NCBI GenBank assembly: GCA_016200085.1
Contig: JACQFL010000019.1
Location: 1-64,000, forward strand
Reading direction: 5' to 3'
DNA: 64,000 nucleotides
Source of the DNA: Candidatus Rokuibacteriota bacterium
GTDB lineage: Bacteria; Methylomirabilota; Methylomirabilia; Rokubacteriales; CSP1-6
Shown: positions 1 through 64,000 of the stretch, in pieces
How positions within the stretch are numbered: position 1 is the first letter of the stretch
Layout: each line of letters opens with the position of its first letter
Notes under the pieces: model-generated
Database searches by the model: none
Told to the model about the DNA's origin: nothing
What the model saw: only the letters and a program-made list of their open reading frames with translations
Position numbers and translations under genes: made by a program

Positions 1-167
1 ACCGGGTCGATGGACAGCCCGATCGGCTGGACCTGGCGCTGGTCGAACTCCGGCTTCAGCTTCGCCACGTACCCGAGCTCCGTCGTGCACACCGGCGTGA
101 AGTCGCGCGGGTGGGAGAAGAGGATGGCCCAGCTGGTGCCGGGGGCGGTGTCGCCCAGTCGCAGCAT
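1..167 (-). CDS. 1-Cys peroxiredoxin (Prx6 type), partial, with internal deletion
   Basis: This thiol peroxidase would reduce peroxides in the cytoplasm with a single peroxidatic cysteine. The visible part carries the family signature [16 protein letters not shown], with the peroxidatic Cys in PVCTTE, followed by a GLSIDP segment. The gene runs off the left edge, so only about 55 N-terminal residues are present. Compared with the usual Prx6 N-terminus, the segment between LGDTAPG and SWAILFSHP lacks roughly 20 residues, although the reading frame is kept. This is either a real deletion or an assembly collapse. The ATG lies 4 bases after the stop of the upstream regulator, which suggests translational coupling. 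The family call is firm; whether the protein is active is doubtful. Confidence 0.8.
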
Positions 168-171
168 GCGC

Positions 172-943
172 TCACCCACGACGGCGCAGGCCTCTCGCGA
201 TGGCTTCGGTCTCTGGCGACGGCGCCACCCCGAGCTCATCCGCCAGCAGCTTCTTGCACTGTGTGTACGCGCGCACGGCCTCCGCACGGTTCCCGCCGCC
301 CGCCAGGGCGCGCATCAGCCGCTGCCAGCCCGTCTCCCGGAACGGCTCCAGGTCCACCACCTCGCGCGCGAGCTGCGCCGCCAGCGGGTGCTCGCCGTTC
401 GCCAGCGCCACGGCCGCCAGGCATTCGAGGGCCCGCACCCGCGTCGCGGAGCGACATGCGCACGCGCGTGACCCACTCGCCGTCCACGCCGGCGAGGAAC
501 GGCCGGGCCGCGATCGAGGCGGCGACGTTCGCCGGCCCCCAGGCGGCCCTCGCCCGTCCGGCGCGCACGTGTCCCTCGGCTTGGTCGAGGGCATCGCGCG
601 CCGCCTCCACGTCCACCCAGGCATCGGGCGGGAGCGCGAGCCGGTAGCAGCCGGCCGCCGTCGTCACCGCGCAGCGGGGGTCCAGGCCGCGCAGGCACGC
701 GCGGAGCTTGCTGACGATCGCGCTGAGCGCGGTCTCCCAGGCGCCCGACGGCGAGGCGCCCCAGACGACGTCCGCCAGCTCGTCGATGGGGACGGCGCGC
801 GCACGCTCCAGCGCCAGGTAGGCGAAGGCGCGGCGACCCTGGCGGCCCGGCAGGCGGCGTTCGTCGAAGCGGCGGTCGGCCCGCTCGGCGGAGAGGCGGC
901 CGGTGAGATAGAGTCGCAGGGGGCTCTTCCAAGGTTTTGCCAA
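172..943 (-). CDS. SARP/BTAD-type transcriptional regulator, frameshifted
   Basis: This is a DNA-binding activator with an N-terminal winged-helix (OmpR-like) domain and a C-terminal BTAD helical domain. The N-terminal part ([12 protein letters not shown] through the [13 protein letters not shown] region) is in one frame. The typical BTAD tail ([19 protein letters not shown], then [20 protein letters not shown]) is in another. The frames join near position 445, where one surplus base (or two missing bases) explains the break. With the frame corrected the protein is about 256 residues, a normal length for a stand-alone member. The proposed start is a TTG at 943 behind an AGGAGG at 955-960; no nearer ATG fits. 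It lies just upstream of the peroxiredoxin, so it may control it. It could be a sequencing error or a real pseudogene. Confidence 0.7.
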
Positions 944-1015
944 GGTCGCGGCAACCTCCTGGCAACGTGCGCGAGGGAGTATCGCACGTGACGGGAGCCA
1001 CGACAGGAGGGCGTC

Positions 1016-1168
1016 ATGACGACGAAGATCATCCGCTGTCCGTGCGGCACGGTGGTGCGGGCGCGCGACGAGGACTCGCTCGTGACGCAGGCGCAGAAGC
1101 ACGCGCGTGACGTGCACGCGATGGAGCTGACGCGCGAGCAGGTCCTGGCCATGGCCAGTCCCGAATGA
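1016..1168 (+). CDS. small DUF1059-like protein
   Basis: This 50-residue protein begins at an ATG preceded by a strong AGGAGG ribosome-binding site. It has an N-terminal CPCG motif and a short helix with H-A-R-D-V-H, resembling the DUF1059 family that follows it. The family has no established function; the paired cysteines and histidines could bind a metal, which is inference. It starts 72 bases beyond the divergent SARP-type regulator and is followed 16 bases later by a clearer DUF1059 gene, so the two are probably co-transcribed. It is short, but the start signal and resemblance to its neighbour support it. Confidence 0.6.
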   Translation: MTTKIIRCPCGTVVRARDEDSLVTQAQKHARDVHAMELTREQVLAMASPE

Positions 1169-1184
1169 GACGAGGAGGACGACC

Positions 1185-1361
1185 ATGGGCAAGGTGCTGC
1201 GATGCGGCGAGCTGTTCCCGGGGTGCTCGGTCGAGGCGCGCGGCGAGACCGAGGACGAGATCCTGAAGCAGGCGGCCGAGCACGCGCGGAAGGACCACGG
1301 GCTCAGCCAGATCGACGCGGGCACGCTCGCGAAGGTGAAGGCGGCGATCCGCACGGCCTGA
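1185..1361 (+). CDS. DUF1059 family small protein
   Basis: This 58-residue protein matches the DUF1059 pattern: an N-terminal KVLRCGELFPGC segment, then EARGETEDEILKQAAEHAR and a C-terminal helix beginning KVKAAI. Family members are typically 55-60 residues, so it is full length. The ATG follows a GAGGAGGAC ribosome-binding site. The function is unknown; the conserved Cys and His residues suggest metal binding or a redox role, which is inference. It forms a tandem pair with the smaller relative just upstream, and the two probably arose by duplication. Confidence 0.75.
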   Translation: MGKVLRCGELFPGCSVEARGETEDEILKQAAEHARKDHGLSQIDAGTLAKVKAAIRTA

Positions 1362-1434
1362 GCGACAGCGGCCGGCGCCGACCGCTCGGCGCCGGGCGCC
1401 TTCTACGGGGACGGGTCCCGACGGTGGACGAGCG

Positions 1435-1965
1435 TCACGGCGCCCCGGTGAGGATGCCGAGCACCTGGGGCAGCGCCTGCTCCGCGCGCTTCCGCAGCTC
1501 GTCGAGCGTGAGGCTGCCGATCGGGTGCGGGACCACCGCGAAGGGATAGGTGGGGTTGCCGCAGATGGCGGCCTGGGCCTTCGCGCTCGGCACGAATTCC
1601 TCGGTGCAGATCACCGCCGCCGGCACGCCGTGCCGGTCGAGCTCGATCCCGTCGTGCACACTGCACGTGGAGCAGGACCCTCAGTCGCCGATGGCGGTGA
1701 CGACGGCGTCGCAGGTGCGCAGGATCTCCTGCATCATCGTCTCGGGCACCACCCGGCTCGCGTTGGGCTTGGTGAACACGACGGCCCGGCGCAGCCGGTA
1801 GCGCGCCGCGAGTCCCTCGCGGACGAGGTCGAGCAGGCGGTCGGCGTTCACCTTGCCATTGCTCAGCAGGCCGATCACCTTGCCGTCCAGGCCCGCCACG
1901 CGCGTGGCCGCGGTGGCTTCCCCGACGTCGGGAGCGACGGTCGGATCCAGGAACCTCACCGTCAT
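1435..1965 (-). CDS. UGSC-motif selenoprotein (in-frame TGA read as Sec)
   Basis: Read through the TGA at 1681-1683, this is a single 176-residue protein. Residues 1-94 end in AVVTAIGD, the TGA is residue 95, and the frame continues as GSCSTCSVHDGIELDRHG to a TAG-free C-terminus at 1435. The resulting U-G-S-C motif defines the UGSC (seleno)protein family, known from memory to use either U or C at this position. Without readthrough the product would lose its whole cysteine-rich half. A perfect 6-bp hairpin with a GUG apical loop lies 13-28 bases after the TGA. The start codon overlaps the stop of the upstream gene (ATGA), so the two are coupled. The family is thought to be redox-active but its substrate is unknown. 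The alternative, a nonsense mutation, is made unlikely by the motif and hairpin. Confidence 0.88.
1653..1667 (-). promoter_or_regulatory. bacterial SECIS element of the UGSC selenoprotein
   Basis: Immediately downstream of the TGA, on the coding strand, CGTGCA pairs perfectly with TGCACG around the three-base loop GTG. The loop begins 19 bases after the TGA, and G is its first base followed by U. Bacterial SECIS hairpins recognised by SelB are known to place a small apical loop with an early G about 16-37 bases after the UGA. Further weaker pairing (CC with GG) extends the stem below. It lies inside the coding region, as bacterial SECIS elements do. Confidence 0.75.
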
Positions 1966-3014
1966 CGCGCCGCTCCTTTCGCGCCGGGCTCGCGCACCAC
2001 GCGCGTCACCGCCAGGGAGTTACGATCGCGGCTCCAGGAAGGGATGAAGGCCGAGTGGCCGCCCGCGCCGCCGCCCGCCACCACCACGTGGACGTCATCG
2101 GGCCCCTCGCCGCGGTGCCGCCAGCGTCCCTCGTCGCCGGGCGCCACCTCGCCGGTGATCTTGCCCCCGCGCTTGAGATCGGCCACCGTCCGCCGGGCGC
2201 GCGCGTAGAGCTCCTCCTTGAGGCGTCGCTTGGTCCAGCCGTCGCGCTGCAGGATGCGCACGTGCTCGGGGGCGAGGACGACGAACGACTGGCCCGGGCT
2301 GAAGCTGCCCAGCCCCGCCATGGCGTCGGCCAGCGTGACCACGATCGCCTCCGCGGTCGGGCCGTAGTGGCTCAGCACGTTGTGCGGCCCCTCGGCCGCG
2401 AACACCGTGACCGCGCTCGTCTCGCGGGCCAGCCCCCGCTCGACGTGCAGAGGCTCCCAGGGATTCTCCTCCTCCAGCTCGGCGATGCAGTAGGTGTACT
2501 TGCCGGGATGGCCCTGCGTCGAGCGATCGAGGACGAGGGGCTGGGCGCCGAGGCAGTTGAGTGTGACGAGACGCACGGCGCGGCCGATGGTCGCGTTGGC
2601 GCGCCAGCCCGGCCCGAAGACGTTGCCGCCCGCGTTGAGCCCGAGGCGCGCGCGGATCGGGCCGTTGACGACGACGAGGGTGGCCGAGCCGCCCGTGCTC
2701 GTGATGGCGCCGTGCAGGTTGAAGGCGGGGTCGGCCGTCGCCGCGAGCGCGGCGATCAGCACGGGCAGGTACTCGGGCCGGCAGCCCGCGAGCACCGCGT
2801 TGATCGCGACCTTCTCCGCGGTGATCGTGCGCCGCCGGGTGGCCTCGGTGAGCACGACGTCGTGCGGCGCCAGACCGGCCGCGTCGAGGCAGCGCGCGAC
2901 GGCGTCTTCCGTTGCGGGCACGACGGGCAGGCCGTCCGTCCAGCCGCGCTCGAAGTACGCCTCGATCGCGGCGGGATGATCGACGACCTCGTGGACCGCG
3001 GACGCGAGCCTCAT
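1962..3014 (-). CDS. conserved protein of unknown function, coupled to UGSC selenoprotein
   Basis: This 350-residue soluble protein has no signal peptide or membrane segment, and I do not recognise a named domain. Visible segments include an N-terminal YFERGWTDGLPVVPATEDAV, a central glycine-rich GGNVFGPGWRANATIGRAVRL and a C-terminal VHVVVAGGGAGGHSAFI. The last resembles the phrase expected around a catalytic or cofactor loop and is followed by a basic tail. Its stop overlaps the start of the UGSC selenoprotein by four bases, so the two are expected to be made together and may form a complex or work in sequence. A divergent promoter region lies upstream. The ATG at 3014 gives a complete frame. 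Confidence 0.8.
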   Translation of the reverse strand: MRLASAVHEVVDHPAAIEAYFERGWTDGLPVVPATEDAVARCLDAAGLAPHDVVLTEATRRRTITAEKVAINAVLAGCRPEYLPVLIAALAATADPAFNLHGAITSTGGSATLVVVNGPIRARLGLNAGGNVFGPGWRANATIGRAVRLVTLNCLGAQPLVLDRSTQGHPGKYTYCIAELEEENPWEPLHVERGLARETSAVTVFAAEGPHNVLSHYGPTAEAIVVTLADAMAGLGSFSPGQSFVVLAPEHVRILQRDGWTKRRLKEELYARARRTVADLKRGGKITGEVAPGDEGRWRHRGEGPDDVHVVVAGGGAGGHSAFIPSWSRDRNSLAVTRVVREPGAKGAAR

Positions 3015-3088
3015 GGGGCGCGATCCTGGGACCGGCCCGCTACAATGTCAAGACGTCGTGAAGCGCACGTCGTGAGAGGGAGGCGACC
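3015..3088. promoter_or_regulatory. divergent promoter region
   Basis: This 74-base gap separates two divergent genes. On the + strand TACAAT at 3041-3046 matches the -10 consensus in five of six positions, 43 bases before the SnoaL-like start; no good -35 is seen. On the - strand a perfect TTGACA reads from 3051 to 3046, with CAGGAT 17 bases downstream as a weak -10 for the selenoprotein operon. The two elements overlap, so transcription in the two directions may compete. Confidence 0.4.
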
Positions 3089-3520
3089 ATGAGCGTGGTC
3101 CGGGACTTCGAGAGCGCCTTCAACCGGCAGGACATGGACGCGATCCTGGCCTGCTTCACCGCGGACGGCAGCTACGTCGACACCTTCTTCGGCAAGCACG
3201 CGGGGCGGGAGAGCCTGAAAGCGATGTTCGCGCGGATGTGGCGCGAGGGACGCGACTACCGCTGGACGATGGAGACGATCGTCGAGACCCCGGGGCACGC
3301 CGCGGTCGAGTGGACCTTCAGCTACGTGGTGACGGACGCCGTCCCGCGCAGCGCCGGGCGGCGCGTCAGCTTCCCGGGCATGAGCCTGTTCGAGCTCGAG
3401 GGCGGGCGCATCGCCGCCTATCGCGAGTACTTCGACGAGGGCGTGGCGCTCCTCCAGCTGGGCTTCGAGCCCGGATCGCTCGCCAAGGTGCTGGCCAAGC
3501 GCCTGCCCCGTCCCGCCTGA
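3089..3520 (+). CDS. SnoaL/NTF2-like domain protein
   Basis: This 143-residue protein has the cone-like NTF2 fold pattern. The N-terminal helix VRDFESAFNRQDMDAILACFTADGSYVD is followed by strands with WRMEGRDYRW-type and WTFSYVV segments and a terminal ELEGGRIAAYREYFD. Members of this superfamily include small polyketide cyclases, isomerases and ligand-binding proteins, so the reaction cannot be assigned. The length is normal for a single-domain member. The ATG follows a GAGAGGGAGG-type ribosome-binding site. It stands alone, with no co-oriented gene close by. Confidence 0.8.
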   Translation: MSVVRDFESAFNRQDMDAILACFTADGSYVDTFFGKHAGRESLKAMFARMWREGRDYRWTMETIVETPGHAAVEWTFSYVVTDAVPRSAGRRVSFPGMSLFELEGGRIAAYREYFDEGVALLQLGFEPGSLAKVLAKRLPRPA

Positions 3521-3729
3521 CCAAGGCGGGAACCGCCGTCGCCATCCTCCGGTTACCCCACGTGAGGACCCGTGGCGATGGTGGCTCACACCCCGACCCG
3601 AAGTATTGTTTTGGGTCACCGACCACTTCTGCTAGTGTGTCGGCAGATGGTCGCTCGTGGCGATCCTGGCGAGGGCCACGTGCCCGTAACCGCGCCCACC
3701 GAAGGGCGCACGATCCTTCGGAGGGCCGC

Positions 3730-4005
3730 ATGAGTGTCTTCCCTCCCCCCGTGCCGACCTTCGTCCGCGTGTACTGTCCGGGCTGTGAACCCGACGCCGA
3801 TCCGTTCGCCGAGATCCTCGACACGCGCTGGTGCGACAGCCACGCGCCCGGGCGGGACGGCACCGACGACGGCGTGGTGAACTCGGAGGCCTTCCTGTCG
3901 GGCAGCTCGGAGGCAGGGGGCGACGCCAATCGCGCCTGGTGCGCCATCATCCACCAGCCGGCGCGCGAGCCCCGCCGCAAGCGCCCCCGCCGCCGCGAAG
4001 CCTAG
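3730..4005 (+). CDS. small hypothetical protein with CPGC motif
   Basis: This 91-residue protein starts at an ATG preceded by a GGAGGG ribosome-binding site. It has a cysteine pair in VYCPGC, a second Cys in RWCDSH, another in AWCAIIH, and a strongly basic C-terminal tail (EPRRKRPRRREA). The cysteine/histidine spacing could form a zinc site. I recognise no family. About 210 bases upstream of it hold no gene; they contain a GACCC...GGGTC inverted pair at about 3596-3619. Moderate confidence, based mainly on the start signal and motif. Confidence 0.5.
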   Translation: MSVFPPPVPTFVRVYCPGCEPDADPFAEILDTRWCDSHAPGRDGTDDGVVNSEAFLSGSSEAGGDANRAWCAIIHQPAREPRRKRPRRREA

Positions 4006-4131
4006 CCGCGCGGAGCCTGCCTTGAGGGTCCCGCCGCGGCGACGCGGCTGACCGCTCACGCCGTCCACGTCGTCGAGCCCGTGGAAACTATCGAACGCCG
4101 TCGCCCGCGCACCGGGGTACACTTGGCCGCC

Positions 4132-4923
4132 GTGAGACTCTCGCTCCATACTTGGACGCTCGATCGCACGCCGCTCGCCGACGTCCTCGCGGTGATCCGA
4201 GCCGTCGGCTGGGATGCCGTGGAGTTGCGGCGCATCGATTTCGCGCGCGCGGCGCAGGCCGGCCAGTCGGCCGATGAGGTGCTGGGACTCGTCGGCCGCA
4301 GCGGGCTCCCGGTCGCCTGCGTCGGGGTGGAGCTCGGCTGGATGTGGGCCGAGGGCGACGAGCGCACGCGCCTGCTCGCGGCCTTCGCGGAATCGTGCGC
4401 CTGGGCCCGCACGCTCGGCTGCGGGGTCGTCATGAGCCCGGTCGACAAGGGGACAGGCGACGCCGAGCGCGCGATGCGCAGCATCCGCGAGGTCGGCGAC
4501 CTGGCGGCGGCCCACCGCGTGCGCCTCGCGCTCGAGTTCAACTCGCAGGCCGAGCAGTGGAACACCCTCGGGGCCGTCGACGCCCTCGTGCGCCGCGCCG
4601 GGCACCCGCACGTGGGCCTCCTCGTGGATGCCTACCACCTGCAGCGCAGCGGCGGCAAGCCCGCCGACGTCACCGCGCTGCGGGGTGAGGACATCGTCTA
4701 CGTGCAGTTCAGCGACGTGGCGCCCCGGACCGAGCCCGGCGTGTTCCTCGATCGCCTGCCGCCCGGACGCGGCGTGGTGCCCTTCAAGGAGTTCTTCGCG
4801 GCGGTGCGCGCGGTCGGCTACGACTCCTACTGCTCGTACGAGGCCCCCAACCCGGCGGCGTGGAGCCGTCCCGCCGACGCCGTCGCGCGCGAGGCGCTCG
4901 AGGCGACCCGCAGCGTCCTGTGA
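4132..4923 (+). CDS. sugar phosphate isomerase/epimerase (xylose isomerase-like TIM barrel)
   Basis: This 263-residue protein belongs to the AP-endonuclease-2/xylose isomerase-like family, which isomerises or epimerises sugars and inositol derivatives with a divalent metal. Family marks are the N-terminal RLSLHTWTLDRTPLADVL, the WDAVELRRIDFA strand, the metal-ligand segment RLALEFNSQAEQW, and VGLLVDAYHLQRSGG followed by IVYVQFSDV. I chose the GTG at 4132 because homology begins there; an in-frame GTG at 4081 would add 17 unrelated residues. The stop overlaps the start of an MFS transporter (GTGA), suggesting the transporter brings in or exports its substrate. The substrate is unknown. Confidence 0.82.
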   Translation: MRLSLHTWTLDRTPLADVLAVIRAVGWDAVELRRIDFARAAQAGQSADEVLGLVGRSGLPVACVGVELGWMWAEGDERTRLLAAFAESCAWARTLGCGVVMSPVDKGTGDAERAMRSIREVGDLAAAHRVRLALEFNSQAEQWNTLGAVDALVRRAGHPHVGLLVDAYHLQRSGGKPADVTALRGEDIVYVQFSDVAPRTEPGVFLDRLPPGRGVVPFKEFFAAVRAVGYDSYCSYEAPNPAAWSRPADAVAREALEATRSVL

Positions 4924-6155
4924 CCGACACCCGGCGCAACGTCGTGGCCCTGGGCCTCGACTACGCGCTGTTCTTCGTCGCGCTCTCCTTCGCGTCCCCG
5001 TCCACGATCCTCCCCGCGTTCGCGGCGTTCCTCGGCGCGCCGAACGTGGTGATCGGCGCGATCCCCGCCGTGATGACGGCGGGCTGGAACCTGCCGTCGC
5101 TGTTCATGGCGGCACACACGGAGACCCTCGAGCGCAAGCTGCCGTGGATACTCCGGTACACGATCTGGGAGCGCGTGCCCTTCCTCGGCATGGCGGCCAT
5201 CGCCTTCTTCCTCGCCGAGCGCGCGCCCGCCACCGCGCTGGCCGCCCTGCTGCTGATGCTGCTCGTGATGACCGGCACCGGAGGCCTGGTGATGCCGGCG
5301 TGGATGGACCTCATGGGCCGCGCGATACCCACCTCGATCCGCGGCCGGTTCTTCGGCATCGCCAACATGCTCGCGAACCTGGCCAGCCTCGGGGGCAGCC
5401 TGATCGCCGCCTGGATCCTCGCGAGGATCGCCGCGCCCACGGGCTACGGCGTGTGCTTTCTCGTCACGACGCTCTTCATGGCGCTCTCCTACGTCGCGTT
5501 CACCGCCGTGCGGGAGCCGCCCGCGGTCGCCACCGCGCCGCCGACTCCGCTCGGGACGTATCTCCGCCGGATACCGTCGCTGCTGCAGCGCGACCCGAAC
5601 CTCTCCTGGTATCTGCTGGCGCGGGCCTGCGGCGCGGTCGGCCTCATGGGCAGCGGCTTCTACACGGTCTACGCCCTGCGGACGCTGGACGTACCGCTCT
5701 GGTACGTGGGCATCTTCACGGCGGCATCCCAGGTGGGCCAGATCGCTGGCAACGTGGGGCTCGGGTGGCTCGCGGACCGTGGTGGCCACCGGCGGGTGGT
5801 GATGATCGGCGCTGCGGCGACGGTGGCCGCGAGCGCGCTGGCGCTCACCGCCCCCGCGGCAGGCCTCTTCAGCGCCGTGTTCGCCCTCATGGGCGTCCAG
5901 GTCGCGGCGGGCCACGTCTCCGGGATGAACGTCCTGCTCGAGTTCGCGCCGCGGGTCGAGGAGCGGCCGACGTACGTCGGCCTCGGCAACACCCTCTACG
6001 CGCCGCCCGCGATCGCCGCCTACCTCGGCGCCGGCGTGCTCGCCGACACGCTCGGCTTCCGCGCCGTGTTCGTGGCCGCCGCGCTGTTCAGCCTCGCCGC
6101 CCTCGCCGTGCTCATGGCCTGCGTCCGCGACCCTCGACACGCTGTCAGCGCCTGA
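4920..6155 (+). CDS. major facilitator superfamily transporter
   Basis: This 411-residue inner-membrane protein has about twelve hydrophobic segments typical of MFS secondary transporters. They include the first helix around LGLDYALFFVALSFASPS, a central loop near GRAIPTSIRGRFFGIANML (the MFS motif between helices) and a second-half GLGWLADRGGHRRVVMIG resembling motif A. The GTG start overlaps the preceding isomerase stop by four bases, so the genes form a two-gene operon. Substrate specificity cannot be read from sequence; the partner suggests a sugar or cyclitol. A G+C-rich hairpin at 6286-6307 lies downstream, before the convergent tautomerase. Confidence 0.85.
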   Translation: MTDTRRNVVALGLDYALFFVALSFASPSTILPAFAAFLGAPNVVIGAIPAVMTAGWNLPSLFMAAHTETLERKLPWILRYTIWERVPFLGMAAIAFFLAERAPATALAALLLMLLVMTGTGGLVMPAWMDLMGRAIPTSIRGRFFGIANMLANLASLGGSLIAAWILARIAAPTGYGVCFLVTTLFMALSYVAFTAVREPPAVATAPPTPLGTYLRRIPSLLQRDPNLSWYLLARACGAVGLMGSGFYTVYALRTLDVPLWYVGIFTAASQVGQIAGNVGLGWLADRGGHRRVVMIGAAATVAASALALTAPAAGLFSAVFALMGVQVAAGHVSGMNVLLEFAPRVEERPTYVGLGNTLYAPPAIAAYLGAGVLADTLGFRAVFVAAALFSLAALAVLMACVRDPRHAVSA

Positions 6156-6285
6156 TCGCGCTCGCGGCGAAATCGCGGCACTCGAAGGTGCCCGCGACAG
6201 TAGACAAGATCGTCACCGTGCGGCATGGTCCCCGGGACATCGAGGGGCGCCACGGTCCCCACCGCGCCCCGAGCGCGGCGCGCTT

Positions 6286-6307
6286 GGGGGGCCGCGAGCG
6301 GCCCCCC
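6286..6307. terminator. hairpin between convergent genes
   Basis: GGGGGGCC and GGCCCCCC pair perfectly over eight bases around a six-base loop, between the MFS gene and the convergent tautomerase. No clear U run follows on either strand, so it may act as a weak bidirectional terminator or mRNA end protector. Confidence 0.5.
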
Positions 6308-6312
6308 ACCGG

Positions 6313-6495
6313 TCAATCGGAAGCGAGCTTGCCGTTGACGCCCCAGTTCGACCGCTCGATGTCCTGGAACACGATGTGGACCTGGTCGGCCGTGGTCTTG
6401 CCGATCTCCACCATCGCCCTCGTGATGGCGGCGGTGATCTGACGCTTCTGGTCCGGGGTGCGGCCGGCGTACCACTGCACGGTGATGTTGGGCAT
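6313..6495 (-). CDS. 4-oxalocrotonate tautomerase family protein
   Basis: This 60-residue protein begins MPNITVQWYAGRTPDQK, so Pro becomes the N-terminal residue after Met removal. Pro-1 is the general base of this family, which tautomerises 2-hydroxymuconate and related enols as small oligomers. The rest (ITAAITRAMVEIGKTTADQVHIVFQDI) fits the beta-alpha-beta fold, and the length is normal. An AGGAGG ribosome-binding site sits 5-10 bases before the ATG. It is the last gene of an SDR-HAD-tautomerase run on the - strand. The natural substrate is unknown. Confidence 0.88.
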   Translation of the reverse strand: MPNITVQWYAGRTPDQKRQITAAITRAMVEIGKTTADQVHIVFQDIERSNWGVNGKLASD

Positions 6496-6506
6496 TTCGT
6501 CCTCCT

Positions 6507-7214
6507 CTAGGAATGATCCGCCACGAGCTCGGTGAGGGCGCGGATGATGCGATCGGGGCGCGTGGCGACGCCGTCCGGGAGACCGGCGCCGGCGCGGTCG
6601 AGCCAGGCGCCGCGCACGCCCAGGCGCTGGGGGCCGGCGACGTCGAACTCGAGGTGATCGCCGGCCATCCACGTCTCGGCCGCGGCCACGCCGAGCGCGT
6701 CGAGCGCGTGGCGGTAGACGACCTCGTCCGGCTTGCCCGCGCCGAACTCGCCCTCGATGACGATGACGTCGAAGTACTTGGCGAGGTCCCAGCGCTCGAG
6801 CTTGTAGCGCTGCTGGCTGGCGTCGCCGTTCGTCACCAGCCCGAGCGGCACCCCGCGCTCGCACAGGTGCTCGAGCGTGGCGAGAGCGTCGGGGAACAGG
6901 CGCATGCGCTCGCGCCGCAGGGCCTCGTAGCCGGTCGCGATATGCGTGGCCAGCTCGAGGTCCTCGATCCCCAGCCGGGCGAGCCCGCCCTCGACGATCT
7001 TGCGCCAGGCGCCGAACATGTTCACCCGCTCGGCCCGGAAGCGCGCGGGATCGTCCCAGAACGCCCGGCGGCTCGCTTCGACTGCGGTGACCAGGCGCTC
7101 GGCGTCCACGCGGGAGCCCGCGCAGCCGGTGGTGCAGGCCACCCGCCAGGAGACGTCGATGTCCCCCGAATAGTCGAGCAGCGTGTCGTCCAGATCGAGG
7201 AGGAGCGCGCGCAC
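6507..7214 (-). CDS. HAD superfamily hydrolase
   Basis: This 235-residue cytosolic hydrolase has the HAD motifs in order: LLLDLDDTLLDYSGD (nucleophile Asp-7 and Asp-9), GLVTNGD (motif II), GKPDEVVYRHAL (motif III Lys) and WMAGDHLEFDV (motif IV Asp). The cap region between motifs I and II is helical, as in the YjjG/2-haloacid dehalogenase-like branch. It is likely a phosphatase for small metabolites. The GTG start at 7214 places the first motif at residue 4; no closer ATG exists. It begins 11 bases after the SDR stop, so the genes are co-transcribed. Confidence 0.85.
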   Translation of the reverse strand: MRALLLDLDDTLLDYSGDIDVSWRVACTTGCAGSRVDAERLVTAVEASRRAFWDDPARFRAERVNMFGAWRKIVEGGLARLGIEDLELATHIATGYEALRRERMRLFPDALATLEHLCERGVPLGLVTNGDASQQRYKLERWDLAKYFDVIVIEGEFGAGKPDEVVYRHALDALGVAAAETWMAGDHLEFDVAGPQRLGVRGAWLDRAGAGLPDGVATRPDRIIRALTELVADHS

Positions 7215-7225
7215 GGCGGCCGGCC

Positions 7226-7999
7226 TCAGGCCATCGCGCCGCCGTCGACCGTGTAGATGCCGCCGGTGACGTACGAGGCGTCGTCGCTGCAGAGGAAGAG
7301 CACGAGGGCGGCCACCTCCTCGGGGTTGCCGTAGCGCGCCAGGGGGATGGTCGCCGACATCCGCTCCCGGAACGCGCGCGCCTGCTCGGGCGTGCGCCCC
7401 TGCTCCATCAGTCCGGCCATCGGGGTGTCGATCGGCGCCGGGCAGATGGCGTTCACGCGGATGCGGTGGCGGGCGAGCTCGAGCGACGCTGTGCGCGTCA
7501 GCCCGATCACCGCGTGCTTGCTCGCGGTGTAGGCGACGAGGTTCCGCGTGCCGCGCAGTCCCGCGATCGACGCCGTGTTGACGATGGCGCCGCCGCCCCG
7601 CGCGCGCAGGGCCGGGGCCACGTGCTTGAGCCCGAGCCACACGCCCTTGACGTTCACCGCCATCACGCGATCGAAGATCTCCTCCGGGTACTCGGTGATC
7701 GGCTTCATCGCGCCGAGCACGCCGGCGTTGTTGAAGAAGCAGTCGATGCCGCCGAAGGCCCGCACCGTCTCGGCCACGTAGCGCTCGACGTCGGCGGCCC
7801 GCGTGACGTCGGCCTCCAGCACGAGCGCGCGCCCGCCGGCCTTCGCCACCGCCGCCGCGCTCTCCTCGAGCGCCGCGCGCTGCACGTCGACGAGCGCGAC
7901 GCGGGCGCCCGCGGCGGCGAAGCGCGCGGCCGTGGCCCGGCCGATGCCCCCGCCCCCGCCGGTGACGACCACGACCTTGCCGTCGAAGGGGCCGCTCAT
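7226..7999 (-). CDS. short-chain dehydrogenase/reductase (SDR)
   Basis: This 257-residue NAD(P)-dependent oxidoreductase has the classical SDR elements: the cofactor loop TGGGGGIGR near residue 13, DVQ after the second strand (Asp-38 suggesting NAD(H)), NNAG at about 90-93, and the catalytic Ser-144, Tyr-157 and Lys-161 (YTASK). It ends with the usual YVTGGIYTVDGG. I use the ATG at 7999 (MSGPFDGK), because an upstream in-frame ATG at 8047 would add 16 residues not typical of SDRs. It heads the SDR-HAD-tautomerase operon. The substrate is unknown. Confidence 0.88.
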   Translation of the reverse strand: MSGPFDGKVVVVTGGGGGIGRATAARFAAAGARVALVDVQRAALEESAAAVAKAGGRALVLEADVTRAADVERYVAETVRAFGGIDCFFNNAGVLGAMKPITEYPEEIFDRVMAVNVKGVWLGLKHVAPALRARGGGAIVNTASIAGLRGTRNLVAYTASKHAVIGLTRTASLELARHRIRVNAICPAPIDTPMAGLMEQGRTPEQARAFRERMSATIPLARYGNPEEVAALVLFLCSDDASYVTGGIYTVDGGAMA

Positions 8000-8067
8000 G
8001 GCGCTCAGGATACCTCGAAGGTCCCGAGTCGTGCGATCATGGCTCATCTCTCACGCGAGGTGACGGG

Positions 8068-9927
8068 ATGACGGACGGGGCGGACGACAGGATCGCGGCG
8101 CTCGAGGACGTGGCCACCCGGCTGCGCATCAACTCGATCCGGGCGACGACGGCGGCCGGCAGCGGCCATCCGACGAGCTGCGCCTCGGCGGCGGATCTCG
8201 TGGCGGCGATCTTCTTCGATGCCATGCGCTTCGATCCCGACCATCCGCGCGAGCCTGCCAGCGATCGCTTCGTGCTCAGCAAGGGCCACGCCGCCCCCGT
8301 GCTCTACGCCGCCTGGACCGAGGTCGGCACGGTGAAGCTCGACGAGCTCCTCAAGCTGCGCGAGCTCGGCAACGATCTCGAGGGCCATCCCACGCCGCGC
8401 CTGCCCTTCGTCGACGTCGCCACCGGCTCGCTCGGCCAGGGCCTGAGCGCGGGCGTCGGCCTCGCCATCGGCGCCCGGCTGGCCGGCACCGACGCGCGGG
8501 TCTACGTGCTCATGGGCGACGGCGAGATGGCCGAGGGCTCGGTGTGGGAGGCCGCGGGGATGGCCAGCCACGAGAAGCTCGGCAGCCTCGTCGGCATCGT
8601 CGACGTCAACGCGCTCGGCCAGTCCGGGCCGACGATGCTGGGCCACGACGTCAAGGCCTACCAGAGGCGCTTCGCAGCCTTCGGCTGGCGCACCGTCGTC
8701 ATCGACGGCCACGACATGCGCGCGGTGGTCGACGCGCTGGCGCGGGCGCGCCTTCGCCGGGACGCCCCCACGGCGATCGTCGCCCGCACGGTCAAGGGCC
8801 AGGGCATCGACGAGGTCGCCGGGCTCCAGGGCTGGCACGGCAAGGCGCTGCCCAGGGACATGGCCGAGCGCGCGATCGCGACGCTCGAGGGCCGGCTGCA
8901 CCACGTGCCCGCCCCCGCGGTGACCCGCCCCAGGCGCCGCCGCGCGAAGCCCTTGGCGAGCAACGGTCACGCCGCGCCGCCTCCGCTCGACGCGAAGCCC
9001 GGCAGCAGCGCCGCCACCCGCGAGACCTACGGCGACGCGCTCGTGCGGCTCGGCGCCGCCAACGACAAGGTGGTCGCCATCGACGGTGACGTGAAGAACT
9101 CGACGTTCGCCGAGAAGTTCCTGAAGGCCTACCCCGCTCGCTACGTCGAGGGATTCATCGCCGAGCAGAACATGATCGGCGTCGCCGGCGGCCTCGCCGC
9201 CCAGGGCTTCGTGCCCTTCGCCTCCTCGTTCGCGTGCTTTCTCGAGCGGGCCGCCGACCAGATCCGCATGCTCGGGATCTCGCGCAGCAACGTGAAGCTG
9301 TGCGGCTCGCACGCCGGGGTCAGCATCGGCGAGGATGGCCCCTCCCAGATGGCGCTCGAGGACCTCGCCTTGCTGCGCACGGTGCCGGAGGCGGTCGTCT
9401 TCTACCCGTCCGAGGCCGTCTCCACCGAGGCGTGCGTGCGCCTGGGCGCCGAGCATCACGGGATGGTCTACATCCGGACGACGCGGCCGAAGACGCCGGT
9501 GCTGTACGCCGACGACGAGCGGTTCGCCATCGGCGGGCTCAAGGTCGTGCGCGCCAGCGACGCCGACCGCTGCACCATCGTCGCCGCCGGCATCACGCTG
9601 CACGAGGCGCTGGCCGCCCACGACGAGCTGGCGAAGGACGGCATCGCGACGCGCGTGATCGATCTCTACTGCGTCAAGCCCGTGGACGCCGCCGGCCTCA
9701 AGGCCGCTGCGCGGGCCACCGGCTATCGCGTGGTCACCGTCGAGGACCACTACGCCCAGGGCGGGATCCGCGACGCCGTCCTCGAGGCCCTCGGCGACGC
9801 CGGCGTGATCCTGCACTCGCTGGCCGTCCGTGAGATTCCCCGTTCCGGGCCGCCCCAGAAGCTGCTCGAGAAATACGCGATCGACCGGGGCGCCATCGCG
9901 CGCAAGGTCCGCGAGATCCTCGGCTGA
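8068..9927 (+). CDS. tkt: transketolase
   Basis: This 619-residue thiamine-diphosphate enzyme transfers two-carbon ketol units in the pentose phosphate pathway or in carbon-fixation sugar shuffling. Visible marks are SGHPTSCASAADLVAAIFFD, SKGHAAPVLYAAW, the ThDP/Mg motif GDGEMAEGSVWEAA with VDVN downstream, and in the pyrimidine domain FIAEQNMIGVAGGLAAQG with HAGVSIGEDGPSQMALED. The C-terminal domain is complete. The length and several segments (NALGQSGPT, FGWRTVVIDGHD) resemble the shorter animal/archaeal-style transketolases rather than the roughly 660-residue E. coli type. It stands alone between a divergent SDR operon and a convergent selenoprotein. Confidence 0.92.
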   Translation: MTDGADDRIAALEDVATRLRINSIRATTAAGSGHPTSCASAADLVAAIFFDAMRFDPDHPREPASDRFVLSKGHAAPVLYAAWTEVGTVKLDELLKLRELGNDLEGHPTPRLPFVDVATGSLGQGLSAGVGLAIGARLAGTDARVYVLMGDGEMAEGSVWEAAGMASHEKLGSLVGIVDVNALGQSGPTMLGHDVKAYQRRFAAFGWRTVVIDGHDMRAVVDALARARLRRDAPTAIVARTVKGQGIDEVAGLQGWHGKALPRDMAERAIATLEGRLHHVPAPAVTRPRRRRAKPLASNGHAAPPPLDAKPGSSAATRETYGDALVRLGAANDKVVAIDGDVKNSTFAEKFLKAYPARYVEGFIAEQNMIGVAGGLAAQGFVPFASSFACFLERAADQIRMLGISRSNVKLCGSHAGVSIGEDGPSQMALEDLALLRTVPEAVVFYPSEAVSTEACVRLGAEHHGMVYIRTTRPKTPVLYADDERFAIGGLKVVRASDADRCTIVAAGITLHEALAAHDELAKDGIATRVIDLYCVKPVDAAGLKAAARATGYRVVTVEDHYAQGGIRDAVLEALGDAGVILHSLAVREIPRSGPPQKLLEKYAIDRGAIARKVREILG

Positions 9928-9937
9928 TTCCCGCCGC

Positions 9938-11419
9938 TCAGAGTCCTCGCAGGGCCAGGGTGGCGACGGCGCCGGTCACGAGGTCCACCGTGCGGATCGC
10001 GTGGTTGTTGGTGTCGGCGACGTAGAGCCTGCCGCTCGCGACGCTCACGCCGCTCGGCTCGCTGAAGCGGGCGGTCTCTCCGGCCCCGTCGCCCCGGCCC
10101 GGAGCGCCGGCGCCCGCGAACGTCCGGCACTCGGCCGTGCGCGGGTCCAGGCGCTTGATCTTGTGGTTGTAGGTGTCGACGACCCAGAGCACGCCGTCGT
10201 GCCACGCCACGCCGAGCGGGTGCTGCAGCCTGACGTTCGCGGGGCCGACCCCGTCCCGGTCGCCGAACTCGAAGAGCCCCTCGCCGACGATGGTGTGGAT
10301 CGCCCCGCCCGGCCGGGGGTCGATCCAGCGCACCGCGCTCGCCTCGCTGTCGGCGACGAACAGGTAGACGCCGTCGGTCGCCAGCCCGCTCGGCTGGTTC
10401 ATGGCCGCCTCCGGCAGTGGCCCGTCCTCGAGGGCCTCGCGGCCGTTCCCCGTGTGCGGAGCGATCGAGTCGCCACCGAGCGGCATCGCCCACAGCTGGT
10501 GCGTGCCGGCCATCGCCACGTAGAGCACCCCGCCGACGATGGCGAGGTCCCACGGCGAGCTCAGGTCGGTCTCGAGCGCCGGTCCGCCCGCGCGCGGTCC
10601 CATCAGCTGGGCGCCCGTGCCCGCGAGGGTCTCGACCGATCCCGTCGCCAGGCTCACGGCCCGTAGCGCGTGGTTCTCGGTGTCCGCGACGAGCAGCGTG
10701 CCGCCGTCGAGCGCGAGGCCCTGGGGCTGATAGAACGTCGCCGCCGTCGCGCCGCCGTCGTCGAAGCCCTCCGCCCCTGAGCCGATGACCCGCACGACCG
10801 CGCCGTCGTGGCCGGCCACCACGATCCGGTTGTGCCCGGTGTCGCTGACGAAGAGCCGATCCGCCGTGGCGAGCACCTTGCCCGGGAAGAGGAGCGGGCC
10901 GTCCGCGACGGGGCGCTCGGCAGCGGACGAGAGGGGCCGGCGATCGAGCAGGCCGGCGGCGTCGAACTCCTCGACCATCTCGTGGATCAGGCCGTCGAAC
11001 GGCTCGAGCGGGAACTCACCCTCGTGCTTGCCGATGACCTTGCCCCCGGGGTCGACGAACATCAGCGTCGGCCACGCGCGCACCGCATAGGATTGCCAGA
11101 CCCGGAAGTCGCGGTCGTTGATGACGGGATGACCGACGTCGAGCCGGAGGATCGCCGCCCGCACCGCCTCGGTCTCCTTCTCGGCGATGAACTTCGGCGA
11201 GTGCACGCCGATCACGGCCAGCTCGCGGCTCCACTTGCGCTCGAGCTTCCGCAACTGCGGAAGGATGTGCAGGCAGTTGATTCAGCAGAACGTCCAGAAG
11301 TCGAGGAGCACGAGCTTGCCGCGGAAGTCGCGCAGGCTCAGCGGACGCCCGGCGTTGAGCCACTCGGCATCGGGGGGAAAGTCGGGCGCGTTCACCTTGC
11401 CGGCGTACCGCTGCTGCAT
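9938..11419 (-). CDS. thioredoxin-like/NHL-repeat selenoprotein (NHLRC2-like), TGA read as Sec
   Basis: Read through the TGA at 11282-11284, this is a 493-residue protein. It has an N-terminal thioredoxin-like domain (about 1-150), then NHL beta-propeller repeats ([45 protein letters not shown] and others) to the C-terminus. The TGA falls at residue 46, in the frame [23 protein letters not shown]. Human NHLRC2 and relatives have C-C-I-N-C here, so the UGA replaces the first Cys of the CxxC redox motif, the usual place for Sec. A perfect 7-bp hairpin with loop AGUU follows the TGA. No signal peptide is seen, so it is probably a cytoplasmic thiol oxidoreductase. The ATG at 11419 has a GAGGAGG ribosome-binding site. 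Without readthrough the gene would be cut into a 45-residue stub and a headless propeller. Confidence 0.88.
11246..11263 (-). promoter_or_regulatory. bacterial SECIS element of the NHLRC2-like selenoprotein
   Basis: On the coding strand CTTCCGC pairs perfectly with GCGGAAG around the loop AGTT. The loop begins 25 bases after the TGA, and G is its second base, followed by U. This matches the bacterial SECIS rule: a short stem-loop inside the coding region, with G in the first two loop positions and the loop 16-37 bases after UGA. It encodes part of the helix after the redox motif (LPQLRK). Confidence 0.8.
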
Positions 11420-11452
11420 GGCGGCCTCCTCGGGCGCCCATCGTACAAGTCC

Positions 11453-11481
11453 TTGACAGCCCCGCGTGAGGGCCCGAGAAT
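11453..11481 (+). promoter_or_regulatory. sigma70-type promoter of the ATP-grasp gene
   Basis: A perfect TTGACA at 11453-11458 is followed 17 bases later by GAGAAT at 11476-11481, and the gene starts at 11515. A CATAAT at 11485-11490 is a less well-spaced alternative -10. The region also faces the divergent selenoprotein gene. Confidence 0.5.
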
Positions 11482-11514
11482 ACGCATAATCCGGTCGAGA
11501 TAGGAGCCTATACG

Positions 11515-12588
11515 GTGAGCGTCCGCCTTGTCGCGCCGATCGGCATCGTCGACGAGCATCCCGAATGGTCATCGCGCCTCATCGCAGAGCTGACCAGCCG
11601 GCGCCTGCCGTGGGAGAAGATCGACCACTCGAACCACGGCTACGACCCGCGCGACCGCCAGCCGCGGTACTCCGTCATCGTCAACCGCTCGAGCCCCTCG
11701 TCGCACCGGCGCGGTCACGGCAACGTCCTCTTCTATACCGAGGCGCTGCTGCGCCATTACGAGTCGATCGGCATCCCCGTGATCAACCCGGTGGCGGCGT
11801 ATCGCTTCGAGAAGTCGAAGGCGCTCCAGATCGATCTCTTCGAGCGGCTCGGCCTGCGCTACCCGCGCGCCGTCGTGCTGAACCATTGCGACCAGCTGCT
11901 CAAGGCGGCGGACGCCCTCCGCTTCCCGGTGGTCGTGAAGCCCAACGTCGGCGGCTCGGGCGCGGGGATCGTCCGTCTCGACTCGCGCGCCGAGCTCGAG
12001 GCGCGCGCGTCCTCGCTGGACTTCGGGCCCGACGGCACCGCGCTGCTGCAGGAGTACGTCGAGGCGCGCGAGGGCGCGATCGTCCGCGTCGAGGTGCTCG
12101 ACGGCGCCTGTCTCTATGCCATCCGCATCGTGCGCACGACGGACGATTTCAACCTCTGCCCCGCCGACATCTGCCAGGTCCCCGCAGCGGCGCCGGCGCT
12201 GGCCGCCTGCCCCGTGGACGTCACGCCGGGGATGAGCGTGAGTCGCTACGACGCCCCGCCCGAAGCCATCGAGGGCGCGCTGGCGCTCGCGCGCGTGGCG
12301 TCGATCGACGTCGGCGGCGTGGAGTATCTCGTCGGCCGCGACGACGGCCGCATCTACTTCTACGACGTCAACGCGACCTCGAACTTCGTGGCCAATGCCC
12401 CCGAGGTGCTGGGCTTCGATCCCTTTGGGCCGTTCGTCGACTCCATCGTCGCCGTCGCCACCCGCGGACGGCGGCGCGCCGCGGCCAGACGCGTCAGGAC
12501 GGCGCGGGCCGGCCGAGGGGGCCCGCGTCGGGGAGGGGCGGCGCTGGCGGCAGCGGGCCCCGCCCAGCGTCGGGGGCCGTCGGCGTAG
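11515..12588 (+). CDS. ATP-grasp family protein (RimK-like)
   Basis: This 357-residue protein has an ATP-grasp fold like RimK and related ligases that join a carboxylate to an amine or thiol. Marks are [20 protein letters not shown], the ATP-binding [38 protein letters not shown], and the metal site [13 protein letters not shown] near residue 290. The GTG at 11515 follows an ATAGGAG ribosome-binding site and a good promoter. After about residue 315 the sequence becomes an Arg/Ala-rich tail that overlaps the convergent gene by 95 bases, so the natural end may lie earlier or the tail may come from a frameshift. The substrate is unknown. Confidence 0.8.
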
Positions 12589-13369
12589 CGGGCGGCGCCG
12601 GCGACGTCGGCCGGCGCAGGCGCGAGCCCCGGCGCTCGCCCTCGCGCGGCCCGTCCTCGACGAAGCGCTGCAGCAGCTCGATGGTCTCGCGCGAGCGCTC
12701 CTGGAGCCCGACGCTGGCGCGCGCGATGTTGGCGGGATCGGGCGCCCCGGGCGGAATCACCTGCGGCGCCTGCGCATAGTTCTCCCAGAACGAGATCTGG
12801 TCGAAGTAGTTCATGAAGGCGATCTCGGCCTGCACGAGGTTGGAGAGCGCCCGCTGGGTCTTGTCGATCGGGCCGAGCATGAACAGCGTCACGAAGCTCG
12901 CCACCCCCAGGCCGCCGAAGACGAGCGAATAGATCTTCTGCTCGGAGTACACCGCGTACAGCGCGGCGAACAGGAAGAGACCGATCCCCACGGCGAACAT
13001 GACCCGGTTCATCCAGGTGATCGTCTTGTAGGTGCTCTTGGCGCTGTCGAAGGTCCCCTTGACGAGCGCCAGCGAGTACCCGCTCAGGTCGTCCATGCGC
13101 TTCATCTGGACCTCGAAGCGATGCTTCCACATCTTCCGCTGGAACTCGACGTCCTCGGGATGCATGGCGGGGCCGCCGGGCATGAACGGCAGAGGCGCCG
13201 GCGGGTCCGGCACCGTCACGAGGAAGCGCTTCACCTCGGCGACGTCGTCGGGCTCCAGCCGGACGTCACCGTGCGCGAGCGTCCCGTCGGGATCCGAGCG
13301 CAGCCGGCGGGCGAACGTGGGGTCTGTCTGGGCGCGCTGAACGACCTGCCAGAACCCTTCGCGTCCCAT
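12494..13369 (-). CDS. membrane protein with Nif11-like N-terminus, unknown function
   Basis: This 291-residue protein has an N-terminal helix block (FWQVVQRAQTDPTFARRLRSDP, then DVRLEPDDVAEVKRFL) that resembles the small Nif11/LigA-like leader domains of RiPP precursors. A central coiled region and two hydrophobic segments follow (VMFAVGIGLFLFAALYAVY and IYSLVFGGLGVASFVTLFMLG, about residues 123-165). Next comes an amphipathic region with NLVQAEIAFMNYFDQISF. The tail is proline-rich and overlaps the convergent ATP-grasp gene. The resemblance to leader domains is weak and is inference. It is preceded by a 65-residue gene ending 3 bases upstream, so the two are co-transcribed. Confidence 0.65.
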   Translation of the reverse strand: MGREGFWQVVQRAQTDPTFARRLRSDPDGTLAHGDVRLEPDDVAEVKRFLVTVPDPPAPLPFMPGGPAMHPEDVEFQRKMWKHRFEVQMKRMDDLSGYSLALVKGTFDSAKSTYKTITWMNRVMFAVGIGLFLFAALYAVYSEQKIYSLVFGGLGVASFVTLFMLGPIDKTQRALSNLVQAEIAFMNYFDQISFWENYAQAPQVIPPGAPDPANIARASVGLQERSRETIELLQRFVEDGPREGERRGSRLRRPTSPAPPATPTAPDAGRGPLPPAPPLPDAGPLGRPAPS

Positions 13370-13372
13370 GGC

Positions 13373-13570
13373 TCAGCCCCAGTACTGGCCGAGGTTCATC
13401 TTGCGCTGCTGGATCTGCTGCCCGTACTCCTTGGTGACTTGATAGTCCACCAGCACCTGCCCCACGACGTTCGTGAGCCATCGCTCCCGAGTCCCCGCGC
13501 TCGTCTGGGTGACGAGCTCGTCGAGAGGCTGGAGGAACTCGTCGGGAACGGTGATCGTGAATTGCGCCAT
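13373..13570 (-). CDS. small hypothetical protein
   Basis: This 65-residue protein begins MAQFTITVPDEFLQPLDELV, then has a helical segment WLTNVVGQVLVDYQVTKEYGQ. The start resembles the beta-strand/helix beginning of small ribbon-helix-helix-like or YlcI-type proteins, but no family is clear. An AGGTG-type ribosome-binding site precedes the ATG. It is the first gene of a two-gene unit with the downstream membrane protein, so a role with that protein is plausible. Confidence 0.6.
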   Translation of the reverse strand: MAQFTITVPDEFLQPLDELVTQTSAGTRERWLTNVVGQVLVDYQVTKEYGQQIQQRKMNLGQYWG

Positions 13571-13630
13571 CAGGCACCTCCGTGGGCCCCGATTATGCCA
13601 CCGACACCGGCGTGCTAGCATCCGTGGACG

Positions 13631-14476
13631 ATGCCGCGCGGCCAGATCCAGGTCGTCTACGAGGAGCCCGACGCGCGGATCGTGGTCATGGACTCGCTCA
13701 CCTTCTGTGACGCGCGCGTCGGGCCGGGCGACGTCGTCATCGCCGGCTCCTTCGCCGGCGCCACCGCTTTCGCCTTCGCCCTGGAGCGCCGCGTGCGCGG
13801 GCTGGTCGCCCACGCCGCCGGGGTGGGCAAGGACAGCGCCGGGATCTCGGGGCTCGCCTTCGCCGACCGCTTCGCCGTGCCCGCCGCCGCCGTCGAGACC
13901 ATGTCGGCACGCCTGGGCGACGGCCAGAGCGTCTTCGAGCAGGGCATCGTCGCCTACGCGAACGCCACCGCCCGCGCGCTGGACGTCCACGCCCGCGTCT
14001 CCACGGTGGAGGCGGCCTACCGGCTGGTCAAGGCAGGCCCGGGCCGCGTGACCGCCAACGCGGTCCTCGTCGAGCGCCGCCAGCGGGTCGTGCTCGAGCG
14101 CGACGGTGGGCGCGTCGTGCTCCTCGGCTCCACCAGCTTCGTCGACGCGACCAACGGCTCGGACGTGCTGTGCGTCGGCTCGCACGGCGGCCGTGTCAAC
14201 GCCCTGCCCCTGCTCGTCGCCCCGCCGCGCGGGGTGATCTTCAACGACGGCGGGATGGCGCGCGACCGCTCGGGCATGGGCGGGCTGGCCACCCTCGACG
14301 AGATCGGGGTCCCCGCGGCGACCGTCGACGCGATGTCGGCCCGGATCGGCGATCCCGAGAGCGCCTGGCACACCGGCGTGATCTCGGCGCGCAACGAGGC
14401 CGCCGCGCGCCTCGGGGTCCTGATCGGCCAGCCGGCCCGCGAGGCCGGCGAGGCGATGCTCGCGCCGCGGCATTGA
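13631..14476 (+). CDS. two-repeat protein of unknown function
   Basis: This 281-residue soluble protein consists of two related halves, about residues 16-119 and 161-263. Both halves share a GDVVIAGS/SDVLCVGS strand, an AGVGKDSAGISGLA/GGMARDRSGMGGLA loop, a VPAAAVETMSARLGD/VPAATVDAMSARIGD helix and an ARALDV/ARLGV end. The conserved D-S-A-G-I-S-G and MSAR-GD segments could form twin active or ligand sites at a pseudo-symmetric interface. I do not recognise the family. It is directly upstream of a nitrilase-hydantoinase operon (46-base gap) and may belong to it. Confidence 0.75.
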   Translation: MPRGQIQVVYEEPDARIVVMDSLTFCDARVGPGDVVIAGSFAGATAFAFALERRVRGLVAHAAGVGKDSAGISGLAFADRFAVPAAAVETMSARLGDGQSVFEQGIVAYANATARALDVHARVSTVEAAYRLVKAGPGRVTANAVLVERRQRVVLERDGGRVVLLGSTSFVDATNGSDVLCVGSHGGRVNALPLLVAPPRGVIFNDGGMARDRSGMGGLATLDEIGVPAATVDAMSARIGDPESAWHTGVISARNEAAARLGVLIGQPAREAGEAMLAPRH

Positions 14477-14522
14477 CCGCGCGCCCGCGCTCTGGCGTAG
14501 TAGCAGCCCAGGAGGACGAGTC

Positions 14523-15395
14523 ATGGCCCGGTACCTGAAAGTGGCGGCGGCGCAGATGGGTCCGAACAACGAGGGGGTGCCCCGCGAGGCCGTCGTGGAG
14601 CGCATGCTGGCGCTCCTCGAGCAGGCGATCGCGGAGAAGGTCGAGCTCATCGCCTATCCGGAGATGGCCCTCACGACCTATTTCCCCAAGCGCATCCGCA
14701 ACGATTTCGACCAGTTCTTCGAGACGGAGATGCCGCCGAAGGCCCTCGCGCCCCTGCTCGCGCGCGCGCGCGCGGCCGGGGTGGCCTGCCACGTGGGCTT
14801 CTCGGAGAAGGACGGCGGCCGCTATTTCAACACCGCGATCCTCACCGACACCGCCGGGGCGCTGCTCGGCAAGTACCGCAAGATCCACCTGCCCGGCGTC
14901 AAGGAGCCCGACGGCTACGCGCAGGTCTACGAGCCGCACTTCTTCGAGACCGGCGACACGGGCTACCGGGTCTGGCCGCTCGGCGGGGCGACGGTCGGCG
15001 TGGCGATTTGCCAGGACCGCCGCTACGGCGAGACGTACCGTATGCTCGGGCTGCAGGGCGCCGAGATCGTGCTCATCGGCTACAACACGCCGCTCTCGCC
15101 GCTGGCGCTCTCGCAGAACGAGCTGGTGATGCGGGCCGGAGCCTACGAGAATAGCCTGTTCGTGGTCGGCATCGCCAAGGCGGGGGTCGAGGACGGGCTC
15201 ACCCTGATCGGCGGCTCGTGCGTCATCGATCCCTTCGGCGAGGTCCTCGCCAAGGCGGCGACGACGGGCGACGAGCTGATCGCGGCCCGCATCGACCTCG
15301 ATCACCGGCTCCCCGCGCTCAAGCGCTGGAACTTCTACGGCCGCCGGCACCCCGAGCACTACGGGCTCATCACCCACCCGGTGCGGCCGGCATGA
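14523..15395 (+). CDS. nitrilase superfamily amidohydrolase (N-carbamoylase-like)
   Basis: This 290-residue enzyme hydrolyses a C-N bond of an amide or carbamoyl compound. The catalytic triad is visible: Glu-47 (AYPEMALT), Lys-120 (YRKIHLPG) and Cys-163 (AICQDRRYG). The PGVKEPDGYAQVYEPHFFETG segment and C-terminal RRHPEHYGLIT resemble N-carbamoyl-D-amino acid hydrolases and beta-ureidopropionases. Its stop overlaps the start of a dihydropyrimidinase-like gene (ATGA), which would supply an N-carbamoyl acid, so the pair probably completes ring opening and decarbamoylation of a cyclic ureide. An AGGAGGACG ribosome-binding site precedes the ATG. Confidence 0.88.
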   Translation: MARYLKVAAAQMGPNNEGVPREAVVERMLALLEQAIAEKVELIAYPEMALTTYFPKRIRNDFDQFFETEMPPKALAPLLARARAAGVACHVGFSEKDGGRYFNTAILTDTAGALLGKYRKIHLPGVKEPDGYAQVYEPHFFETGDTGYRVWPLGGATVGVAICQDRRYGETYRMLGLQGAEIVLIGYNTPLSPLALSQNELVMRAGAYENSLFVVGIAKAGVEDGLTLIGGSCVIDPFGEVLAKAATTGDELIAARIDLDHRLPALKRWNFYGRRHPEHYGLITHPVRPA

Positions 15396-16813
15396 CGGTC
15401 CACAAGGTCGATACCGTCGTCCGCGGCGGGACCGTCGTCACGGCCACCGGCCAGTACGAGGCGAGCGTGGCCATCCGCGCGGGCCGCATCGCCGCCATCG
15501 GCCCCGAGGACATGCTGCCGCCCGCCGAGCGGGTGATCGACGCCGAGGGCAAGTACGTGCTCCCCGGCGCCATCGACTGCCACGTCCATCTCGGGCCGGA
15601 GTACGACGACTGGCGGGGCGGGCCGCTGGCGGCGGCGCGGGCCGGGCTCACCACCCTGGTCGGCTTCGCCCTCTACGACGACGAGCGCCGCGAGACCCTG
15701 CCCCAGGCGATCCACCGCCTCCGCGAGGAGACGTCGAGCCTGTCCGTGCTGGACTTCGGCTTCCACTTCATCCTCAACAACCAGCCGTACATCCTCGACG
15801 GCATCGCGGAGGCCATCCAGCTCGGCGTCACCTCGTTCAAGCTCTTCATGACCTACAAGAAGCGGCCCCACCGCATGTGCTCGGACCAGATGATCGCCGG
15901 CGCCATGGAGCGCATCGCCGCCGGCGGGGGGATCTGCCAGCTCCACTGCGAGAACGGCGACATCCTCTGCCACCTCGAGGACAAGTCCATCGCCGAGGGC
16001 CGCGTGCACCCGCGCGACTTCCCGGGGACGTGCCCGGACTGGACGGAGGAGGAGGCCATCAACCGCGCCATCCTCATCGGCCGGCTCACGGGCTGTCCCG
16101 TGTACGTCGTCCATCTGTCCACCCGGCTCGGGCTCGAGCGGATCAAGGCCGCGCAGGTCCTCGGCCAGCGCGTCTTCACCGAGACGTGCCCGCAGTACCT
16201 GCTGCTGACCGACGAGGAGATGGAGCGATGGGGGCCGCTGGCCAAGATCGGCCCGCCGCTGCGCCCGGCCCATGGACCCGACCGCGCGGCGCTCTGGGAC
16301 GGCTCCGCGCAGGGCTACATCGCGTGCGTGGCGAGCGATCATTCCCCCCGCGCCAAGAAGTTCAAGGAGCCGGGCTGGCGGAACATCTTCGTCGACGACG
16401 CGGGCAAGCCCATCCCCTTCGGCAGCCCCGGCCTCGAGACCCTGGTGCCGCTGGTCTACACCGAGGGCGTGGTCAACCGCGGGCTGCCGCTGACGTGGAT
16501 GGCGCGCGTGCTCGGTGAGAACCCCGCGCGCATCTTCGGGCTCTACCCGCGCAAGGGCACCATCACCGTCGGCGCCGACGCCGATCTCCTGATCTGGGAT
16601 CCCGAGCCCGAGGGGACCATCACCGTGGCCGATCACCTGGGCATCGCGGGCTGGACGCTCTACGAGGGCTTCAAGACCAAGGGCCGCCCGTGGATGACGC
16701 TGCTCCGGGGCCAGGTGTTGCTGAACCAGGGCCGCCTCGAGCAGGCGCCGGGCTTCGGCGAGTACCTGCACCGCACGAGCCCGCTCCCCCCGCTCGCGGG
16801 CCCGGTGCGATAG
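15392..16813 (+). CDS. dihydropyrimidinase/hydantoinase family amidohydrolase
   Basis: This 473-residue cyclic-amide hydrolase has the metal-site elements of the dihydropyrimidinase/allantoinase branch: DCHVHLGPE (His-64 and His-66), TSFKLFMTYKKR with the carboxylated Lys-150, QLHCENGD (His-185), VVHLSTRLG and VASDHSPR. It opens hydantoin or dihydropyrimidine rings to N-carbamoyl acids in the cytoplasm. The start ATG overlaps the nitrilase stop, and a PrpD gene follows 11 bases later, so it belongs to one operon. The exact ring substrate cannot be told; dihydropyrimidine, hydantoin and allantoin are all possible. Confidence 0.88.
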   Translation: MTVHKVDTVVRGGTVVTATGQYEASVAIRAGRIAAIGPEDMLPPAERVIDAEGKYVLPGAIDCHVHLGPEYDDWRGGPLAAARAGLTTLVGFALYDDERRETLPQAIHRLREETSSLSVLDFGFHFILNNQPYILDGIAEAIQLGVTSFKLFMTYKKRPHRMCSDQMIAGAMERIAAGGGICQLHCENGDILCHLEDKSIAEGRVHPRDFPGTCPDWTEEEAINRAILIGRLTGCPVYVVHLSTRLGLERIKAAQVLGQRVFTETCPQYLLLTDEEMERWGPLAKIGPPLRPAHGPDRAALWDGSAQGYIACVASDHSPRAKKFKEPGWRNIFVDDAGKPIPFGSPGLETLVPLVYTEGVVNRGLPLTWMARVLGENPARIFGLYPRKGTITVGADADLLIWDPEPEGTITVADHLGIAGWTLYEGFKTKGRPWMTLLRGQVLLNQGRLEQAPGFGEYLHRTSPLPPLAGPVR

Positions 16814-16824
16814 CGCGCGACGCT

Positions 16825-18177
16825 ATGCCCGACTACCTCGATCGTCTCGCCGCGTTCGCCCGCGCGCTGACCTTCGCGACCCTCTCGCCCTCGGCGATCG
16901 CGGCCGCCCGCCGCGTCGTGCTCGACACCTGCGGCGCCATGCTCGCGGGCAGCCGGCGGCCCGAGAACACCCATCTGGCGCGCCTCGTCGCCGAGCGCTC
17001 CCGCGGCGGCCGCGCCTCGCTCGTCGGCCACGCGCTGCACGCGGAACCGATGCTGGCGGCGCTCGCCAACGCGACCGCCGGCGTCTCGCTCGAGGTCGAC
17101 GAGGGCAACCGCTGGGGCGGGGGCCACCCGGCGATCCACGTCCTGCCCGCCGCGCTCGCCGTCGCCGAGGAGGTCGGCGCCGACGGCCCCCGGCTGATCG
17201 AGGCGCTCGTGGCCGGCTACGAGATCGTCTCGCGGATCGGCGGCGCGACGCAGGCGCGTGCCAACGTCCACTCTCACGGCACGTGGGGCACGCTGGGCGC
17301 CGCGGTGGCGACGGCGAAGCTGCTCGGCGAGCCCGCCCTGGGCGCGGTCGTCAATCTCGCGGCCTCGATGAGCCCGGCCAACACGTGGACGCCCTGCTTC
17401 GAGGGCGCCACGATCCGCAACCTCTATCCCGGCCGCTCGAGCCTGCAGGGCATCCTCGCCGCTCACCTCCACCGCTGCGGCTTCACGGGCGTCGCCGACG
17501 GACCCGGGGACGTGTACGGCAGCATCCTCGCCGACGGCTTCGAGCCCGAGCGGGCGGTGCACGGGCTCGGCGAGGCGCCTCTCAGGATCGAAGCCAACTA
17601 CTTCAAGTTCCACGCGTGCTGCCTCTACAACCACCCCGCTCTCGATGCCGTGGAGGAGATCCGCGGCACCGCCCGCTTCGAGCCTGGCGACGTCGCGCGC
17701 GTGAGCGTCAGGTCGATCCCGTTCGTCACCCGCATGGCCGAGCCCGCGCCCGCGGCGATGCTCGCCGCGAAGTTCTCGATCCCCTACGCCGTGGCCGCGG
17801 CCCTTGTCCTCGGCCGCACCGACGTCACCGCCTTCACCGAGGACGTCCTCGAGGACCCGGGCGTGCGCGCCCTCGCCAAGCGCGTGGAGGTGACGGCCGA
17901 TCCCGCGATGTCGCTGCGCCGCGACGATCAGCCCGTGGCGACGGTGACGGTCACCCTCACCGACGGGCGCACCCTCTCGCGCTCGACGCGCGTCGTGCGG
18001 GGCGACGCCGCGAACCCGCGTCCCGAGGAGGAGCTGGTCGCGAAGTTCCTCGCCCTCGCCGCGCCGGTCCTCGGCGAGCAGCGCGCCGCCAACGTCGTCG
18101 CGTTGACGTCACGCCTCGAGCGGGTCGGCGACGTCCGCGAGCTGTCCGCACTGCTGTCGCCGCCCGCCGTCCCCTGA
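16825..18177 (+). CDS. MmgE/PrpD family protein
   Basis: This 450-residue protein belongs to the MmgE/PrpD family, which includes 2-methylcitrate dehydratase, cis-aconitate decarboxylase and an iminodisuccinate epimerase. Family segments are RRVVLDTCGAMLAGS, the active-site region LEVDEGNRWGGGHPAIHVLPAALA, VHSHGTWGTLGAAVATAKLLG, and NYFKFHACCLYNHPALDAVEEI. The length is normal. It follows the hydantoinase by 11 bases and precedes an alpha/beta hydrolase, so it may isomerise or dehydrate a product of the same pathway. The exact reaction is not assignable. Confidence 0.87.
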   Translation: MPDYLDRLAAFARALTFATLSPSAIAAARRVVLDTCGAMLAGSRRPENTHLARLVAERSRGGRASLVGHALHAEPMLAALANATAGVSLEVDEGNRWGGGHPAIHVLPAALAVAEEVGADGPRLIEALVAGYEIVSRIGGATQARANVHSHGTWGTLGAAVATAKLLGEPALGAVVNLAASMSPANTWTPCFEGATIRNLYPGRSSLQGILAAHLHRCGFTGVADGPGDVYGSILADGFEPERAVHGLGEAPLRIEANYFKFHACCLYNHPALDAVEEIRGTARFEPGDVARVSVRSIPFVTRMAEPAPAAMLAAKFSIPYAVAAALVLGRTDVTAFTEDVLEDPGVRALAKRVEVTADPAMSLRRDDQPVATVTVTLTDGRTLSRSTRVVRGDAANPRPEEELVAKFLALAAPVLGEQRAANVVALTSRLERVGDVRELSALLSPPAVP

Positions 18178-18202
18178 GCGGGAGCCGAGTGGAGGGTCAC
18201 CG

Positions 18203-19045
18203 ATGACGACGCTCTCGCAGCCCAAGAGCCAGGTCCTGACCGTCAACGGCCTGCGCGTCCACTACCTCGAGTGGGGCGGGGCCGGCGCCCCGCCCGTGGT
18301 GTGCGTCCACGGCTACACCTCCAGCGCGCAGGCCTTCAACGCGCCGGCCCGGCGCTTCCACGACCGCTTTCACTTCGTCGTGCCGGACGTCCGCGGCCAC
18401 GGGGAGAGCGCGTGGTCGCCCGAGGGGGCCTACGAGTATCGCGACCAGGTGAGCGATCTGGAGGCGCTCGTCGACCAGCTGGGGCTGGCGACGTTCACCC
18501 TGATCGGCACCTCCATGGGCGGCATCATCGCGATGATCTACGCCGCCGCGCACCCCGAGCGGCTGGCGCGCCTGGTCATCAACGACGTCGGGCCGGACGC
18601 GGAGGTCGGCAGCCAGCGGATCACGCAGATGGTCGGCGCCCGGCCGGAGGAGTTCGCGACACTCGAGGACGCGATGGCGTACCGGCGCCAGGTGTCGCCC
18701 ATCGTGGCCGGCCGCACCGAGGAGGACCAGCGCGAGCTGGCGCTCGGCGTGCTCCGGCAGCGGCCCGACGGCCGCTGGATCTGGAAGATGGATCCCGGCT
18801 ACATCCGGCAGCGCGTCCAGCACGGCCCGCCGCAGCGACCCGCGCTCTGGCCCGCCCTCGAGCGTCTGCCCTGCCCCACGCTGGTCGTCTGGGGCACGGA
18901 CAGTGACGTGCTCTCCCAGACGCAGGCCCGGCGCATGGTGAAGGTCCTGCCGCGCGGGGAGCTGGTGGCGGTGCCCGGTGTCGGTCACGCACCGACGCTG
19001 GTCGAGCCGGTGGTGCTGGCCGCCCTGGAGCGCCTCTTCGGGTAA
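18203..19045 (+). CDS. alpha/beta hydrolase
   Basis: This 280-residue hydrolase has the fold's key pieces: the oxyanion loop CVHGYTSS near residue 35, the nucleophile elbow IGTSMGG (Ser-104), an acidic residue in WGTDSDV (Asp-233 or Asp-235) and the catalytic His-262 in VPGVGHAPT. A small helical lid lies between residues 140 and 210. It could cleave an ester, lactone or C-C bond. It begins 25 bases after the PrpD stop with a GGAGGG ribosome-binding site and is probably the last gene of the nitrilase-hydantoinase operon. Confidence 0.87.
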   Translation: MTTLSQPKSQVLTVNGLRVHYLEWGGAGAPPVVCVHGYTSSAQAFNAPARRFHDRFHFVVPDVRGHGESAWSPEGAYEYRDQVSDLEALVDQLGLATFTLIGTSMGGIIAMIYAAAHPERLARLVINDVGPDAEVGSQRITQMVGARPEEFATLEDAMAYRRQVSPIVAGRTEEDQRELALGVLRQRPDGRWIWKMDPGYIRQRVQHGPPQRPALWPALERLPCPTLVVWGTDSDVLSQTQARRMVKVLPRGELVAVPGVGHAPTLVEPVVLAALERLFG

Positions 19046-19064
19046 GAGACCGCCAGCACATCGA

Positions 19065-19206
19065 GGAGCGCCACGGGTTCCCCGGGGCGCTCCGAGCATT
19101 GGGGGGCTGGGGGCCATTTCGGGGCCCCCACGAAGTCAATCGAGCGCCACGGGTTCCCCGGGGCGCTCCGAGCGTTGGGGGGGCTGGGGGCCATTTCGGG
19201 GCCCCA
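19065..19206. repeat. two direct copies of a palindromic intergenic repeat
   Basis: Two copies about 65 bases long, 76 bases apart (19066-19130 and 19142-19206), start with a shared GAGCGCCACGGGTTCCCC block. Inside each, GAGCGCC and GGGCGCTC pair as a hairpin, and GGGGCC...GGCCCC forms a second. The 34 bases at 19065-19098 occur again, inverted, at 23347-23380. The block fills the gap between the hydrolase and the thiolase and may act as a terminator or REP-like element. Confidence 0.8.
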
Positions 19207-19261
19207 AGTTTGATCAATCGGCGCGCTGTGGCATGCTCTGGCCCAGGAGGGCCGACCAGCC

Positions 19262-20419
19262 ATGAGAGACGTGGCCATCATCGGGGTGGGCTCCACGCCG
19301 TTCGGGAAGCTCGAAAGGCAGGGCATCGTCGAGATGGCGGTCGCCGCCTGTCGCGACGCCCTCGCGGAGTCGCGCGTGCCGCGCGAGAAGATCCAGGCGC
19401 TCTACCTCGGCAACTTCGCGGGCGAGCGGCTGGCGAGCCAGGGCAGCCTGGCCGCGATCGTCGTCAACCGGCTCGGCATGAGCGGCATCCCCGCGACCAA
19501 GACCGAGGGCGCATGCGCCTCGGGCGGCATCGCCTTCCGGCTCGGCGTGCTCGGCATCGCGCTCGGGCTCTACGATTTCGTGCTCGTGGGCGGCGTGGAG
19601 AAGATGAGCTCGGCGCCGACGGCCGAGGTGACGGCGGCGCTGGCCACCGCGGGCGACGAGACGGCCGAGATGCGCACGGGCCTCACCTTCCCCGGCGCGT
19701 TCGGGATCATCATGCGCGAGCACATGGCGCGCTACGGCACCACCCGCGCGCAGATCGGGCTCGTGTCGGTGAAGAACCACGGGCTCGGCGCGGCGAATCC
19801 CAAGGCGCAGTTCCGCAAGCCCGTGACCCTCGACGAGGTCGTCAGCTCGCGCCTGGTGGCCGATCCCATCCGGCTGTTCGACTGTCCGCCGATCTCCGAC
19901 GGCGCCGCCGCCGCCGTCCTCTGCCCGCTCGAGATGGCGCGTGACTTCACGGCGAAGCCCGTGCGCGTCCTCGGCACCGGCCACGCGACGGGACCGGCCA
20001 CGCTCTGGGAGTCTGCCGACGTCACCACGATGCCCGCCACCGTGCGCGCCTCGCGCGAGGCGTACGCCGCCGCGAAGATCGCGCCCGCCGACGTCGACGT
20101 CGTCGAGCTCCACGACTGCTTCACGATCGCCGAGATCATCGCCACCGAGGACCTTGGCCTCTTCCCCAAGGGCAAGGGCGGGGCGGCCGTCGAGGAAGGC
20201 TGGACGGCGCTCGGCGGCAAGGTCGCGGTCAACCCGTCGGGCGGGCTCATCTCCAAGGGCCACCCCGTCGGCGCCACGGGGGTCGCCCAGATCTACGAGC
20301 TGGTCCGCCAGCTCCGTGACGAGGCCGCCAACCAGGTGCGCGGCGCGGAGATCGCGCTGGCCCACAACCTCGGCGGCACTGGCGTGGTCAGCACCGTGAC
20401 CGTCCTGGGGCGCGCCTGA
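19262..20419 (+). CDS. thiolase family protein (acetyl-CoA acetyltransferase-like)
   Basis: This 385-residue protein has thiolase features: nucleophile Cys-85 in TEGACASGGIAF, VGGVEKMSS, the VELHDCFTIAEI segment with the His of the SCP-x/archaeal type, and NPSGGLISKGHPVGATG near the C-terminus. This branch condenses or cleaves acyl-CoAs and is often paired with a DUF35 protein, as here: the next ORF starts at its stop codon (TGATG). In archaea such pairs channel acetoacetyl-CoA. The substrate here is unknown, and beta-oxidation-like acyl-CoA chemistry is likely. Confidence 0.88.
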   Translation: MRDVAIIGVGSTPFGKLERQGIVEMAVAACRDALAESRVPREKIQALYLGNFAGERLASQGSLAAIVVNRLGMSGIPATKTEGACASGGIAFRLGVLGIALGLYDFVLVGGVEKMSSAPTAEVTAALATAGDETAEMRTGLTFPGAFGIIMREHMARYGTTRAQIGLVSVKNHGLGAANPKAQFRKPVTLDEVVSSRLVADPIRLFDCPPISDGAAAAVLCPLEMARDFTAKPVRVLGTGHATGPATLWESADVTTMPATVRASREAYAAAKIAPADVDVVELHDCFTIAEIIATEDLGLFPKGKGGAAVEEGWTALGGKVAVNPSGGLISKGHPVGATGVAQIYELVRQLRDEAANQVRGAEIALAHNLGGTGVVSTVTVLGRA

Positions 20420-20739
20420 TGCCCGCCCTCGCGGGCCGTCGCTGCGCGGAGTGCGGGCGCCTGTCGGTCGCGGCGAGCGCCTGCCCGTTCTGCGGCGCCG
20501 TGGGCGGTCAGAGCGTCGAGCTGTCGGGACGCGGACGCCTGCAGTCGTTCACGATCATCCGCATCGCTCCGGCCCGTTACGCCGCCGAGGCGCCGTACGC
20601 GGTGGGGCTGGTCGCGCTCGACGAGGGCGCCACGATCACGGCCCGCGTCAGCGGCGCGCCCGAATCGCTGACGCTGGGCCAGGCCGTGACCCTCGCGTCG
20701 GTGGACGCCCGGTGCGGTCCGGTCTTCCAGCCCGCCTGA
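20419..20739 (+). CDS. DUF35 / Zn-ribbon OB-fold protein, thiolase partner
   Basis: This 106-residue protein has an N-terminal zinc ribbon (CAECG and, 10 residues later, CPFCG) and an OB-fold (LQSFTIIRIAPARYAAEAPYAVGLVALDEG). DUF35 proteins are known to bind thiolases and form a shared CoA-binding or channelling complex. It overlaps the thiolase stop by one base, so equal synthesis is expected. It is slightly shorter than most members (about 130), ending soon after the OB-fold. Confidence 0.87.
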   Translation: MPALAGRRCAECGRLSVAASACPFCGAVGGQSVELSGRGRLQSFTIIRIAPARYAAEAPYAVGLVALDEGATITARVSGAPESLTLGQAVTLASVDARCGPVFQPA

Positions 20740-20749
20740 TGCGGCCGCC

Positions 20750-20823
20750 TCACGCCCCGTAGATCTTCTTCAGCTCGCCTGCCGCCCAGCGGACCGCGTC
20801 CTCCGGCGAGGCACGGGGAGAGC
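20750..20823 (-). pseudogene. possible C-terminal remnant of a solute-binding protein
   Basis: Reading leftward to a TGA at 20750, the last codons give SPEDAVRWAAGELKKIYGA, which resembles the C-terminal helix of periplasmic solute-binding proteins. Nothing upstream in that frame continues the homology, so it would be a stub left after deletion. The evidence is short and the call is tentative. Confidence 0.3.
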
Positions 20824-20915
20824 GTGCAGGCCTCGGTGGCCCTGGCGCTGGACGGGCTCTTCCCAGCCGAGCGCGCGCGAGCGGCGCGGCGGCCGTGCCA
20901 CGGCGGTGCCGGCGA

Positions 20916-21593
20916 TCAGCGGACGGGCGACTCCTCCGCCAGGATCGGCGACGCGACGACAGGCAGGGCGACGATGGGCCGCGCGATGATCGGCAGCGCG
21001 ATCTCGATGGCCCTGACCATCAGGGCGGCGTCCATGCTGGGCTGCTCGAGGCCGCTCTGCGCCACCATCGACGGCGTCAGCGGCACGTGGATGAACCCGG
21101 CCGGCGTCGGCCGGCCCCGGCGCGCCTGGGTGTGCAGCGTGGTGTACATGGCCTGGTTGCAGAGGTACGTCCCCGCGGTGTGGGAGATCGCTGCCGGCAC
21201 GCCCTCGGCGGTGAGCGCGGCGAGCAGTGCGCCCAGCGGCAGCGTGCTGAAGTACCCGGCCGGGCCACCCGGCACGCACGGCTCGCCGGCGGCGCGCCGG
21301 CCCGTGTTGTCGGACAGATCGGAGTCCATCACGTTGACGGCGACGCGCTCGAGCGACAGCCGGGGCCGCCCTTCGGCGAGGCCGAGGTGCAGGACCGCGG
21401 CGGGATCGTGCTCCTCGAGCAGCGCCGGAAGCTCCCCGGCCAGGCGGGCGTGGTCGACGGGCAGGATCACGCTGCGCACCACCGAGTCGCCCACCACGCG
21501 CGCGTCCACCGCCTTGGCGACTTCCTCTGACGGGTTGACGGCGTGGGAGCCGAAGGGCTCGAAGCCGGTCACGAGGATGACGCGCCTGGCCAC
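20916..21593 (-). CDS. pcp: pyroglutamyl-peptidase I
   Basis: This 225-residue cysteine peptidase removes N-terminal pyroglutamate from peptides. The triad is visible: Glu-82 (LSLERVAVN), Cys-145 (AGTYLCNQAMY) and His-169 (AGFIHVPLTP). The N-terminal VILVTGFEPFGSHAVNPSEEVA and LHLGLAEGRP are family signatures, and the length is typical. The GTG start at 21593 lies 2 bases after the stop of an upstream small gene, so it is in a run with that gene and a TtcA-like gene. The C-terminal tail contains repetitive alternating Ile/Val/Pro segments (IIARPIVALPVVASPI). Confidence 0.92.
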   Translation of the reverse strand: MARRVILVTGFEPFGSHAVNPSEEVAKAVDARVVGDSVVRSVILPVDHARLAGELPALLEEHDPAAVLHLGLAEGRPRLSLERVAVNVMDSDLSDNTGRRAAGEPCVPGGPAGYFSTLPLGALLAALTAEGVPAAISHTAGTYLCNQAMYTTLHTQARRGRPTPAGFIHVPLTPSMVAQSGLEQPSMDAALMVRAIEIALPIIARPIVALPVVASPILAEESPVR

Positions 21594-21595
21594 CG

Positions 21596-22000
21596 TCAGC
21601 CCTCGGGGCGCTCGAGCTCGCGCCGGAGTCCGCGCCGGACGGCCCGCGAGCTCATCGCGTCGCTCTCCACGGAGAGCCGCGTGAGGTGCGCGCCCTCCGC
21701 GGTCGCGTGGACGCGCACGGTGCCGGCGCCCCTCCACGCCGGCGCGCGCGCCTCCAGCGTTCCGGCGTCGGCATCGTAGCGGGTGATGCGCGCGCCCATG
21801 CGGCGCAGCGCGGTCCCGCTGCGGTGGAGCGCGGCATCGGGCTCGCCGGTGACGAGCAGGCTGGCCCGCGAGCGACGCCGGCCGCCGAGCGCCCGGCCCA
21901 CGGCGACGCGCAGGACGAGGGAGGCGAGCAGGAACACCGCGGACAGGGCGAGCCACTCGGCGGCGGCGGGCATCGCGCCGATTGTACCGCGGCCGATCAT
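21596..22000 (-). CDS. small membrane-anchored protein of unknown function
   Basis: This 134-residue protein has one hydrophobic segment near the N-terminus (WLALSAVFLLASLVLRVAVG), a basic stretch, then a mixed alpha/beta domain with GTALRRMGARITRYDADAGTLEA and TVRVHATAEGAHLTRL. The latter resembles the small DUF1499-like or SHOCT-distal lipid-associated domains only loosely. The ATG at 22000 overlaps the stop of the TtcA-like gene (ATGA); an alternative ATG at 21973 would drop nine residues. It probably faces the cytoplasm from the inner membrane. Confidence 0.65.
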   Translation of the reverse strand: MIGRGTIGAMPAAAEWLALSAVFLLASLVLRVAVGRALGGRRRSRASLLVTGEPDAALHRSGTALRRMGARITRYDADAGTLEARAPAWRGAGTVRVHATAEGAHLTRLSVESDAMSSRAVRRGLRRELERPEG

Positions 22001-22782
22001 CGGGCCTCGACGCTCTGGGCGAATGCCGGGGCGGGGTCGGCGCCGTCCTTGACGAGTGCGGGGTCGAAGAGCGTGTAGGGGTTCACGTTGCCGAGCGCGG
22101 CGCTGATGGACTCCGCCACGCCCGGATGCCGCGCCTGCAGCCCGGCGAGGAACTCCCGGATCTCGGCGCGCGGCCCCGCCTTGTCGGCGCAGACGCATCC
22201 GATCACGGGCACGCCGCGCGTCCCCGCGTACGCGGCGGTCAGCGCCTCGCTCACGTAGACCAGCGGCCGGATCAGGCGCAGCGCCCCCTTGCGCGAGCCG
22301 GCCACCGGCGGCAGCGAGGCGATGCGCCCGTTGAAGAGCACGTTGCGCAGCAGCGATTCCGCGCAGTCGTCGGCGGTATGGCCGAGGGCGAGCGCCGTGC
22401 AGCCCAGCTCGCCCGCGATCCGGTAGAGCGACCGGCGGCGATGGCGGCTGCAGACGTCGCAGCCGTGCGCCACGCCGTCGCGCACCAGCGCGAGCGTCGC
22501 GGCGTCCTCGCGCAGGATCCACGGCACGCCCAGGGCCTCCACGTGCGCGCGAAGGCCGGCGATCGAGGTCTTGAACTTCCCCTGCTCCACCGTGACCGCG
22601 ACCAGATCGTACGCCACGGGTGAGCGCGAACGGTAGGCCACGAGGGCGTCGAGCAGCGTCACGCTGTCCTTGCCGCCCGACACCCCGACCGCCACCCGAT
22701 CACCGGGACGCAGCATGGAGAACCGCCCCATCGCCCGCCCCATCAGATCCAGCACCTTGCGCTCGACCGCCTGCGTGTCCAT
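21997..22782 (-). CDS. TtcA/TilS-type tRNA thiolation ATPase
   Basis: This 261-residue protein belongs to the PP-loop ATPase family that modifies tRNA, most like TtcA (2-thiocytidine). The PP-loop VGVSGGKDSVTLLDALVAY is near residue 37. A cysteine pair sits in HGCDVCSRHRRRSLYRIA and another in IGCVCADK, suitable for an Fe-S cluster, and GHTADDCAESLLRNVLFNGR is the conserved second motif. I use ATG 22782 (MDTQAVERKV) rather than the upstream in-frame start at 22884, because homology begins there. It overlaps the downstream small membrane gene. Confidence 0.85.
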   Translation of the reverse strand: MDTQAVERKVLDLMGRAMGRFSMLRPGDRVAVGVSGGKDSVTLLDALVAYRSRSPVAYDLVAVTVEQGKFKTSIAGLRAHVEALGVPWILREDAATLALVRDGVAHGCDVCSRHRRRSLYRIAGELGCTALALGHTADDCAESLLRNVLFNGRIASLPPVAGSRKGALRLIRPLVYVSEALTAAYAGTRGVPVIGCVCADKAGPRAEIREFLAGLQARHPGVAESISAALGNVNPYTLFDPALVKDGADPAPAFAQSVEAR

Positions 22783-22882
22783 GCCCGCACTCTCTCCCCC
22801 TCCCACGCCGGGAGTCAAACCGTGTAAACGGGCGATCGAGGGATCACGTCTCCTGCGCACGTCATTTCTGGGGGTAGGCGGC

Positions 22883-23293
22883 ATGACCAGGTTTCTGCTG
22901 CACGGGGTGGGCGGCGTGATGCTGGCGTGTCTGACCGCGATTCCGGCCGCTGGCCAGGGTCGGGGTGGCGGATTCGGGGGCGGAGCGCTGGGCAGCGACC
23001 AGCCATCAAGCTCGGGGACCCCGACGACGCCGGCGACGTCGCCGTCGTCACCGGGGGGATCGGGCCGCGGGGACGGCGGCGGACGTCAGCAGCTGCGCCA
23101 GGACCTGCAGCAGCTACGTCAGGATCGTCAGAAGCTGCGCGCCGACATCCAGGCCGGCAACAAGGGCGCGATTGCTGCGGATCGCGCGAAGCTCAAGCAG
23201 GACATCGCGAAGCTCAAGCAGGACCGCCAGCAGCACCGCGGCCAGCACCACCGCGGCGGGCATCAGCCTCTGGGAAGTCCGACGGCAAAGTGA
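22883..23293 (+). CDS. exported Gly-rich coiled-coil protein
   Basis: This 136-residue protein has a signal peptide (LLHGVGGVMLACLTAIPAAG, cleavage near residue 25) and a Gly/Ser/Pro-rich linker. A heptad-like coiled coil (RQDLQQLRQDRQKLRADI, then KLKQDIAKLKQDRQQ) and a His/Gly tail follow. It would act in the periplasm. Related small proteins with repeated L-R-Q-D heptads are common in high-G+C soil bacteria, but their function is unknown. It faces a convergent Spy-like gene, with a hairpin between them. Confidence 0.65.
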   Translation: MTRFLLHGVGGVMLACLTAIPAAGQGRGGGFGGGALGSDQPSSSGTPTTPATSPSSPGGSGRGDGGGRQQLRQDLQQLRQDRQKLRADIQAGNKGAIAADRAKLKQDIAKLKQDRQQHRGQHHRGGHQPLGSPTAK

Positions 23294-23311
23294 TCGGCCG
23301 CCAGGTTGAGG

Positions 23312-23336
23312 CTGGGGGGCTCCGAGCGCCCCCCAG
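23312..23336. terminator. hairpin between convergent genes
   Basis: CTGGGGGG and CCCCCCAG pair perfectly over eight bases around a nine-base loop holding CTCCGAGCG, a core also seen in the dispersed repeat. It lies between the convergent coiled-coil and Spy-like genes and is probably a bidirectional terminator; no T run follows. Confidence 0.45.
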
Positions 23337-23346
23337 TCCCCCCGAT

Positions 23347-23380
23347 GCTCGGAGCGCCCCGGGGAACCCGTGGCGCTCCT
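23347..23380. repeat. inverted third copy of dispersed palindromic repeat
   Basis: These 34 bases are the exact reverse complement of 19065-19098. The element contains GGAGCGCC and GGCGCTCC arms and so is itself palindromic. It lies intergenically, like the other copies. Confidence 0.85.
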
Positions 23381-23393
23381 CGTGGGGTGGACG

Positions 23394-23846
23394 TCAGGAG
23401 CTCGGAGCGGCCGGCGCGGGCCGGCGGCGGTGGGCCCAGGGCTTCACCGACGCGAGCTTCTCGCGCTGCTCCTGGGTGAGGAGCGGCGCCATGTCCTGGA
23501 GCATCTTGACGTTCAGGGCGAGCATCTCGGCCTGGAGCTGCTGGACCTCCGCCGTCTTCGCCTCGATGGCGGCCTGGTCGTCGCCCGTCAAGGCCAGCGT
23601 GCGGAGCGTGGAGCGGGCATCCCGCATCGCCTGCCAGACCTGCTTGCGCGCGGGAGCCTGCGCCTGGCGCAGCGCCACGATCGCGCTGACCTGGTCGTCG
23701 GTGAGACCGAGGAATTGCTGCATCCGAGCCATCATGCCGGCACGGCCGGGCTGGCCCGCGGTCGGAGTGTCCGCGGCCCCGGCCGGAACGGTGAGCGACA
23801 GGACGGCGCCGAGCATCAGGGCGGAAACGATACGAGTCCGTGTCAT
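23394..23846 (-). CDS. Spy/CpxP-like periplasmic protein
   Basis: This 150-residue protein starts with a signal peptide (SALMLGAVLSLTVPAGAA). The helical region MMARMQQFLGLTDDQVSAIVALRQAQAPARKQVWQAMRDA, and later LLTQEQREKLASVKPW, follow the LTxxQ pattern of Spy/CpxP periplasmic chaperones and heavy-metal-resistance CnrR-like proteins. The length is typical for the family. It may buffer envelope stress. It is monocistronic, transcribed away from the dehydrogenase operon. Confidence 0.75.
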   Translation of the reverse strand: MTRTRIVSALMLGAVLSLTVPAGAADTPTAGQPGRAGMMARMQQFLGLTDDQVSAIVALRQAQAPARKQVWQAMRDARSTLRTLALTGDDQAAIEAKTAEVQQLQAEMLALNVKMLQDMAPLLTQEQREKLASVKPWAHRRRPAPAAPSS

Positions 23847-23916
23847 GGGACCTCCTCGGGCTAGGGGCGCTGCTTCCGCTATGACGTGGATGAGCCCCGT
23901 CTTATTTGTCCTCGGC

Positions 23917-25299
23917 CTACCCGAGCAGGCGCTCGGCGGCCTCCATGAGGGTCTCGGACAGGGTGGGGTGGGTATGAATGGTCGCGGCCAGGTCCTCGGC
24001 CACCAGCGCGGCCTCGACGGCCAGCGCCCCCTCGGCGATCAGCTCGCCCGCGCCGGGTCCGACGATGCCCACGCCGAGGAGGCGGCCCGAGGTGGCGTCC
24101 GCGACGAGCTTGGTGAGGCCGTCGGAGCGTCCGAGCGTGGCGGCCCGCCCGGAGGCCGCCCACGGGAACGTGGCGACCTTCACGGCCTGGCCCGCGGCCG
24201 CCGCCTGCCGCTCGGTGAGCCCGCACCAGGCGACCTCGGGATCCGTGAACACGACCGCGGGCACCACCGTCGCGTCGAAGGCCGACGGCCGCCCCGCGAT
24301 CACCTCGGCCGCGACCCTGCCCTGCCGCATCGCCCGGTGCGCGAGCATGGGCTCGCCCGTGACGTCGCCCACCGCGAACAGGTGCGGGTCCCCGGTGCGG
24401 CACCGCTCGTCCACCGCGATCACTCCCCGCTGGTCCACCGTCACGCGCGTCGTCTCGAGCCCGAGGCCTTCGGTGCGCGCCCGCCGGCCGACCGCGAGGA
24501 GCACGCGATCGAACGCCTCCGCGCCCCGGCTTTCCAGCTCGGCCTCGAGGCCGGCCGCGGTCTCGCGCAGCGCCGCCAGGCGCGTGCCGAGATGGATCTT
24601 CGCGAACAGGCGCTCGCAGCAGCGCGCGAGCGGCTGGACGAGGTCAAGGTCGGCGCCGGGCAGCAGGCCGTCGGTCATCTCGACCAGGGTCACGGCGCTG
24701 CCGAGGGCGGCGTAGACCTGGCCGAGCTCGAGCCCGATGTAGCCGCCGCCCGCGACGAGCAGCCGCTCGGGGATCTCGGCGATCTCCAGCGCCGCGGCGG
24801 AGTCCATCACGCGCTCGCCGAAGCTCACCCCGGGCAGCGCCGCCGGCGCCGAGCCCGTGGCGATCACGGCGTGGCGGAAGCGGATCTTCTGGGGCTGGTC
24901 GCCTTCGACCCGGAGCCCGCGCGAGTCCTCGAAGACCGCGCGCCCGCCGATCACGTCGACGCCCTTGCTCCTGGCCACCGAGGCCAGGCCGCGCGCGAGC
25001 TTGCCGACCACGCGCTCGGCCGTCCACTTGCGCATGGGATCCAGCGAGAGTCGCGGCTCGCCGAAGTCCACGCCGAACTCCCTCGCGCGCTCGGCCTGGG
25101 CGAGCACGCCGGCGACGTGGAGCAGCGCCTTGGAGGGAATGCAGCCCTCGAACAGGCAGGTGCCGCCGAGCCGGCCGCCCTCGTCCACGACCACGGCCTC
25201 GAGCCCGAGCTCCGCGCAGCGGAAGGCCGCGGCGTAGCCGCCCGGCCCGCCCCCGATCACGGCGACGTCCACCTCCCGCACGAGGTCGCCCATGACCAT
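23917..25299 (-). CDS. lpdA: dihydrolipoyl dehydrogenase (E3)
   Basis: This 460-residue flavoprotein reoxidises the dihydrolipoyl group of a 2-oxoacid dehydrogenase complex with NAD. It has the FAD-binding GGGPGGYAAA at 16-25, the redox-active pair Cys-48 and Cys-53 in GGTCLFEGCIPSK, the NAD-binding GGGYIGLELG, the second FAD motif FAVGDVTGEPMLAHRA and the C-terminal His/Glu base in IHTHPTLSET. The ATG at 25299 is just 2 bases after the E2 stop, so it is the last gene of the complex operon. Confidence 0.95.
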   Translation of the reverse strand: MVMGDLVREVDVAVIGGGPGGYAAAFRCAELGLEAVVVDEGGRLGGTCLFEGCIPSKALLHVAGVLAQAERAREFGVDFGEPRLSLDPMRKWTAERVVGKLARGLASVARSKGVDVIGGRAVFEDSRGLRVEGDQPQKIRFRHAVIATGSAPAALPGVSFGERVMDSAAALEIAEIPERLLVAGGGYIGLELGQVYAALGSAVTLVEMTDGLLPGADLDLVQPLARCCERLFAKIHLGTRLAALRETAAGLEAELESRGAEAFDRVLLAVGRRARTEGLGLETTRVTVDQRGVIAVDERCRTGDPHLFAVGDVTGEPMLAHRAMRQGRVAAEVIAGRPSAFDATVVPAVVFTDPEVAWCGLTERQAAAAGQAVKVATFPWAASGRAATLGRSDGLTKLVADATSGRLLGVGIVGPGAGELIAEGALAVEAALVAEDLAATIHTHPTLSETLMEAAERLLG

Positions 25300-25300
25300 C

Positions 25301-26596
25301 TCAGAGCTCCAGCAGCAGCCGGTCGGGCGCCTCGAGGCGCTGGACGACGTCGGTGAGGAAGCGCGCGGCGTCGGCGCCGTCGGCCACGCGGTGATCGAAG
25401 GTGATCGACAGCGGCAACAGCAGCCGCGGCACGATCTGCCCGGCGCGGACCACGGCCTCCTCGCGCCCGCGCGCGACGCCGAGGATGGCGACCTCCGGGT
25501 AGTTGATGATCGGGGTGGCCCCGGTGCCGCCGAGGACGCCGACGTTGGTGATGGTGAACGTGCCGCCGCGCAGGTCGTCGAGCGCCGCCTTGCCCTCCCG
25601 CACGCGCTGGGCCAGCGCGCCGAGCTCGCGGGCCAGCGCCAGCAGGGGCTTGCGATCGACGTCGCGGAGGACGGGGACGATGAGCCCGCGCTCGGTGGCG
25701 ACGGCGATCCCGAGGTGGTAGTGGCGCTTGACGATCAGCTCGCCCGCCTCGGGATCGAGCGAGGCGTTGAAGTCCGGATGCCGCTGGAGGGCCTGCGCCG
25801 CCGCCTTGAGCAGGAAGCTCGTGAGGGTCAGGGTCACGCCCTGCTCCCGCGCGGCGTCGAGGTTACGGCGGATCAGCGCGTCGAGGTCCGTGATGTCCGC
25901 GCGGTCGAAGTGCGTGACGTGGGGGATCAGCGTCGCCGACAGGGTCATGCGCTCGGCGATGGTCCGTCGCAGGTGCGACAGCGGGCGTCGCTCGACGGGC
26001 CCCCACTGCTCGAAGCGGGGCAGTGGCGGCGCGACGACTGCCTGCGCCAGCGGCCGGCCCGGGGCGCGCGCTGCCTCCCCGGCGGGCGACGGCGCGCCGG
26101 CGGCTCGATCGGCCGCCACCGCCACGCGCGGAGCGCCGCCGGCGGCCGCGCGGACGTCGTCGTCGGTGACGCGGCCGCCCCGTCCGCTGCCGCTGACCGC
26201 GTGCAGCTCCACGCCGAGCTCGCGCGCGAGCCGGCGCGTCGACGGGGTGGCGGGCACCGGTCCGGACCGCGGGGCCTCAGGCCCGGGCTCCGTCGCGGCG
26301 GACGTCGGGGCCGCGATCGTGCGCTCATTGCCGGCGCCGGACGCCGACGGCCGCTCGCTGGCGTCGGCGAACGAGACCAGGACCTGCCCCGCCTTCACCA
26401 TCTCGTGCGCCTGCACGTGGATGCGCTCCACGCGGCCGCTCATCGGCGAGGGGATCTCGACCTGGGCCTTGTCGGTCTCGACCTCGAGCAGCGGCGCGTC
26501 CTCCTGGATCACGTCGCCCTCCCGCACCAGCACCTTGACGATCTCGGCCTCGGTCAGGCCCTCGCCGAGGTCGGGCAGGCGGAACTCCCGCGCCAT
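25301..26596 (-). CDS. 2-oxoacid dehydrogenase E2 (dihydrolipoyl acyltransferase)
   Basis: This 431-residue core subunit transfers acyl groups from lipoate to CoA. Its domains in order are a lipoyl domain with Lys-43 in ETDKAQVEIPSPMSG, an Ala/Pro-rich linker, a peripheral subunit-binding domain (TPSTRRLARELGVELHAVSG), another linker and the catalytic domain with ITFDHRVADGADAARFL containing the catalytic His. There is a single lipoyl domain. Its ATG overlaps the E1beta stop by one base. The complex could be pyruvate or branched-chain 2-oxoacid dehydrogenase; E1 sequence gives a slight preference for pyruvate. Confidence 0.93.
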   Translation of the reverse strand: MAREFRLPDLGEGLTEAEIVKVLVREGDVIQEDAPLLEVETDKAQVEIPSPMSGRVERIHVQAHEMVKAGQVLVSFADASERPSASGAGNERTIAAPTSAATEPGPEAPRSGPVPATPSTRRLARELGVELHAVSGSGRGGRVTDDDVRAAAGGAPRVAVAADRAAGAPSPAGEAARAPGRPLAQAVVAPPLPRFEQWGPVERRPLSHLRRTIAERMTLSATLIPHVTHFDRADITDLDALIRRNLDAAREQGVTLTLTSFLLKAAAQALQRHPDFNASLDPEAGELIVKRHYHLGIAVATERGLIVPVLRDVDRKPLLALARELGALAQRVREGKAALDDLRGGTFTITNVGVLGGTGATPIINYPEVAILGVARGREEAVVRAGQIVPRLLLPLSITFDHRVADGADAARFLTDVVQRLEAPDRLLLEL

Positions 26597-27573
26597 CAGA
26601 ACGCCAGCGTCTCGCGGGCGGCGGCGAGGACGCGCGGGACGTCGGGCACCGTCGCGCGCTCGCGCGCGAACCCGACGAACGGCACGTCGTAGGCGGCGAC
26701 GCGCTTGATCGGCGCCTCCAGCGACAGGAAGGCGCGCTCCATGATGCTGGCGGCGATCTCCGCGCCCGGCCCGAAGCTCTGCGGCGCCTCGTGGATGATC
26801 ACGGCGCGGCCCGTCTTCTGCACCGAGGCCGCGAGCGTCGCGCGGTCGAGCGGGGCGACGGTGAGCAGGTCGATGACCTCCGCCTCGGCGCCGTCCTCCT
26901 GGGCCAGGGTGTCGGCCGCCTCGCGCGCCACGCGCAGCATCGCGCCGTACGAGATCAGCGTGAGGTCGCGGCCCTCGCGCACGATCTGGGCGCGGCCGAG
27001 GGGCATCATCTCGGGGTCGTCCGGCACCTCTTCGCGCGCGGCGTGGTAGAGGCCCTTGGCCTCGAAGAAGATCACCGGATCGGGGTCGCGGATGGCGCTG
27101 ACGAGGAGCGCGCGGGCGTTGCGCGGGCCCGACGGGATGACCATCTTGAGCCCCGGGATGTGCGCGTAGAACTGCTCCTCGGACTCCGAGTGGTGCTCGA
27201 GGGCGCGTACGCCGCCGCCGTACGGCATGCGGACGACCATCGCGCAGTGGAAGCGGCCCTGCGAGCGCTGCCGGTAGCGCGCGGCGTGGTTCTCGATCTG
27301 GTGGAAGCACTGGAAGGCGAAGCCCGAGAACTGGATCTCGCAGACGGGCTTGAGGCCGTAGAGCGCCATGCCCACCGAGGCGCCGATGATGGCCGCCTCG
27401 GCCAGCGGGCTGTCGATCACGCGCTGGCTGCCGAAGCGCCGCTGGAGATCCTCGGTGACCCGGAACACGCCGCCGTCGACCCCCACGTCCTCGCCGAGCA
27501 CGAGCACGTCGCGGTCGCGCTCCATTTCCTGCCGGAGGGCGAGGTTGAGGGCCTTCACCATGTTGAGTTTCAT
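26596..27573 (-). CDS. pdhB: 2-oxoacid dehydrogenase E1 beta subunit
   Basis: This 325-residue subunit forms the pyrimidine side of the thiamine-diphosphate site of the alpha2beta2 E1. Family marks are MVKALNLALRQEMERD, VLVLGEDVGVDGGVFRVTE, DSPLAEAAIIGASVGMA and VRMPYGGGVRALEHHSES, with a complete transketolase C-terminal domain (AVIIHEAPQSFGPGAEIAA). It lies between E1alpha (58-base gap) and E2 (one-base overlap). The length is normal. The specific substrate, pyruvate or branched-chain oxoacids, is not certain. Confidence 0.93.
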   Translation of the reverse strand: MKLNMVKALNLALRQEMERDRDVLVLGEDVGVDGGVFRVTEDLQRRFGSQRVIDSPLAEAAIIGASVGMALYGLKPVCEIQFSGFAFQCFHQIENHAARYRQRSQGRFHCAMVVRMPYGGGVRALEHHSESEEQFYAHIPGLKMVIPSGPRNARALLVSAIRDPDPVIFFEAKGLYHAAREEVPDDPEMMPLGRAQIVREGRDLTLISYGAMLRVAREAADTLAQEDGAEAEVIDLLTVAPLDRATLAASVQKTGRAVIIHEAPQSFGPGAEIAASIMERAFLSLEAPIKRVAAYDVPFVGFARERATVPDVPRVLAAARETLAF

Positions 27574-27631
27574 CGACCGGGCTCGTGAGGCCGCGACCGG
27601 CGTGGGTGGCGAGTGATGGGGAGGGGTGGAT

Positions 27632-28768
27632 TCATCGTCGGGTCATGCGCTGGCCGCGCATCGGGGGCGCGGGCGGGTGCTCCTCGTCGGCGCGGCGCGG
27701 CGGCGGCGCCTGCAGCCGCTCGGCCAACTCGCGGCGCTGGGCGGCGACGTCGGGCGGCAGCTCCGCGTAGGCGTGCGCGAAGATGGCGAGCGGGTCGGGC
27801 GGCGGCGTGGCCTCGAAGCGGCGGATGGCCTCCGCGATCTCCGCGTCCACCTGCGCCTCGAGCCCGTCCTCGAGGAGGTTCTTCTTGCGGAGGTACTCCG
27901 TGAAGCGCGTGAGCGGGTCCTTGCGCGCCCACTCCGCGACCTCCTCGTCGGTGCGGTACTTGGTCGGATCGTCGGCCGTGGTGTGGACGCCGAGCCGGTA
28001 GGTCACGCACTCGATCAGCGTGGGCCCGCCGCCCGCGCGGGCCCGCTCCACCGCTTCGCGGCTGGCCGCGTGGACGGCGAGCACGTCGTTGCCGTCCACC
28101 TGGATGCCCGGGAAGCCGTAGGCCAGCGCCTTCTGCGCGATCGTGCGGGAGTGGGTCTGCTTCTTGAGCGGCACCGAGATCGCCCACTGGTTGTTCTGGC
28201 ACACGAAGACGACCGGAACGTGCCACACCCCGGCGAAGTTCGCCGCCTCGTGGAAGTCCCCCTCGCTGGTGGCCCCGTCGCCGAAGAAAGCCATGACCAC
28301 GGCGTCCTCACCGCGATACTGGGCCGCGTAGGCCAGCCCGACGGCGTGCGGCAGCTGCGTGGCCACGGGGATGGTGATGCCGAGGTCGTGCTGCGCCGGG
28401 GCCGGCTGTCCACCCTCGAGGAAGCCGGCGAAGAAGAGCAGGAGCTTGTCGATCGGCCAGCCCCGCCAGATCATCGCCGCCGTCTCGCGGAAGGACGGCA
28501 CCATCCAGTCCGTCGGTCTCAGCGTGCTGACGCTGCCGAGCTGCGAGGCCTCCTGCCCCTTGATGGGAGCGAAGGTGCCGATGCGGCCCTGGCGCTGCAG
28601 GCGGACCATGCGCTCGTCCAGGCGGCGCCCGAGCAGCATCGCGCGGTAGAGCCGCTTCAGCTCGTCGGCGGGAAGGTCGGGCTCGAGCGCGGTGTCGAGG
28701 TTCCCGTCGCTGTCGAGGATCGACAGGTGCTCGATGGTGAAGCGCGGCTCGAGCGGGGTCCTGGGCAT
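27632..28768 (-). CDS. pdhA: 2-oxoacid dehydrogenase E1 alpha subunit (pyruvate dehydrogenase type)
   Basis: This 378-residue subunit decarboxylates a 2-oxoacid with thiamine diphosphate. The ThDP motif GDGATSEGDFHEAANFAG and, 26 residues after GDG, CQNNQWAISVP are intact. The phosphorylation-loop-like DDPTKYRT and the N-terminal RRLDERMVRLQRQGRIGTF are also present. The C-terminus is rich in Pro and Arg. It is the first gene of the E1alpha-E1beta-E2-E3 operon. The N-terminal region resembles Bacillus-type PdhA, so pyruvate is the likelier substrate. Confidence 0.92.
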   Translation of the reverse strand: MPRTPLEPRFTIEHLSILDSDGNLDTALEPDLPADELKRLYRAMLLGRRLDERMVRLQRQGRIGTFAPIKGQEASQLGSVSTLRPTDWMVPSFRETAAMIWRGWPIDKLLLFFAGFLEGGQPAPAQHDLGITIPVATQLPHAVGLAYAAQYRGEDAVVMAFFGDGATSEGDFHEAANFAGVWHVPVVFVCQNNQWAISVPLKKQTHSRTIAQKALAYGFPGIQVDGNDVLAVHAASREAVERARAGGGPTLIECVTYRLGVHTTADDPTKYRTDEEVAEWARKDPLTRFTEYLRKKNLLEDGLEAQVDAEIAEAIRRFEATPPPDPLAIFAHAYAELPPDVAAQRRELAERLQAPPPRRADEEHPPAPPMRGQRMTRR

Positions 28769-28804
28769 GGGCGCCTCGCCGTGTCGGATCGTGCGTCCAC
28801 GCCC

Positions 28805-28810
28805 ATTGTA
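28805..28810 (-). promoter_or_regulatory. -10 element of the dehydrogenase operon
   Basis: TACAAT on the - strand matches the -10 consensus in five of six positions, 36 bases before the E1alpha start. I see no convincing -35, so the assignment is tentative. Confidence 0.35.
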
Positions 28811-28832
28811 CTCCCGCGGCCGTACCTTCGGG

Positions 28833-29411
28833 TCACCCGTCGGCGAGCATGCGCTGCATCACCGTGACGTCGAGCCAGCGGTCGAGCTTGAAGGCGACCT
28901 CGCGCTCGACGCCGACCAGCCGGAAGCCCGCGCGCGCGTGCAGGGCGATCGACGCGGCGTTCTCGCTGGTGATCCGCGCCAGCACCGAGCGGTGGCCCGC
29001 CGCGCGCGCGCGGCCCAGCAGCGCGCCCAGCACGAGCGCGCCGAGCCCGCGGTCGCGGCAGTCTTGGCGCACGTAGATCGAATTCTCCACGGTATGCGCG
29101 AACGCGGGCTTGGCCCGGTACGCCGTCAGCGCCCCGAAAGCGAGCACCTCGTCGCCCGCGACCGCAACGAGGACGGGGTGACCATCGCCGTGCGCCTCGC
29201 GCCAGCGGCGTTGCGCGGCCGGATCGCGCGGCTGGGTGTCGGTCGTGGTGACTGCGCACGCGATCTCGCGGTTCCAGATCGCCGCGATCTGCCCGTCGTG
29301 GGCCGCGGCGGCCGTCCGGACCGTGATGGCCGGCGGCCGGGCGGCGTCGGGCGCCAGGATCGTCCCGCCCTGGCCCGGCCCGCCGGCGTCGGGCGCGCGG
29401 CGTCGTTTCAC
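28833..29411 (-). CDS. GNAT family N-acetyltransferase (PAT/BAR-like)
   Basis: This 192-residue enzyme transfers an acyl group from CoA to an amine. It follows the phosphinothricin/MddA-type acetyltransferases: IAAIWNREIACAVTTTDTQPRD at the start, VENSIYVRQDCRDRGLGALVLGALL as the acetyl-CoA loop, and ASIALHARAGFRLVGVEREVAFKLDRWLDVTVMQR at the end. The GTG start at 29411 adds a short basic/Gly-rich N-terminus; a later start nearer ITVRTAAAAH is possible. It follows the small gene at 29417-29623 by 5 bases, so they may be co-transcribed. Its substrate is unknown. Confidence 0.85.
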   Translation of the reverse strand: MKRRRAPDAGGPGQGGTILAPDAARPPAITVRTAAAAHDGQIAAIWNREIACAVTTTDTQPRDPAAQRRWREAHGDGHPVLVAVAGDEVLAFGALTAYRAKPAFAHTVENSIYVRQDCRDRGLGALVLGALLGRARAAGHRSVLARITSENAASIALHARAGFRLVGVEREVAFKLDRWLDVTVMQRMLADG

Positions 29412-29416
29412 GGCCG

Positions 29417-29623
29417 TCAGCCCCGCGTCACGTGCGGCGCCGGCGCGGGCGCCGACCCGGCGAGCACGCGATGGCCGACGGCGATGAGAGCGGTCGCCAG
29501 GCGCACCCGCAGCGGCCGCGCACGCGGCCGCGCGCCCAGGAGCGCACGACGGCGCGCGTCGCGGCGGGCCGCGGCGAGCCGATCGTGCACGAGAACCTGG
29601 AGCGCGTACTCGTTGACGTCCAT
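29417..29623 (-). CDS. small basic protein of unknown function
   Basis: This 68-residue protein begins MDVNEYALQVLVHDRLAAARRDARRRALLG and continues with a moderately hydrophobic LATALIAVGHRVLAG. A strong AGGGGAGG ribosome-binding site precedes the ATG. The N-terminal helix and short hydrophobic segment resemble small proteins I associate with similar high-G+C genomes, but no function is known. It is followed closely by the acetyltransferase gene. Confidence 0.55.
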   Translation of the reverse strand: MDVNEYALQVLVHDRLAAARRDARRRALLGARPRARPLRVRLATALIAVGHRVLAGSAPAPAPHVTRG

Positions 29624-29658
29624 GGCGGCCTCCCCTTCGGTCGCTCACCGCTCGGCGC

Positions 29659-29875
29659 GGCTCACCTCACACCATTCCGACATTTCACCGCTCGGTCGGG
29701 CGTGCTTACACACGCCCACCTCGCACGTCGTTCGGCTCGCCGCCGCGACTCCGGCTCACCTCACACGATTCAGACACTTCATCGCTCGGGCGTGCAGAGC
29801 ACGCCCACCTCGCACTTCGTTCGGCTCGCAGCGGTCGCGGCTTCGCCGCTCCGACGCGGCTCACCTCACACGGCC
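29659..29875. repeat. tandem repeat with conserved hairpin
   Basis: Two units of about 95-105 bases (29659-29752 and 29753-29857) and an 18-base start of a third fill the gap before the LysR gene. Each unit begins GGCTCACCTCACAC and holds a hairpin: GGGCGTG...CACGCCC in the first, GGGCGTGC...GCACGCCC in the second, with loop changes that keep the stem. This supports a structured RNA or repeat element. No protein-coding sense is apparent. Confidence 0.75.
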
Positions 29876-29904
29876 ACTATGGGCCTGGCGGGAGGATCAG
29901 GGAA

Positions 29905-29919
29905 ATCAATTGTCTTGAT
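29905..29919. promoter_or_regulatory. LysR-type operator palindrome
   Basis: ATCAA-TTGTC-TTGAT is a perfect inverted repeat in an unusually A+T-rich patch 26-40 bases before the lysR start. LysR-type regulators bind T-N11-A palindromes such as this near their own promoters, so autoregulation is likely. Confidence 0.55.
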
Positions 29920-29944
29920 ACAGACCATCAGGTAACTTTTGGGC

Positions 29945-30886
29945 ATGGACCTCGCCCTGCCGCACCTGCGCGCCCTCGAGGCCGTGGCTCGCCACGGCAG
30001 CTTCTCGCGGGCCGCCGCCGAGCTGGGAGTGACGCAGCCCGCGGTCAGCATGCAGGTCCGCCAGCTCGAGGATCGCCTGGGGGCGCGGCTCCTCGAGCGG
30101 GTGGGCAAGCGGGCGTTCCCCACCAAGGCGGGCACGGTGCTGCTGGCCCACGCCGGCCGGGCCCTGCGCGAGCTGGAGGCGGGCGTCGAGCTGGTCCACC
30201 AGATGAAGGGCGTGGTGGCGGGCCGGGTCCGGCTGGGGACGAGCGCCTCGGCCAGCATCTACCTGTTACCGCCGGCGTTCCGGCGCTTCCGGGCGGCGTA
30301 CCCCGAGACCGAGCTGATCGTGGTCACCGGCAACGGCCCGGACATCACGCGCGCCATCGTCGACAACGACCTCGACCTCGGCGTGGTGAGCCTGCCCGTG
30401 CGCGAGCGCGAGCTGGCGGTGTCGCCGTTCTACCGGGACGACCTCGTCGCGGTCGGCCCGCCCGGCGAGCGCTGGCCGCGCGGCGGGACGGTGACGGCCA
30501 CCGAGCTCGCGCGCCATCCCCTGATCCTGTTCGAGCGCGGCGCGACGCTCCGACGTCTCATCGACGGGTGGTTCGCGCGCGCGCACGCCTCGCCCGGGCT
30601 GCCGATGGAGATGGGCAACACGGAAGCCATCAAGAAGCTCGTCGAGTCCGGTCTCGGGCTCTCCGTGACGTCGCGCTTCTCGGTGCTCGCCGAGCTGCGT
30701 ACCCGCCGGCTCACGGCCGCGCGGCTGGCCCCACCGCTCGTCCGCCAGATCGGCATCGTCCGTCGGCGCGACAAGCCCACCTCCCCCGCCCTCGAGGCCT
30801 TCCTCGCCACCCTCGACCGGCTGCGGCCCGAGCTGGAGCGATCGGGCGGCCGGCGACCTCCACGGCCGAGGGTGAGCCGGACATAG
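29945..30886 (+). CDS. LysR family transcriptional regulator (CbbR/CysL-like)
   Basis: This 313-residue regulator has an N-terminal winged helix-turn-helix (LRALEAVARHGSFSRAAAELGVTQPAVSMQVRQLEDRLGARLLER). It is followed by the periplasmic-binding-like effector domain, with VRLGTSASASIYLLPPAFRRFRAAYPE and GPDITRAIVDNDLDLGVVSLPV. The domain sequence is closest to the CysL/CbbR group. ATG 29945 (MDLALPHLR) is preferred to the TTG at 29939. An operator palindrome lies just upstream. Its targets are unknown; no divergent metabolic gene adjoins. Confidence 0.9.
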   Translation: MDLALPHLRALEAVARHGSFSRAAAELGVTQPAVSMQVRQLEDRLGARLLERVGKRAFPTKAGTVLLAHAGRALRELEAGVELVHQMKGVVAGRVRLGTSASASIYLLPPAFRRFRAAYPETELIVVTGNGPDITRAIVDNDLDLGVVSLPVRERELAVSPFYRDDLVAVGPPGERWPRGGTVTATELARHPLILFERGATLRRLIDGWFARAHASPGLPMEMGNTEAIKKLVESGLGLSVTSRFSVLAELRTRRLTAARLAPPLVRQIGIVRRRDKPTSPALEAFLATLDRLRPELERSGGRRPPRPRVSRT

Positions 30887-30930
30887 CGGGGCACCCCGGG
30901 GCGCTTCCGGGCGTCGGGGGACTGGACGCT

Positions 30931-30960
30931 CCGGGGGGGCCCGCTCCGGGGGGCCCCCGG
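30931..30960. terminator. G+C-rich hairpin between convergent genes
   Basis: CCGGGGG and CCCCCGG, extended by GCC/GGC across a two-base bulge, form a strong hairpin between lysR and the convergent PLP-enzyme gene. There is no T run, so terminator function is likely but not proven. Confidence 0.4.
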
Positions 30961-30965
30961 TCCGC

Positions 30966-32084
30966 CTATCCGAGCGCCTGGGAGAGGTCGTCGATGATGT
31001 CGTCGGGATGCTCGAGCCCGACGGACAGCCGTAGCAGGTTCTCCGGCGTCGTCGTCCCCGGTCCCTCGATCGAGGCGCGATGCTCGATGAGACTCTCCAT
31101 CCCGCCGAAGCTCGTGGCCCGGATGATCACCCGCACCTTGGCCGCGGCGGCCATGGCGGCGTCGCGGCCGCCGGCGACCTGGAACGACGTCATGCCGCCG
31201 AAGTGCGACATCTGCCGGCGCGCCAGCGCGTGCCCGGGGTGACCGGGCAGCCCGGGATAGTGCACGCGCTCGACGCGCGGATGGCGCGCAAGGAAGGTCG
31301 CGACCTTCAGCGCGTTCTCGGCGTGGGCGCGGACCCGGTACGGCGCGGAGCGGATCGAGCGCAGCGCGAGCCAGCAGTCGAAGGGCGAGGGCACCCCGCC
31401 GCCCGCAGCCTGGAACGCGCGGATCGCGTCGAAGACGCCGGCGCGGGCGCGCGCCACCACCGCCCCGCCCATCACGTCGCCGTGGCCGCTCAGGTACTTC
31501 GTGGTGGCGTGCACGACCAGGTCGGCGCCCAGGGTGAAGGGCCTCTGCAAGATGGGGGTCGCGAAGGTGTTGTCGCACACGCAGAGCGCGCCGGCGCCGT
31601 GGGCGAGGTCGGCGAGGGCCTGCACGTCGCTGATCTTGAGCATCGGGTTCGAGGGGGTCTCGACCCAGATCGCGCGCGTGCGCGGCGTGAGCGCCGCGCG
31701 GGCGGCGGCGACGTCGGTCATGTCCACGAACGTCGCGGCCAGCCCCCACGGGGCGAGGTGCTCGCGCAGGAGCCGCGCGGTGCCGTGGTACACGTCGCGG
31801 GGGGCGATCACGTGGTCGCCGGGCGCGAGGGTGTGGAAGACCGCCAGCGTGGCCGCGGTGCCCGAGGCGAAGGCCGCGGCCGCCGCGCCCGCCTCCAGCT
31901 CGGCCAGGCACGCCTCGAGGGCGTCGCGGTTGGGGTTGCTGTTGCGAGCGTAGAGGTGGCCGCGGGGATAGCTGCCGTCGGGATCGCGCTCGAAGGTCGT
32001 CGACAGCGAGATCGGCGGCGCGACGGCGCCCGTCGCCGGATCGACGCGGTGGCCGGCGTGCACCGCGATCGTCTCGATCCTCAC
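30966..32084 (-). CDS. Cys/Met metabolism PLP-dependent enzyme (cystathionine gamma-synthase/lyase type)
   Basis: This 372-residue fold-type I PLP enzyme acts on cystathionine, O-acyl-homoserine or methionine. Marks are YARNSNPNRDALEACLAELE, FASGTAATLAVF, the VCDNTFATPILQRP segment with its Asp, the PLP Lys-196 in HATTKYLSGHGDVMGG and RLSVGLEHPDDIIDDL at the end. Gamma-synthase, gamma-lyase and methionine gamma-lyase cannot be told apart reliably here. It is 10 bases downstream of trpD and is the last gene of the ligase-kinase-trpD run. Confidence 0.88.
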   Translation of the reverse strand: MRIETIAVHAGHRVDPATGAVAPPISLSTTFERDPDGSYPRGHLYARNSNPNRDALEACLAELEAGAAAAAFASGTAATLAVFHTLAPGDHVIAPRDVYHGTARLLREHLAPWGLAATFVDMTDVAAARAALTPRTRAIWVETPSNPMLKISDVQALADLAHGAGALCVCDNTFATPILQRPFTLGADLVVHATTKYLSGHGDVMGGAVVARARAGVFDAIRAFQAAGGGVPSPFDCWLALRSIRSAPYRVRAHAENALKVATFLARHPRVERVHYPGLPGHPGHALARRQMSHFGGMTSFQVAGGRDAAMAAAAKVRVIIRATSFGGMESLIEHRASIEGPGTTTPENLLRLSVGLEHPDDIIDDLSQALG

Positions 32085-32094
32085 GCGGCCGGGC

Positions 32095-33165
32095 TCACTT
32101 CTCGTCGGCGAGCTTGTGGCTCAGCTCGATCAGCCGGGTGAGCTTGCCCTTCGCGGCCCCGGAGTCGATCGACGTCGCCGCCAGCGCCACCCCCTCCTGC
32201 AGCTCGCGCGCCCGGGCCCCGGCCACGAGCGCGGCGGCGGCGTTCATCAGGACGATGTCACGCTTGGGGCCCCGCTCGCCGTCGAGGATGGCGCGGACGA
32301 TCTGGGCATTCTGCTCCCGATCACCGCCGAGCAGATCCCCGATCGCGGCGCGCGGCAGCCCGAAGTCCTCCGGGCGGACCGTGAACGTGCGCACCGCGCC
32401 CTCGCGGACCTCGGAGAGGCGGCTCTCGCCGGTGTTGGAGATCTCGTCGAGCCCGTCGGCGCCGTGGACGACGAAGGCCCGCATGGTGCCGAGCTCGGCG
32501 AGCACCCGGGCGAGCTGCTCGGTGAGCGACGGCGAGGCCACCCCGATGACCTGGGCGTTGGCGCCCGCGGGGTTGGTCAGCGGGCCGAGGAGGTTGAAGA
32601 CCGTCCGGATGCCCATCTCGCGCCGCGCCGCCATCACGTGCCGCATCGCCGTGTGCAGGAGCGGCGCGTAGAGAAATCCGATCCCCACCTCGTCCATGCA
32701 GCGCGACACCTGCTGGGGCTTGAGCTCGAGGCTGATGCCGAGGGTCTCCACCACGTCGGCCGAGCCGCAGAGCGACGAGGCCGATCGGTTGCCGTGCTTG
32801 GCCACCTTGAGCCCCGTCCCGGCGACGACGAAGGCGGTCACCGTGGAGACGTTGAAGGTGCCGGAGGCGTCGCCGCCCGTGCCGCAGGTGTCGATCAGCA
32901 TCTCGCGGTCGGTGCCCGTCAGCGCGGCGACCTCCTCGCCGCGCGTGCGCACGCGCACGGCCTTCTGGCGCATCACCTGGGCGAAGCCGATCAGCTCCTC
33001 GACGGTCTCGCCCTTCATGCGCAGCGCGGTGAGGAAGCCGGCGATCTGGGCGCTGGTGGCGCCGCCCGACATGATCGCCTCCATGGCCGCCGCCGCCTCG
33101 ATCCGCGTGAGGTCGCGGCGCTCCACGAGCGCGCGCAGGGCTTCCGTGATGATCGGGCTGGTCAT
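32095..33165 (-). CDS. trpD: anthranilate phosphoribosyltransferase
   Basis: This 356-residue enzyme adds phosphoribosyl to anthranilate in tryptophan biosynthesis. The PRPP-binding DTCGTGGDASGTFNVSTVTAFV, KHGNRSASSLCGSADVVETLG (anthranilate/PRPP site), FLYAPLLHTAMRHVM and VFNLLGPLTNPAGA are all present, and the length is normal. It overlaps the stop of a histidine kinase gene by four bases and is not next to other trp genes. Either the trp genes are scattered or this copy is controlled with the kinase operon. Confidence 0.93.
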   Translation of the reverse strand: MTSPIITEALRALVERRDLTRIEAAAAMEAIMSGGATSAQIAGFLTALRMKGETVEELIGFAQVMRQKAVRVRTRGEEVAALTGTDREMLIDTCGTGGDASGTFNVSTVTAFVVAGTGLKVAKHGNRSASSLCGSADVVETLGISLELKPQQVSRCMDEVGIGFLYAPLLHTAMRHVMAARREMGIRTVFNLLGPLTNPAGANAQVIGVASPSLTEQLARVLAELGTMRAFVVHGADGLDEISNTGESRLSEVREGAVRTFTVRPEDFGLPRAAIGDLLGGDREQNAQIVRAILDGERGPKRDIVLMNAAAALVAGARARELQEGVALAATSIDSGAAKGKLTRLIELSHKLADEK

Positions 33166-34403
33166 GCCTTCTCCTCCGGTTTCGTGGGGCCGGGCACCAG
33201 CGAGGCCACCGCGGCGAAGATCTCGTCCATCCGCAGCGGCTTGGCGAGCACGGCGTCGACGCCGTGCTCCTCCAGCTCGTCGACCGTCAGGGTCACCCCC
33301 CAGCCCGTGAGCAGCAGCACGGGGGTGTGGGGCCTCAGGTTCTTGACGATGCGGGCCAGCTGCAGGCCGTCCAGGCGGGGCATGGCGAGGTCCGTGATCA
33401 CGATGTCGAAGGTCTCGGTCTTGAACATGTCCGCGGCGTCGGAGCCGTCGACGGCGAGCGTCACCTGGTGGCCGCCGATCGTGAGCACGTCCTTGATCAT
33501 GTCCCGCACGTTGGCCTCGTCCTCGACGACGAGGCAGCGGGCGGCGGCGCCGGCGCGCGGCCGGGGCACGCCGGAGAGCTTCTGGGCCCGCGGGGCGCTG
33601 CCGGCCAGCGGCAGGCGCACGCGGAAGGCGCTGCCCTTGTCCGGCACCGACTCCACCTCGATCTGCCCGCCGTGCCGCTGCACGATGGCCTCGGCGGTGG
33701 AGAGCCCGAGCCCGCTCGCGTTCTCCTTGGTGGTGAAGAACGGGTCGAAGATCTTCCGCTGGATCTCGGGGGTCATGCCGTCGCCGGTGTCGGTGACGGT
33801 GACGACGGCCTCGCCGCCGTCCATCGACGTCGCCACCGTGAGGGTGCCGCCGTCCGGCATCGCCTCGATGGCGTTGTTGACGAGGTTCTCGAGGGCTTCG
33901 CGCAGGGCCAGCGGGTCTCCCGAGACGTTCTTGACCTGGCCCAGCTCGCGCACGAGCTCGATGCTCTCGCCGCGACGGGGCCGGGTGGCATCGACAGACT
34001 CGCTGACGAGCGTGTTGAGATTGAGCGGGACGGACCGGTGGGGGCCGCGATGGCGCGTGAACTCCTGCATGCGGCGCGCGGTCTTGGCGCCCTCCATCGC
34101 CGAGCGCTCGATGATGGTGATCCAGTGCTTGAGCTGCGGATCGGTGACGCGGCCGCCGAGGAGCTGGGCGCGGCCGAGGATCGGCGTGAAGACGTCGTTG
34201 AAGGCGTGCGCCAGCCCGGAGAGCATCTCGCCCAGCGCGCGCAGCTTCTGGGTGCGCACGAGCTGCTCGCGGGCGGCGGCGAGCTGTCGCTCCCGCTCGC
34301 CGACGTGCTGCTTGAGGCGCAGGACCCAGAAGCCGAGCAGCACGATCACGACCATCAGCCCGAGCGCGATCCAATAGAGGAAGTCGGCGATGTCCCGGAC
34401 CAC
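33162..34403 (-). CDS. hybrid sensor histidine kinase with C-terminal receiver
   Basis: This 413-residue protein has one transmembrane segment (about 10-29), no evident sensor domain and a short coiled coil. The phospho-acceptor His-66 is in EMLSGLAHAFNDVFTP. An HATPase domain with N-box LVNNAIEAMPDGG, G1 DTGDGM, F-box PFFTTKE and G2 GLGLSTAEAI follows, then a receiver with Asp-338 in VITDLAMPRLDG. It likely senses an internal or membrane signal and phosphorylates its own receiver. No DNA-binding domain is present. Its stop overlaps the trpD start, so the two are co-translated. Confidence 0.92.
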   Translation of the reverse strand: MVRDIADFLYWIALGLMVVIVLLGFWVLRLKQHVGERERQLAAAREQLVRTQKLRALGEMLSGLAHAFNDVFTPILGRAQLLGGRVTDPQLKHWITIIERSAMEGAKTARRMQEFTRHRGPHRSVPLNLNTLVSESVDATRPRRGESIELVRELGQVKNVSGDPLALREALENLVNNAIEAMPDGGTLTVATSMDGGEAVVTVTDTGDGMTPEIQRKIFDPFFTTKENASGLGLSTAEAIVQRHGGQIEVESVPDKGSAFRVRLPLAGSAPRAQKLSGVPRPRAGAAARCLVVEDEANVRDMIKDVLTIGGHQVTLAVDGSDAADMFKTETFDIVITDLAMPRLDGLQLARIVKNLRPHTPVLLLTGWGVTLTVDELEEHGVDAVLAKPLRMDEIFAAVASLVPGPTKPEEKA

Positions 34404-34427
34404 CTCGTTACCCTATCACGCTCTGCG

Positions 34428-35954
34428 TCAGTGGATTTCCCGCGTTTTCCCCCGCCAGTACGGCTCGCGGAGGACGCCCTTGGGGACGGTGCCCGCGGCG
34501 GTCCGCGGCAGCTCGTCCCGGACCTCGAACGAGCGGGGGACCTTGTAGCCGCCGATCAGCCGCCGGCAGTGCAGCGCCAGCTCGGCCTCCACGATGGCGG
34601 CGCCGGGGGCGGCGACGACGATGGCGTGCACGCGCTCGCCCCACATCGGGTCGGGCACACCGATCACCGCACAGTCCGCGACGACGGGGTGGCTGGACAG
34701 CGCGTTCTCGACCTCGGCCGAGTACACGTTCTCGCCGCCGCTGATGATCATGTCCCGCTGCCGGTCGAGGAGATAGACGAAGCCGTCCTCGTCGACCGTC
34801 GCGAGATCGCCCGTGCGCAGCCACCCGCCCCGGAGCGCCTCGGCCGTCTCGAGCGACCGGCGCCAGTAGCCCTTCATCACCGTGGGCCCGCGCACGACGA
34901 TCTCGCCCGGCTCGCCCGGCGCGACCGCGTCGAGCCGGACGTCGGCCACGCGCACCTGAACCCCCAGCATCGGCCGGCCGCAGGAGCGGGCCCGCACGTG
35001 CTCCTCGGGACGGAGCAGGCAGACCCCCTGGGTCGCCTCGGCGAGTCCATAGCTCTGGAAGAGCCGGCACGGCAGGTCCGCGAGCGCCCGCCGCAGCGTG
35101 TCGACGGTGATCGACGAGCCGCCGTAGAGCAGCGTCGTCCACGAGGAGAGGTCGGCGGCCTCGAGGGCGCCCGAGCGCACGAGCAGCGTGATCATCGAGG
35201 GGGCCAGCATCGTGGTCGTCACGCGCGCGCGCGCGACCGCCCCCACGAAGCCGCCCGGGGTGAAGACGGGCAGGAAGGCGTGCGCGCCCCCCGCGAACAG
35301 CGCGGCCCACACGCAGCCGACGTCGCCGACGTGGAACATCGGCGAGGCGTGCAGGTGCACGTCCTCGGCGGTGTAGCCGAGCCCGCCCGTCATGATCGTC
35401 GCGTTGGCGAGCATGTTCTGGTGGCTCAGCATGACGCCCTTGGGCACCCCGGTGGTGCCGCCGGTGTAGAAGATGCCGAGCGTGCTGTCGGGCGCGACGG
35501 TGGCGAAGTTGCGCATCGGCCGGGCCGAGACGAGGAACTCCTCGAACGAGTCGCGCCCGCGCCCGCCCGCCTCCCGCGAGCGGAGGACCGCCCGCGGCAG
35601 CGTGGGCGCGATGGCCTCCGCCGTCTCGACCCAGCGGTCGCCCACGAAGGCGAAGCGCGCGCCGGAGTCGTGGAGCTCGAACCCGAGATCGGCCTCGCTC
35701 AGGCGGGTGTTCAGCGGCACGATCACCGCGCCCATCCATGCCAGCGCGAGGTGGATCTCCAGACAGCGTGGATCGTTGCCGCTCAGCATCGCGACACGAT
35801 CGCCGTCGGCGATCCCGAATCCCCACAGCGCACCGGCCAGCCGGCGCACGCGCTCGCGGAGCTGACCCCAGGTGACGTGCAGGTCGCGGCCGACCATGGC
35901 CGCCCGCTCGGGAGTCTCGTCAGCCGCCCGGTCCAGCAGGTAGGCGAGGTTCAT
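34428..35954 (-). CDS. AMP-dependent acyl-CoA ligase, A10 lysine replaced
   Basis: This 508-residue ANL-family ligase activates a carboxylic acid as an acyl-adenylate and joins it to CoA. The P-loop GIFYTGGTTGVPKGVMLSHQNM, the GYWRRSLETAEALRGGWLRTGDLA region and the hinge LLDRQRDMIISGGENVYSAEVE are normal. At the C-terminus the usual TGK is AAGT-VPKGVLREPYW, so the Lys that catalyses adenylation appears to be Thr; a second Lys three residues on is kept. Activity may be altered. It is 24 bases upstream of the kinase gene and heads that operon. Confidence 0.88.
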   Translation of the reverse strand: MNLAYLLDRAADETPERAAMVGRDLHVTWGQLRERVRRLAGALWGFGIADGDRVAMLSGNDPRCLEIHLALAWMGAVIVPLNTRLSEADLGFELHDSGARFAFVGDRWVETAEAIAPTLPRAVLRSREAGGRGRDSFEEFLVSARPMRNFATVAPDSTLGIFYTGGTTGVPKGVMLSHQNMLANATIMTGGLGYTAEDVHLHASPMFHVGDVGCVWAALFAGGAHAFLPVFTPGGFVGAVARARVTTTMLAPSMITLLVRSGALEAADLSSWTTLLYGGSSITVDTLRRALADLPCRLFQSYGLAEATQGVCLLRPEEHVRARSCGRPMLGVQVRVADVRLDAVAPGEPGEIVVRGPTVMKGYWRRSLETAEALRGGWLRTGDLATVDEDGFVYLLDRQRDMIISGGENVYSAEVENALSSHPVVADCAVIGVPDPMWGERVHAIVVAAPGAAIVEAELALHCRRLIGGYKVPRSFEVRDELPRTAAGTVPKGVLREPYWRGKTREIH

Positions 35955-35955
35955 T

Positions 35956-36085
35956 GTACCGGGGTACGCGCGGCCGGCCGCGGCCGTAGGTGGCGTGCCG
36001 TGGGTGGAACGTGGCTCACGGTAACGGGGTCCGCGCGGCCGGCGTCCGCCGTGGGTGGCCTGCCGCGGGTGGGACGTGGTTCCGA
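35956..36085. repeat. two 65-base direct repeats
   Basis: Two adjacent imperfect copies (35956-36020 and 36021-36085) share GGGGT.CGCGCGGCCGGC, GTGGGTGG.CTGCCG and related blocks. They fill the gap upstream of the acyl-CoA ligase start and end next to its start codon. No coding sense is seen. They may affect promoter activity. Confidence 0.7.
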
Positions 36086-36168
36086 AGGAGCGCGGTCATG
36101 AACGCTTATTTTGGCATGGGCCGGCGCGCGCGGGCACGTGGAAAACCTCACGGTATCAGAGGACGGGG

Positions 36169-36882
36169 TCAGCGCCCGAGATAGGCGCGCCGGATGTCCT
36201 CGTCGGCGAGCAGGCGGGCCGACGGGCCCGCCAGCGTGATGCTGCCGTTCTCGAGCACGTAGGCGCGGTGCGACAGGCGCAGCGCACGCAGGACGTTCTG
36301 CTCGACCAGGAGCACGGTGACCCCGGCGGCGTTGATCCGGGCCAGGTTCTCGAAGATCGACGTCACCACCACGGGAGCGAGGCCGAGCGAGGGCTCGTCG
36401 AGCAGGAGCAGCCGCGGGCGGGCCATCAGCGCCCTGCCGATGGCCGTCATCTGCTGCTCGCCGCCCGACAGCGTGCCGGCGAGCTGGTGCTGGCGCTCGG
36501 CCAGATGCGGGAAGAGCCGGAAGACGTCCTCGAGCGTCTCGCCCCGGCGGCGCCGGCTCTCGGGCGATCGCGCGCCGAGCTCGAGGTTCTCCAGCACCGT
36601 CATGGTGGGAAAGAGCTGACGGCCCTCCGGCACGTGGGCAATGCCCCGCGCCACGATGGCCGAGGACGCGAGCCCGTCGATCCGCTCGCCGTCGAGCTCG
36701 ACCGCCCCCCGCCGCGGGCGCAGGAGGCCGGTGATCGCGCGCAGGGTCGTGGTCTTCCCCGCCCCGTTGGAGCCGATCAAGGCGACCAGCTCCCCGGCCG
36801 CCAGCTCGAGCGAGACGGCCCGCACGGCGACGAGGTCGCCGTAGCCCGCCTCGAGCCCGTCAACCCTCAGCAGTGTCGCCAA
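36169..36882 (-). CDS. livF: branched-chain amino acid/amide ABC transporter ATPase
   Basis: This 237-residue ATPase energises a high-affinity Liv-type importer from the cytoplasmic face. The Walker A GSNGAGKTTTLRAI is near residue 36, the signature LSGGEQQMTAIGRALMARPR and Walker B LLLLDEPSLGLAP follow, and the LivF-type C-terminus VLENGSITLAG is present. Its start overlaps the livG end, so it is the last gene of the first liv operon (binding protein, livH, livM, livG, livF). Confidence 0.92.
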   Translation of the reverse strand: MATLLRVDGLEAGYGDLVAVRAVSLELAAGELVALIGSNGAGKTTTLRAITGLLRPRRGAVELDGERIDGLASSAIVARGIAHVPEGRQLFPTMTVLENLELGARSPESRRRRGETLEDVFRLFPHLAERQHQLAGTLSGGEQQMTAIGRALMARPRLLLLDEPSLGLAPVVVTSIFENLARINAAGVTVLLVEQNVLRALRLSHRAYVLENGSITLAGPSARLLADEDIRRAYLGR

Positions 36883-37585
36883 GGTACGCCTCGATCACCC
36901 GCGGGTCGTTGGCCACCGCGTCCGGCACGCCTTCCGCGATCCGCTCGCCGTAGTTGATCACCACGATGCGCCGCGAGAGCGACATCACCGCGCGCATGAC
37001 GTGCTCGATGAGGACGATGGCGACGCCGCGCCGGTTGATGCCGAGCACGAGCTCGACGATCCGCTCGGTCTCGGCGGCGTTGAGCCCGGCCATCACCTCG
37101 TCGAGCAGGAGCACGGCGGGCTCGGTGGCCAGCGCGCGCGCCAGCTCCAGCCGCTTGCGCTCCGCCAGGGTGAGCCCGCTCGCCGCCTGCGCGCGCCGGG
37201 CCTCGAGCCCGACCTCGACGAGCACGGCCTCCGCGCGGGCCGCCGCCTCCCGGGGCTCGGGATGGCGCGCCAGCGCGCCCACCATCACGTTGCGCAGCAC
37301 CGAGAGGTGCGGGAAGGGCCGGACGATCTGGAACGTGCGCGCCAGGCCGAGCGCGCAGATCGCGTGGGGCTTGAGCCCGACGATCGATCGCCCGCGCAGC
37401 GCGATCTCGCCGGCGTCGGGCTCGAGAAAGCCCGACAGCAGCGCGAACACCGTGGTCTTCCCCGCGCCATTGGGCCCGATCAGCGCGACGATCTCCCCCT
37501 CGCTGACGTCGAACGAGAGATCCTTGACCGCCTGCAACCCCCCGAAGCTCTTCGACAGCGAGCGAACTTCGAGCAACGCGCTCAT
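36860..37585 (-). CDS. livG: branched-chain amino acid/amide ABC transporter ATPase
   Basis: This 241-residue ATPase pairs with LivF. It has Walker A GPNGAGKTTVFALLSG, LivG-type ARTFQIVRPFPHLSVLRNVMVG, the signature region SGLTLAERKRLELARALATEP (a modified LSGGQ) and Walker B LLLDEVMAGL, with the ABC H-loop IEHVM. Its start overlaps the livM end by four bases, and its end overlaps the livF start. The short LivG length without long inserts is normal for this group. Confidence 0.92.
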   Translation of the reverse strand: MSALLEVRSLSKSFGGLQAVKDLSFDVSEGEIVALIGPNGAGKTTVFALLSGFLEPDAGEIALRGRSIVGLKPHAICALGLARTFQIVRPFPHLSVLRNVMVGALARHPEPREAAARAEAVLVEVGLEARRAQAASGLTLAERKRLELARALATEPAVLLLDEVMAGLNAAETERIVELVLGINRRGVAIVLIEHVMRAVMSLSRRIVVINYGERIAEGVPDAVANDPRVIEAYLGDTAEG

Positions 37586-38625
37586 GAGGGGCCGCTCCGA
37601 GCGCCGGCTTTGCCGGCGCCGTCCTGGGGGGAGGTATCGGAAGGGGGGCGAAGCCCCCCTCCGAGGAATCGCCCCCCTCCGAGCTTGACCAGCCACGGGT
37701 AGGCGCCCTGCGGCAGGAAGAGCACGACGAGGATGAGGAGCAGGCCGTAGACCACGAGGTGGCCGCCGATCCAGCCGCCCTTGGCGAAGTAGGCGCGCGA
37801 CAGCTCGGCGAGCGGGCTGAGGATGAACGATCCCACGATGGGCCCGAGCAGCGTGCCCGCCCCGCCCACGATGGGCCGGATCACGATCTCGACCGAGAGC
37901 GGGATGCCGAACACCGTGCTCGGCTGCAGCGAGAACAGGTAGAAGGCGTAGAAGGTGCCGCCCATGCCGGTGAGGAACGACGAGACCACCATGGCCAGCA
38001 GCTTGACCCGGAAGGTGTCGACGCCGAGCGCCTCGCACGCGCTCTCGTCCTCGCGGATCGCCGTGAGGTACATGCCGAAGCGGCGCCGCTCGATGAGCGC
38101 CACCACGCCGGTGGCCAGCAGCATGAAGCCGAGCGCGATGTAGTAGTACGCGCGGCTGTCCTGGAACTGGAAGTGCCGCGGGTTGCCGGTGAAGGTGATG
38201 TAGTAGCCCAGCGCGCCCCCGATGGCGTCGACGTTGGACGCCACCAGCCGGCACAGCTCGGCGAAGGCCACCGTGAGCAGCACGAAGTAGAAGCCGCGCA
38301 GCCCGAAGCGGAAGCCGAGGTAGCCGATCACCGCGCCGAGCGCCGCCGACAGCAGCCCGCCCACCAGCATGCCGATCCACGGCGTGAGCCCCGCGTCCTG
38401 CGAGAGCACGGCCGCGGCGTAGGCGCCGACGCCCACGAACGCGGCGTGCCCCGCGGAGAGCTGGCCCGCGTAGCCGCCGATGATGTTCCACGCCTGGCCG
38501 AGGAAGCCGTAGAAGAAGATGAGGGTGAAGACCGTGACCGCGTAGGACCCGAAGAGCGACGGCAGCGCGGGCAGCACGAGCAGGACGGCCAGGGCGGCGG
38601 CGAGGAGGACGCGCGGCAGGGTCAC
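37582..38625 (-). CDS. livM: branched-chain amino acid ABC transporter permease with repeat-derived tail
   Basis: This 347-residue permease has about ten hydrophobic segments and the LivM signature region MYLTAIREDESACEALGVDTFRVKLLAMVVSSFLTGMGG. The GTG start overlaps the livH stop. The conserved protein ends around LPQGAYPWLVKLGG. The last 30 or so residues (rich in Gly, Pro, Ser) are encoded by DNA with two perfect 8-bp hairpins, at 37601-37619 and 37642-37660. The tail therefore looks like a translated intergenic repeat. It probably faces the cytoplasm and may not affect function. Confidence 0.9.
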   Translation of the reverse strand: MTLPRVLLAAALAVLLVLPALPSLFGSYAVTVFTLIFFYGFLGQAWNIIGGYAGQLSAGHAAFVGVGAYAAAVLSQDAGLTPWIGMLVGGLLSAALGAVIGYLGFRFGLRGFYFVLLTVAFAELCRLVASNVDAIGGALGYYITFTGNPRHFQFQDSRAYYYIALGFMLLATGVVALIERRRFGMYLTAIREDESACEALGVDTFRVKLLAMVVSSFLTGMGGTFYAFYLFSLQPSTVFGIPLSVEIVIRPIVGGAGTLLGPIVGSFILSPLAELSRAYFAKGGWIGGHLVVYGLLLILVVLFLPQGAYPWLVKLGGGRFLGGGLRPPSDTSPQDGAGKAGARSGPS

Positions 38626-39494
38626 GACAGGCGCTTGCCGAACAGGCCGGCCGGCCGGAAGAGGAGGATCACGATCAGCAGCGAGAAGCTGACGACCTCC
38701 TTCAGCGAGGGCCTGAGGAAGACGGCCCCCAGCGACTCCGCGACCGACACGAGCAGGCCGCCGAAGAAAGCGCCCGGCAGGCTGCCCATGCCGCCGATGA
38801 TGACGATGTTGAACGACGTGACCGAGGCCGGCAGCCCGGCCGAGGGCGAGAAGGGCAGGAACGGCGCGACCAGGGCGCCGGCCGCGCCCACGCAGGCGGC
38901 GCCGATGCCGAAGGCCACCGCGTAGACGCGCCGCACGTTCGTGCCGATCACGAGTGCGCCGTAGCCGTTGTCGGCGGCGGCCCGGATGGTCCGGCCGAGA
39001 TCGCTCTTGAAGAGGAACGCCCAGAGCAGGACGCTGAGCACGACGGCCACGACGAACGTCACCAGCCGGGCGAGGTCGACGATGAACGGCCCGACGTCGA
39101 TGGTGGAGAGCCGCAGCACGCCGCGGACGCGCCGCGGCTCCGGCCCGAAGACCATGAGCGCGGAGTTCTCCAGCACGAGCGCCACCCCCAGCATGAGGAG
39201 GATCTGCATCTCGTGCGGGGCGTCGAGGATGCGGTCGACGAGCCCGCGCTGCACGGCGACGCCGACGAGGAAGAGGACACCGGCGCAGATCACGAAGCCG
39301 AAGTACGGATCGAGACCGAACCGCGTGGACAGGACCCACGCGAGATACATGCCCCAGACCATCATGTCGCCGTGGGCGAAGTTCACCACGCGCATCACGC
39401 CGAAGATCAGGGTGAGGCCGACGGCCATCAGGCTGTAGACCCCGCCGAAGAGGACGCCGTTCAGCAGGCTCTGGCCGACGAGGACGGGGTCCAG
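38622..39494 (-). CDS. livH: branched-chain amino acid ABC transporter permease
   Basis: This permease has about eight hydrophobic segments and LivH marks, including LTLIFGVMRVVNFAHGDMMVWG and SVPGAFFGGLLVSVAESLG-type sequence (GSLPGAFFGGLLVSVAES). ATG 39428 would start at MAVGLTLIFG and lose the first helix. Family homology (DPVLVGQSLLNGVLFGGVYSL) continues upstream in frame to a CTG at 39494, with no ATG, GTG or TTG between. I therefore suggest a CTG start giving 290 residues. The gap to the binding protein stop is 4 bases. Confidence 0.88.
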   Translation of the reverse strand: MDPVLVGQSLLNGVLFGGVYSLMAVGLTLIFGVMRVVNFAHGDMMVWGMYLAWVLSTRFGLDPYFGFVICAGVLFLVGVAVQRGLVDRILDAPHEMQILLMLGVALVLENSALMVFGPEPRRVRGVLRLSTIDVGPFIVDLARLVTFVVAVVLSVLLWAFLFKSDLGRTIRAAADNGYGALVIGTNVRRVYAVAFGIGAACVGAAGALVAPFLPFSPSAGLPASVTSFNIVIIGGMGSLPGAFFGGLLVSVAESLGAVFLRPSLKEVVSFSLLIVILLFRPAGLFGKRLS

Positions 39495-39498
39495 CGGC

Positions 39499-40763
39499 TC
39501 AGGCCTTGGGCCGCGGGAACACGAACTTCTGCTGGGCCAGGTCCCTGGGCCAGACGACGACCGGCCGAGAACCGAGGATCTGGACCATCGCGGGAGCGGC
39601 GTTGGGGTTGTCGCCGAGCTCGTTGAAGATCACCGGCCCCGTGGAGACCATGAGGTTGTCCTTGAAGCTCGTCCTCTTGATGGCCTCGACGACGGCGTCG
39701 GGCTCCGTGGTCTTGGCCCGCTCGTAGACGTCGTGGAGGACCTGGATGGCGTCATACGAGTAGCCCGAGTTGGTGTCCAGGGTCTTGCCCCCCGACCGCT
39801 TCGCGTACTCCTCGGCGAGCAGCCGCGTCTTCGGATGCTTGAAGTTCGGCCACGGGATGCTCGCCATCACGTACTCGAGGTGCTCCTTGAGGGCCGCGAT
39901 CTGCCCGGCCTCGTAGAGCCCGGGGCTGCCCGGACCCACCACGCCCAGATCTCCACGCGCTGCTTGGCCAGCTCGGGCAGCAGCAGCTGGGCGCTCGCCG
40001 GCCGGGTGATCGGCGCGATGACGTCGGGCTTCGCGGCCTTCGCCCGCGCGACCTCGGTGGCGAGGTCGGACGGCGGCTCCGGCCACGGGATGACCTCCAC
40101 GATGTCCCAGGACGGGCTCGCCGCCTTGTGGGCGGCCTGGAAGCCCCGCGCCTGGTTCTGGCCGAAGAGGTCGTTGGCGTGCATGAGCACCACCCGCCTG
40201 GGGGCGACGCCGGCCGCCTTGAAGATCTCGCTGAAGTACTGCACGGCGCGCACCCCGAAGAGGGTGCCCGTCGGGAAGTTGCGATAGACGTACTGGACCC
40301 TCTGCTGGCCTTCCTTCACCGACCTGGCGACGTTCGCGGTGATCGGGTCCGCCGCCGAGATGTCGACGAGGAACGGCACGCGGTGCTGCTGGGCCACGGG
40401 CACGACGGCCGCGCTGTCCGCGGAGTTGAAGGTGCCCACGAGGATGTTGACACCGGCGTTGACGAGCCGCTCGGCCTCGGCGCGCGCGACGTCGGCCTTG
40501 GTCTGGGTGTCACCGAGCACGGCCTCGAGCTTCGCGCCGCCCATCGACTTGACCCCGCCGGCGGCGTTGACCTGATCGATGGCGATCTGCGCGGCGAGCC
40601 GGCACGCCTGCCCGGGCTCGGCGAGCGGCCCGGTGACACAGTGGAGGAGCCCGACCTTGATGCTCTTCGGCTGGGCGCGCAGCGGCAGGGGGCACCCCGC
40701 CACGGCGGCGCTCGCGGCCGCGGCCCCGAGAAAGGAGCGACGGGTGAGACGAGCGGCGGTCAT
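39499..40763 (-). CDS. branched-chain amino acid ABC transporter substrate-binding protein, frameshifted
   Basis: The N-terminal part carries a Tat-type signal (LTRRSFLGAAAASAAV) and the Peripla_BP_6 fold (IKVGLLHCVTGPLAEPG, AQIAIDQVNAAGGV). The C-terminal part continues in another frame from about GVVGPGSPGLYEAGQIAALKEHLEYVMAS to FVFPRPKA. The frames join at about 39945, where a G run is one base short (GGG for GGGG). Corrected, it is 421 residues, a normal length. It is the first gene of the first liv operon. This is either a sequence error in a homopolymer or a recent inactivation; the rest of the operon is intact. Confidence 0.85.
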
Positions 40764-40816
40764 CGGGGGCTCTCCTTGATCGAGATCGACGATGGAGATC
40801 GACGGGGTATCCGCGG

Positions 40817-40822
40817 ATTATA
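40817..40822 (-). promoter_or_regulatory. -10 element of the first liv operon
   Basis: A perfect TATAAT reads on the - strand, 54 bases before the binding-protein start, in a locally A+T-richer stretch. A clear -35 is not seen. Between it and the start, GAGATCGACG occurs twice (40782-40791 and 40795-40804) as a possible operator. Confidence 0.5.
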
Positions 40823-40859
40823 GGCGATTTCGCGACCTCTGCGGGCTCGGTGACCGGCC

Positions 40860-42008
40860 TCAGGCCCCCAGTAGCTCGCGCGCGATGATGACGCGCTGGA
40901 TCTGGTTGGTGCCCTCGTAGATCTGCATGATCTTGGCATCGCGCATGAAGCGCTCGACCGGGAACTCGCGCGTGTAGCCGACCCCGCCGAAGACCTGCAC
41001 GGCGTCGGTGGCGACCTTCATCGCGGCGTCGCCCGCGAAGCACTTCGCCATCGAGGCCTCGAGCACCGCGCCCGTCACCCCGCGGTCGACGAGCGAGGCC
41101 ACGTGGTGGACCATGAGCCGGGCGCCGTGCACGTGCATGGCCATGTCGGCGAGCATGAACTGCACGCCCTGGAAGGCGGCGATGGGCTGGTCGAACTGCC
41201 GGCGCTCCTGGGCGTAGGCGATCGCCGCGTCGAGCGCGGCCTGGGCGACGCCGACGGCGGTGGCCCCCGTCATGGGCCGCGTGTAGTCGAGCGTGCGCAT
41301 GGCGATCTTGAAGCCTTCGCCCTCCTCGCCCAGCCGGTTCTCGACGGGCACCTCGCAGTCCTCGAGGTGGAGCGCCACCGTGGGCGAGGCGCGGATGCCC
41401 ATCTTCTTTTCCTTCTTGCCGACGCTGAAGCCCTTGAAGCCCGGCTCGATGAGAAACGCCGTGATGCCGCGGGCCTTCTTGCTCCGGTCCACGGTGGCGA
41501 AGAGCGTGATGACGCCGGCGTTGGAGCCGTTCGAGCACCAGAGCTTGGTGCCGTTGAGGACGTAGCGATCGCCCTGGCGCCGCGCGGTGGTCTGCAGGCC
41601 CGCCGCGTCCGACCCCGCGCCGGGCTCCGAGAGCGAGTACGCCGCGAGGATCTCGCCGCTGGCCAGGCGCGGCAGGTAGCGCCTCTTCTGCTCGTCGTTG
41701 CCGGCGAGGAGGATCGGATAGCCGCCGAGCGGCGTGGCGCCCCAGTTGGTGGCCATGGCGGCGTCCGCCCACGAGATCTCCTCCGCCACGAGGCAGACGG
41801 CGAGCGCGCCCAGATCGGTGCCACCGTACTCCTCGGGCACCCAGATGCCCATGAGCCCCTGCTCGCGCAGGAGCCTCATGCTCTCCTCGGGGTAGCTCTC
41901 GGTCTCGTCGTGGTGTGCCGCCGTCGGCGCGAGGCGGTCGCGCGAGATCTTGCGGGCGAGGTCACGGATCATGCGCTGGTCGTCGGTGAGGTAGAAGGGG
42001 TCTCTCAT
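40860..42008 (-). CDS. acyl-CoA dehydrogenase
   Basis: This 382-residue flavoenzyme oxidises acyl-CoA to enoyl-CoA, passing electrons to ETF. Visible marks are the N-terminal [17 protein letters not shown], the FAD/substrate segment [17 protein letters not shown], and the C-terminal [36 protein letters not shown] with the catalytic Glu in IYEGT (medium/short-chain type). The ATG at 42008 overlaps the stop of the upstream SRPBCC-like gene. It belongs to the ligase-synthetase-dehydrogenase operon (paaK-like to here). Confidence 0.92.
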
Positions 42009-42574
42009 ACGGCCTCCGCCTGTCGCTTGATCGAGCCGAGGAGCTGCATGCGCACCAGGCCACTGAAGGGCCCGACGATCCGCCAGTAGCACGTGAACCG
42101 CGCGCGGCTCGGCGCGTCGAGACAGCGCACCCGCGTCTCGGTCGCCAGCCGCGTGAGCCGTGCATCGCCGTCGAGCGTGAAGTTCCACACCGCCTTGGCG
42201 TAGCCCGGACGGTCGAACGCGCGGAAGGCGGGGACGTCCAGGCGTTGCACGTCACCCGTCGCCGTCCAGAACCGGCCCGCGATCCCGACGGCCAGCTCGT
42301 GCGGAGGCGTCTCGCCGAGCAGGATGAAACCGCTCCCGAGCAGCGCGTCGAGCGTGAGCCCCCGGCGCCGAGGGCTCGCGGGGCGGCGAAGGATGAGCGG
42401 CAGCCGCCGCAGGAAGAAGAGGAGCCGCACCAAGCGCGAGCCGGTCAGATCGAGGGCGCGGACGGCGCGGTAGACCGTCTCGACCGGGCGCGCGACCTCC
42501 ACCGCGTGGCGCTCCACGGCGTCCCAGACCGGCATGAAGTCATCGATGAGACGTCCAGTCACGTCACCCGCCAT
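42005..42574 (-). CDS. SRPBCC/DUF4166-like protein
   Basis: This 189-residue protein begins with [32 protein letters not shown], a typical SRPBCC start strand and helix. It ends [22 protein letters not shown] and [28 protein letters not shown]. The fold binds hydrophobic ligands, and the end segment resembles DUF4166 proteins. A role in handling a lipid or aromatic acyl substrate is inference from its operon neighbours. The ATG at 42574 overlaps the end of the upstream synthetase gene by 11 bases; an in-frame GTG at 42562 is another possible start. Confidence 0.78.
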
Positions 42575-44615
42575 GCTCGCCCAGCACCACCAGCGCGTCA
42601 ACGGCCACCGCCGCGCCTCCGGCCGCGAGCAAGGGGTTGACGTCGATCTCCACGATCCGCGGGACCGCCATGAGCAGGTCGGCGACGGCGAGGACGGCCC
42701 CCACGAGTGGGGCGTCGTCAACGGCGGGCAGCCCGCGTGGCCCGGCGAGGAGACGCGCGCGCACGCCCTCGCGGAGCATCGCGCGGGCCTCGCCGGCGTC
42801 GAGCGGCGCCAGGCGCAGCGAGACGTCGCGCACGACCTCGGTGAGGATGCCGCCGGCGCCGAGCGCCACCACGGGCCCGAAGGTCTCGTCGCGGCGGCCG
42901 CCCACGAGCACCTCGACACCCGGCCCCACCATCTCCTGCACGATGACGCGCGGAGCACCGAGACGGGCCAGGAGATCCTCGGCCGCCGCGCGGACGCCGG
43001 CGGGATCGCGCAGCCCAAGGCGCACGCCCCCGGCCTCGGTCTTGTGGGTGAGCGCCGGGGCGTCGGCCTTGACCACGACGGGATAGCCGAGGGTCGCGGC
43101 GGCCGCGATCGCGTCCTCGGCCGTCGTCACGAGGATCTCGCGGCAGAACACAATGCCCACCGCTTCCAGGGCCCGTCGCGCCAGCGCGTAGGGCAGCGGC
43201 CCGCGGACGTGTGCCAGCGCCTGCTCCACGTCGGCGGGAAGCGCCACCGGGCGCGCCACACCGCGCACCGGCCCACGCCCGGCCAGCCAGAGCGCGCGCC
43301 ACGCCCGCACCGCGCGCTCGGGGCTGGGCAGCACCGGCACGCCGCCGGCCGTGAACCGCGCGGTGATGCCGGGAGCGTCGGCGGTGAACGCGACGAGCGG
43401 CTTGCCCGTCGCGCGGCTCGCGGCCACGAGGCCGTCGGCGAACTCCGGGAAGTCGAGGCCGACGTTGACGGCGACGGCGCCTGCGACGGCGGGTTGATCG
43501 AGCACGACGCGCACGGCCGCCGCGATCCGTGCGGGCTCGACCTGGGGCGTGAGATCCACCGGGTTGCCCACGGCGGCGAAGGACGGGAGCAGGGCTCGCA
43601 GCGCGTGCCGCGCGGAGGGGTCGAGGGCCGGCACGTCGAGGCCCGCGCGCTCCGCGGCATCGGCGGCGACGACGGACGGCCCGCCCGAGACCGTGATCAC
43701 GGCGATGGCGGGCGCCGCGGGCCGCCGCGGGCCCGACACCACCAGCGCCTCGATGGCGTCGAAGAACTCCTCGGTCTCCTCGGCGAGCACCACGCCGGCG
43801 TGACGGAAGGCCGCGCGATAGACGTCGTACGCGCCCGCGAGCGCGCCGGTGTGCGAGCCCGCCGCGCGGCGTCCGGCCTCGGAGCGCCCGCCCTTGAGCA
43901 CCACCACCGGTTTGGCGCCGGCCGCGCGCGCCGCCGCCTCGACAAATCGGCGCCCGTCGCGCAGGGCCTCGATGAAGCACGCCACCAGCGTGGTGGCGGG
44001 ATCGTCGGCCAGGTACTCCACCACCTCGGCGACGCCGACGTCGGCCTGGTTGCCGATGGACAGGAAGCGCGCGACGCCGAGCCCGCGCCCGCCGAGGTGG
44101 CGGAAGATCAGCCCGCCGTAGGCGCCACTCTGCGAGACCACGCCGATGCCGCCCGCCAGGCGCGGCAGATCCCAGAAGTACGTGCCGTTGAGCCGCGCCG
44201 GCGCCGAGTAGACGCCCATGCAGTTGGGGCCGACGAGGCGGAGCCCGGCCGCGCGCGCGACCCCGAGCAACTCGCGCTCGGCGTCACGCCCGCCCGCGTC
44301 GACCTCGCCGAACCCCGAGGACAGTATCACCGCGGCGCGCGCGCGCCGCGCCGCCAGCGCGCGCACCGCGTCGGGCACCGCCGAGGCCGGGAGGCTCACG
44401 AGCGCGAGGTCGATGCCCTCGGGCAATGCCTCGACGGTCCGCACCGTCGCGCAGCCGAGGATCGCCTCGCCGGACGGATTCACCGGGAAGATCGTGCCGC
44501 CGTAGGCGCCGTCGCGAAGGTTCTGGAGCAGCCGGAAGCCGAGCTTGGTGGGGTTGCGCGACACGCCGAGCACCACGATCGAGCGCGGCGCGAAGAGCGC
44601 GTCGAGCGCGCTCAC
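42564..44615 (-). CDS. NDP-forming acyl-CoA synthetase (acetate-CoA ligase type)
   Basis: This 683-residue fused enzyme interconverts acyl-CoA and free acid with ADP/ATP. The N-terminal CoA-binding domain (SALDALFAPRSIVVLGVSRNPTKLG) and ligase domains with the phospho-His segment AGSHTGALAGAYDVYRAAF form the alpha part. The C-terminal ATP-grasp beta part begins around LPYALARRALEAVGI and holds VVVKADAPALTHKTEAGGVRLGL and VEIDVNPLLAAGGA. The GTG start overlaps the stop of the paaK-like gene. It could make or use an acyl-CoA in the same pathway as the dehydrogenase. Confidence 0.9.
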   Translation of the reverse strand: MSALDALFAPRSIVVLGVSRNPTKLGFRLLQNLRDGAYGGTIFPVNPSGEAILGCATVRTVEALPEGIDLALVSLPASAVPDAVRALAARRARAAVILSSGFGEVDAGGRDAERELLGVARAAGLRLVGPNCMGVYSAPARLNGTYFWDLPRLAGGIGVVSQSGAYGGLIFRHLGGRGLGVARFLSIGNQADVGVAEVVEYLADDPATTLVACFIEALRDGRRFVEAAARAAGAKPVVVLKGGRSEAGRRAAGSHTGALAGAYDVYRAAFRHAGVVLAEETEEFFDAIEALVVSGPRRPAAPAIAVITVSGGPSVVAADAAERAGLDVPALDPSARHALRALLPSFAAVGNPVDLTPQVEPARIAAAVRVVLDQPAVAGAVAVNVGLDFPEFADGLVAASRATGKPLVAFTADAPGITARFTAGGVPVLPSPERAVRAWRALWLAGRGPVRGVARPVALPADVEQALAHVRGPLPYALARRALEAVGIVFCREILVTTAEDAIAAAATLGYPVVVKADAPALTHKTEAGGVRLGLRDPAGVRAAAEDLLARLGAPRVIVQEMVGPGVEVLVGGRRDETFGPVVALGAGGILTEVVRDVSLRLAPLDAGEARAMLREGVRARLLAGPRGLPAVDDAPLVGAVLAVADLLMAVPRIVEIDVNPLLAAGGAAVAVDALVVLGEHGG

Positions 44616-45871
44616 CGGGAGCGCCGGTCGACGACGCGCACCGCCTTGCCCTGGGCACGCTCGATCTCGCCGAGCCGGCAGAGCCGCACGTCGGGGCTGA
44701 GCGCGAGCAGGTCGTGCAACGCCTTGCGCACGCGGCCGGCGATCCCGGGATCGGCCTCCGCCTCGACCTCGACGACGACGGTGAGCCGGTCGCCGGGCTC
44801 GACGAGGATCTGGTACTCGTGGCCCACGCCGGGCTCGCGCAGGAGCACGGTCTCGACCTGCCCCGGATAGAAGTTCACGCCCTTGACGATCACCATGTCG
44901 TCCGTGCGTCCGCGCAGGCGATCGACCCTGAGCGCGGTGCGCCCGCACGCGCAGCGCTCGCGCGAGACCACGCGCGTCAGGTCGTGGGTGCGATAGCGGA
45001 TCAGCGGCAGCCCCTCCCGTGTGAGGGTCGAAACAACCAGCTCACCCTCGACACCGTCGGCGCAGGGAGCGCCGGTCGCCGGATGCACGATCTCGATATG
45101 GTAATGGTCCTCCCAGACGTGGATGCCCGCGCGCGCCGCGCAGTCGATCCCCAGGCCCTGGCCGCCGGTCTCGGTCATGCCGATGATGTCGTGGGCGCGG
45201 AGGGCCAGCTCGCGCTCGATCCGGGCGCGCAGCTCGTCGGACCACATCTCCGAGCCGAGGATGGCGACGCGGAGCGAGAGCGAGCGGAGATCGAAGCCTT
45301 CCTCGCGCGCGACCTCGATCATGCGCAGCGGGTACGTCGCGATCGCGGGGAGCACCGTCGCTCGCAGATCGCGCATCAGCCGGAGCTGCAGCGACGTGCG
45401 CCACGCGCCGGTCGGGATCACCATGGCCCCCAGCCGCTCGGCGCCGTAATGAAAACCGAAGCCGCCCGTGAAGAGCCCGAAGGAGGGCGTGATCTGGATG
45501 ACGTCCTCGCGGGTGACGCCGGCGGCCACGTAGCAGCGGGCCATCACCTCGCCCCACTGCGCGACGTCGCCGGGCGTGTAGGGATTGAGGATGGGATTGC
45601 CGGTGGTCCCGCTCGACATGTGCACCCGCCGGTAGCCCTCTTCCCGGCCGCACGCCAGCCCGAACGGATAGGCGTCACGCAGCTCGTCCTTGCTGAGGAA
45701 GGGCAGCCGCCGCCAGTTGTCGATCCGCGCGAGGTCGCCGGGCCGGGCGTCGTCGAGACGCCGGGCGTACGCCGGGTTCTGCCGCACGCGCGCGAGCGTG
45801 GCGCGCATCCGCTCGAGGACGAGGCGCTCCAGTGGCTCGCGCGGCAGGCTTTCCAGCTCGGGCTGCAGCAT
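44612..45871 (-). CDS. phenylacetate-CoA ligase-like enzyme (PaaK family)
   Basis: This 419-residue AMP-forming ligase activates an aryl or related acid to the CoA thioester. Marks are the P-loop HMSSGTTGNPILNPYT, IIGMTETGGQGLGIDC, the hinge LRGRTDDMVIVKGVNFYPGQVE and the C-terminal LGEIERAQGKAVRVVDRR with the A10-like Lys. The substrate could be phenylacetate or another aromatic acid; the operon with acyl-CoA dehydrogenase is compatible with either. A TACACT element sits about 10 bases before the ATG, so the mRNA may be nearly leaderless. Confidence 0.9.
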   Translation of the reverse strand: MLQPELESLPREPLERLVLERMRATLARVRQNPAYARRLDDARPGDLARIDNWRRLPFLSKDELRDAYPFGLACGREEGYRRVHMSSGTTGNPILNPYTPGDVAQWGEVMARCYVAAGVTREDVIQITPSFGLFTGGFGFHYGAERLGAMVIPTGAWRTSLQLRLMRDLRATVLPAIATYPLRMIEVAREEGFDLRSLSLRVAILGSEMWSDELRARIERELALRAHDIIGMTETGGQGLGIDCAARAGIHVWEDHYHIEIVHPATGAPCADGVEGELVVSTLTREGLPLIRYRTHDLTRVVSRERCACGRTALRVDRLRGRTDDMVIVKGVNFYPGQVETVLLREPGVGHEYQILVEPGDRLTVVVEVEAEADPGIAGRVRKALHDLLALSPDVRLCRLGEIERAQGKAVRVVDRRSR

Positions 45872-45880
45872 CGGGGCGCC

Positions 45881-45886
45881 AGTGTA
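45881..45886 (-). promoter_or_regulatory. -10 element of the paaK-like operon
   Basis: TACACT (with TG one base upstream as an extended -10) reads on the - strand about 10 bases before the ATG at 45871. This spacing implies a very short or absent leader. The same 25-base stretch (45865-45889) recurs at 62400-62424. Confidence 0.45.
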
Positions 45887-46064
45887 GCATCGCGCGCGCA
45901 GCGCCGTCCGCGCGGCGGTGCGTCCCGGCGCCGGGGGTCGAGGGGCCCTGCGCAAGCCGACTGACTGTCGCTAGCCTGCGTGAGGCCGTCGAGTCGGGCG
46001 TTGCGCTCACCGATGTCCACGACCATCTTTACCGCACGACAACACCGGCGCGAGGAGCGGATGC

Positions 46065-46211
46065 ATGCGTCGATATCGGCTAGCTCTGATGTTGGCTTTC
46101 CCGACGGCGTTCGTTATGCCCGCGCTGGCCGTCCTTGTTGCTGCCACGCCAGTGCTGGGGCAAGCCCAATCGCCCCAACGCGTCTACATTCAGCCGGCCG
46201 GCGGATCGTGA
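46065..46211 (+). CDS. short secreted peptide or truncated exported protein
   Basis: This 48-residue ORF begins MRRYRLALMLAFPTAFVMPALAVLVAA, a clear signal peptide, and then has a short Gln/Ser/Pro tail (QAQSPQRVYIQPAGGS). A CGAGGAGCGG ribosome-binding site precedes it. It may be a tiny exported peptide or the head of a longer protein lost by mutation; nothing recognisable follows the stop. The call is tentative. The gaps on either side (about 190-200 bases) hold nothing else I can identify. Confidence 0.4.
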   Translation: MRRYRLALMLAFPTAFVMPALAVLVAATPVLGQAQSPQRVYIQPAGGS

Positions 46212-46412
46212 AGGTCCAGCCGCGGCCCGGCTCGCCGAGAACGGCCGGATTGCGCTGGCACACGGAGAACCGCGAAGGCCGTCTCTTCTGCGCGGAAGTT
46301 CGTTCCGCGCTCCTCTGGCAAGTGATGGGCCGTCTTGGTTCCGACCCCTCGGAGCCGCTTGCCGGGCCAAACGAGCCTTGCGCAGTCGACACAGATCGGG
46401 GATCATGCCCGC

Positions 46413-46631
46413 ATGCTTAATCGCATCTCTGTCGATCCGCGGGTCTGCGACGGCAAGCCCACGATCCGGGGCCTCCGAATCACAGTGGACTTCGTCCTGA
46501 AGCTCCTCGGCGACGGTTACACCGCTGACGAGATCGTCCAGGAATACCCGGAACTCGAAAAGGAGGATGTCTACCAGGCGGCCAAGTACGGCGCGTGGCT
46601 GGCCAGCGAGACCACGTCCGGGATGGCGTGA
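46413..46631 (+). CDS. DUF433 family antitoxin
   Basis: This 72-residue protein carries the DUF433 pattern: ISVDPRVCDGKPTIRGLRITVDFVLKLLGDGYTADEIVQEYPELEKEDVYQAAKY, a helix-turn-helix-like domain found upstream of DUF5615 PIN-like toxins. It probably neutralises the next gene product and represses the pair. An in-frame start at 46335 would add 26 residues, but the ATG at 46413 gives the usual length. The stop overlaps the toxin start (GTGA). Confidence 0.88.
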   Translation: MLNRISVDPRVCDGKPTIRGLRITVDFVLKLLGDGYTADEIVQEYPELEKEDVYQAAKYGAWLASETTSGMA

Positions 46632-46993
46632 GGCTCCTGGCCGACATGCACGTCTCGCCTCGCACCGTTGGATTCCTTCAGGCACTCGGTCATGACGTCG
46701 TGCGCGTCAACGAAGTGATGCCGGTGACCTCGACCGACGAGGCGATCGTTCTCAGGGCACTGGACGACGAGCGTGTCGTGCTCACCCAGGACCTCCGGTT
46801 CTCCGCGATCCTGGGACGCGGGAGCCAACGAGCTCCTTCCTTGATTTCACTACGATTGTCGTCGTCACGGATCGAGTTCGTCAACGCGATCCTCGAACGT
46901 GTCCTGCCGCTCGTCGAGCGCGATGTAGCGGCAGGAGCCATCGTGACGGTCGAAGACAGCCGGATCCGGACGCGCCGACTGCCACTCCCATAG
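46628..46993 (+). CDS. DUF5615 PIN-like toxin
   Basis: This 121-residue protein has the PIN-like core of DUF5615: LLADMHVSPRTVGFLQALGHDVVRVNEVMPVTSTDEAIVLRALDDERVVLTQDLRFSAIL. Acidic residues sit at the expected metal-site places (Asp in LLADMH, Asp/Glu in TSTDEAI, Asp in TQDLRF). It is likely an RNase toxin. The GTG start overlaps the antitoxin stop. It is the first of two such pairs flanking the cyclase gene. Confidence 0.86.
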   Translation: MRLLADMHVSPRTVGFLQALGHDVVRVNEVMPVTSTDEAIVLRALDDERVVLTQDLRFSAILGRGSQRAPSLISLRLSSSRIEFVNAILERVLPLVERDVAAGAIVTVEDSRIRTRRLPLP

Positions 46994-47140
46994 TCTCGGA
47001 CACCTCCACGGTCAAGGCGGAACGACGCGTGACAGGGCGGCGAGGTGCGGCCTGGGGCACGTCCGCCACCGTTTTGACCGCGCTGATCCGCGAGCGCTAC
47101 GGCGCGCTGCACCACCCGCGACGGGGGTAGCGAGGGTGTG

Positions 47141-50100
47141 ATGACCTGTCCACGGTGCCGGCACCAGAACCCCGGTGATGCTGTCTTCTGCCAGGAATGC
47201 GGTTCGCGCCTGGAGGAGCCTTGCTCGGGTTGCGGGACCGCGAATCAACTGGGCGTGAAGTTCTGCAAGAAGTGCGGCCACCGGCTGGCCCAGAGTGGTC
47301 CGACAACCCGGCCTCCCGCGACAAGATTCGGCGTCCCTGAGAGCTATACCCCCAGGCACCTCGCCGAAAAGATCCTGACCTCCAAAGCCGCCCTCGAGGG
47401 CGAACGCAAGCAAGGTCACGGTGCTCTTCGCCGACCTCAAGGGCTCGATGGAGCTGCTCGCCGACCGCGACCCCGAGGAGGCGCGCAAGCTCCTCGACCC
47501 TGTTCTCGAGCGGATGATGGAGGCCGTCCACCGCTACGAGGGCACCGTGAATCAGGTCATGGGCGACGGGATCATGGCCCTCTTCGGCGCGCCGCTCGCC
47601 CACGAGGACCACGCGGTGCGGGCGTGCTACGCGGCGCTGCGCATGCAGGAGTCGGTCGCGCAGTACGCGGAGGGGATCTTCCGCTCGCACGGGGTGCCCC
47701 TCCAGATCCGCGTGGGGCTCAACTCCGGCGAGGTGGTCGTGCGCGCCATCGGGTCGGATCTGCACATGGATTACACGGCGGTCGGGCAGACGACCCACCT
47801 GGCCGCGCGCATGGAACAGATGGCGGCGCCCGGCACGATCCTGCTCGCCCCCGCGACGCTCCAGTTCGCCGAGGGCTACGTTCACGTCGCGGCCCGGGGA
47901 CCGGTGGCGGTCAAGGGCCTGCCGGACCCCGTGGAGGTCTACGCGCTCACCGGAGCGAGCGCCCTGCGGTCCCGGCTCCACGCGGCCGCCGCGCGGGGGC
48001 TGACGCGGTTCGTCGGCCGCGACGCCGAGATCGAGCAGCTCCGCCGCGCGCTGGCCCTCGCGCAGGATGGCCACGGCCAGCTCGTCGCCGTCGTGGGGGA
48101 ACCCGGCGTGGGGAAATCCCGCCTCGTCTACGAGTTCACCCACTCCCACCGCATCCAGGACTGGCTCATCCTGGAAGCCGGCTCCGTCTCCTACGGCAAG
48201 GCCACCAGCTACCTGCCCGTCATCGACCTCCTCAAGGCCTACTTCAAGGTGCACGAGCGCGAAACCCACCGCGAGATTCGCGAGAAGGTGACCGGCAAGC
48301 TCCTCACGCTGGATCGGACCCTCGAGCCGATCCTGCCCGCCCTGCTGGCCCTCCTCGATGTGCCCGTCGAGGACGCCCCCTGGCAGGCGCTCGATCCCGC
48401 CCAGCGCCGGCAGCGCACGCTCGACGCCGTCAAGCGCCTCCTGCTCCGGGAGAGCCAGGCGCAACCCGTCCTCGTGGTCTTCGAGGACCTGCACTGGATC
48501 GATGCCGAGACCCAGGCCCTGCTCGACAGTCTGGTCGAGAGTCTGCCCACGGCCCGGCTCCTCCTGCTCGTCAACTACCGGCCCGAGTACCAGCATGGCT
48601 GGGGGCGCAAGACCTACTACAGCCAGCTCCGGCTCGATGCGCTCCCGCCCGAGAGCGCGGGCGAGCTCCTGAGCGCTCTCCTGGGCGACGACCCGGCGCT
48701 GGAGCCCCTCAAGCGATTGCTGGTCAGACGCGGGAACCCCTTCTTCATCGAGGAGAGCATCCGGACGCTGGTGGAGACGCAGGCGCTCACCGGGGAGCGC
48801 GGCGTCTATCGTCTGACCCGGCCGATCCAGGCGATCGAGGTCCCGGCGACCGTGCAGGTAATCCTGGCGGCCCGGATCGACCGGCTCCCGGCGGACGACA
48901 AGCAACTGCTCCAGACGGCCTCGGTCATCGGCAAGGACGTGCCCTTCGTCCTGCTCCACGCCGTGGCGGAGGCGGCGGAGGATGCGGTGCAGCGGGGGCT
49001 CACGCATCTGCAGGCGGCCGAGTTTCTGTACGAGACGCGCCTCTTTCCCGATCCCGAATACACCTTCAAGCATGCGCTCACCCATGAAGTCACCTACGGC
49101 ACCCTGCTCCAGGACCGGCGCAAGGCCCTGCACGCCCGCATTGTCGGCGCCATCGAGCGTTGCTATCCGGACCGGCTGACCGAGCACGTCGAGCGGCTGG
49201 CCCACCATGCCGTGCGGGGTGAGCTGTGGGAGCAGGCGGTCAGGTATCTCCGTCAGGCCGGCGTCAAGGCGTTGGTGCGATCGGCCAATCGGGAGGCGGC
49301 AAGCTGCTTCGAGCAGGCGCTGACGGCCCTGCCGCATCTGCCCGAGACCCGCGAGAGGCTGGAGCAGGCCATCGATCTTCGCTTTGACCTTCGAACTGCA
49401 CTCTTTCCGCTCGGAGAATTCGAGCGGATCTTCGGCTCTCTCCGCGAAGCCGAGGGCCTGGCGAGGGCGCTCGACGATCAACGGCGACTCGGCCAGCTGT
49501 CCGTCCATATGTGCCTCAACCTCTGTGCAACCGGTCATCCGACGGAAGCGCTCGCGTTCGGCCAGAACGCCCAGGCTCTTGCCGAGTCGCTCGGGGATGT
49601 TCCGCTCCAGGTGACGGGAACTCTCTACCTCGGCGTGGCCTGCTTCGGAACGGGGGACTATCGACGGGCCGAGGATCTTCTCCTGAAGGTCCTGCAGTTG
49701 CTTGAAGGTGATCGCAGCCGGGAACGGTTTGGCCTCGCTGGATTTCCCGCCGTGTTGGTTCGCTACTACTTGGACTTGGTCTTCGCCGACCAGGGAAAGT
49801 TCGAGGAAGGCATTATTCACGGCCAGGAAGGCATCCGCCTCGCTGAGGCGCTGGATCACCCCTACAGCCTCGCCGTGATGTGCTGGGGCCTCGGCCTTCT
49901 CCACATTACCTGGGGAGAACTCAGCCACGCCGTCCGCCTGCTCGAACGCGGGCTGGCGCTGAGTCGCGAGTGGAACCTGACCTACTTTTCAGTGTTCGAC
50001 ACTGGGGGCCTGGGCTACGCCTACGCGCTTTCGGGGCGGGTTGCTGAGGGCATCCCGTTGCTGGAGCACGCGCTGAGCGCCAGTGAGACTATGGGATACG

Positions 50101-50507
50101 GAGTTGTCCAGCCGCTCTTCCTCGGGTATCTGGGCGAAGCATACGTTCTCGCCGACCGGCTCGAGGACGCTCTCGAATTCGCCGGGCGAGCCCTGACCCT
50201 TACCCGTGAGCGCGGTCAACGCCCCTACGAGGCGCGGGCCCTCCGGCTCCTCGGCGAGGTCACCGCCCGCCGCGATCCCCCGGAGCAGGCCGACCGCCAC
50301 TACCATGACGCGCTCGCGCTCGCCGGGGAGCTCGGGATGCGCCCCCTCATCGCCCACTGCCACCTCGGCCTCGCCAAGCTCTCCCGGCGCACGGGCAAGC
50401 GCGCGCAGGCTCAGGAGCACCTCGCGACCGCAACGACGATGTACCGCGAGATGGACATGCGATTCTGGCTCGAGCAGGCGGAGGCGGAGCTCGCGGGCGA
50501 GAAGTGA
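47141..50507 (+). CDS. class III adenylate/guanylate cyclase-ATPase-TPR protein, frameshifted at the zinc-ribbon junction
   Basis: This large regulator has a double zinc ribbon at the N-terminus (CPRCRHQNPGDAVFCQECG, then CSGCG...CKKCG). A cyclase domain follows, with metal-site Asps in VLFADLKGSMEL and MGDGIMALFGAP. An AAA-type ATPase comes next, with Walker A VVGEPGVGKSRLVYEF and Walker B LVVFEDLHWID, and then a long TPR-rich C-terminus. The zinc ribbon and cyclase are in different frames. A surplus G at about 47414 breaks the conserved ERKQ-VTVLFADL join. Corrected, it is about 1,121 residues. It may be a signalling switch that makes a cyclic nucleotide. It sits between two toxin-antitoxin pairs. 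Confidence 0.88.
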
Positions 50508-50601
50508 TCGCGGGTCACCACAGGACGTCCGGGTTCGCATCAAAGCCGTGTCGGGATCGGTCGCTCAGACTTTCCATTCCTCTGCCGTGGCCGACAATGG
50601 C

Positions 50602-51012
50602 TTATTTGTCGTCCGACTCTTCTCCCTGGTAGAGCCGTACGCGCCCCGGTTGCACAACCCACAGGCGGCGATCCGGGCCGGGCAGCGGAATGGAACCGCC
50701 AGGCGGGCGATCACGTGACAGGAGGGCGTCTCGCAACGTTCTGATAGTCTCGAGGATCAGTTCGCTCGTCACGCGGGCGGGAAGGCGCAGCAGCACGATG
50801 CCGCGGTAGTGGTGGGGTGGGAATTGCAGCGGGTTCCCGAATTCCGCGTCCATCGTGACGAGACACCGCTCCTCCCGGACACAGTGATCGATCACCTCGC
50901 GATCAGGTGCGCTCTCGAGTCGTTGATCAGATACCGTCGCGACTTCGAAGCCCGCCTCGACCAGCACCCCGGTCGCCCGGCGACCGAGGTTCTCGTCGAG
51001 CTTGAACTTCAC
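50602..51012 (-). CDS. DUF5615 PIN-like toxin
   Basis: This 136-residue protein begins MKFKLDENLGRRATGVLVEAGFEVATVSDQRLESAPDREVIDHCVREERCLVTMDAEFGNP, the DUF5615 pattern with acidic metal ligands (Asp-6, Asp/Glu in APDREVI, Asp in TMDAEF). It is likely an RNase toxin. The start overlaps the end of the upstream DUF433 gene by four bases. It is in the opposite orientation to the first pair, on the other side of the cyclase gene. Confidence 0.88.
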   Translation of the reverse strand: MKFKLDENLGRRATGVLVEAGFEVATVSDQRLESAPDREVIDHCVREERCLVTMDAEFGNPLQFPPHHYRGIVLLRLPARVTSELILETIRTLRDALLSRDRPPGGSIPLPGPDRRLWVVQPGRVRLYQGEESDDK

Positions 51013-51257
51013 GCGGGCTTCGCTACCGGAATGTCGACGTAACGCTCACGGCTCATCTCCGAGCCGTACGCGATGCAGGCCAGCACATCCTCGCGTGTTA
51101 CTCCTGGATACTGGTCCAGGATCTCCTCGATGCTTGTCCCGGCGGCGAGGAGATCGAGGATGAGGGAGACCCAGATGCGGTGCCCACGGATGCACGGCTT
51201 CCCGAAGCAGGTATTCGGATTGATCGAGATGCGCTGCAGCAGCTCTTCACGTGTCAT
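51009..51257 (-). CDS. DUF433 family antitoxin
   Basis: This 82-residue protein has the DUF433 pattern, LLQRISINPNTCFGKPCIRGHRIWVSLILDLLAAGTSIEEILDQYPGVTREDVLACIAYGSE. It precedes and overlaps the DUF5615 toxin gene, forming a type II toxin-antitoxin pair. The ATG at 51257 fits the family's start. The 342 bases to the enoyl-CoA hydratase end hold only the fossil zinc ribbon at 51520-51593; the rest shows no gene. Confidence 0.88.
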   Translation of the reverse strand: MTREELLQRISINPNTCFGKPCIRGHRIWVSLILDLLAAGTSIEEILDQYPGVTREDVLACIAYGSEMSRERYVDIPVAKPA

Positions 51258-51519
51258 GGGTGTCCCCGTCGTCTGTCAGTGACGATGATAACCGGCCCAA
51301 GCGAGACGGCCAAGCTCCTCCACCGCGCCTTTCGCCTCCATCTCCTTCCCGCAAGACGAGTCGGCAGTCGTCTTGACGGATCCAGCCGGCCGACACGGCG
51401 GTCGTCGACCGCCTGGATGCGGCCGTGATGCTACCCGACCTGCCGTCGACGTCCGAAGGGCTCCCCCCGATCCTCGTGTCGCTGTCCTCGACCGCGGCGG
51501 CTCGCTGAGAGGCCCCCGC

Positions 51520-51593
51520 ATAACGTGCCCACGTTGGCAGCAGGCAGTTCCGCCCGACGCGGACTTCTGCCCGGATTACGGAGCGGCACTTCG
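51520..51593 (+). pseudogene. fossil zinc-ribbon start of a cyclase-type gene
   Basis: In one frame this stretch reads TCPRWQQAVPPDADFCPDYGAAL, matching the double-Cys zinc-ribbon start (CPRCQ...FCPDCGAAL) of the cyclase family. Two of the four Cys are replaced (Trp and Tyr) and the frame is soon lost. It is on the same strand as the intact copy at 47141. It is probably a decayed duplicate. It ends at the hydratase gene. Confidence 0.55.
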
Positions 51594-51599
51594 CGCCCA

Positions 51600-52400
51600 T
51601 CAGCGGCCGGTGAAGTCGGGCGGACGCCTGGCGAGGAACGCGGCGAGGCCCTCCGCCGCGTCGCGGGTCTCGAGGAGCTCGAACACGGCCGCGCGCTCGA
51701 TGGCCAGCCCGTCGGCGAGCGGTCGGCCCCAGCCGCCGTACGCGCAGCGCTTGAGCAGGCCGATGGCACGCGTCGGCTTCCGGGCGAGCGCGCGCGCGTA
51801 GTCGCGCGTGGCGGCGGCCAGGGCGGCCGCCGGCAGCACGCGATCCACCAGTCCCATCGCGAGGGCCTCGGCCGGCGCCAGCCGCGCGCCCTCCATCATG
51901 AGGCGCAGCGCGCGGGCCGGGCCGACGAGCCGGGGCAGCCGCTGGGTGCCGCCCGCGCCGGGAAAGATCCCGAGCTCGATCTCCGGGAAGCCGATCCGCG
52001 CGTCGTCGGCCATGAATCTCACGTCGCAGGCCAGCGCCAGCTCCGCGCCGCCCCCGAAGGCGTAGCCGTTGATCGCGGCGATGACCGGCTTCTCCATCGC
52101 CTTGAGGCCGGCCTGCACGTCCACCCAGCGGCGCACCTTCTCGTGGTTGGCGCGGGAGACGTCGCGCATCATGGCGACGTCGGCGCCGGCGCAGAACCGC
52201 CGCTCGACGCCGGTGAGGACGACGGCCCGCACGGCGGCGTCGTGCCCGACCGCCTCGACCATGGCCAGGAACTCGTCGATGACGTCGAGGTCGACGGCGT
52301 TGACGGGCGGGCGATCGAAGGTCACCGTCGCGACCGCTTCCTCGACGGCAACGCGCAGCCAGCGCCTGGCCTGCGGACCCTGCGCGCCGGGCGTGCTCAT
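51600..52400 (-). CDS. enoyl-CoA hydratase/isomerase
   Basis: This 266-residue crotonase-family enzyme hydrates an enoyl-CoA. The oxyanion loop GYAFGGGAELALACDVRFMA and FPEIELGIFPGAGGTQRLPRLVG hold both catalytic Glu positions expected for hydratase. The N-terminal VATVTFDRPPVNAVDLDV is typical. The ATG at 52400 overlaps the fused CoA transferase stop (ATGA), so it is the last gene of the second catabolic operon. Confidence 0.92.
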   Translation of the reverse strand: MSTPGAQGPQARRWLRVAVEEAVATVTFDRPPVNAVDLDVIDEFLAMVEAVGHDAAVRAVVLTGVERRFCAGADVAMMRDVSRANHEKVRRWVDVQAGLKAMEKPVIAAINGYAFGGGAELALACDVRFMADDARIGFPEIELGIFPGAGGTQRLPRLVGPARALRLMMEGARLAPAEALAMGLVDRVLPAAALAAATRDYARALARKPTRAIGLLKRCAYGGWGRPLADGLAIERAAVFELLETRDAAEGLAAFLARRPPDFTGR

Positions 52401-54829
52401 TCGAGCGCTCCCAGCGTCCTCAGCCGCTCGATCTCGCCGGGCTCCATCCCGAGGACGCCGTGCAGCACCTCGCGCGTGTGCTCGCCGAGACAGGGCGCGC
52501 TGTGCCAGACGTGGCCGGGGGTGTCCTCGAGGCGCGCGACGATCCCCTCGTGCGGGAACGCCCCGACGACCGGATGCGTGACGACCTCGTAGAATCCTCG
52601 GGCGCGCAGGTGCTCGTCGCGCTCCACGAGATCGCGCCCGTCCTGGACGGCGCACGCCGCGATCCCCGCCGACTGCAGCCGCCGCATCACCGATTCCACC
52701 TCCTGCCCCGCCATCCACCCGTCCACGATCGCGTCCAGCGCGTCCTCGTGGGCCTTCCGCTGCGCCGCCGTAGCGAACCGCGGGTCGGCGGCGAGCGCGG
52801 GACGTTCCATGATCGCGCACAATGCCCGCCAGCCGCCATCGTCCTCGACCGCGATCGCGCACCACCGGTCCTCTCCGCGGCAGCGAAACGCGCCGTGAGG
52901 CGCCATGACCGGATGCCGGTTGCCCTCGGGCCCGGCCACGTGACCGCGCGCCGTCGATTCCAGGATGCTCGTCCCGGCCTGCGCGGCCAGCGCCTCGACC
53001 TGCGAGAGATCCACGTGCTGGCCCTCGCCACTGGCCGCGCGATCCTCCAGCGCGGCCAGTGCGCCGAGCGCGGCGTGCAGGCCGGCCACCATGTCGCCGA
53101 GCCCGAAGGCCGCGCCCACCGGGTCGCGGCCGGACATGCCGAGCTGCGCCGTGAGCCCCGACAGCGCGGCGAGGACGTCCGCGTACGTGAGGTAGTCACG
53201 CCAGGGACCGGCCTGGCCCATGCCCGACATGGAGACCAGGATCGCGTCGCGACGGAGCGCGCGCAGGCCTGGATAGTCGAGCCCCCAGCGCGCCAGCACG
53301 CCGGCGCTGAAGTTCTCCACGACCACGTCGCTGCGCGCCGCGAGCGCGCGCAGCACCTCCACCGCCTCGGGACGGCGGAGGTTCAGCGCGACGCTCCGCT
53401 TGTTCCGGTTGAAGTTGTTGAAGTACCCGCTCGCGTCCGGATGATGATCCGCACGGCGCGAGAGATACAGGCCCCGCCCGAACCGCGTCACGTCCGGCCG
53501 ATGCCGCGACTCGACCTTGATCACCTCCGCCCCGTGATCCGCGAGAATCTTCGTCGCGTATGGGCCGGCCAGGACCCACGTCAAGTCCAGCACGCGCACG
53601 CCCTCGAGCGCGGCTCGGCGTCGTGTCGACGGCGGGGAGGGGCTCTCGGGAATTTCCGAGCCACCCCCGCCCGGGGTGGGGTCCCCCGGCTCGGAAATTC
53701 CCCAGAGCCCCTCCCCGCCGGCGGTCGGCGTCGATGGACGATCGAGGAGTGCGGTGTTGGCCTCGCCGCGCGATGGGACGGTCAGGCGCGACAAAGGAGT
53801 TCCACGCCACCTGAACGCAAAACCTACGTCGCGGGTGACCAGTCCGTCCATGGCGGCCTCGACGAAGAAGCCGCGGGCTTCCAGCTGGGGGTTGCGCGCG
53901 ACCTCGTCGGCGCGGTCCACGGCCGCCCAGGGCAGGCGGCGGCGCTGGGCCTCGCGGGCGAAGTCGGCTTTGGCGAACTTCGCGATGAATGCCGCGAGCA
54001 CGTCGACGATGTGGTCGCGACCGGCGATGCGCACGCGCTCGTCCTGCCAGCGCGGCTCGAGCAGGTCCGCGGCGGTCCCGGTCTCGGCGAGCCAGGCGCA
54101 GAGGTCGTCCCACATTCTCGGATTTCCGCCGAGGCCGCCGGCCACGTGGCCGTCGCGAGCGCGAAACACCTGGTGGGGCACGTAGGGATAGCGGCTGCCG
54201 CGACGGCGGTGCACGACGCCGGCGTGGATCCACGCCACGGCGCCGTACTCGAGCGTCGCGGCGACGGCCTCCTGCACGGAGACGTCCACGCGCTGACCGT
54301 GACCCGTCCGCCGCCGGGCGTGGAGCGCGAGCAGCGCACCGACGGCGGCGTTGACGCCGGCGAGGTGGTAGGCCTGCTCGCCCGGCGGGCGGAGCGGCGG
54401 CCCGTCCGCGTCGCCACAGAGATGCATCATCCCGCCGAGCGCCGCGGCGGTGAGATCCGTGCCCCCCCACGCCGCTCGCGGTCCCGTCCGGCCGAACGGC
54501 GTGACTGAGACGAGCACGAGCCCGGGGCTCGCGGCGCGCAGCGCCTCCCACCCGAGCCCCCGCGCCTCGAGGTGGCCGGGCGCGAAGCTCTCCACGAGCA
54601 CGTCGCTGCTCGCGGCGAGGCGCAGGAACCCGGCGCGCCCTGCGTCCGTCGTCAGGTCGAGCGCGACCGAGCGCTTGCCCGCGTGCCAGTGGAGCGTCGC
54701 CAGGTCGCCCCGCAGCGGCAGCGGATCGGCAGGCGACTCCACCCGGATCACCTCGGCGCCGAGGCCGACGAAGAGACGCGCGCAGAAGGCCGCGGGCGGC
54801 CCCGCGAGGTCGAGGATGCGGAGTCTCAC
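52397..54829 (-). CDS. fused double CaiB/BaiF family III CoA transferase
   Basis: This 810-residue protein has two CaiB-type halves, about 1-360 and 408-810. Family III enzymes move CoA between acids using an Asp that forms an aspartyl-CoA. The C-terminal half keeps it (Asp-579 in GLGDMVAGLHAALG). In the N-terminal half the aligned position in PPGEQAYHLAGVNAAVG is Tyr-154, so that half is probably inactive. The halves are joined by a Gly/Pro/Ser linker at 371-400, encoded by an 89-base palindrome at 53631-53719. It lies between livF and an enoyl-CoA hydratase in the second operon. Confidence 0.9.
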   Translation of the reverse strand: MRLRILDLAGPPAAFCARLFVGLGAEVIRVESPADPLPLRGDLATLHWHAGKRSVALDLTTDAGRAGFLRLAASSDVLVESFAPGHLEARGLGWEALRAASPGLVLVSVTPFGRTGPRAAWGGTDLTAAALGGMMHLCGDADGPPLRPPGEQAYHLAGVNAAVGALLALHARRRTGHGQRVDVSVQEAVAATLEYGAVAWIHAGVVHRRRGSRYPYVPHQVFRARDGHVAGGLGGNPRMWDDLCAWLAETGTAADLLEPRWQDERVRIAGRDHIVDVLAAFIAKFAKADFAREAQRRRLPWAAVDRADEVARNPQLEARGFFVEAAMDGLVTRDVGFAFRWRGTPLSRLTVPSRGEANTALLDRPSTPTAGGEGLWGISEPGDPTPGGGGSEIPESPSPPSTRRRAALEGVRVLDLTWVLAGPYATKILADHGAEVIKVESRHRPDVTRFGRGLYLSRRADHHPDASGYFNNFNRNKRSVALNLRRPEAVEVLRALAARSDVVVENFSAGVLARWGLDYPGLRALRRDAILVSMSGMGQAGPWRDYLTYADVLAALSGLTAQLGMSGRDPVGAAFGLGDMVAGLHAALGALAALEDRAASGEGQHVDLSQVEALAAQAGTSILESTARGHVAGPEGNRHPVMAPHGAFRCRGEDRWCAIAVEDDGGWRALCAIMERPALAADPRFATAAQRKAHEDALDAIVDGWMAGQEVESVMRRLQSAGIAACAVQDGRDLVERDEHLRARGFYEVVTHPVVGAFPHEGIVARLEDTPGHVWHSAPCLGEHTREVLHGVLGMEPGEIERLRTLGALE
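53631..53719. repeat. 89-base palindrome inside the CoA-transferase linker
   Basis: Two 32-base arms (53631-53662 and 53688-53719) are inverted copies with one mismatch, around a 25-base G+C-rich loop. The element sits exactly in the linker between the two CaiB domains and is read in frame. It resembles an intergenic palindromic repeat that was inserted, or left behind when two genes fused. Confidence 0.9.
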
Positions 54830-54833
54830 GGAG

Positions 54834-55541
54834 TCAGAGGCCGCCGAGATAGGCCTGGCGGATGCGCGCGTCCTCGGCCAGGCGGGCGCTCGGGCCCTCG
54901 AGGACCACGCGTCCCGTCTCCAGCACGTAGCCGCGCGCGGCCAGCCGCAGGGCCAGGCGCGCGTTCTGCTCGACGAGCAGGATGCTCACGCCGGCCGCGT
55001 TGACCTCGCGGACGACCCGGAAGATCTCGCGCACCAGGCGCGGGGCCAGCCCGAGCGAGGGCTCGTCGAGGAGAAGCAGCCGCGGGCGCGCCATCAGCGC
55101 GCGCGCGATGGCGAGCATCTGCTGCTCGCCGCCCGACAGGGTCGCCGCCCGCTGGTGCGCGCGCTCGCCGAGGATCGGGAAGAGCCGCGCCGCGCGCTCG
55201 AGGCCCTCGCGGATCGCCTGCGCGGTGAAGCGGGTGTGGCCGCCGACGAGGAGGTTCTCGCGCACCGTGAAGTCGGGGAAGATCTCGCGGCCCTCGGGCA
55301 CGTGGCAGAGCCCGGCGGCGACGATGGCGTCGGGCGTGGCGCGGGTGATGTCACGCCCGTCGTAGACGATCCGGCCTCGCCCGGGCCGCACGAGGCCGGA
55401 GATCGCGCGCAGCGTGGTGCTCTTGCCCGCGCCGTTGGCGCCGAGCAGGGTGACGATCTCTCCCGTGCCCACGCGCAGGGAGACGCCCTCCAGCGCGCGG
55501 CGCTTGCCGTAGGCGACGTCCACCCCCTCGAGCTCAAGCAT
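54834..55541 (-). CDS. livF: branched-chain amino acid/amide ABC transporter ATPase
   Basis: This 235-residue Liv-type ATPase has Walker A GANGAGKSTTLRAISG, the signature TLSGGEQQMLAIARALMARPRLLLLDEPSLGLAP with Walker B, and the LivF ending VLETGRVVLEGPSARL. Its start overlaps the livG stop and its end is 4 bases before the CaiB gene. It is the second livF in the window and very similar to the first. Confidence 0.92.
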   Translation of the reverse strand: MLELEGVDVAYGKRRALEGVSLRVGTGEIVTLLGANGAGKSTTLRAISGLVRPGRGRIVYDGRDITRATPDAIVAAGLCHVPEGREIFPDFTVRENLLVGGHTRFTAQAIREGLERAARLFPILGERAHQRAATLSGGEQQMLAIARALMARPRLLLLDEPSLGLAPRLVREIFRVVREVNAAGVSILLVEQNARLALRLAARGYVLETGRVVLEGPSARLAEDARIRQAYLGGL

Positions 55542-56310
55542 CGTCGGCGGCGCTGCCGAGGTAGGCCTCGATCACGGCGGGATCCTGCGCGACCTCGCCG
55601 CCCGTGCCCTCGGCGAGCTTGCGCCCGTGGTGGAGCACGGCCACGCGGTCCGAGAGGCCCATCACGACGTCCATGTTGTGCTCGACCAGCACGATGGTGA
55701 GGCCGCCCTCGTCGCGCAGCCGGCGAATGAGCTCCATGAGACCGCGCGTCTCCGTCGGGTTGAGGCCGCCCGCCGGCTCGTCGAGAAGCAGCAGCGCGGG
55801 CTCCAGCGCCAGCGCGCGGGCGATCTCGAGCCGTTTCTGCCGCCCCAGCGGCAGGCTTCCCGCGTCCACCGCCGCCTCGGCCGCGAGGCCGACGCGCTCG
55901 AGGAGACCATGCGCCCGGCGGCGCGCCGCGTCCTCCTCGCGGCGGACGGCGGGCAGCCCCAGCAGGCCCGACAGCACGCCGCGGGCCAGCCGCGTGTGCT
56001 CGCCGATGAGCACGTTGTCGAGCGTGGAGAGCTGGCGGAAGACCTCCGTGTTCTGGAACGTGCGGCCGATCCCGCATCGCGCGATCTCGTGCGGCGCCAG
56101 GCGCGTGAGGTCCTCGCCCCGGAACAGCGCGCGACCGGCGGTCGGACGATAGAGCCCGGTGAGGACGTTGAAGACCGTGGTCTTGCCCGCGCCGTTGGGG
56201 CCGATGAGCGCGAAGATCTCGCCTTCCGCGACGCGGGCGTCGAAGCCCGTGAGCGCGGCGAGGCCGCCGAAGCTGATCGACAGCCCCTCGATCGCGAGCA
56301 GCGTGGCCAG
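55534..56310 (-). CDS. livG: branched-chain amino acid/amide ABC transporter ATPase, likely CTG start
   Basis: This LivG-type ATPase has Walker A GPNGAGKTTVFNVLTG, CGIGRTFQNTEVFRQLSTLDNVLIGE, PLGRQKRLEIARALALEPALLLLDEPAGGLNPTE and IVLVEHNMDVV. Homology begins at LLAIEGLSISFGGLAAL, and no ATG, GTG or TTG lies close before it. CTG at 56310, just after the binding-protein stop, gives 258 residues and is the best start. It overlaps the livF start at the other end. Confidence 0.88.
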   Translation of the reverse strand: MATLLAIEGLSISFGGLAALTGFDARVAEGEIFALIGPNGAGKTTVFNVLTGLYRPTAGRALFRGEDLTRLAPHEIARCGIGRTFQNTEVFRQLSTLDNVLIGEHTRLARGVLSGLLGLPAVRREEDAARRRAHGLLERVGLAAEAAVDAGSLPLGRQKRLEIARALALEPALLLLDEPAGGLNPTETRGLMELIRRLRDEGGLTIVLVEHNMDVVMGLSDRVAVLHHGRKLAEGTGGEVAQDPAVIEAYLGSAADDA

Positions 56311-56315
56311 CGGCG

Positions 56316-57494
56316 CTACTCGGCCTTGAGCCAGTCCGACAGCGGCTTGAAGCGCGCCTTCTCCATCCGCACCCAGAAGCCCTGGCGCTGCGTCTCGTGG
56401 TCCACGGGGCCGATGGTCATCGGCGGCAGGATGCCGCTGTCGAAGCCCTTCATGCCTTCCAGCGCGGTGATGAGTCCCTCGCGCGTGAGGGTGCGTCCGG
56501 CCCGCTTGGCGCCCTCGGTGAAGAGCATCGCGGCGAAGTAGCCGGACAGCGAGTAACGGCTCCCCGGCGTCCCCGGGAAGTGCTTCTGGAACTGCTCGCG
56601 GTAGAGCTTGACGCCCGGCAGGTCGGACGTGCCGGGATCGGGCCAGAGCGACAGGCCCTCGACGTTCTCGGCGGCGTCCCCGGCCAGCGCCAGGAACCGC
56701 TCGTCGGTCAGCGGGCCCGACGAGACCATGAGCGTGTCGTTCCACCCGATCTTCTGCCGCTCCTTGAGCGCCTGCGCTCCCGGCCCGGGCGTCAGCACGA
56801 GGAACGTGACCTGGGGCTTGAGGGCCTGGAGCTTCTGGATCTGGGCGCTCACGTCGGTGGCCCCGCGCTTGATCGACTCCGCCGCCGCCAGCTTGAGCCC
56901 GTGACGGCCGAGGTCCTTCTCGAACGAGGTGAGGAACGCCTTGCCGTACTCGTCGTCCTGGTAGAGGACCGCGAAGGTCTTGTACTTCCGCACGCCGGCG
57001 AGGTAGTCGATCATCATCCTCGACTGCCGGTCGTAGAGCGTCATCCCGCTGAAGACGTACTTGCGCCCGCGGATCACGGGCGAGCCCTGGAAGGGGAAGA
57101 GCAGCGGGACCCGGTTGGGCTCGAGGTACTCGAGGGCGGCGAGGACGGTGGCCGTGCCCTGGGGGGCGATGACCGCGAACACGCCGTCCTGCTCGACGAG
57201 CTTCTTGGTGTTGGCCAGGGCGTCCTGCGGCCGGAAGCCGTCGTCGTAGTACACCGTGCGGACCTTGCGCCCGTGGATGCCGCCGGCGTCGTTGACGACC
57301 TTGAAGTAGAGGTCGAGGCCGTACTTCGTGGCCTGCTCGCCGGTGAAGGCCAGCGGGCCGGAGAAGGAGTTCGAGCAGCCGAGGACGATCTCGGCGTCGG
57401 TCACTCCCGGCTCGGCGCGCGCCACGGCCGGCGCGGCGGCGAGGCCGGCGGCGAGGGCGAGCGCCGCGAGCGGACGCACGGGCCAGGTCCTCAT
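56316..57494 (-). CDS. branched-chain amino acid ABC transporter substrate-binding protein
   Basis: This 392-residue periplasmic protein has a signal peptide (LAALALAAGLAAAPAVARA) and the Peripla_BP_6 fold: PGVTDAEIVLGCSNSFSGPLAFTGEQ, VFAVIAPQGTATVLAALEYLE and YFAAMLFTEGAKRAGRTLTREGLITALEGM. It is closely related to the gene directly upstream (57499-58674), so a recent tandem duplication is likely. One may have changed ligand preference. It lies immediately before livG. Confidence 0.92.
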   Translation of the reverse strand: MRTWPVRPLAALALAAGLAAAPAVARAEPGVTDAEIVLGCSNSFSGPLAFTGEQATKYGLDLYFKVVNDAGGIHGRKVRTVYYDDGFRPQDALANTKKLVEQDGVFAVIAPQGTATVLAALEYLEPNRVPLLFPFQGSPVIRGRKYVFSGMTLYDRQSRMMIDYLAGVRKYKTFAVLYQDDEYGKAFLTSFEKDLGRHGLKLAAAESIKRGATDVSAQIQKLQALKPQVTFLVLTPGPGAQALKERQKIGWNDTLMVSSGPLTDERFLALAGDAAENVEGLSLWPDPGTSDLPGVKLYREQFQKHFPGTPGSRYSLSGYFAAMLFTEGAKRAGRTLTREGLITALEGMKGFDSGILPPMTIGPVDHETQRQGFWVRMEKARFKPLSDWLKAE

Positions 57495-57498
57495 CCGG

Positions 57499-58674
57499 TC
57501 ACTCCCCCTTGAGCCAGTCGGTGAGCTGCTTGAAGTGGCCCTTCTCGACCCGCACCCAGAAGCCGTTCTTCTGCGTGTCGTGGTCCGGCCCGATCGTGAT
57601 CGGCGGGATGATGCCCGTCTCGAAGCCCTTGACGCCCTCGAGCGCCTTCACGAGCCTCTCGCGGGTCAGGGTGCGTCCCGCGCGCTTGGCGCCCTCGGCG
57701 AACAGCATCGCGAAGACGTAGCCGGAGAGCGAGTACCGGTTCGGCTCGTTGCTCGCGAAGTACTTCTTCATGTGCTCGCGGTAGAGCCTCACCCCCGGCT
57801 CGGTGCCGTTGACGGGGTCGGGCAGCACGGCAAGCCCCTCGACGCCCTCGGCCGCCTCGCCGGCCAGGGCGAGGTAGCGCTCGTCGGTGAGCGGGCCCGT
57901 CGAGACCATCAGCGTGTCGCTCCAGCCGATCTTCTGGCGCTCCTTGAGGGCCTGGGCCGCGGGCGCCGGGGTCAACACCAGGAAGGTGACCTCGGGCGCG
58001 GCGGCCCGCAGCTTGGCGATCTGGGCGCTCACGTCCGTGACCCCGCGCTTCACCGGCTCCGTGGCGCCCATCTTGAGGTTGTAGCGCGCGAGATCGGCCT
58101 CGAAGCTGGCCAGGAAGGTCTTGCCGTACTCGTCGTCCTGGTAGATGGCGGCGAACTTCTTGTACTTCCGCTGGCCGGCGAGGACGTCGATCATCATCTT
58201 CGACTGCCGGTCGGAGAGGATCAGGCCGCTGAACACGAGCGGCCGGCTGCGCGTGGCCGTCGAGCTCTGGTACGGGAAGAGCAGCGGCACCCGGCTCTGC
58301 TCGAGGTACTCCAGCGTCGCCACCACCGGCGGCGAGCCCTGCGGCCCGACGACGGCGAAGATCCGGTCCTGCTCGACGAGCTTCTTGGTGTTGGCCACGG
58401 CGTCCTGGGGCCGGTAGCCGTCGTCGTAGTACACCGCCCGGATCTTGCGGCCGTGCACGCCGCCCGCGTCGTTGACCACCTTGAAGTAGAGGTCCATCCC
58501 GTACTTCGTCTCCTGCTCGCCGGTGAAGGCGAGCGGGCCGGAGAACGAGTTCGAGCAGCCGACGAGGATCTCGGTGTCGGTCACGCCCGGATCCGCGGCC
58601 GCGGCGAGGCCGGTCAGCCCGGCGGCGACCGCGAGGACGGCGGCCAGTGCGGCGATGACGCTGCGGACGCTCAT
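57499..58674 (-). CDS. branched-chain amino acid ABC transporter substrate-binding protein (tandem paralogue)
   Basis: This 391-residue protein is the paralogue of the next gene and has the same order of segments (PGVTDTEILVGCSNSFSGP, FAVVGPQGSPPVVATLEYLEQ, VFAMLFAEGAKRAGRTLTRERL). It has its own signal peptide (VIAALAAVLAVAAGLTGLAAAA). Differences in the pocket region, for example STATRSRPLVFSG against SPVIRGRKYVFSG, suggest a different ligand. An AAGGAGACTT ribosome-binding site precedes the ATG. It follows livM by 26 bases. Confidence 0.92.
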   Translation of the reverse strand: MSVRSVIAALAAVLAVAAGLTGLAAAADPGVTDTEILVGCSNSFSGPLAFTGEQETKYGMDLYFKVVNDAGGVHGRKIRAVYYDDGYRPQDAVANTKKLVEQDRIFAVVGPQGSPPVVATLEYLEQSRVPLLFPYQSSTATRSRPLVFSGLILSDRQSKMMIDVLAGQRKYKKFAAIYQDDEYGKTFLASFEADLARYNLKMGATEPVKRGVTDVSAQIAKLRAAAPEVTFLVLTPAPAAQALKERQKIGWSDTLMVSTGPLTDERYLALAGEAAEGVEGLAVLPDPVNGTEPGVRLYREHMKKYFASNEPNRYSLSGYVFAMLFAEGAKRAGRTLTRERLVKALEGVKGFETGIIPPITIGPDHDTQKNGFWVRVEKGHFKQLTDWLKGE

Positions 58675-58700
58675 GGAAGTCTCCTTTGTGGCGCCATGGC

Positions 58701-59621
58701 TCAGCGGCGCCGGCCGAGGCGCACGGCACTGGCCACGCCGCCCGGCATGAAGAGCATGCAGGCGACCATGATAGCCCCGAAGATCAGGGGCCGGTAGTTC
58801 TGGAACGCCGCCAGCGAGTCCTGCAGGACCGTCACGATGGCCGCTCCCACCATCGAGCCGGCCACCGAGCCGAGGCCGCCCACGATGACCATGACGAGGA
58901 AGTCGACGGACAGGAAGACGTCGAAGGCGTCCGGCGACAGGAACCCGATGACGAAGGCGAAGAGCCCGCCGGCCACGCCGGTGTAGAAGGCCGAAAGCAC
59001 GAAGGCCACCGTCTTGTACTTGGCCACGTTCACCCCGCTGGCCTGGGCGGCGATCTCGCTCTCCCGGATGGCGAGGAAGGCCCGCCCGGTGCGCGTCCGC
59101 ACGAGGCTGAGCGCCGCGGCGAGCATGAGCGCCGCCACCACGAGCGCGAGGTAATACCGGGACGCGTCGCTGGCGAGGGCCACCGCGCCGAGCCGGGCGA
59201 GCGGAACGCGCAGCCCGTCGTTGCCGCGCGTCAGGCCGTCGAGATTCAGGATCGCCTCGACCACGACGAAGCCGAAGGCCAGCGTCGCCATGGCGAGGTA
59301 CAGCCCCTCGAGCCGCAGGCACGGCAGCCCGAGGGCCAGGCCGACGAGCGCGGTCGCGAGCCCGGCGAGCAGGAGCGTGAGGGGCACGGGCAGCGCGGGC
59401 ACGTGGATCGTGAGCAGCGCGCCGGTGTAGGCGCCGATGGCGAGGAAGCCGGCGTGCCCGAACGAGAGCTGGTTGGTGTAGCCGGTCAGGAGATTCAGCC
59501 CGATGGCCACGATGCCGTTGACGAGGATGAGCGTGGCGAGGAACACGAAATAGCGCGGGGCGAGGGCCGGCCACGCGAGCAGGACGGCGCCGAGCGCCCC
59601 CAGCGCGAGCCGGCGCGTCAC
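58701..59621 (-). CDS. livM: branched-chain amino acid ABC transporter permease
   Basis: This 306-residue permease has about nine or ten hydrophobic segments and LivM marks, including LLTGYTNQLSFGHAGFLAIGAYTGALL and FLAIRESEIAAQASGVNVAKYKTVAFVLSAFYTGVAGGLFAF. The GTG start overlaps the livH stop. It belongs to the second liv set and is not a close relative of the first livM tail region. Confidence 0.92.
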   Translation of the reverse strand: MTRRLALGALGAVLLAWPALAPRYFVFLATLILVNGIVAIGLNLLTGYTNQLSFGHAGFLAIGAYTGALLTIHVPALPVPLTLLLAGLATALVGLALGLPCLRLEGLYLAMATLAFGFVVVEAILNLDGLTRGNDGLRVPLARLGAVALASDASRYYLALVVAALMLAAALSLVRTRTGRAFLAIRESEIAAQASGVNVAKYKTVAFVLSAFYTGVAGGLFAFVIGFLSPDAFDVFLSVDFLVMVIVGGLGSVAGSMVGAAIVTVLQDSLAAFQNYRPLIFGAIMVACMLFMPGGVASAVRLGRRR

Positions 59622-60493
59622 ACCTTCCTCCGCCGCGCCTGGCCGAGCAGGCCGCTCGGTCGCACGAGCAGGATCAGGATCAGCAGCAGGAAGGGCACGG
59701 AATAGCGGATGCCCGAGGGCAGGTAGAGCGGGGCGAGGTTCTCGATCAGCCCGAGCAGCATGCCGCCGACCACGGCGCCGGGCAGCGAGCCGAAGCCGCC
59801 GAGCACGGCGGCGATGAAGCCGTTGATCGCCACCAGCCCCATCTTCGTGGAGAGGAACGTCACCGGCGCGATGAGCACGCCGGCGATGGCGCCGACCACC
59901 GACGCCAGCACCCAGGCCGCCGAGTACGTCCGGGGCACGCTGATGCCCATGAGCCGGGCCGCGTTCTGGTTCTGGGCCACCGCGCGCATGGCGCGCCCGG
60001 CCCGCGTGAGCTTGAGCAGCGCGTACAGCGCGACCATCAGGGCGAGCGAGGCGCCGATGATCCCGAGCGACACCGGCGCCAGGCGCGCGGGGCCGATGGC
60101 GATCGGCCGGTTGCCGAAGTACGAGGGGAACGGGAACTCGTCGTTGCTCCACACGAGTCCCGCGCCCGAGCGCAGCATCAGCGACAGCCCCAGCGTGATG
60201 ATGAGGACGTCCCAGTGCGTGGACGAGATGGCGCGGCGGATGATCAGCCGCTCGATGACGAGCGCGAGCAGGCCGGCCACCACGAGCGCCAGCACGAGCG
60301 CGGCGGCCAGCGGCCAGCCCGCACGCACGGCGCTCCAGGCGGCGAACGTGGAGACCATGAACATCTCGCCCTGGGCGAAGTTCACCGTGCGGGTGGCGTC
60401 GTAGATGATCACCAGGCTGATGGCCACCAGGGCGTAGATGCTGCCGGTGGCCAGCCCGCTGACCACGACGTGGAAGAGCGCGGCGGCGCTCAT
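59618..60493 (-). CDS. livH: branched-chain amino acid ABC transporter permease
   Basis: This 291-residue permease shows LivH marks (VISLVIIYDATRTVNFAQGEMFMVSTFAAW-type sequence, AVAQNQNAARLMGISVPRTYSAAWVLASVVGAIAGVL, GGFGSLPGAVVGGMLLGLIENLAP) with about eight hydrophobic segments. The ATG at 60493 starts the normal family N-terminus. It begins 40 bases after the hydantoinase stop, so both probably share a transcript. Confidence 0.92.
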   Translation of the reverse strand: MSAAALFHVVVSGLATGSIYALVAISLVIIYDATRTVNFAQGEMFMVSTFAAWSAVRAGWPLAAALVLALVVAGLLALVIERLIIRRAISSTHWDVLIITLGLSLMLRSGAGLVWSNDEFPFPSYFGNRPIAIGPARLAPVSLGIIGASLALMVALYALLKLTRAGRAMRAVAQNQNAARLMGISVPRTYSAAWVLASVVGAIAGVLIAPVTFLSTKMGLVAINGFIAAVLGGFGSLPGAVVGGMLLGLIENLAPLYLPSGIRYSVPFLLLILILLVRPSGLLGQARRRKV

Positions 60494-60533
60494 GGCCGAG
60501 CGGTGAAATTCCGGATCAGGGTGAGCTGAAATT

Positions 60534-62261
60534 TCATCGCCGCCTCGCCTGCCACGTCCCCGCCTCGTCGAGCGCGCCGGTGGCGGGGTCGACGACGACG
60601 CCATAGTCCCGGCGCGCGGCCTCCGCCGAGATCACGCCGTCGCGCACCTCGGCGGCGACGAGGGCGGCGGGGCGCTCGCGCGGATCGCCGTAGCCGCCGC
60701 CACCACCGGCCTGCTGGAAGAACACGGTGCCGCGCGGGATCGCCACCACGTCCTTGGCGCGCGGCACCACCACGCGGCCGTCCGGCGCGGTCAGCCGGAT
60801 CGTGTTCGCGGTGCCCGGCCCGCCGCCGAAGAGCCCGAAGGCGCGCGCCTCGGGCTCCACCCCGTCGCCGAAGCTCACGCCGGTGACGTCCTCGCCGTCG
60901 ATCACGAACTCCGTCTCCACCCCGAGCCCGCCGCGCCACCGCCCGGCGCCCGCCGAGTCGGTCCAGTACTCGTGACGGCGGAGGCGGTGGGGCGTGTGCA
61001 CCTCGAACATCTCGTAGTCCTGGGCGAGGTTGCCGCCGGCGGTGTTGATGAGCCCGATGTGGTCGTAGCCGTCGCAGCCCTGCACGGCGCCCGAGCCGCC
61101 CTTGAGGGCGAGGAAGAGGATGTCGACGTACCGCCGGCCGCGGCGCGCGTCACGGCCCGAGACGGTCATGCCGAGCATCCGGTTCCACCCCGCCGAGACC
61201 TTCTCGGGCAGCGCGGGCGCGAGCGCGCGGAAGATCGCGTCGGAGTGCGGGCCGGCCAGCGTGTTGCCGAAGGTGGTCGCCGCCGGGAACTCCGCGTTCA
61301 GGATCGTGCCGCTCGGGATGTGCACCTCGAGCGGCCTCAGGATGCCGTCGTTGTGCGGCAGGTCGGGGTCCACCAGCATCAGGAGGGTGAGCACAATGGC
61401 CGAGAACGACGAGGCGAGCGGCGCGTTCACGAAGCCCACCGTCTGCGGATCGGTGCCCGTGTAATCGAATCTGATGTCACTCCCCTGCTTGGTGATTGTC
61501 ACCGCGATGCGGTGCCGGCTGCCCGGATGATGCCCGTCGTCGAACACGGTGCTCTCACCGTGGTACTCCCCGTCCGGGATCCGCGTCAGCTCCGCGCGCA
61601 TGCGCTTTTCGGCCGCGTCGAACAGGAACACCAGGTGCCGCTCGACCGTGTCCGCGCCGTGCCGCCGGTAGAGGTCGACGACCCCGCGCTCGCCGACCAC
61701 GGTGCCGCCGATCTGCGCCCGGATGTCGTCCTCGACGATCGGCAGCCGCACGTTGGCGAAGATCAGGTCCCACACGTCCCGGCGCAGCCGGCCGCGCTCG
61801 ACGATGCGCACGGGCGGGATCCGCAGCGCCTCCTGCCACACCTCGGTCGCGCGCGGGTTGTAGCCGCCCGCCTGCGCGCCCCCGATGTCCGCCTGATGGC
61901 CCTTGGTCGCGGCCCACGCGATCAACCGGCCGTCGACGAAGATCGGGCGGAAGACGGCGACGTCGTTGTTCTGGTTGCCGCCCGAGTAGACGTCGTTGTG
62001 CAGGAAGACGTCGCCCGGGTGGACGTCGCCCGCGAAGGCCTCGATCACCGCCCGGCACGCGGGGCGCAGGGCGAAGGCCAGGATCGGGATGTACTCGGCC
62101 TGCTCGAGGATCCGCCCCTCGGCGTCGTAGAGCCCGGTGACGAAGTCGCGCGCCTCGCTGAGGATCGGCGAGCGCGTGGTGCGCAGCAGGGCCAGCCCCA
62201 TCTCCTGCGTGATGGCGCGCAACCGGCGCTCGAGGACGGAGGCGAAGACGGGGTCGATCAC
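60534..62261 (-). CDS. hydantoinase B / N-methylhydantoinase B (HyuB family)
   Basis: This 575-residue protein is the HyuB subunit of an ATP-dependent hydantoinase/oxoprolinase-type enzyme that opens cyclic amides or carboxylates ketones. Marks are GLALLRTTRSPILSEARDFVTGLYD, GDVFLHNDVYSGGNQNNDVAVFRPIF, DIRFDYTGTDPQTVGFVNAPLASSFSAIV and GGGGGYGDPRERPAALVAAEVRDGVIS. The usual HyuA partner would lie upstream but is absent in this window; the region there is non-coding debris. It begins the second catabolic/transport operon, so import and hydrolysis of an amide-like substrate is a reasonable guess. Confidence 0.9.
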   Translation of the reverse strand: MIDPVFASVLERRLRAITQEMGLALLRTTRSPILSEARDFVTGLYDAEGRILEQAEYIPILAFALRPACRAVIEAFAGDVHPGDVFLHNDVYSGGNQNNDVAVFRPIFVDGRLIAWAATKGHQADIGGAQAGGYNPRATEVWQEALRIPPVRIVERGRLRRDVWDLIFANVRLPIVEDDIRAQIGGTVVGERGVVDLYRRHGADTVERHLVFLFDAAEKRMRAELTRIPDGEYHGESTVFDDGHHPGSRHRIAVTITKQGSDIRFDYTGTDPQTVGFVNAPLASSFSAIVLTLLMLVDPDLPHNDGILRPLEVHIPSGTILNAEFPAATTFGNTLAGPHSDAIFRALAPALPEKVSAGWNRMLGMTVSGRDARRGRRYVDILFLALKGGSGAVQGCDGYDHIGLINTAGGNLAQDYEMFEVHTPHRLRRHEYWTDSAGAGRWRGGLGVETEFVIDGEDVTGVSFGDGVEPEARAFGLFGGGPGTANTIRLTAPDGRVVVPRAKDVVAIPRGTVFFQQAGGGGGYGDPRERPAALVAAEVRDGVISAEAARRDYGVVVDPATGALDEAGTWQARRR

Positions 62262-62399
62262 GGGTCGTCCATCAGGAGCGCCCTCTGACCGCAGAGCACC
62301 CTCGAGTGGAGGTCCTCGTGAGGATCTGCAGCCGCGACAGCTCGCCTCGAGAATCAGGCACGCCGGATGTTCCCGCGGCAGGGCTCCACAATCGGACCA

Positions 62400-62424
62400 G
62401 CAGCATCGGGGCGCCAGTGTAGCA
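62400..62424 (-). repeat. copy of the paaK-like promoter/start region
   Basis: These 25 bases are identical to 45865-45889, including the TACACT -10 and the ATG that starts the paaK-like gene there. Here the ATG leads only into a short, unrecognisable ORF. The copy could be a relic of duplication or recombination, or an independently used promoter module for hyuB. Confidence 0.6.
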
Positions 62425-62565
62425 GAGCACCCGACCCGCGGCTCAGCTTCCCCGATCCCGGTGGCCCGGGACTGTCTCCCGCGCGCGCCTGTTGGCGACG
62501 GCGGGAGTGGTCGGGGGCGCGGTCCTGCCCCAACGATCGACTTTGCTGGATTCGATTCCTACTCC

Positions 62566-62790
62566 CTATGGCCGGTTTTCACCTGTCCATCTATGGCCGG
62601 TTTTGGGTGTCCACCGAGGCCTTCGGAGACCTACCAGAATTTCCGGAAAGGGAGGTATCAGAATTTTCGGAACCCGCACCGCAGTGAGGTGTCCAGCGAC
62701 ATTCTCGAGCGGGAGGTTGGCGGCATCGTAGGTCGCGCCGGGCATCGGCGGTGGCTGGCCGGTTCTGGCCCACTTCAATTAAGAGATGGC
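62566..62790. mobile_element. probable insertion-sequence end remnant
   Basis: CTATGGCCGGTTTT occurs twice 25 bases apart (62566 and 62591), and CAGAATTT.CGGAA occurs twice 24 bases apart (62635 and 62659), with a further GGCCGGTT at about 62757. Regularly spaced repeats like these are known as transposase-binding sites at IS21-type ends. No transposase gene is seen, so it would be a remnant. The call rests on spacing only. Confidence 0.35.
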
Positions 62791-62869
62791 GGCATTCTTA
62801 CAGCGCTCGGGCACTTACTGAAAAGCCTCGGATGAACCGACAAAGTAAACGGCTATCGCGCTCGTGAGT

Positions 62870-63277
62870 TCAGTTGCTCATCAGTTGCCTTACGCGTTCG
62901 GTCGAACACAGCAGACCTACGCCGATCAGGAACCCGCCCACCACGAGAACAAAGGCGGTTGCCGCTGCTGTCCACGGCCCTGATGGGGTTTCGATCAATC
63001 GACTCTGGATGAGGCCGATGGTTATCGTGGCAAGGAGGAATGCGTTGAAGCCAATCACGGCGATACGAGCCCAGCGCCTTAATGTGAGGAGTCCGTACGT
63101 AACGACGAGGCATATCGTCGCGTTCAACAGTGGAAGACAGTACCAGAACAATAGCCGAAGGCCCATCATGTCGCGCGTGATTCGGGGCCCGAAGGAAATG
63201 AGGAGCAAGAAGGAGACGAGGGAAGCGATACCGATCAGGCCGTACAGCGATGCAGCGACATTCAATATCAGTTTCAT
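62870..63277 (-). CDS. small membrane protein, possible RHS immunity protein
   Basis: This 135-residue protein has four hydrophobic segments (LNVAASLYGLIGIASLVSFLLLI, LRLLFWYCLPLLNATICLVVTYGLL, IAVIGFNAFLLATITIGLI and AATAFVLVVGGFLIGVGLL). Its base composition is lower in G+C than its neighbours. The ATG at 63277 overlaps the RHS gene stop by four bases. Immunity genes commonly follow polymorphic toxin genes directly, and small multi-pass proteins are a usual type. That role is inference. Confidence 0.7.
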   Translation of the reverse strand: MKLILNVAASLYGLIGIASLVSFLLLISFGPRITRDMMGLRLLFWYCLPLLNATICLVVTYGLLTLRRWARIAVIGFNAFLLATITIGLIQSRLIETPSGPWTAAATAFVLVVGGFLIGVGLLCSTERVRQLMSN

Positions 63278-64000
63278 ATTGGGGGACCCGGAGGGTCGAC
63301 GGATATCACGCACCCAAACATACACGCGGCGTGGCCACCCACCTCGGCACACGCACCGGTCAGCCCATACGGGTCCTTGCGGCCGAAGATTGGGACGCAG
63401 ACGTCACGATCGAAGTCCTGTAGACACTGGCGATAGCAGTTCGCTACTGGTCCGCGTGGAGTTCGTTCGCAGAAAGGCGGCGCCAGGGTGCAGTAGTAGA
63501 AGCTGCCGGTCTCTTTACACCGTTGCCGATAGTAATCACACTCCGGGGTTAGTCCCAAAGGATCTCGCTGATTCACCGGAGAATTAGTGACGTAGGCAAA
63601 TGCGTTTACGACTTGCGGGTTGCGTTTGATCGCCTTTAACGGCGGAACGTTTGTCATGGCGCAGAGGAACGGGTCGGGGCTCACAAAGCGCGCCAATCGC
63701 GGGTCATAATACCGCGCGCGATAGTAATACAATCCGGTGCCGTCCAGCTCCCGCCCCGTGAAGCCTATCGCGTTGCCGGACGTTGAGCCGGCGGTGGCGG
63801 CGGACCCGAACGCTTCGTACGTGTAGGAGGTGGTGACCACCCCCGCGGCGTTCGTCAGAGCGACGATCGACCCGAGACCGTCGGCCAGGTAGAACTCGCT
63901 CACGTCCCGGGCCAGCGGCTCGTCGATCGCCAAGCTTCTGAGATAGTCTACTGGTAAGCTGCTGCCGACTTCGCGGACCGCATCGGGGCCATCGTACAGA
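63274..64000 (-). CDS. RHS-repeat polymorphic toxin, C-terminal part (partial)
   Basis: The gene runs in from the right edge. The visible part carries RHS/YD-type sequence (YLADGLGSIVALTNAAGVVTTSYTYEAFG, GFTGRELDGTGLYYYRARYYDPRLARFVSPDPF), the core that closes the shell. After the core a short variable domain begins (about PLGLTPECDYYRQRC to the end), rich in cysteine (ten Cys in about 90 residues: ECDYYRQRC, FYYC, PFC, NCYRQC, DVC and others). This tip would be the toxin. It is likely secreted. The following small membrane gene overlaps its stop. I cannot name the toxin fold. Confidence 0.85.
   Translation of the reverse strand, partial: LYDGPDAVREVGSSLPVDYLRSLAIDEPLARDVSEFYLADGLGSIVALTNAAGVVTTSYTYEAFGSAATAGSTSGNAIGFTGRELDGTGLYYYRARYYDPRLARFVSPDPFLCAMTNVPPLKAIKRNPQVVNAFAYVTNSPVNQRDPLGLTPECDYYRQRCKETGSFYYCTLAPPFCERTPRGPVANCYRQCLQDFDRDVCVPIFGRKDPYGLTGACAEVGGHAACMFGCVISVDPPGPPI

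Follow-up and report, generated by a model that had tools for sequence, protein, structure and literature searches.

A predicted selenocysteine form of the NHLRC2/SOQ1 family of thioredoxin-like NHL-propeller proteins in Rokubacteria

The locus and its protein product

The window, a 64,000-nt stretch of a Candidatus Rokuibacteriota genome, carries on its minus strand a gene for a thioredoxin-like and NHL-propeller protein whose frame holds just one TGA before its stop, as codon 46 in the context FWTFC-U-INCLH (Table 1). The coordinates of the gene and the motif around the TGA are as given in a preliminary description of this DNA.

Table 1. Features of the gene in the window and selenocysteine-related genes elsewhere in the same genome
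Feature	Position	Strand	Basis or remark
Thioredoxin-like and NHL-propeller protein gene	9938..11419	minus	493 aa with the internal TGA read as Sec
AGGAGG ribosome-binding-site-like motif	11426..11431	minus	6 nt before the ATG; sequence read
Start codon ATG	11419-11417	minus	sequence read
Thioredoxin-like (AhpC-TSA/Thioredoxin_8) domain, about residues 11-127	11039..11389	minus	Pfam matches at residues 11-128 and 34-128; AlphaFold secondary structure
Internal TGA (codon 46), the predicted Sec in UxxC (C45-U46-I-N-C49)	11282..11284	minus	65 homologous loci have TGC/TGT at this codon
Predicted SECIS hairpin (stem CTTCCGC/GCGGAAG of 7 bp; loop AGUU, its second base G)	11246..11263	minus	conservation, codon constraint
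TTG Leu codon overlapping the hairpin loop; start of the mechanical ORF	11252..11254	minus	invariant in 20/20 TGA-form NHL genes (Rokubacteria and Chloroflexota)
NHL beta-propeller, about residues 179-493	9941..10885	minus	Pfam NHL, 108 bits; AlphaFold strands from residue 179 on
Terminal stop TGA	9940-9938	minus	sequence read
tRNA-Sec	C54:9397		69.8 bits vs gathering score 47; ARAGORN anticodon TCA
SelA	C54:10955		586.9 bits
SelB	C54:12343		362.7 bits
SelD	C12:115796		334.8 bits; internal TGA in SCAG-U-ASKM
Own copy of the short redoxin	G000:C55:5506-5934 (L139:2007-2435)		FWTFG-U-YNC

Over their cut-offs, the Pfam profiles for NHL repeats, AhpC-TSA and Thioredoxin_8 matched the product; the classical thioredoxin models fell short (PF00085, 21.8 bits vs a cut-off of 23.5; TIGR01068, 23.3 vs 96.8). 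The best solved relative by sequence was SOQ1 (PDB: 7djj; E 2.3e-119, query residues 10-492), and NHLRC2 (PDB: 6gc1) was matched at E 9.5e-104 over residues 9-489. An AlphaFold model, built from a 19-row alignment with Cys written for Sec, had a mean pLDDT of 89.9 and compared with SOQ1 (PDB: 7djk) at TM 0.87 and with NHLRC2 (PDB: 6gc1) at TM 0.85. Domain order, sequence matches and fold thus agree with the NHLRC2-like identity that had been proposed, and the window protein is a thioredoxin-NHL protein of the NHLRC2/SOQ1 family. The two hallmarks of that family, a thioredoxin-like domain followed by an NHL propeller and a CC(I/V)NC motif as described in PMC6107167, are both present, the motif in the form C-U-I-N-C with a predicted Sec for the second Cys.

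Human NHLRC2 shares this architecture, is 39% identical to the window protein and carries CCINC at residues 89-93, U46 aligning with the second Cys, Cys-90. It differs in having Cys in place of Sec, in an additional C-terminal beta domain and in being eukaryotic (PMC6107167). The lumenal domains of Arabidopsis SOQ1 (7djj, 7djk), the top match by both sequence and fold, likewise contain CCINC, whereas SOQ1 itself is a thylakoid protein with Cys at this site and with HAD and C-terminal domains (PMC6107167, PMC10173003). NHLRC2 is described as essential in mammals, where variants lead to FINCA disease, and SOQ1 as controlling photoprotective quenching in plants (PMC10173003).

Comparison of gene neighbourhoods over 24 kb of the window pointed to no partner or function for the gene, and just three window ORFs outside its own place were matched in this region, each in one relative. 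Upstream of L053-L064 lie neighbours shared among up to eight other loci of SAR202/Dehalococcoidia type, including a dienelactone-hydrolase-like protein (named by eye); L053 also has a duplicated protein upstream to which inspection by eye gave no name. Upstream neighbours of this type were not found beside the window gene.

Codon 46 and the downstream hairpin across homologues

We collected 130 loci and scanned them with motif patterns that also admitted Ser, Thr, Ala, Gly and the other stops at codon 46. Among the 107 motif-bearing loci, codon 46 was TGA in 42, TGC in 38 and TGT in 27 (65 Cys loci), and a third residue was absent from all 107. As had been stated of its relatives, the TGA thus aligns to the Cys that opens CINC in Cys homologues and in SOQ1. 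The 23 loci without the motif comprise 20 from the machinery and tRNA searches (L001-L020), two that lack the N terminus (L035 and L118) and L072, a 108th homologue of Cys form that the motif pattern missed owing to a TGA at its conserved Trp codon in DFWTYG and that stands outside the counts. Three TGA loci (L051, L052, and L128) repeat genomes already present, as judged by sequence and identical SelA coordinates. The 39 distinct TGA loci consist of 27 long thioredoxin-NHL forms, L036 being a fragment, and 12 short redoxins that lack the propeller.

A search of 95 genomes of the phylum returned 15 with a match at E ≤ 1e-100, of which 12 have one TGA, two have Cys and one (G026) is split across contigs so that the matched piece does not include the TGA, which lies on the other. 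Among the 80 loci listed in a further search, Chloroflexota too have long TGA forms, their titles naming SAR202, Dehalococcoidia, and Ardenticatenia. Apart from L112, discussed below, all 26 long TGA forms keep the Cys that precedes the TGA, so that a selenenylsulfide could draw on C45, U46, and C49.

The preliminary description had noted a perfect 7-bp hairpin with an AGUU loop 25 bases past the TGA. The hairpin is real; the distance is that to the start of the loop, as the stem begins at 18 nt. Such a downstream stem-loop with a small apical loop containing G is what has been described for bacterial SECIS elements (PMC1088965). The hairpin exceeds chance expectation: when we counted hairpins of this kind, with a perfect 7-bp Watson-Crick stem and a 4-nt loop with G in its first two positions, the two strands of the window together had 1288 TGA triplets, and 5 of these were followed by one at 9-27 nt. 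Reshuffling synonymous codons at the gene's own usage gave an equally good stem in 0.4% of 1000 draws (p = 0.004). An Rfam scan and ARAGORN returned no matches in the 64,000-nt window; since the hairpin has no Rfam match, the predicted SECIS was judged by conservation.

The objection raised in advance, that homologues with TGA might lack the hairpin, did not hold for the window gene: a stem-loop stands at the expected place in 38 of the 39 distinct TGA loci, unbroken in 34 and with one mismatch each in L029, L030, L036, and L055. We aligned 32 of these sequences, 20 long ones from Rokubacteria and Chloroflexota and the 12 short ones, leaving six NC10-type loci to a second alignment and L112, which has no hairpin, aside. 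The four inner pairs are invariant, and 92.4% of cells are paired, as against 33.5-64.7% when the pairing is slid by one to three columns. The tally of doubly changed cells (21) and the covariation score each exceeded 500 of 500 shuffles; two of the five covariation measures, the pairs with both-side changes (2) and the further pair types (4), were not above shuffles in these 32 rows. The outermost pair in the long genes is C-G in 10, U-A in 9 and U-G in 1. At columns 24/37, the pair is U-A in 19 of 20 long genes and C-G in all 12 short ones, an exchange that follows the long/short split and so may be one event. The short family has no standard pair at the outermost position and forms the next pair in 8 of 12. 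When 54 nt past the TGA were folded, the lowest-energy structure included the hairpin in 18/20 long, 11/12 short and 3/6 NC10-type sequences, the exceptions being L054, L055, and L044 together with L029, L030, and L036.

Codon usage at the hairpin is strongly constrained. The codons CCG, TTG, and CGG (Pro-Leu-Arg) are each identical in 20/20 long genes and take ranks 1-3 of 222 columns for constraint, and the CAG of Gln is likewise identical in 20/20. TTG is otherwise rare: the seven Rokubacteria genes use it for 11 of 387 Leu codons, and in 7 of these cases it is the hairpin codon. The synonymous control gave p ≤ 0.012 in six of seven Rokubacteria genes (L025, 0.12) and p from 0 to 0.08 in 12 of 13 Chloroflexota genes (L055, 0.31); taken alone, the short-family hairpin did not go beyond synonymous chance in its 12 loci (p = 0.06-0.53). 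In the protein, 20 of the 27 long TGA forms have PQLR, which none of the 63 long Cys forms has; 42 of the latter have PDLK. The SECIS has probably left its mark on the protein, with PQLR in the TGA forms of Rokubacteria and Chloroflexota and PDLK in most Cys forms.

In the six distinct NC10-type loci the hairpin is of another sequence (L031: CCAGAGC-UGGAC-GCUCUGG), in which 92.9% of cells are paired; it offers no both-side changes and no covariation power, and L029, L030, and L036 each contain one mismatch. In the synonymous control, L031-L033 gave p = 0.014-0.023 and L029, L030, and L036 gave p = 0.28-0.53.

We also compared TGA and Cys loci, repeats included, by scanning for perfect stems whose loop has 3-7 nt, starts at 16-37 nt and carries G as its first or second base. 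Stems of at least 7 bp were found in 25/42 TGA loci vs 0/65 Cys loci and stems of at least 5 bp in 41/42 vs 5/65, a comparison partly confounded by composition, the Cys set being AT-rich and cyanobacteria-heavy. The Cys forms from the same phylum, L028 and L034, have stems of only 3 and 2 bp.

Selenocysteine machinery, exceptional loci and short redoxins

That the organism might have no Sec machinery was the other doubt raised beforehand, and it too was removed: tRNA-Sec, SelA, SelB, and SelD are all encoded in the genome (Table 1). The first three of these genes, selC, selA, and selB, are clustered within 5 kb (G000:C54:9397-14226; L140). SelD (G000:C12:115796-116740; L017) is a predicted selenoprotein itself; downstream of its TGA, a perfect CTCCTGG-GGATCT-CCAGGAG can be seen by eye, and the lowest-energy 54-nt fold differs from it.

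For the wider survey, only matches over the cut-offs were counted, all 14 control genomes having given weak tRNA-Sec, SelB, and SelD matches. SelA passed its cut-off in 84 of the 99 genomes, counting that of the window, and did so in 11 of the phylum's 12 full-length TGA-form genomes. The one exception, G032, is 77% complete and likewise shows no SelB or tRNA-Sec over the cut-offs. Among 42 named genomes, namely all 17 TGA-form and 25 of the 61 Cys-form genomes behind L051-L130, SelA was over the cut-off in 13/17 and 12/25, respectively, so that the machinery by itself does not separate TGA from Cys forms. Three of the four TGA-form genomes without SelA (G103, G104, and G113) have SelB over the cut-off, at a contig end in G113, and G104 also has tRNA-Sec; in the fourth, G102, neither SelA nor SelB is over the cut-off and there is only a borderline tRNA-Sec match (47.2 bits).

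One TGA locus does not fit. L112 (L112:3109-3168) has TGA at the Cys site together with PDLK and no hairpin (best stem, 2 bp), and its nearest neighbour in the tree is the Cys form L065. Its genome has tRNA-Sec (68.2 bits) and SelA and SelB over the cut-offs. L112 may reflect an error, decay or an unusual SECIS. In L072 (L072:3124-3126), a Cys form from an Acidobacteria draft genome, a TGA replaces the conserved Trp codon of DFWTYGCINC; this may be a sequencing error, decay or something else, and it means that stray TGA codons occur elsewhere in such draft genomes.

In a quick tree built from 64 long proteins (26 TGA and 38 Cys; 25 cyanobacterial-type Cys rows, three repeats, L036, and the short family were omitted), three changes of Sec/Cys state are needed, which could be taken to mean several independent origins of Sec. 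We set this aside, as constraining the 25 TGA rows other than L112 to a single clade fits, the likelihood being raised (p = 0.94). A single origin of the predicted Sec in these 25 rows is accordingly not rejected, while placing L112 within the Sec clade is (p = 0.005).

The same phylum contains a second family of Sec type, short DipZ-like redoxins (L037-L050) with the motif FWTYG-U-INC, in which TGA is found in 12 of 14 loci and Cys in two. They share with the window gene the U-INC motif, the TGA and the hairpin core CCGCAGTTGCGG, with GTG for TTG in 3/12; the core of the family reads CCCGC-AGTT-GCGGG, with AGGT as the loop in 3/12. They differ from the window protein in having no propeller and in carrying Gly rather than Cys before the Sec (12/12), and they form a separate long branch in the thioredoxin-domain tree. 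That tree neither supports nor rejects an origin of the hairpin by sharing with this family (p = 0.65). The short Cys form L042 (G004:C114:14096-14500) has a hairpin-like CCCGCAATTGCGGG (CCCGC-AATT-GCGGG) with no G in the loop, which looks like a relic SECIS left after a change from Sec to Cys.

Interpretation

Taken together, the alignment of the TGA to Cys, the conserved hairpin and the Sec genes in the genome support the proposal that Sec stands in place of the redox-motif Cys. We put the probability that the gene encodes an NHLRC2/SOQ1-family thioredoxin-NHL protein in which the UGA at the first Cys of CINC is decoded as Sec at roughly 93%. SelB carrying Sec-tRNA would bind the hairpin, a bacterial SECIS lying inside the coding region, and the ribosome would then read the UGA as Sec. 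By its position, the selenol at residue 46 would face the cleft to the propeller, like Cys-90 in NHLRC2, and could attack a disulfide or peroxide of a partner bound to the propeller, after which Cys-49 or Cys-45, next to the selenol, would resolve the intermediate. We are less sure of this redox step than of Sec decoding. Sec is retained mostly where a reactive selenol is used.

Given Sec insertion, the protein might nevertheless not be an oxidoreductase, its motif binding a metal or only stabilising the domain interface. We regard this as unlikely. It would suit the reports that NHLRC2 and its isolated thioredoxin-like domain had no insulin-reducing activity in the assay used and that the NHLRC2 CCINC motif sits at the propeller interface (PMC6107167), but a 2026 review holds most uncharacterised selenoproteins to be likely redox proteins, and many entries of its table show UxxC (PMC13188914). 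What the negative insulin assay does make doubtful is classical thioredoxin activity and, by analogy with NHLRC2, it argues that the partner would not be a general protein disulfide.

As to decoding itself, the locus could instead specify two proteins, a stub ending at the TGA and a propeller re-initiated at the internal TTG. A mechanical ORF of 438 aa does begin at TTG 11254, and such entries exist in databases: of the best 120 of 7998 matches, 102 cover just 85-90% of the query, and all 15 entries sampled from those 102 start downstream of codon 46, 6 of the 15 with MRKLERK. We nonetheless consider separate proteins very improbable. The TTG sits within the stem-loop and, like the CCG and CGG on either side of it, does not vary; starting there would deprive the thioredoxin fold of its first strands; in Cys homologues, SOQ1, and NHLRC2 a single chain runs across the TGA point; and six relatives, 72-77% identical across the TGA, are conserved on both its sides. 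These database entries largely bear out the expectation that gene callers would report only the propeller. They suggest a systematic annotation error, in which translation is made to begin at the TTG of the SECIS loop and thioredoxin-NHL selenoproteins are filed as cut propellers; some of the entries among the best 120 are named 'lactonase YvrE' or 'YncE'. Many database entries for the protein thus likely begin too late, and we infer that a TGA lies upstream in all 102 shortened ones.

Still less probable is a pseudogene or sequencing error, that is, a Cys codon turned TGA in a decaying gene. This could fit L112, and stray TGA codons such as that of L072 do occur in draft genomes, but 39 distinct loci from Methylomirabilota and Chloroflexota have the same TGA, 448-596 codons follow it without a stop in the complete long loci, and codon-level constraint peaks at the hairpin. 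The open frame is all that would speak for a changed code, with TGA read as Trp or another residue, or for SECIS-free read-through, and both are very unlikely: TGA is the stop of the gene itself and of 27 of the 31 long non-overlapping window ORFs (mechanical ORFs, some maybe spurious), the site is Cys in all 65 non-TGA motif loci, and the full Sec machinery is present.

The predicted Sec protein most likely represents an unlisted selenoprotein family. The 2026 inventory of 119 families and subfamilies (PMC13188914) lists no such family, and NHL and propeller are absent from its main text; term searches likewise found no NHL in the main texts of PMC12013277, PMC2398784, PMC9312934, PMC1088965, and PMC5029168, and a literature search of titles and abstract openings found no Sec-containing NHL or NHLRC2-like protein. 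The Redoxin, Prx-like, and TlpA-like selenoproteins in the inventory resemble the window protein in their UxxC motif, and many have a thioredoxin fold, whereas none of these rows is listed with an NHL propeller. A generic row, 'Redoxin family protein PF08534 UxxC' (HEU0032618.1), could in principle take in a relative, the short form being the likeliest. PMC13188914 cites Deng et al. 2026 (Cell Rep) for 63 selenoprotein genes predicted in a draft genome of Methylomirabilota, a work that may contain the window gene unnamed. What is new here is a selenoprotein form of an already-known protein family, a form that we did not find listed.

With distinctly less confidence than for the decoding, we favour a broader reading of this predicted Sec form of NHLRC2/SOQ1, in which it constitutes an unlisted family, the second Cys of CCINC is the catalytic nucleophile throughout the family, the human protein included, the SECIS has prevailed over the protein sequence, turning PDLK into PQLR, and the hairpin loop has served as the false start codon of truncated database propellers. 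The standing of CCINC as a redox centre in NHLRC2 and SOQ1 has been in doubt, given the negative result with insulin (PMC6107167). A bacterial form would spend selenium at exactly the second Cys of this motif, which points to a reactive chalcogen there. The predicted Sec form offers a more reactive, trappable version of the protein for substrate hunting and, if Sec is indeed placed at this position, the CCINC motif would be a working redox site.
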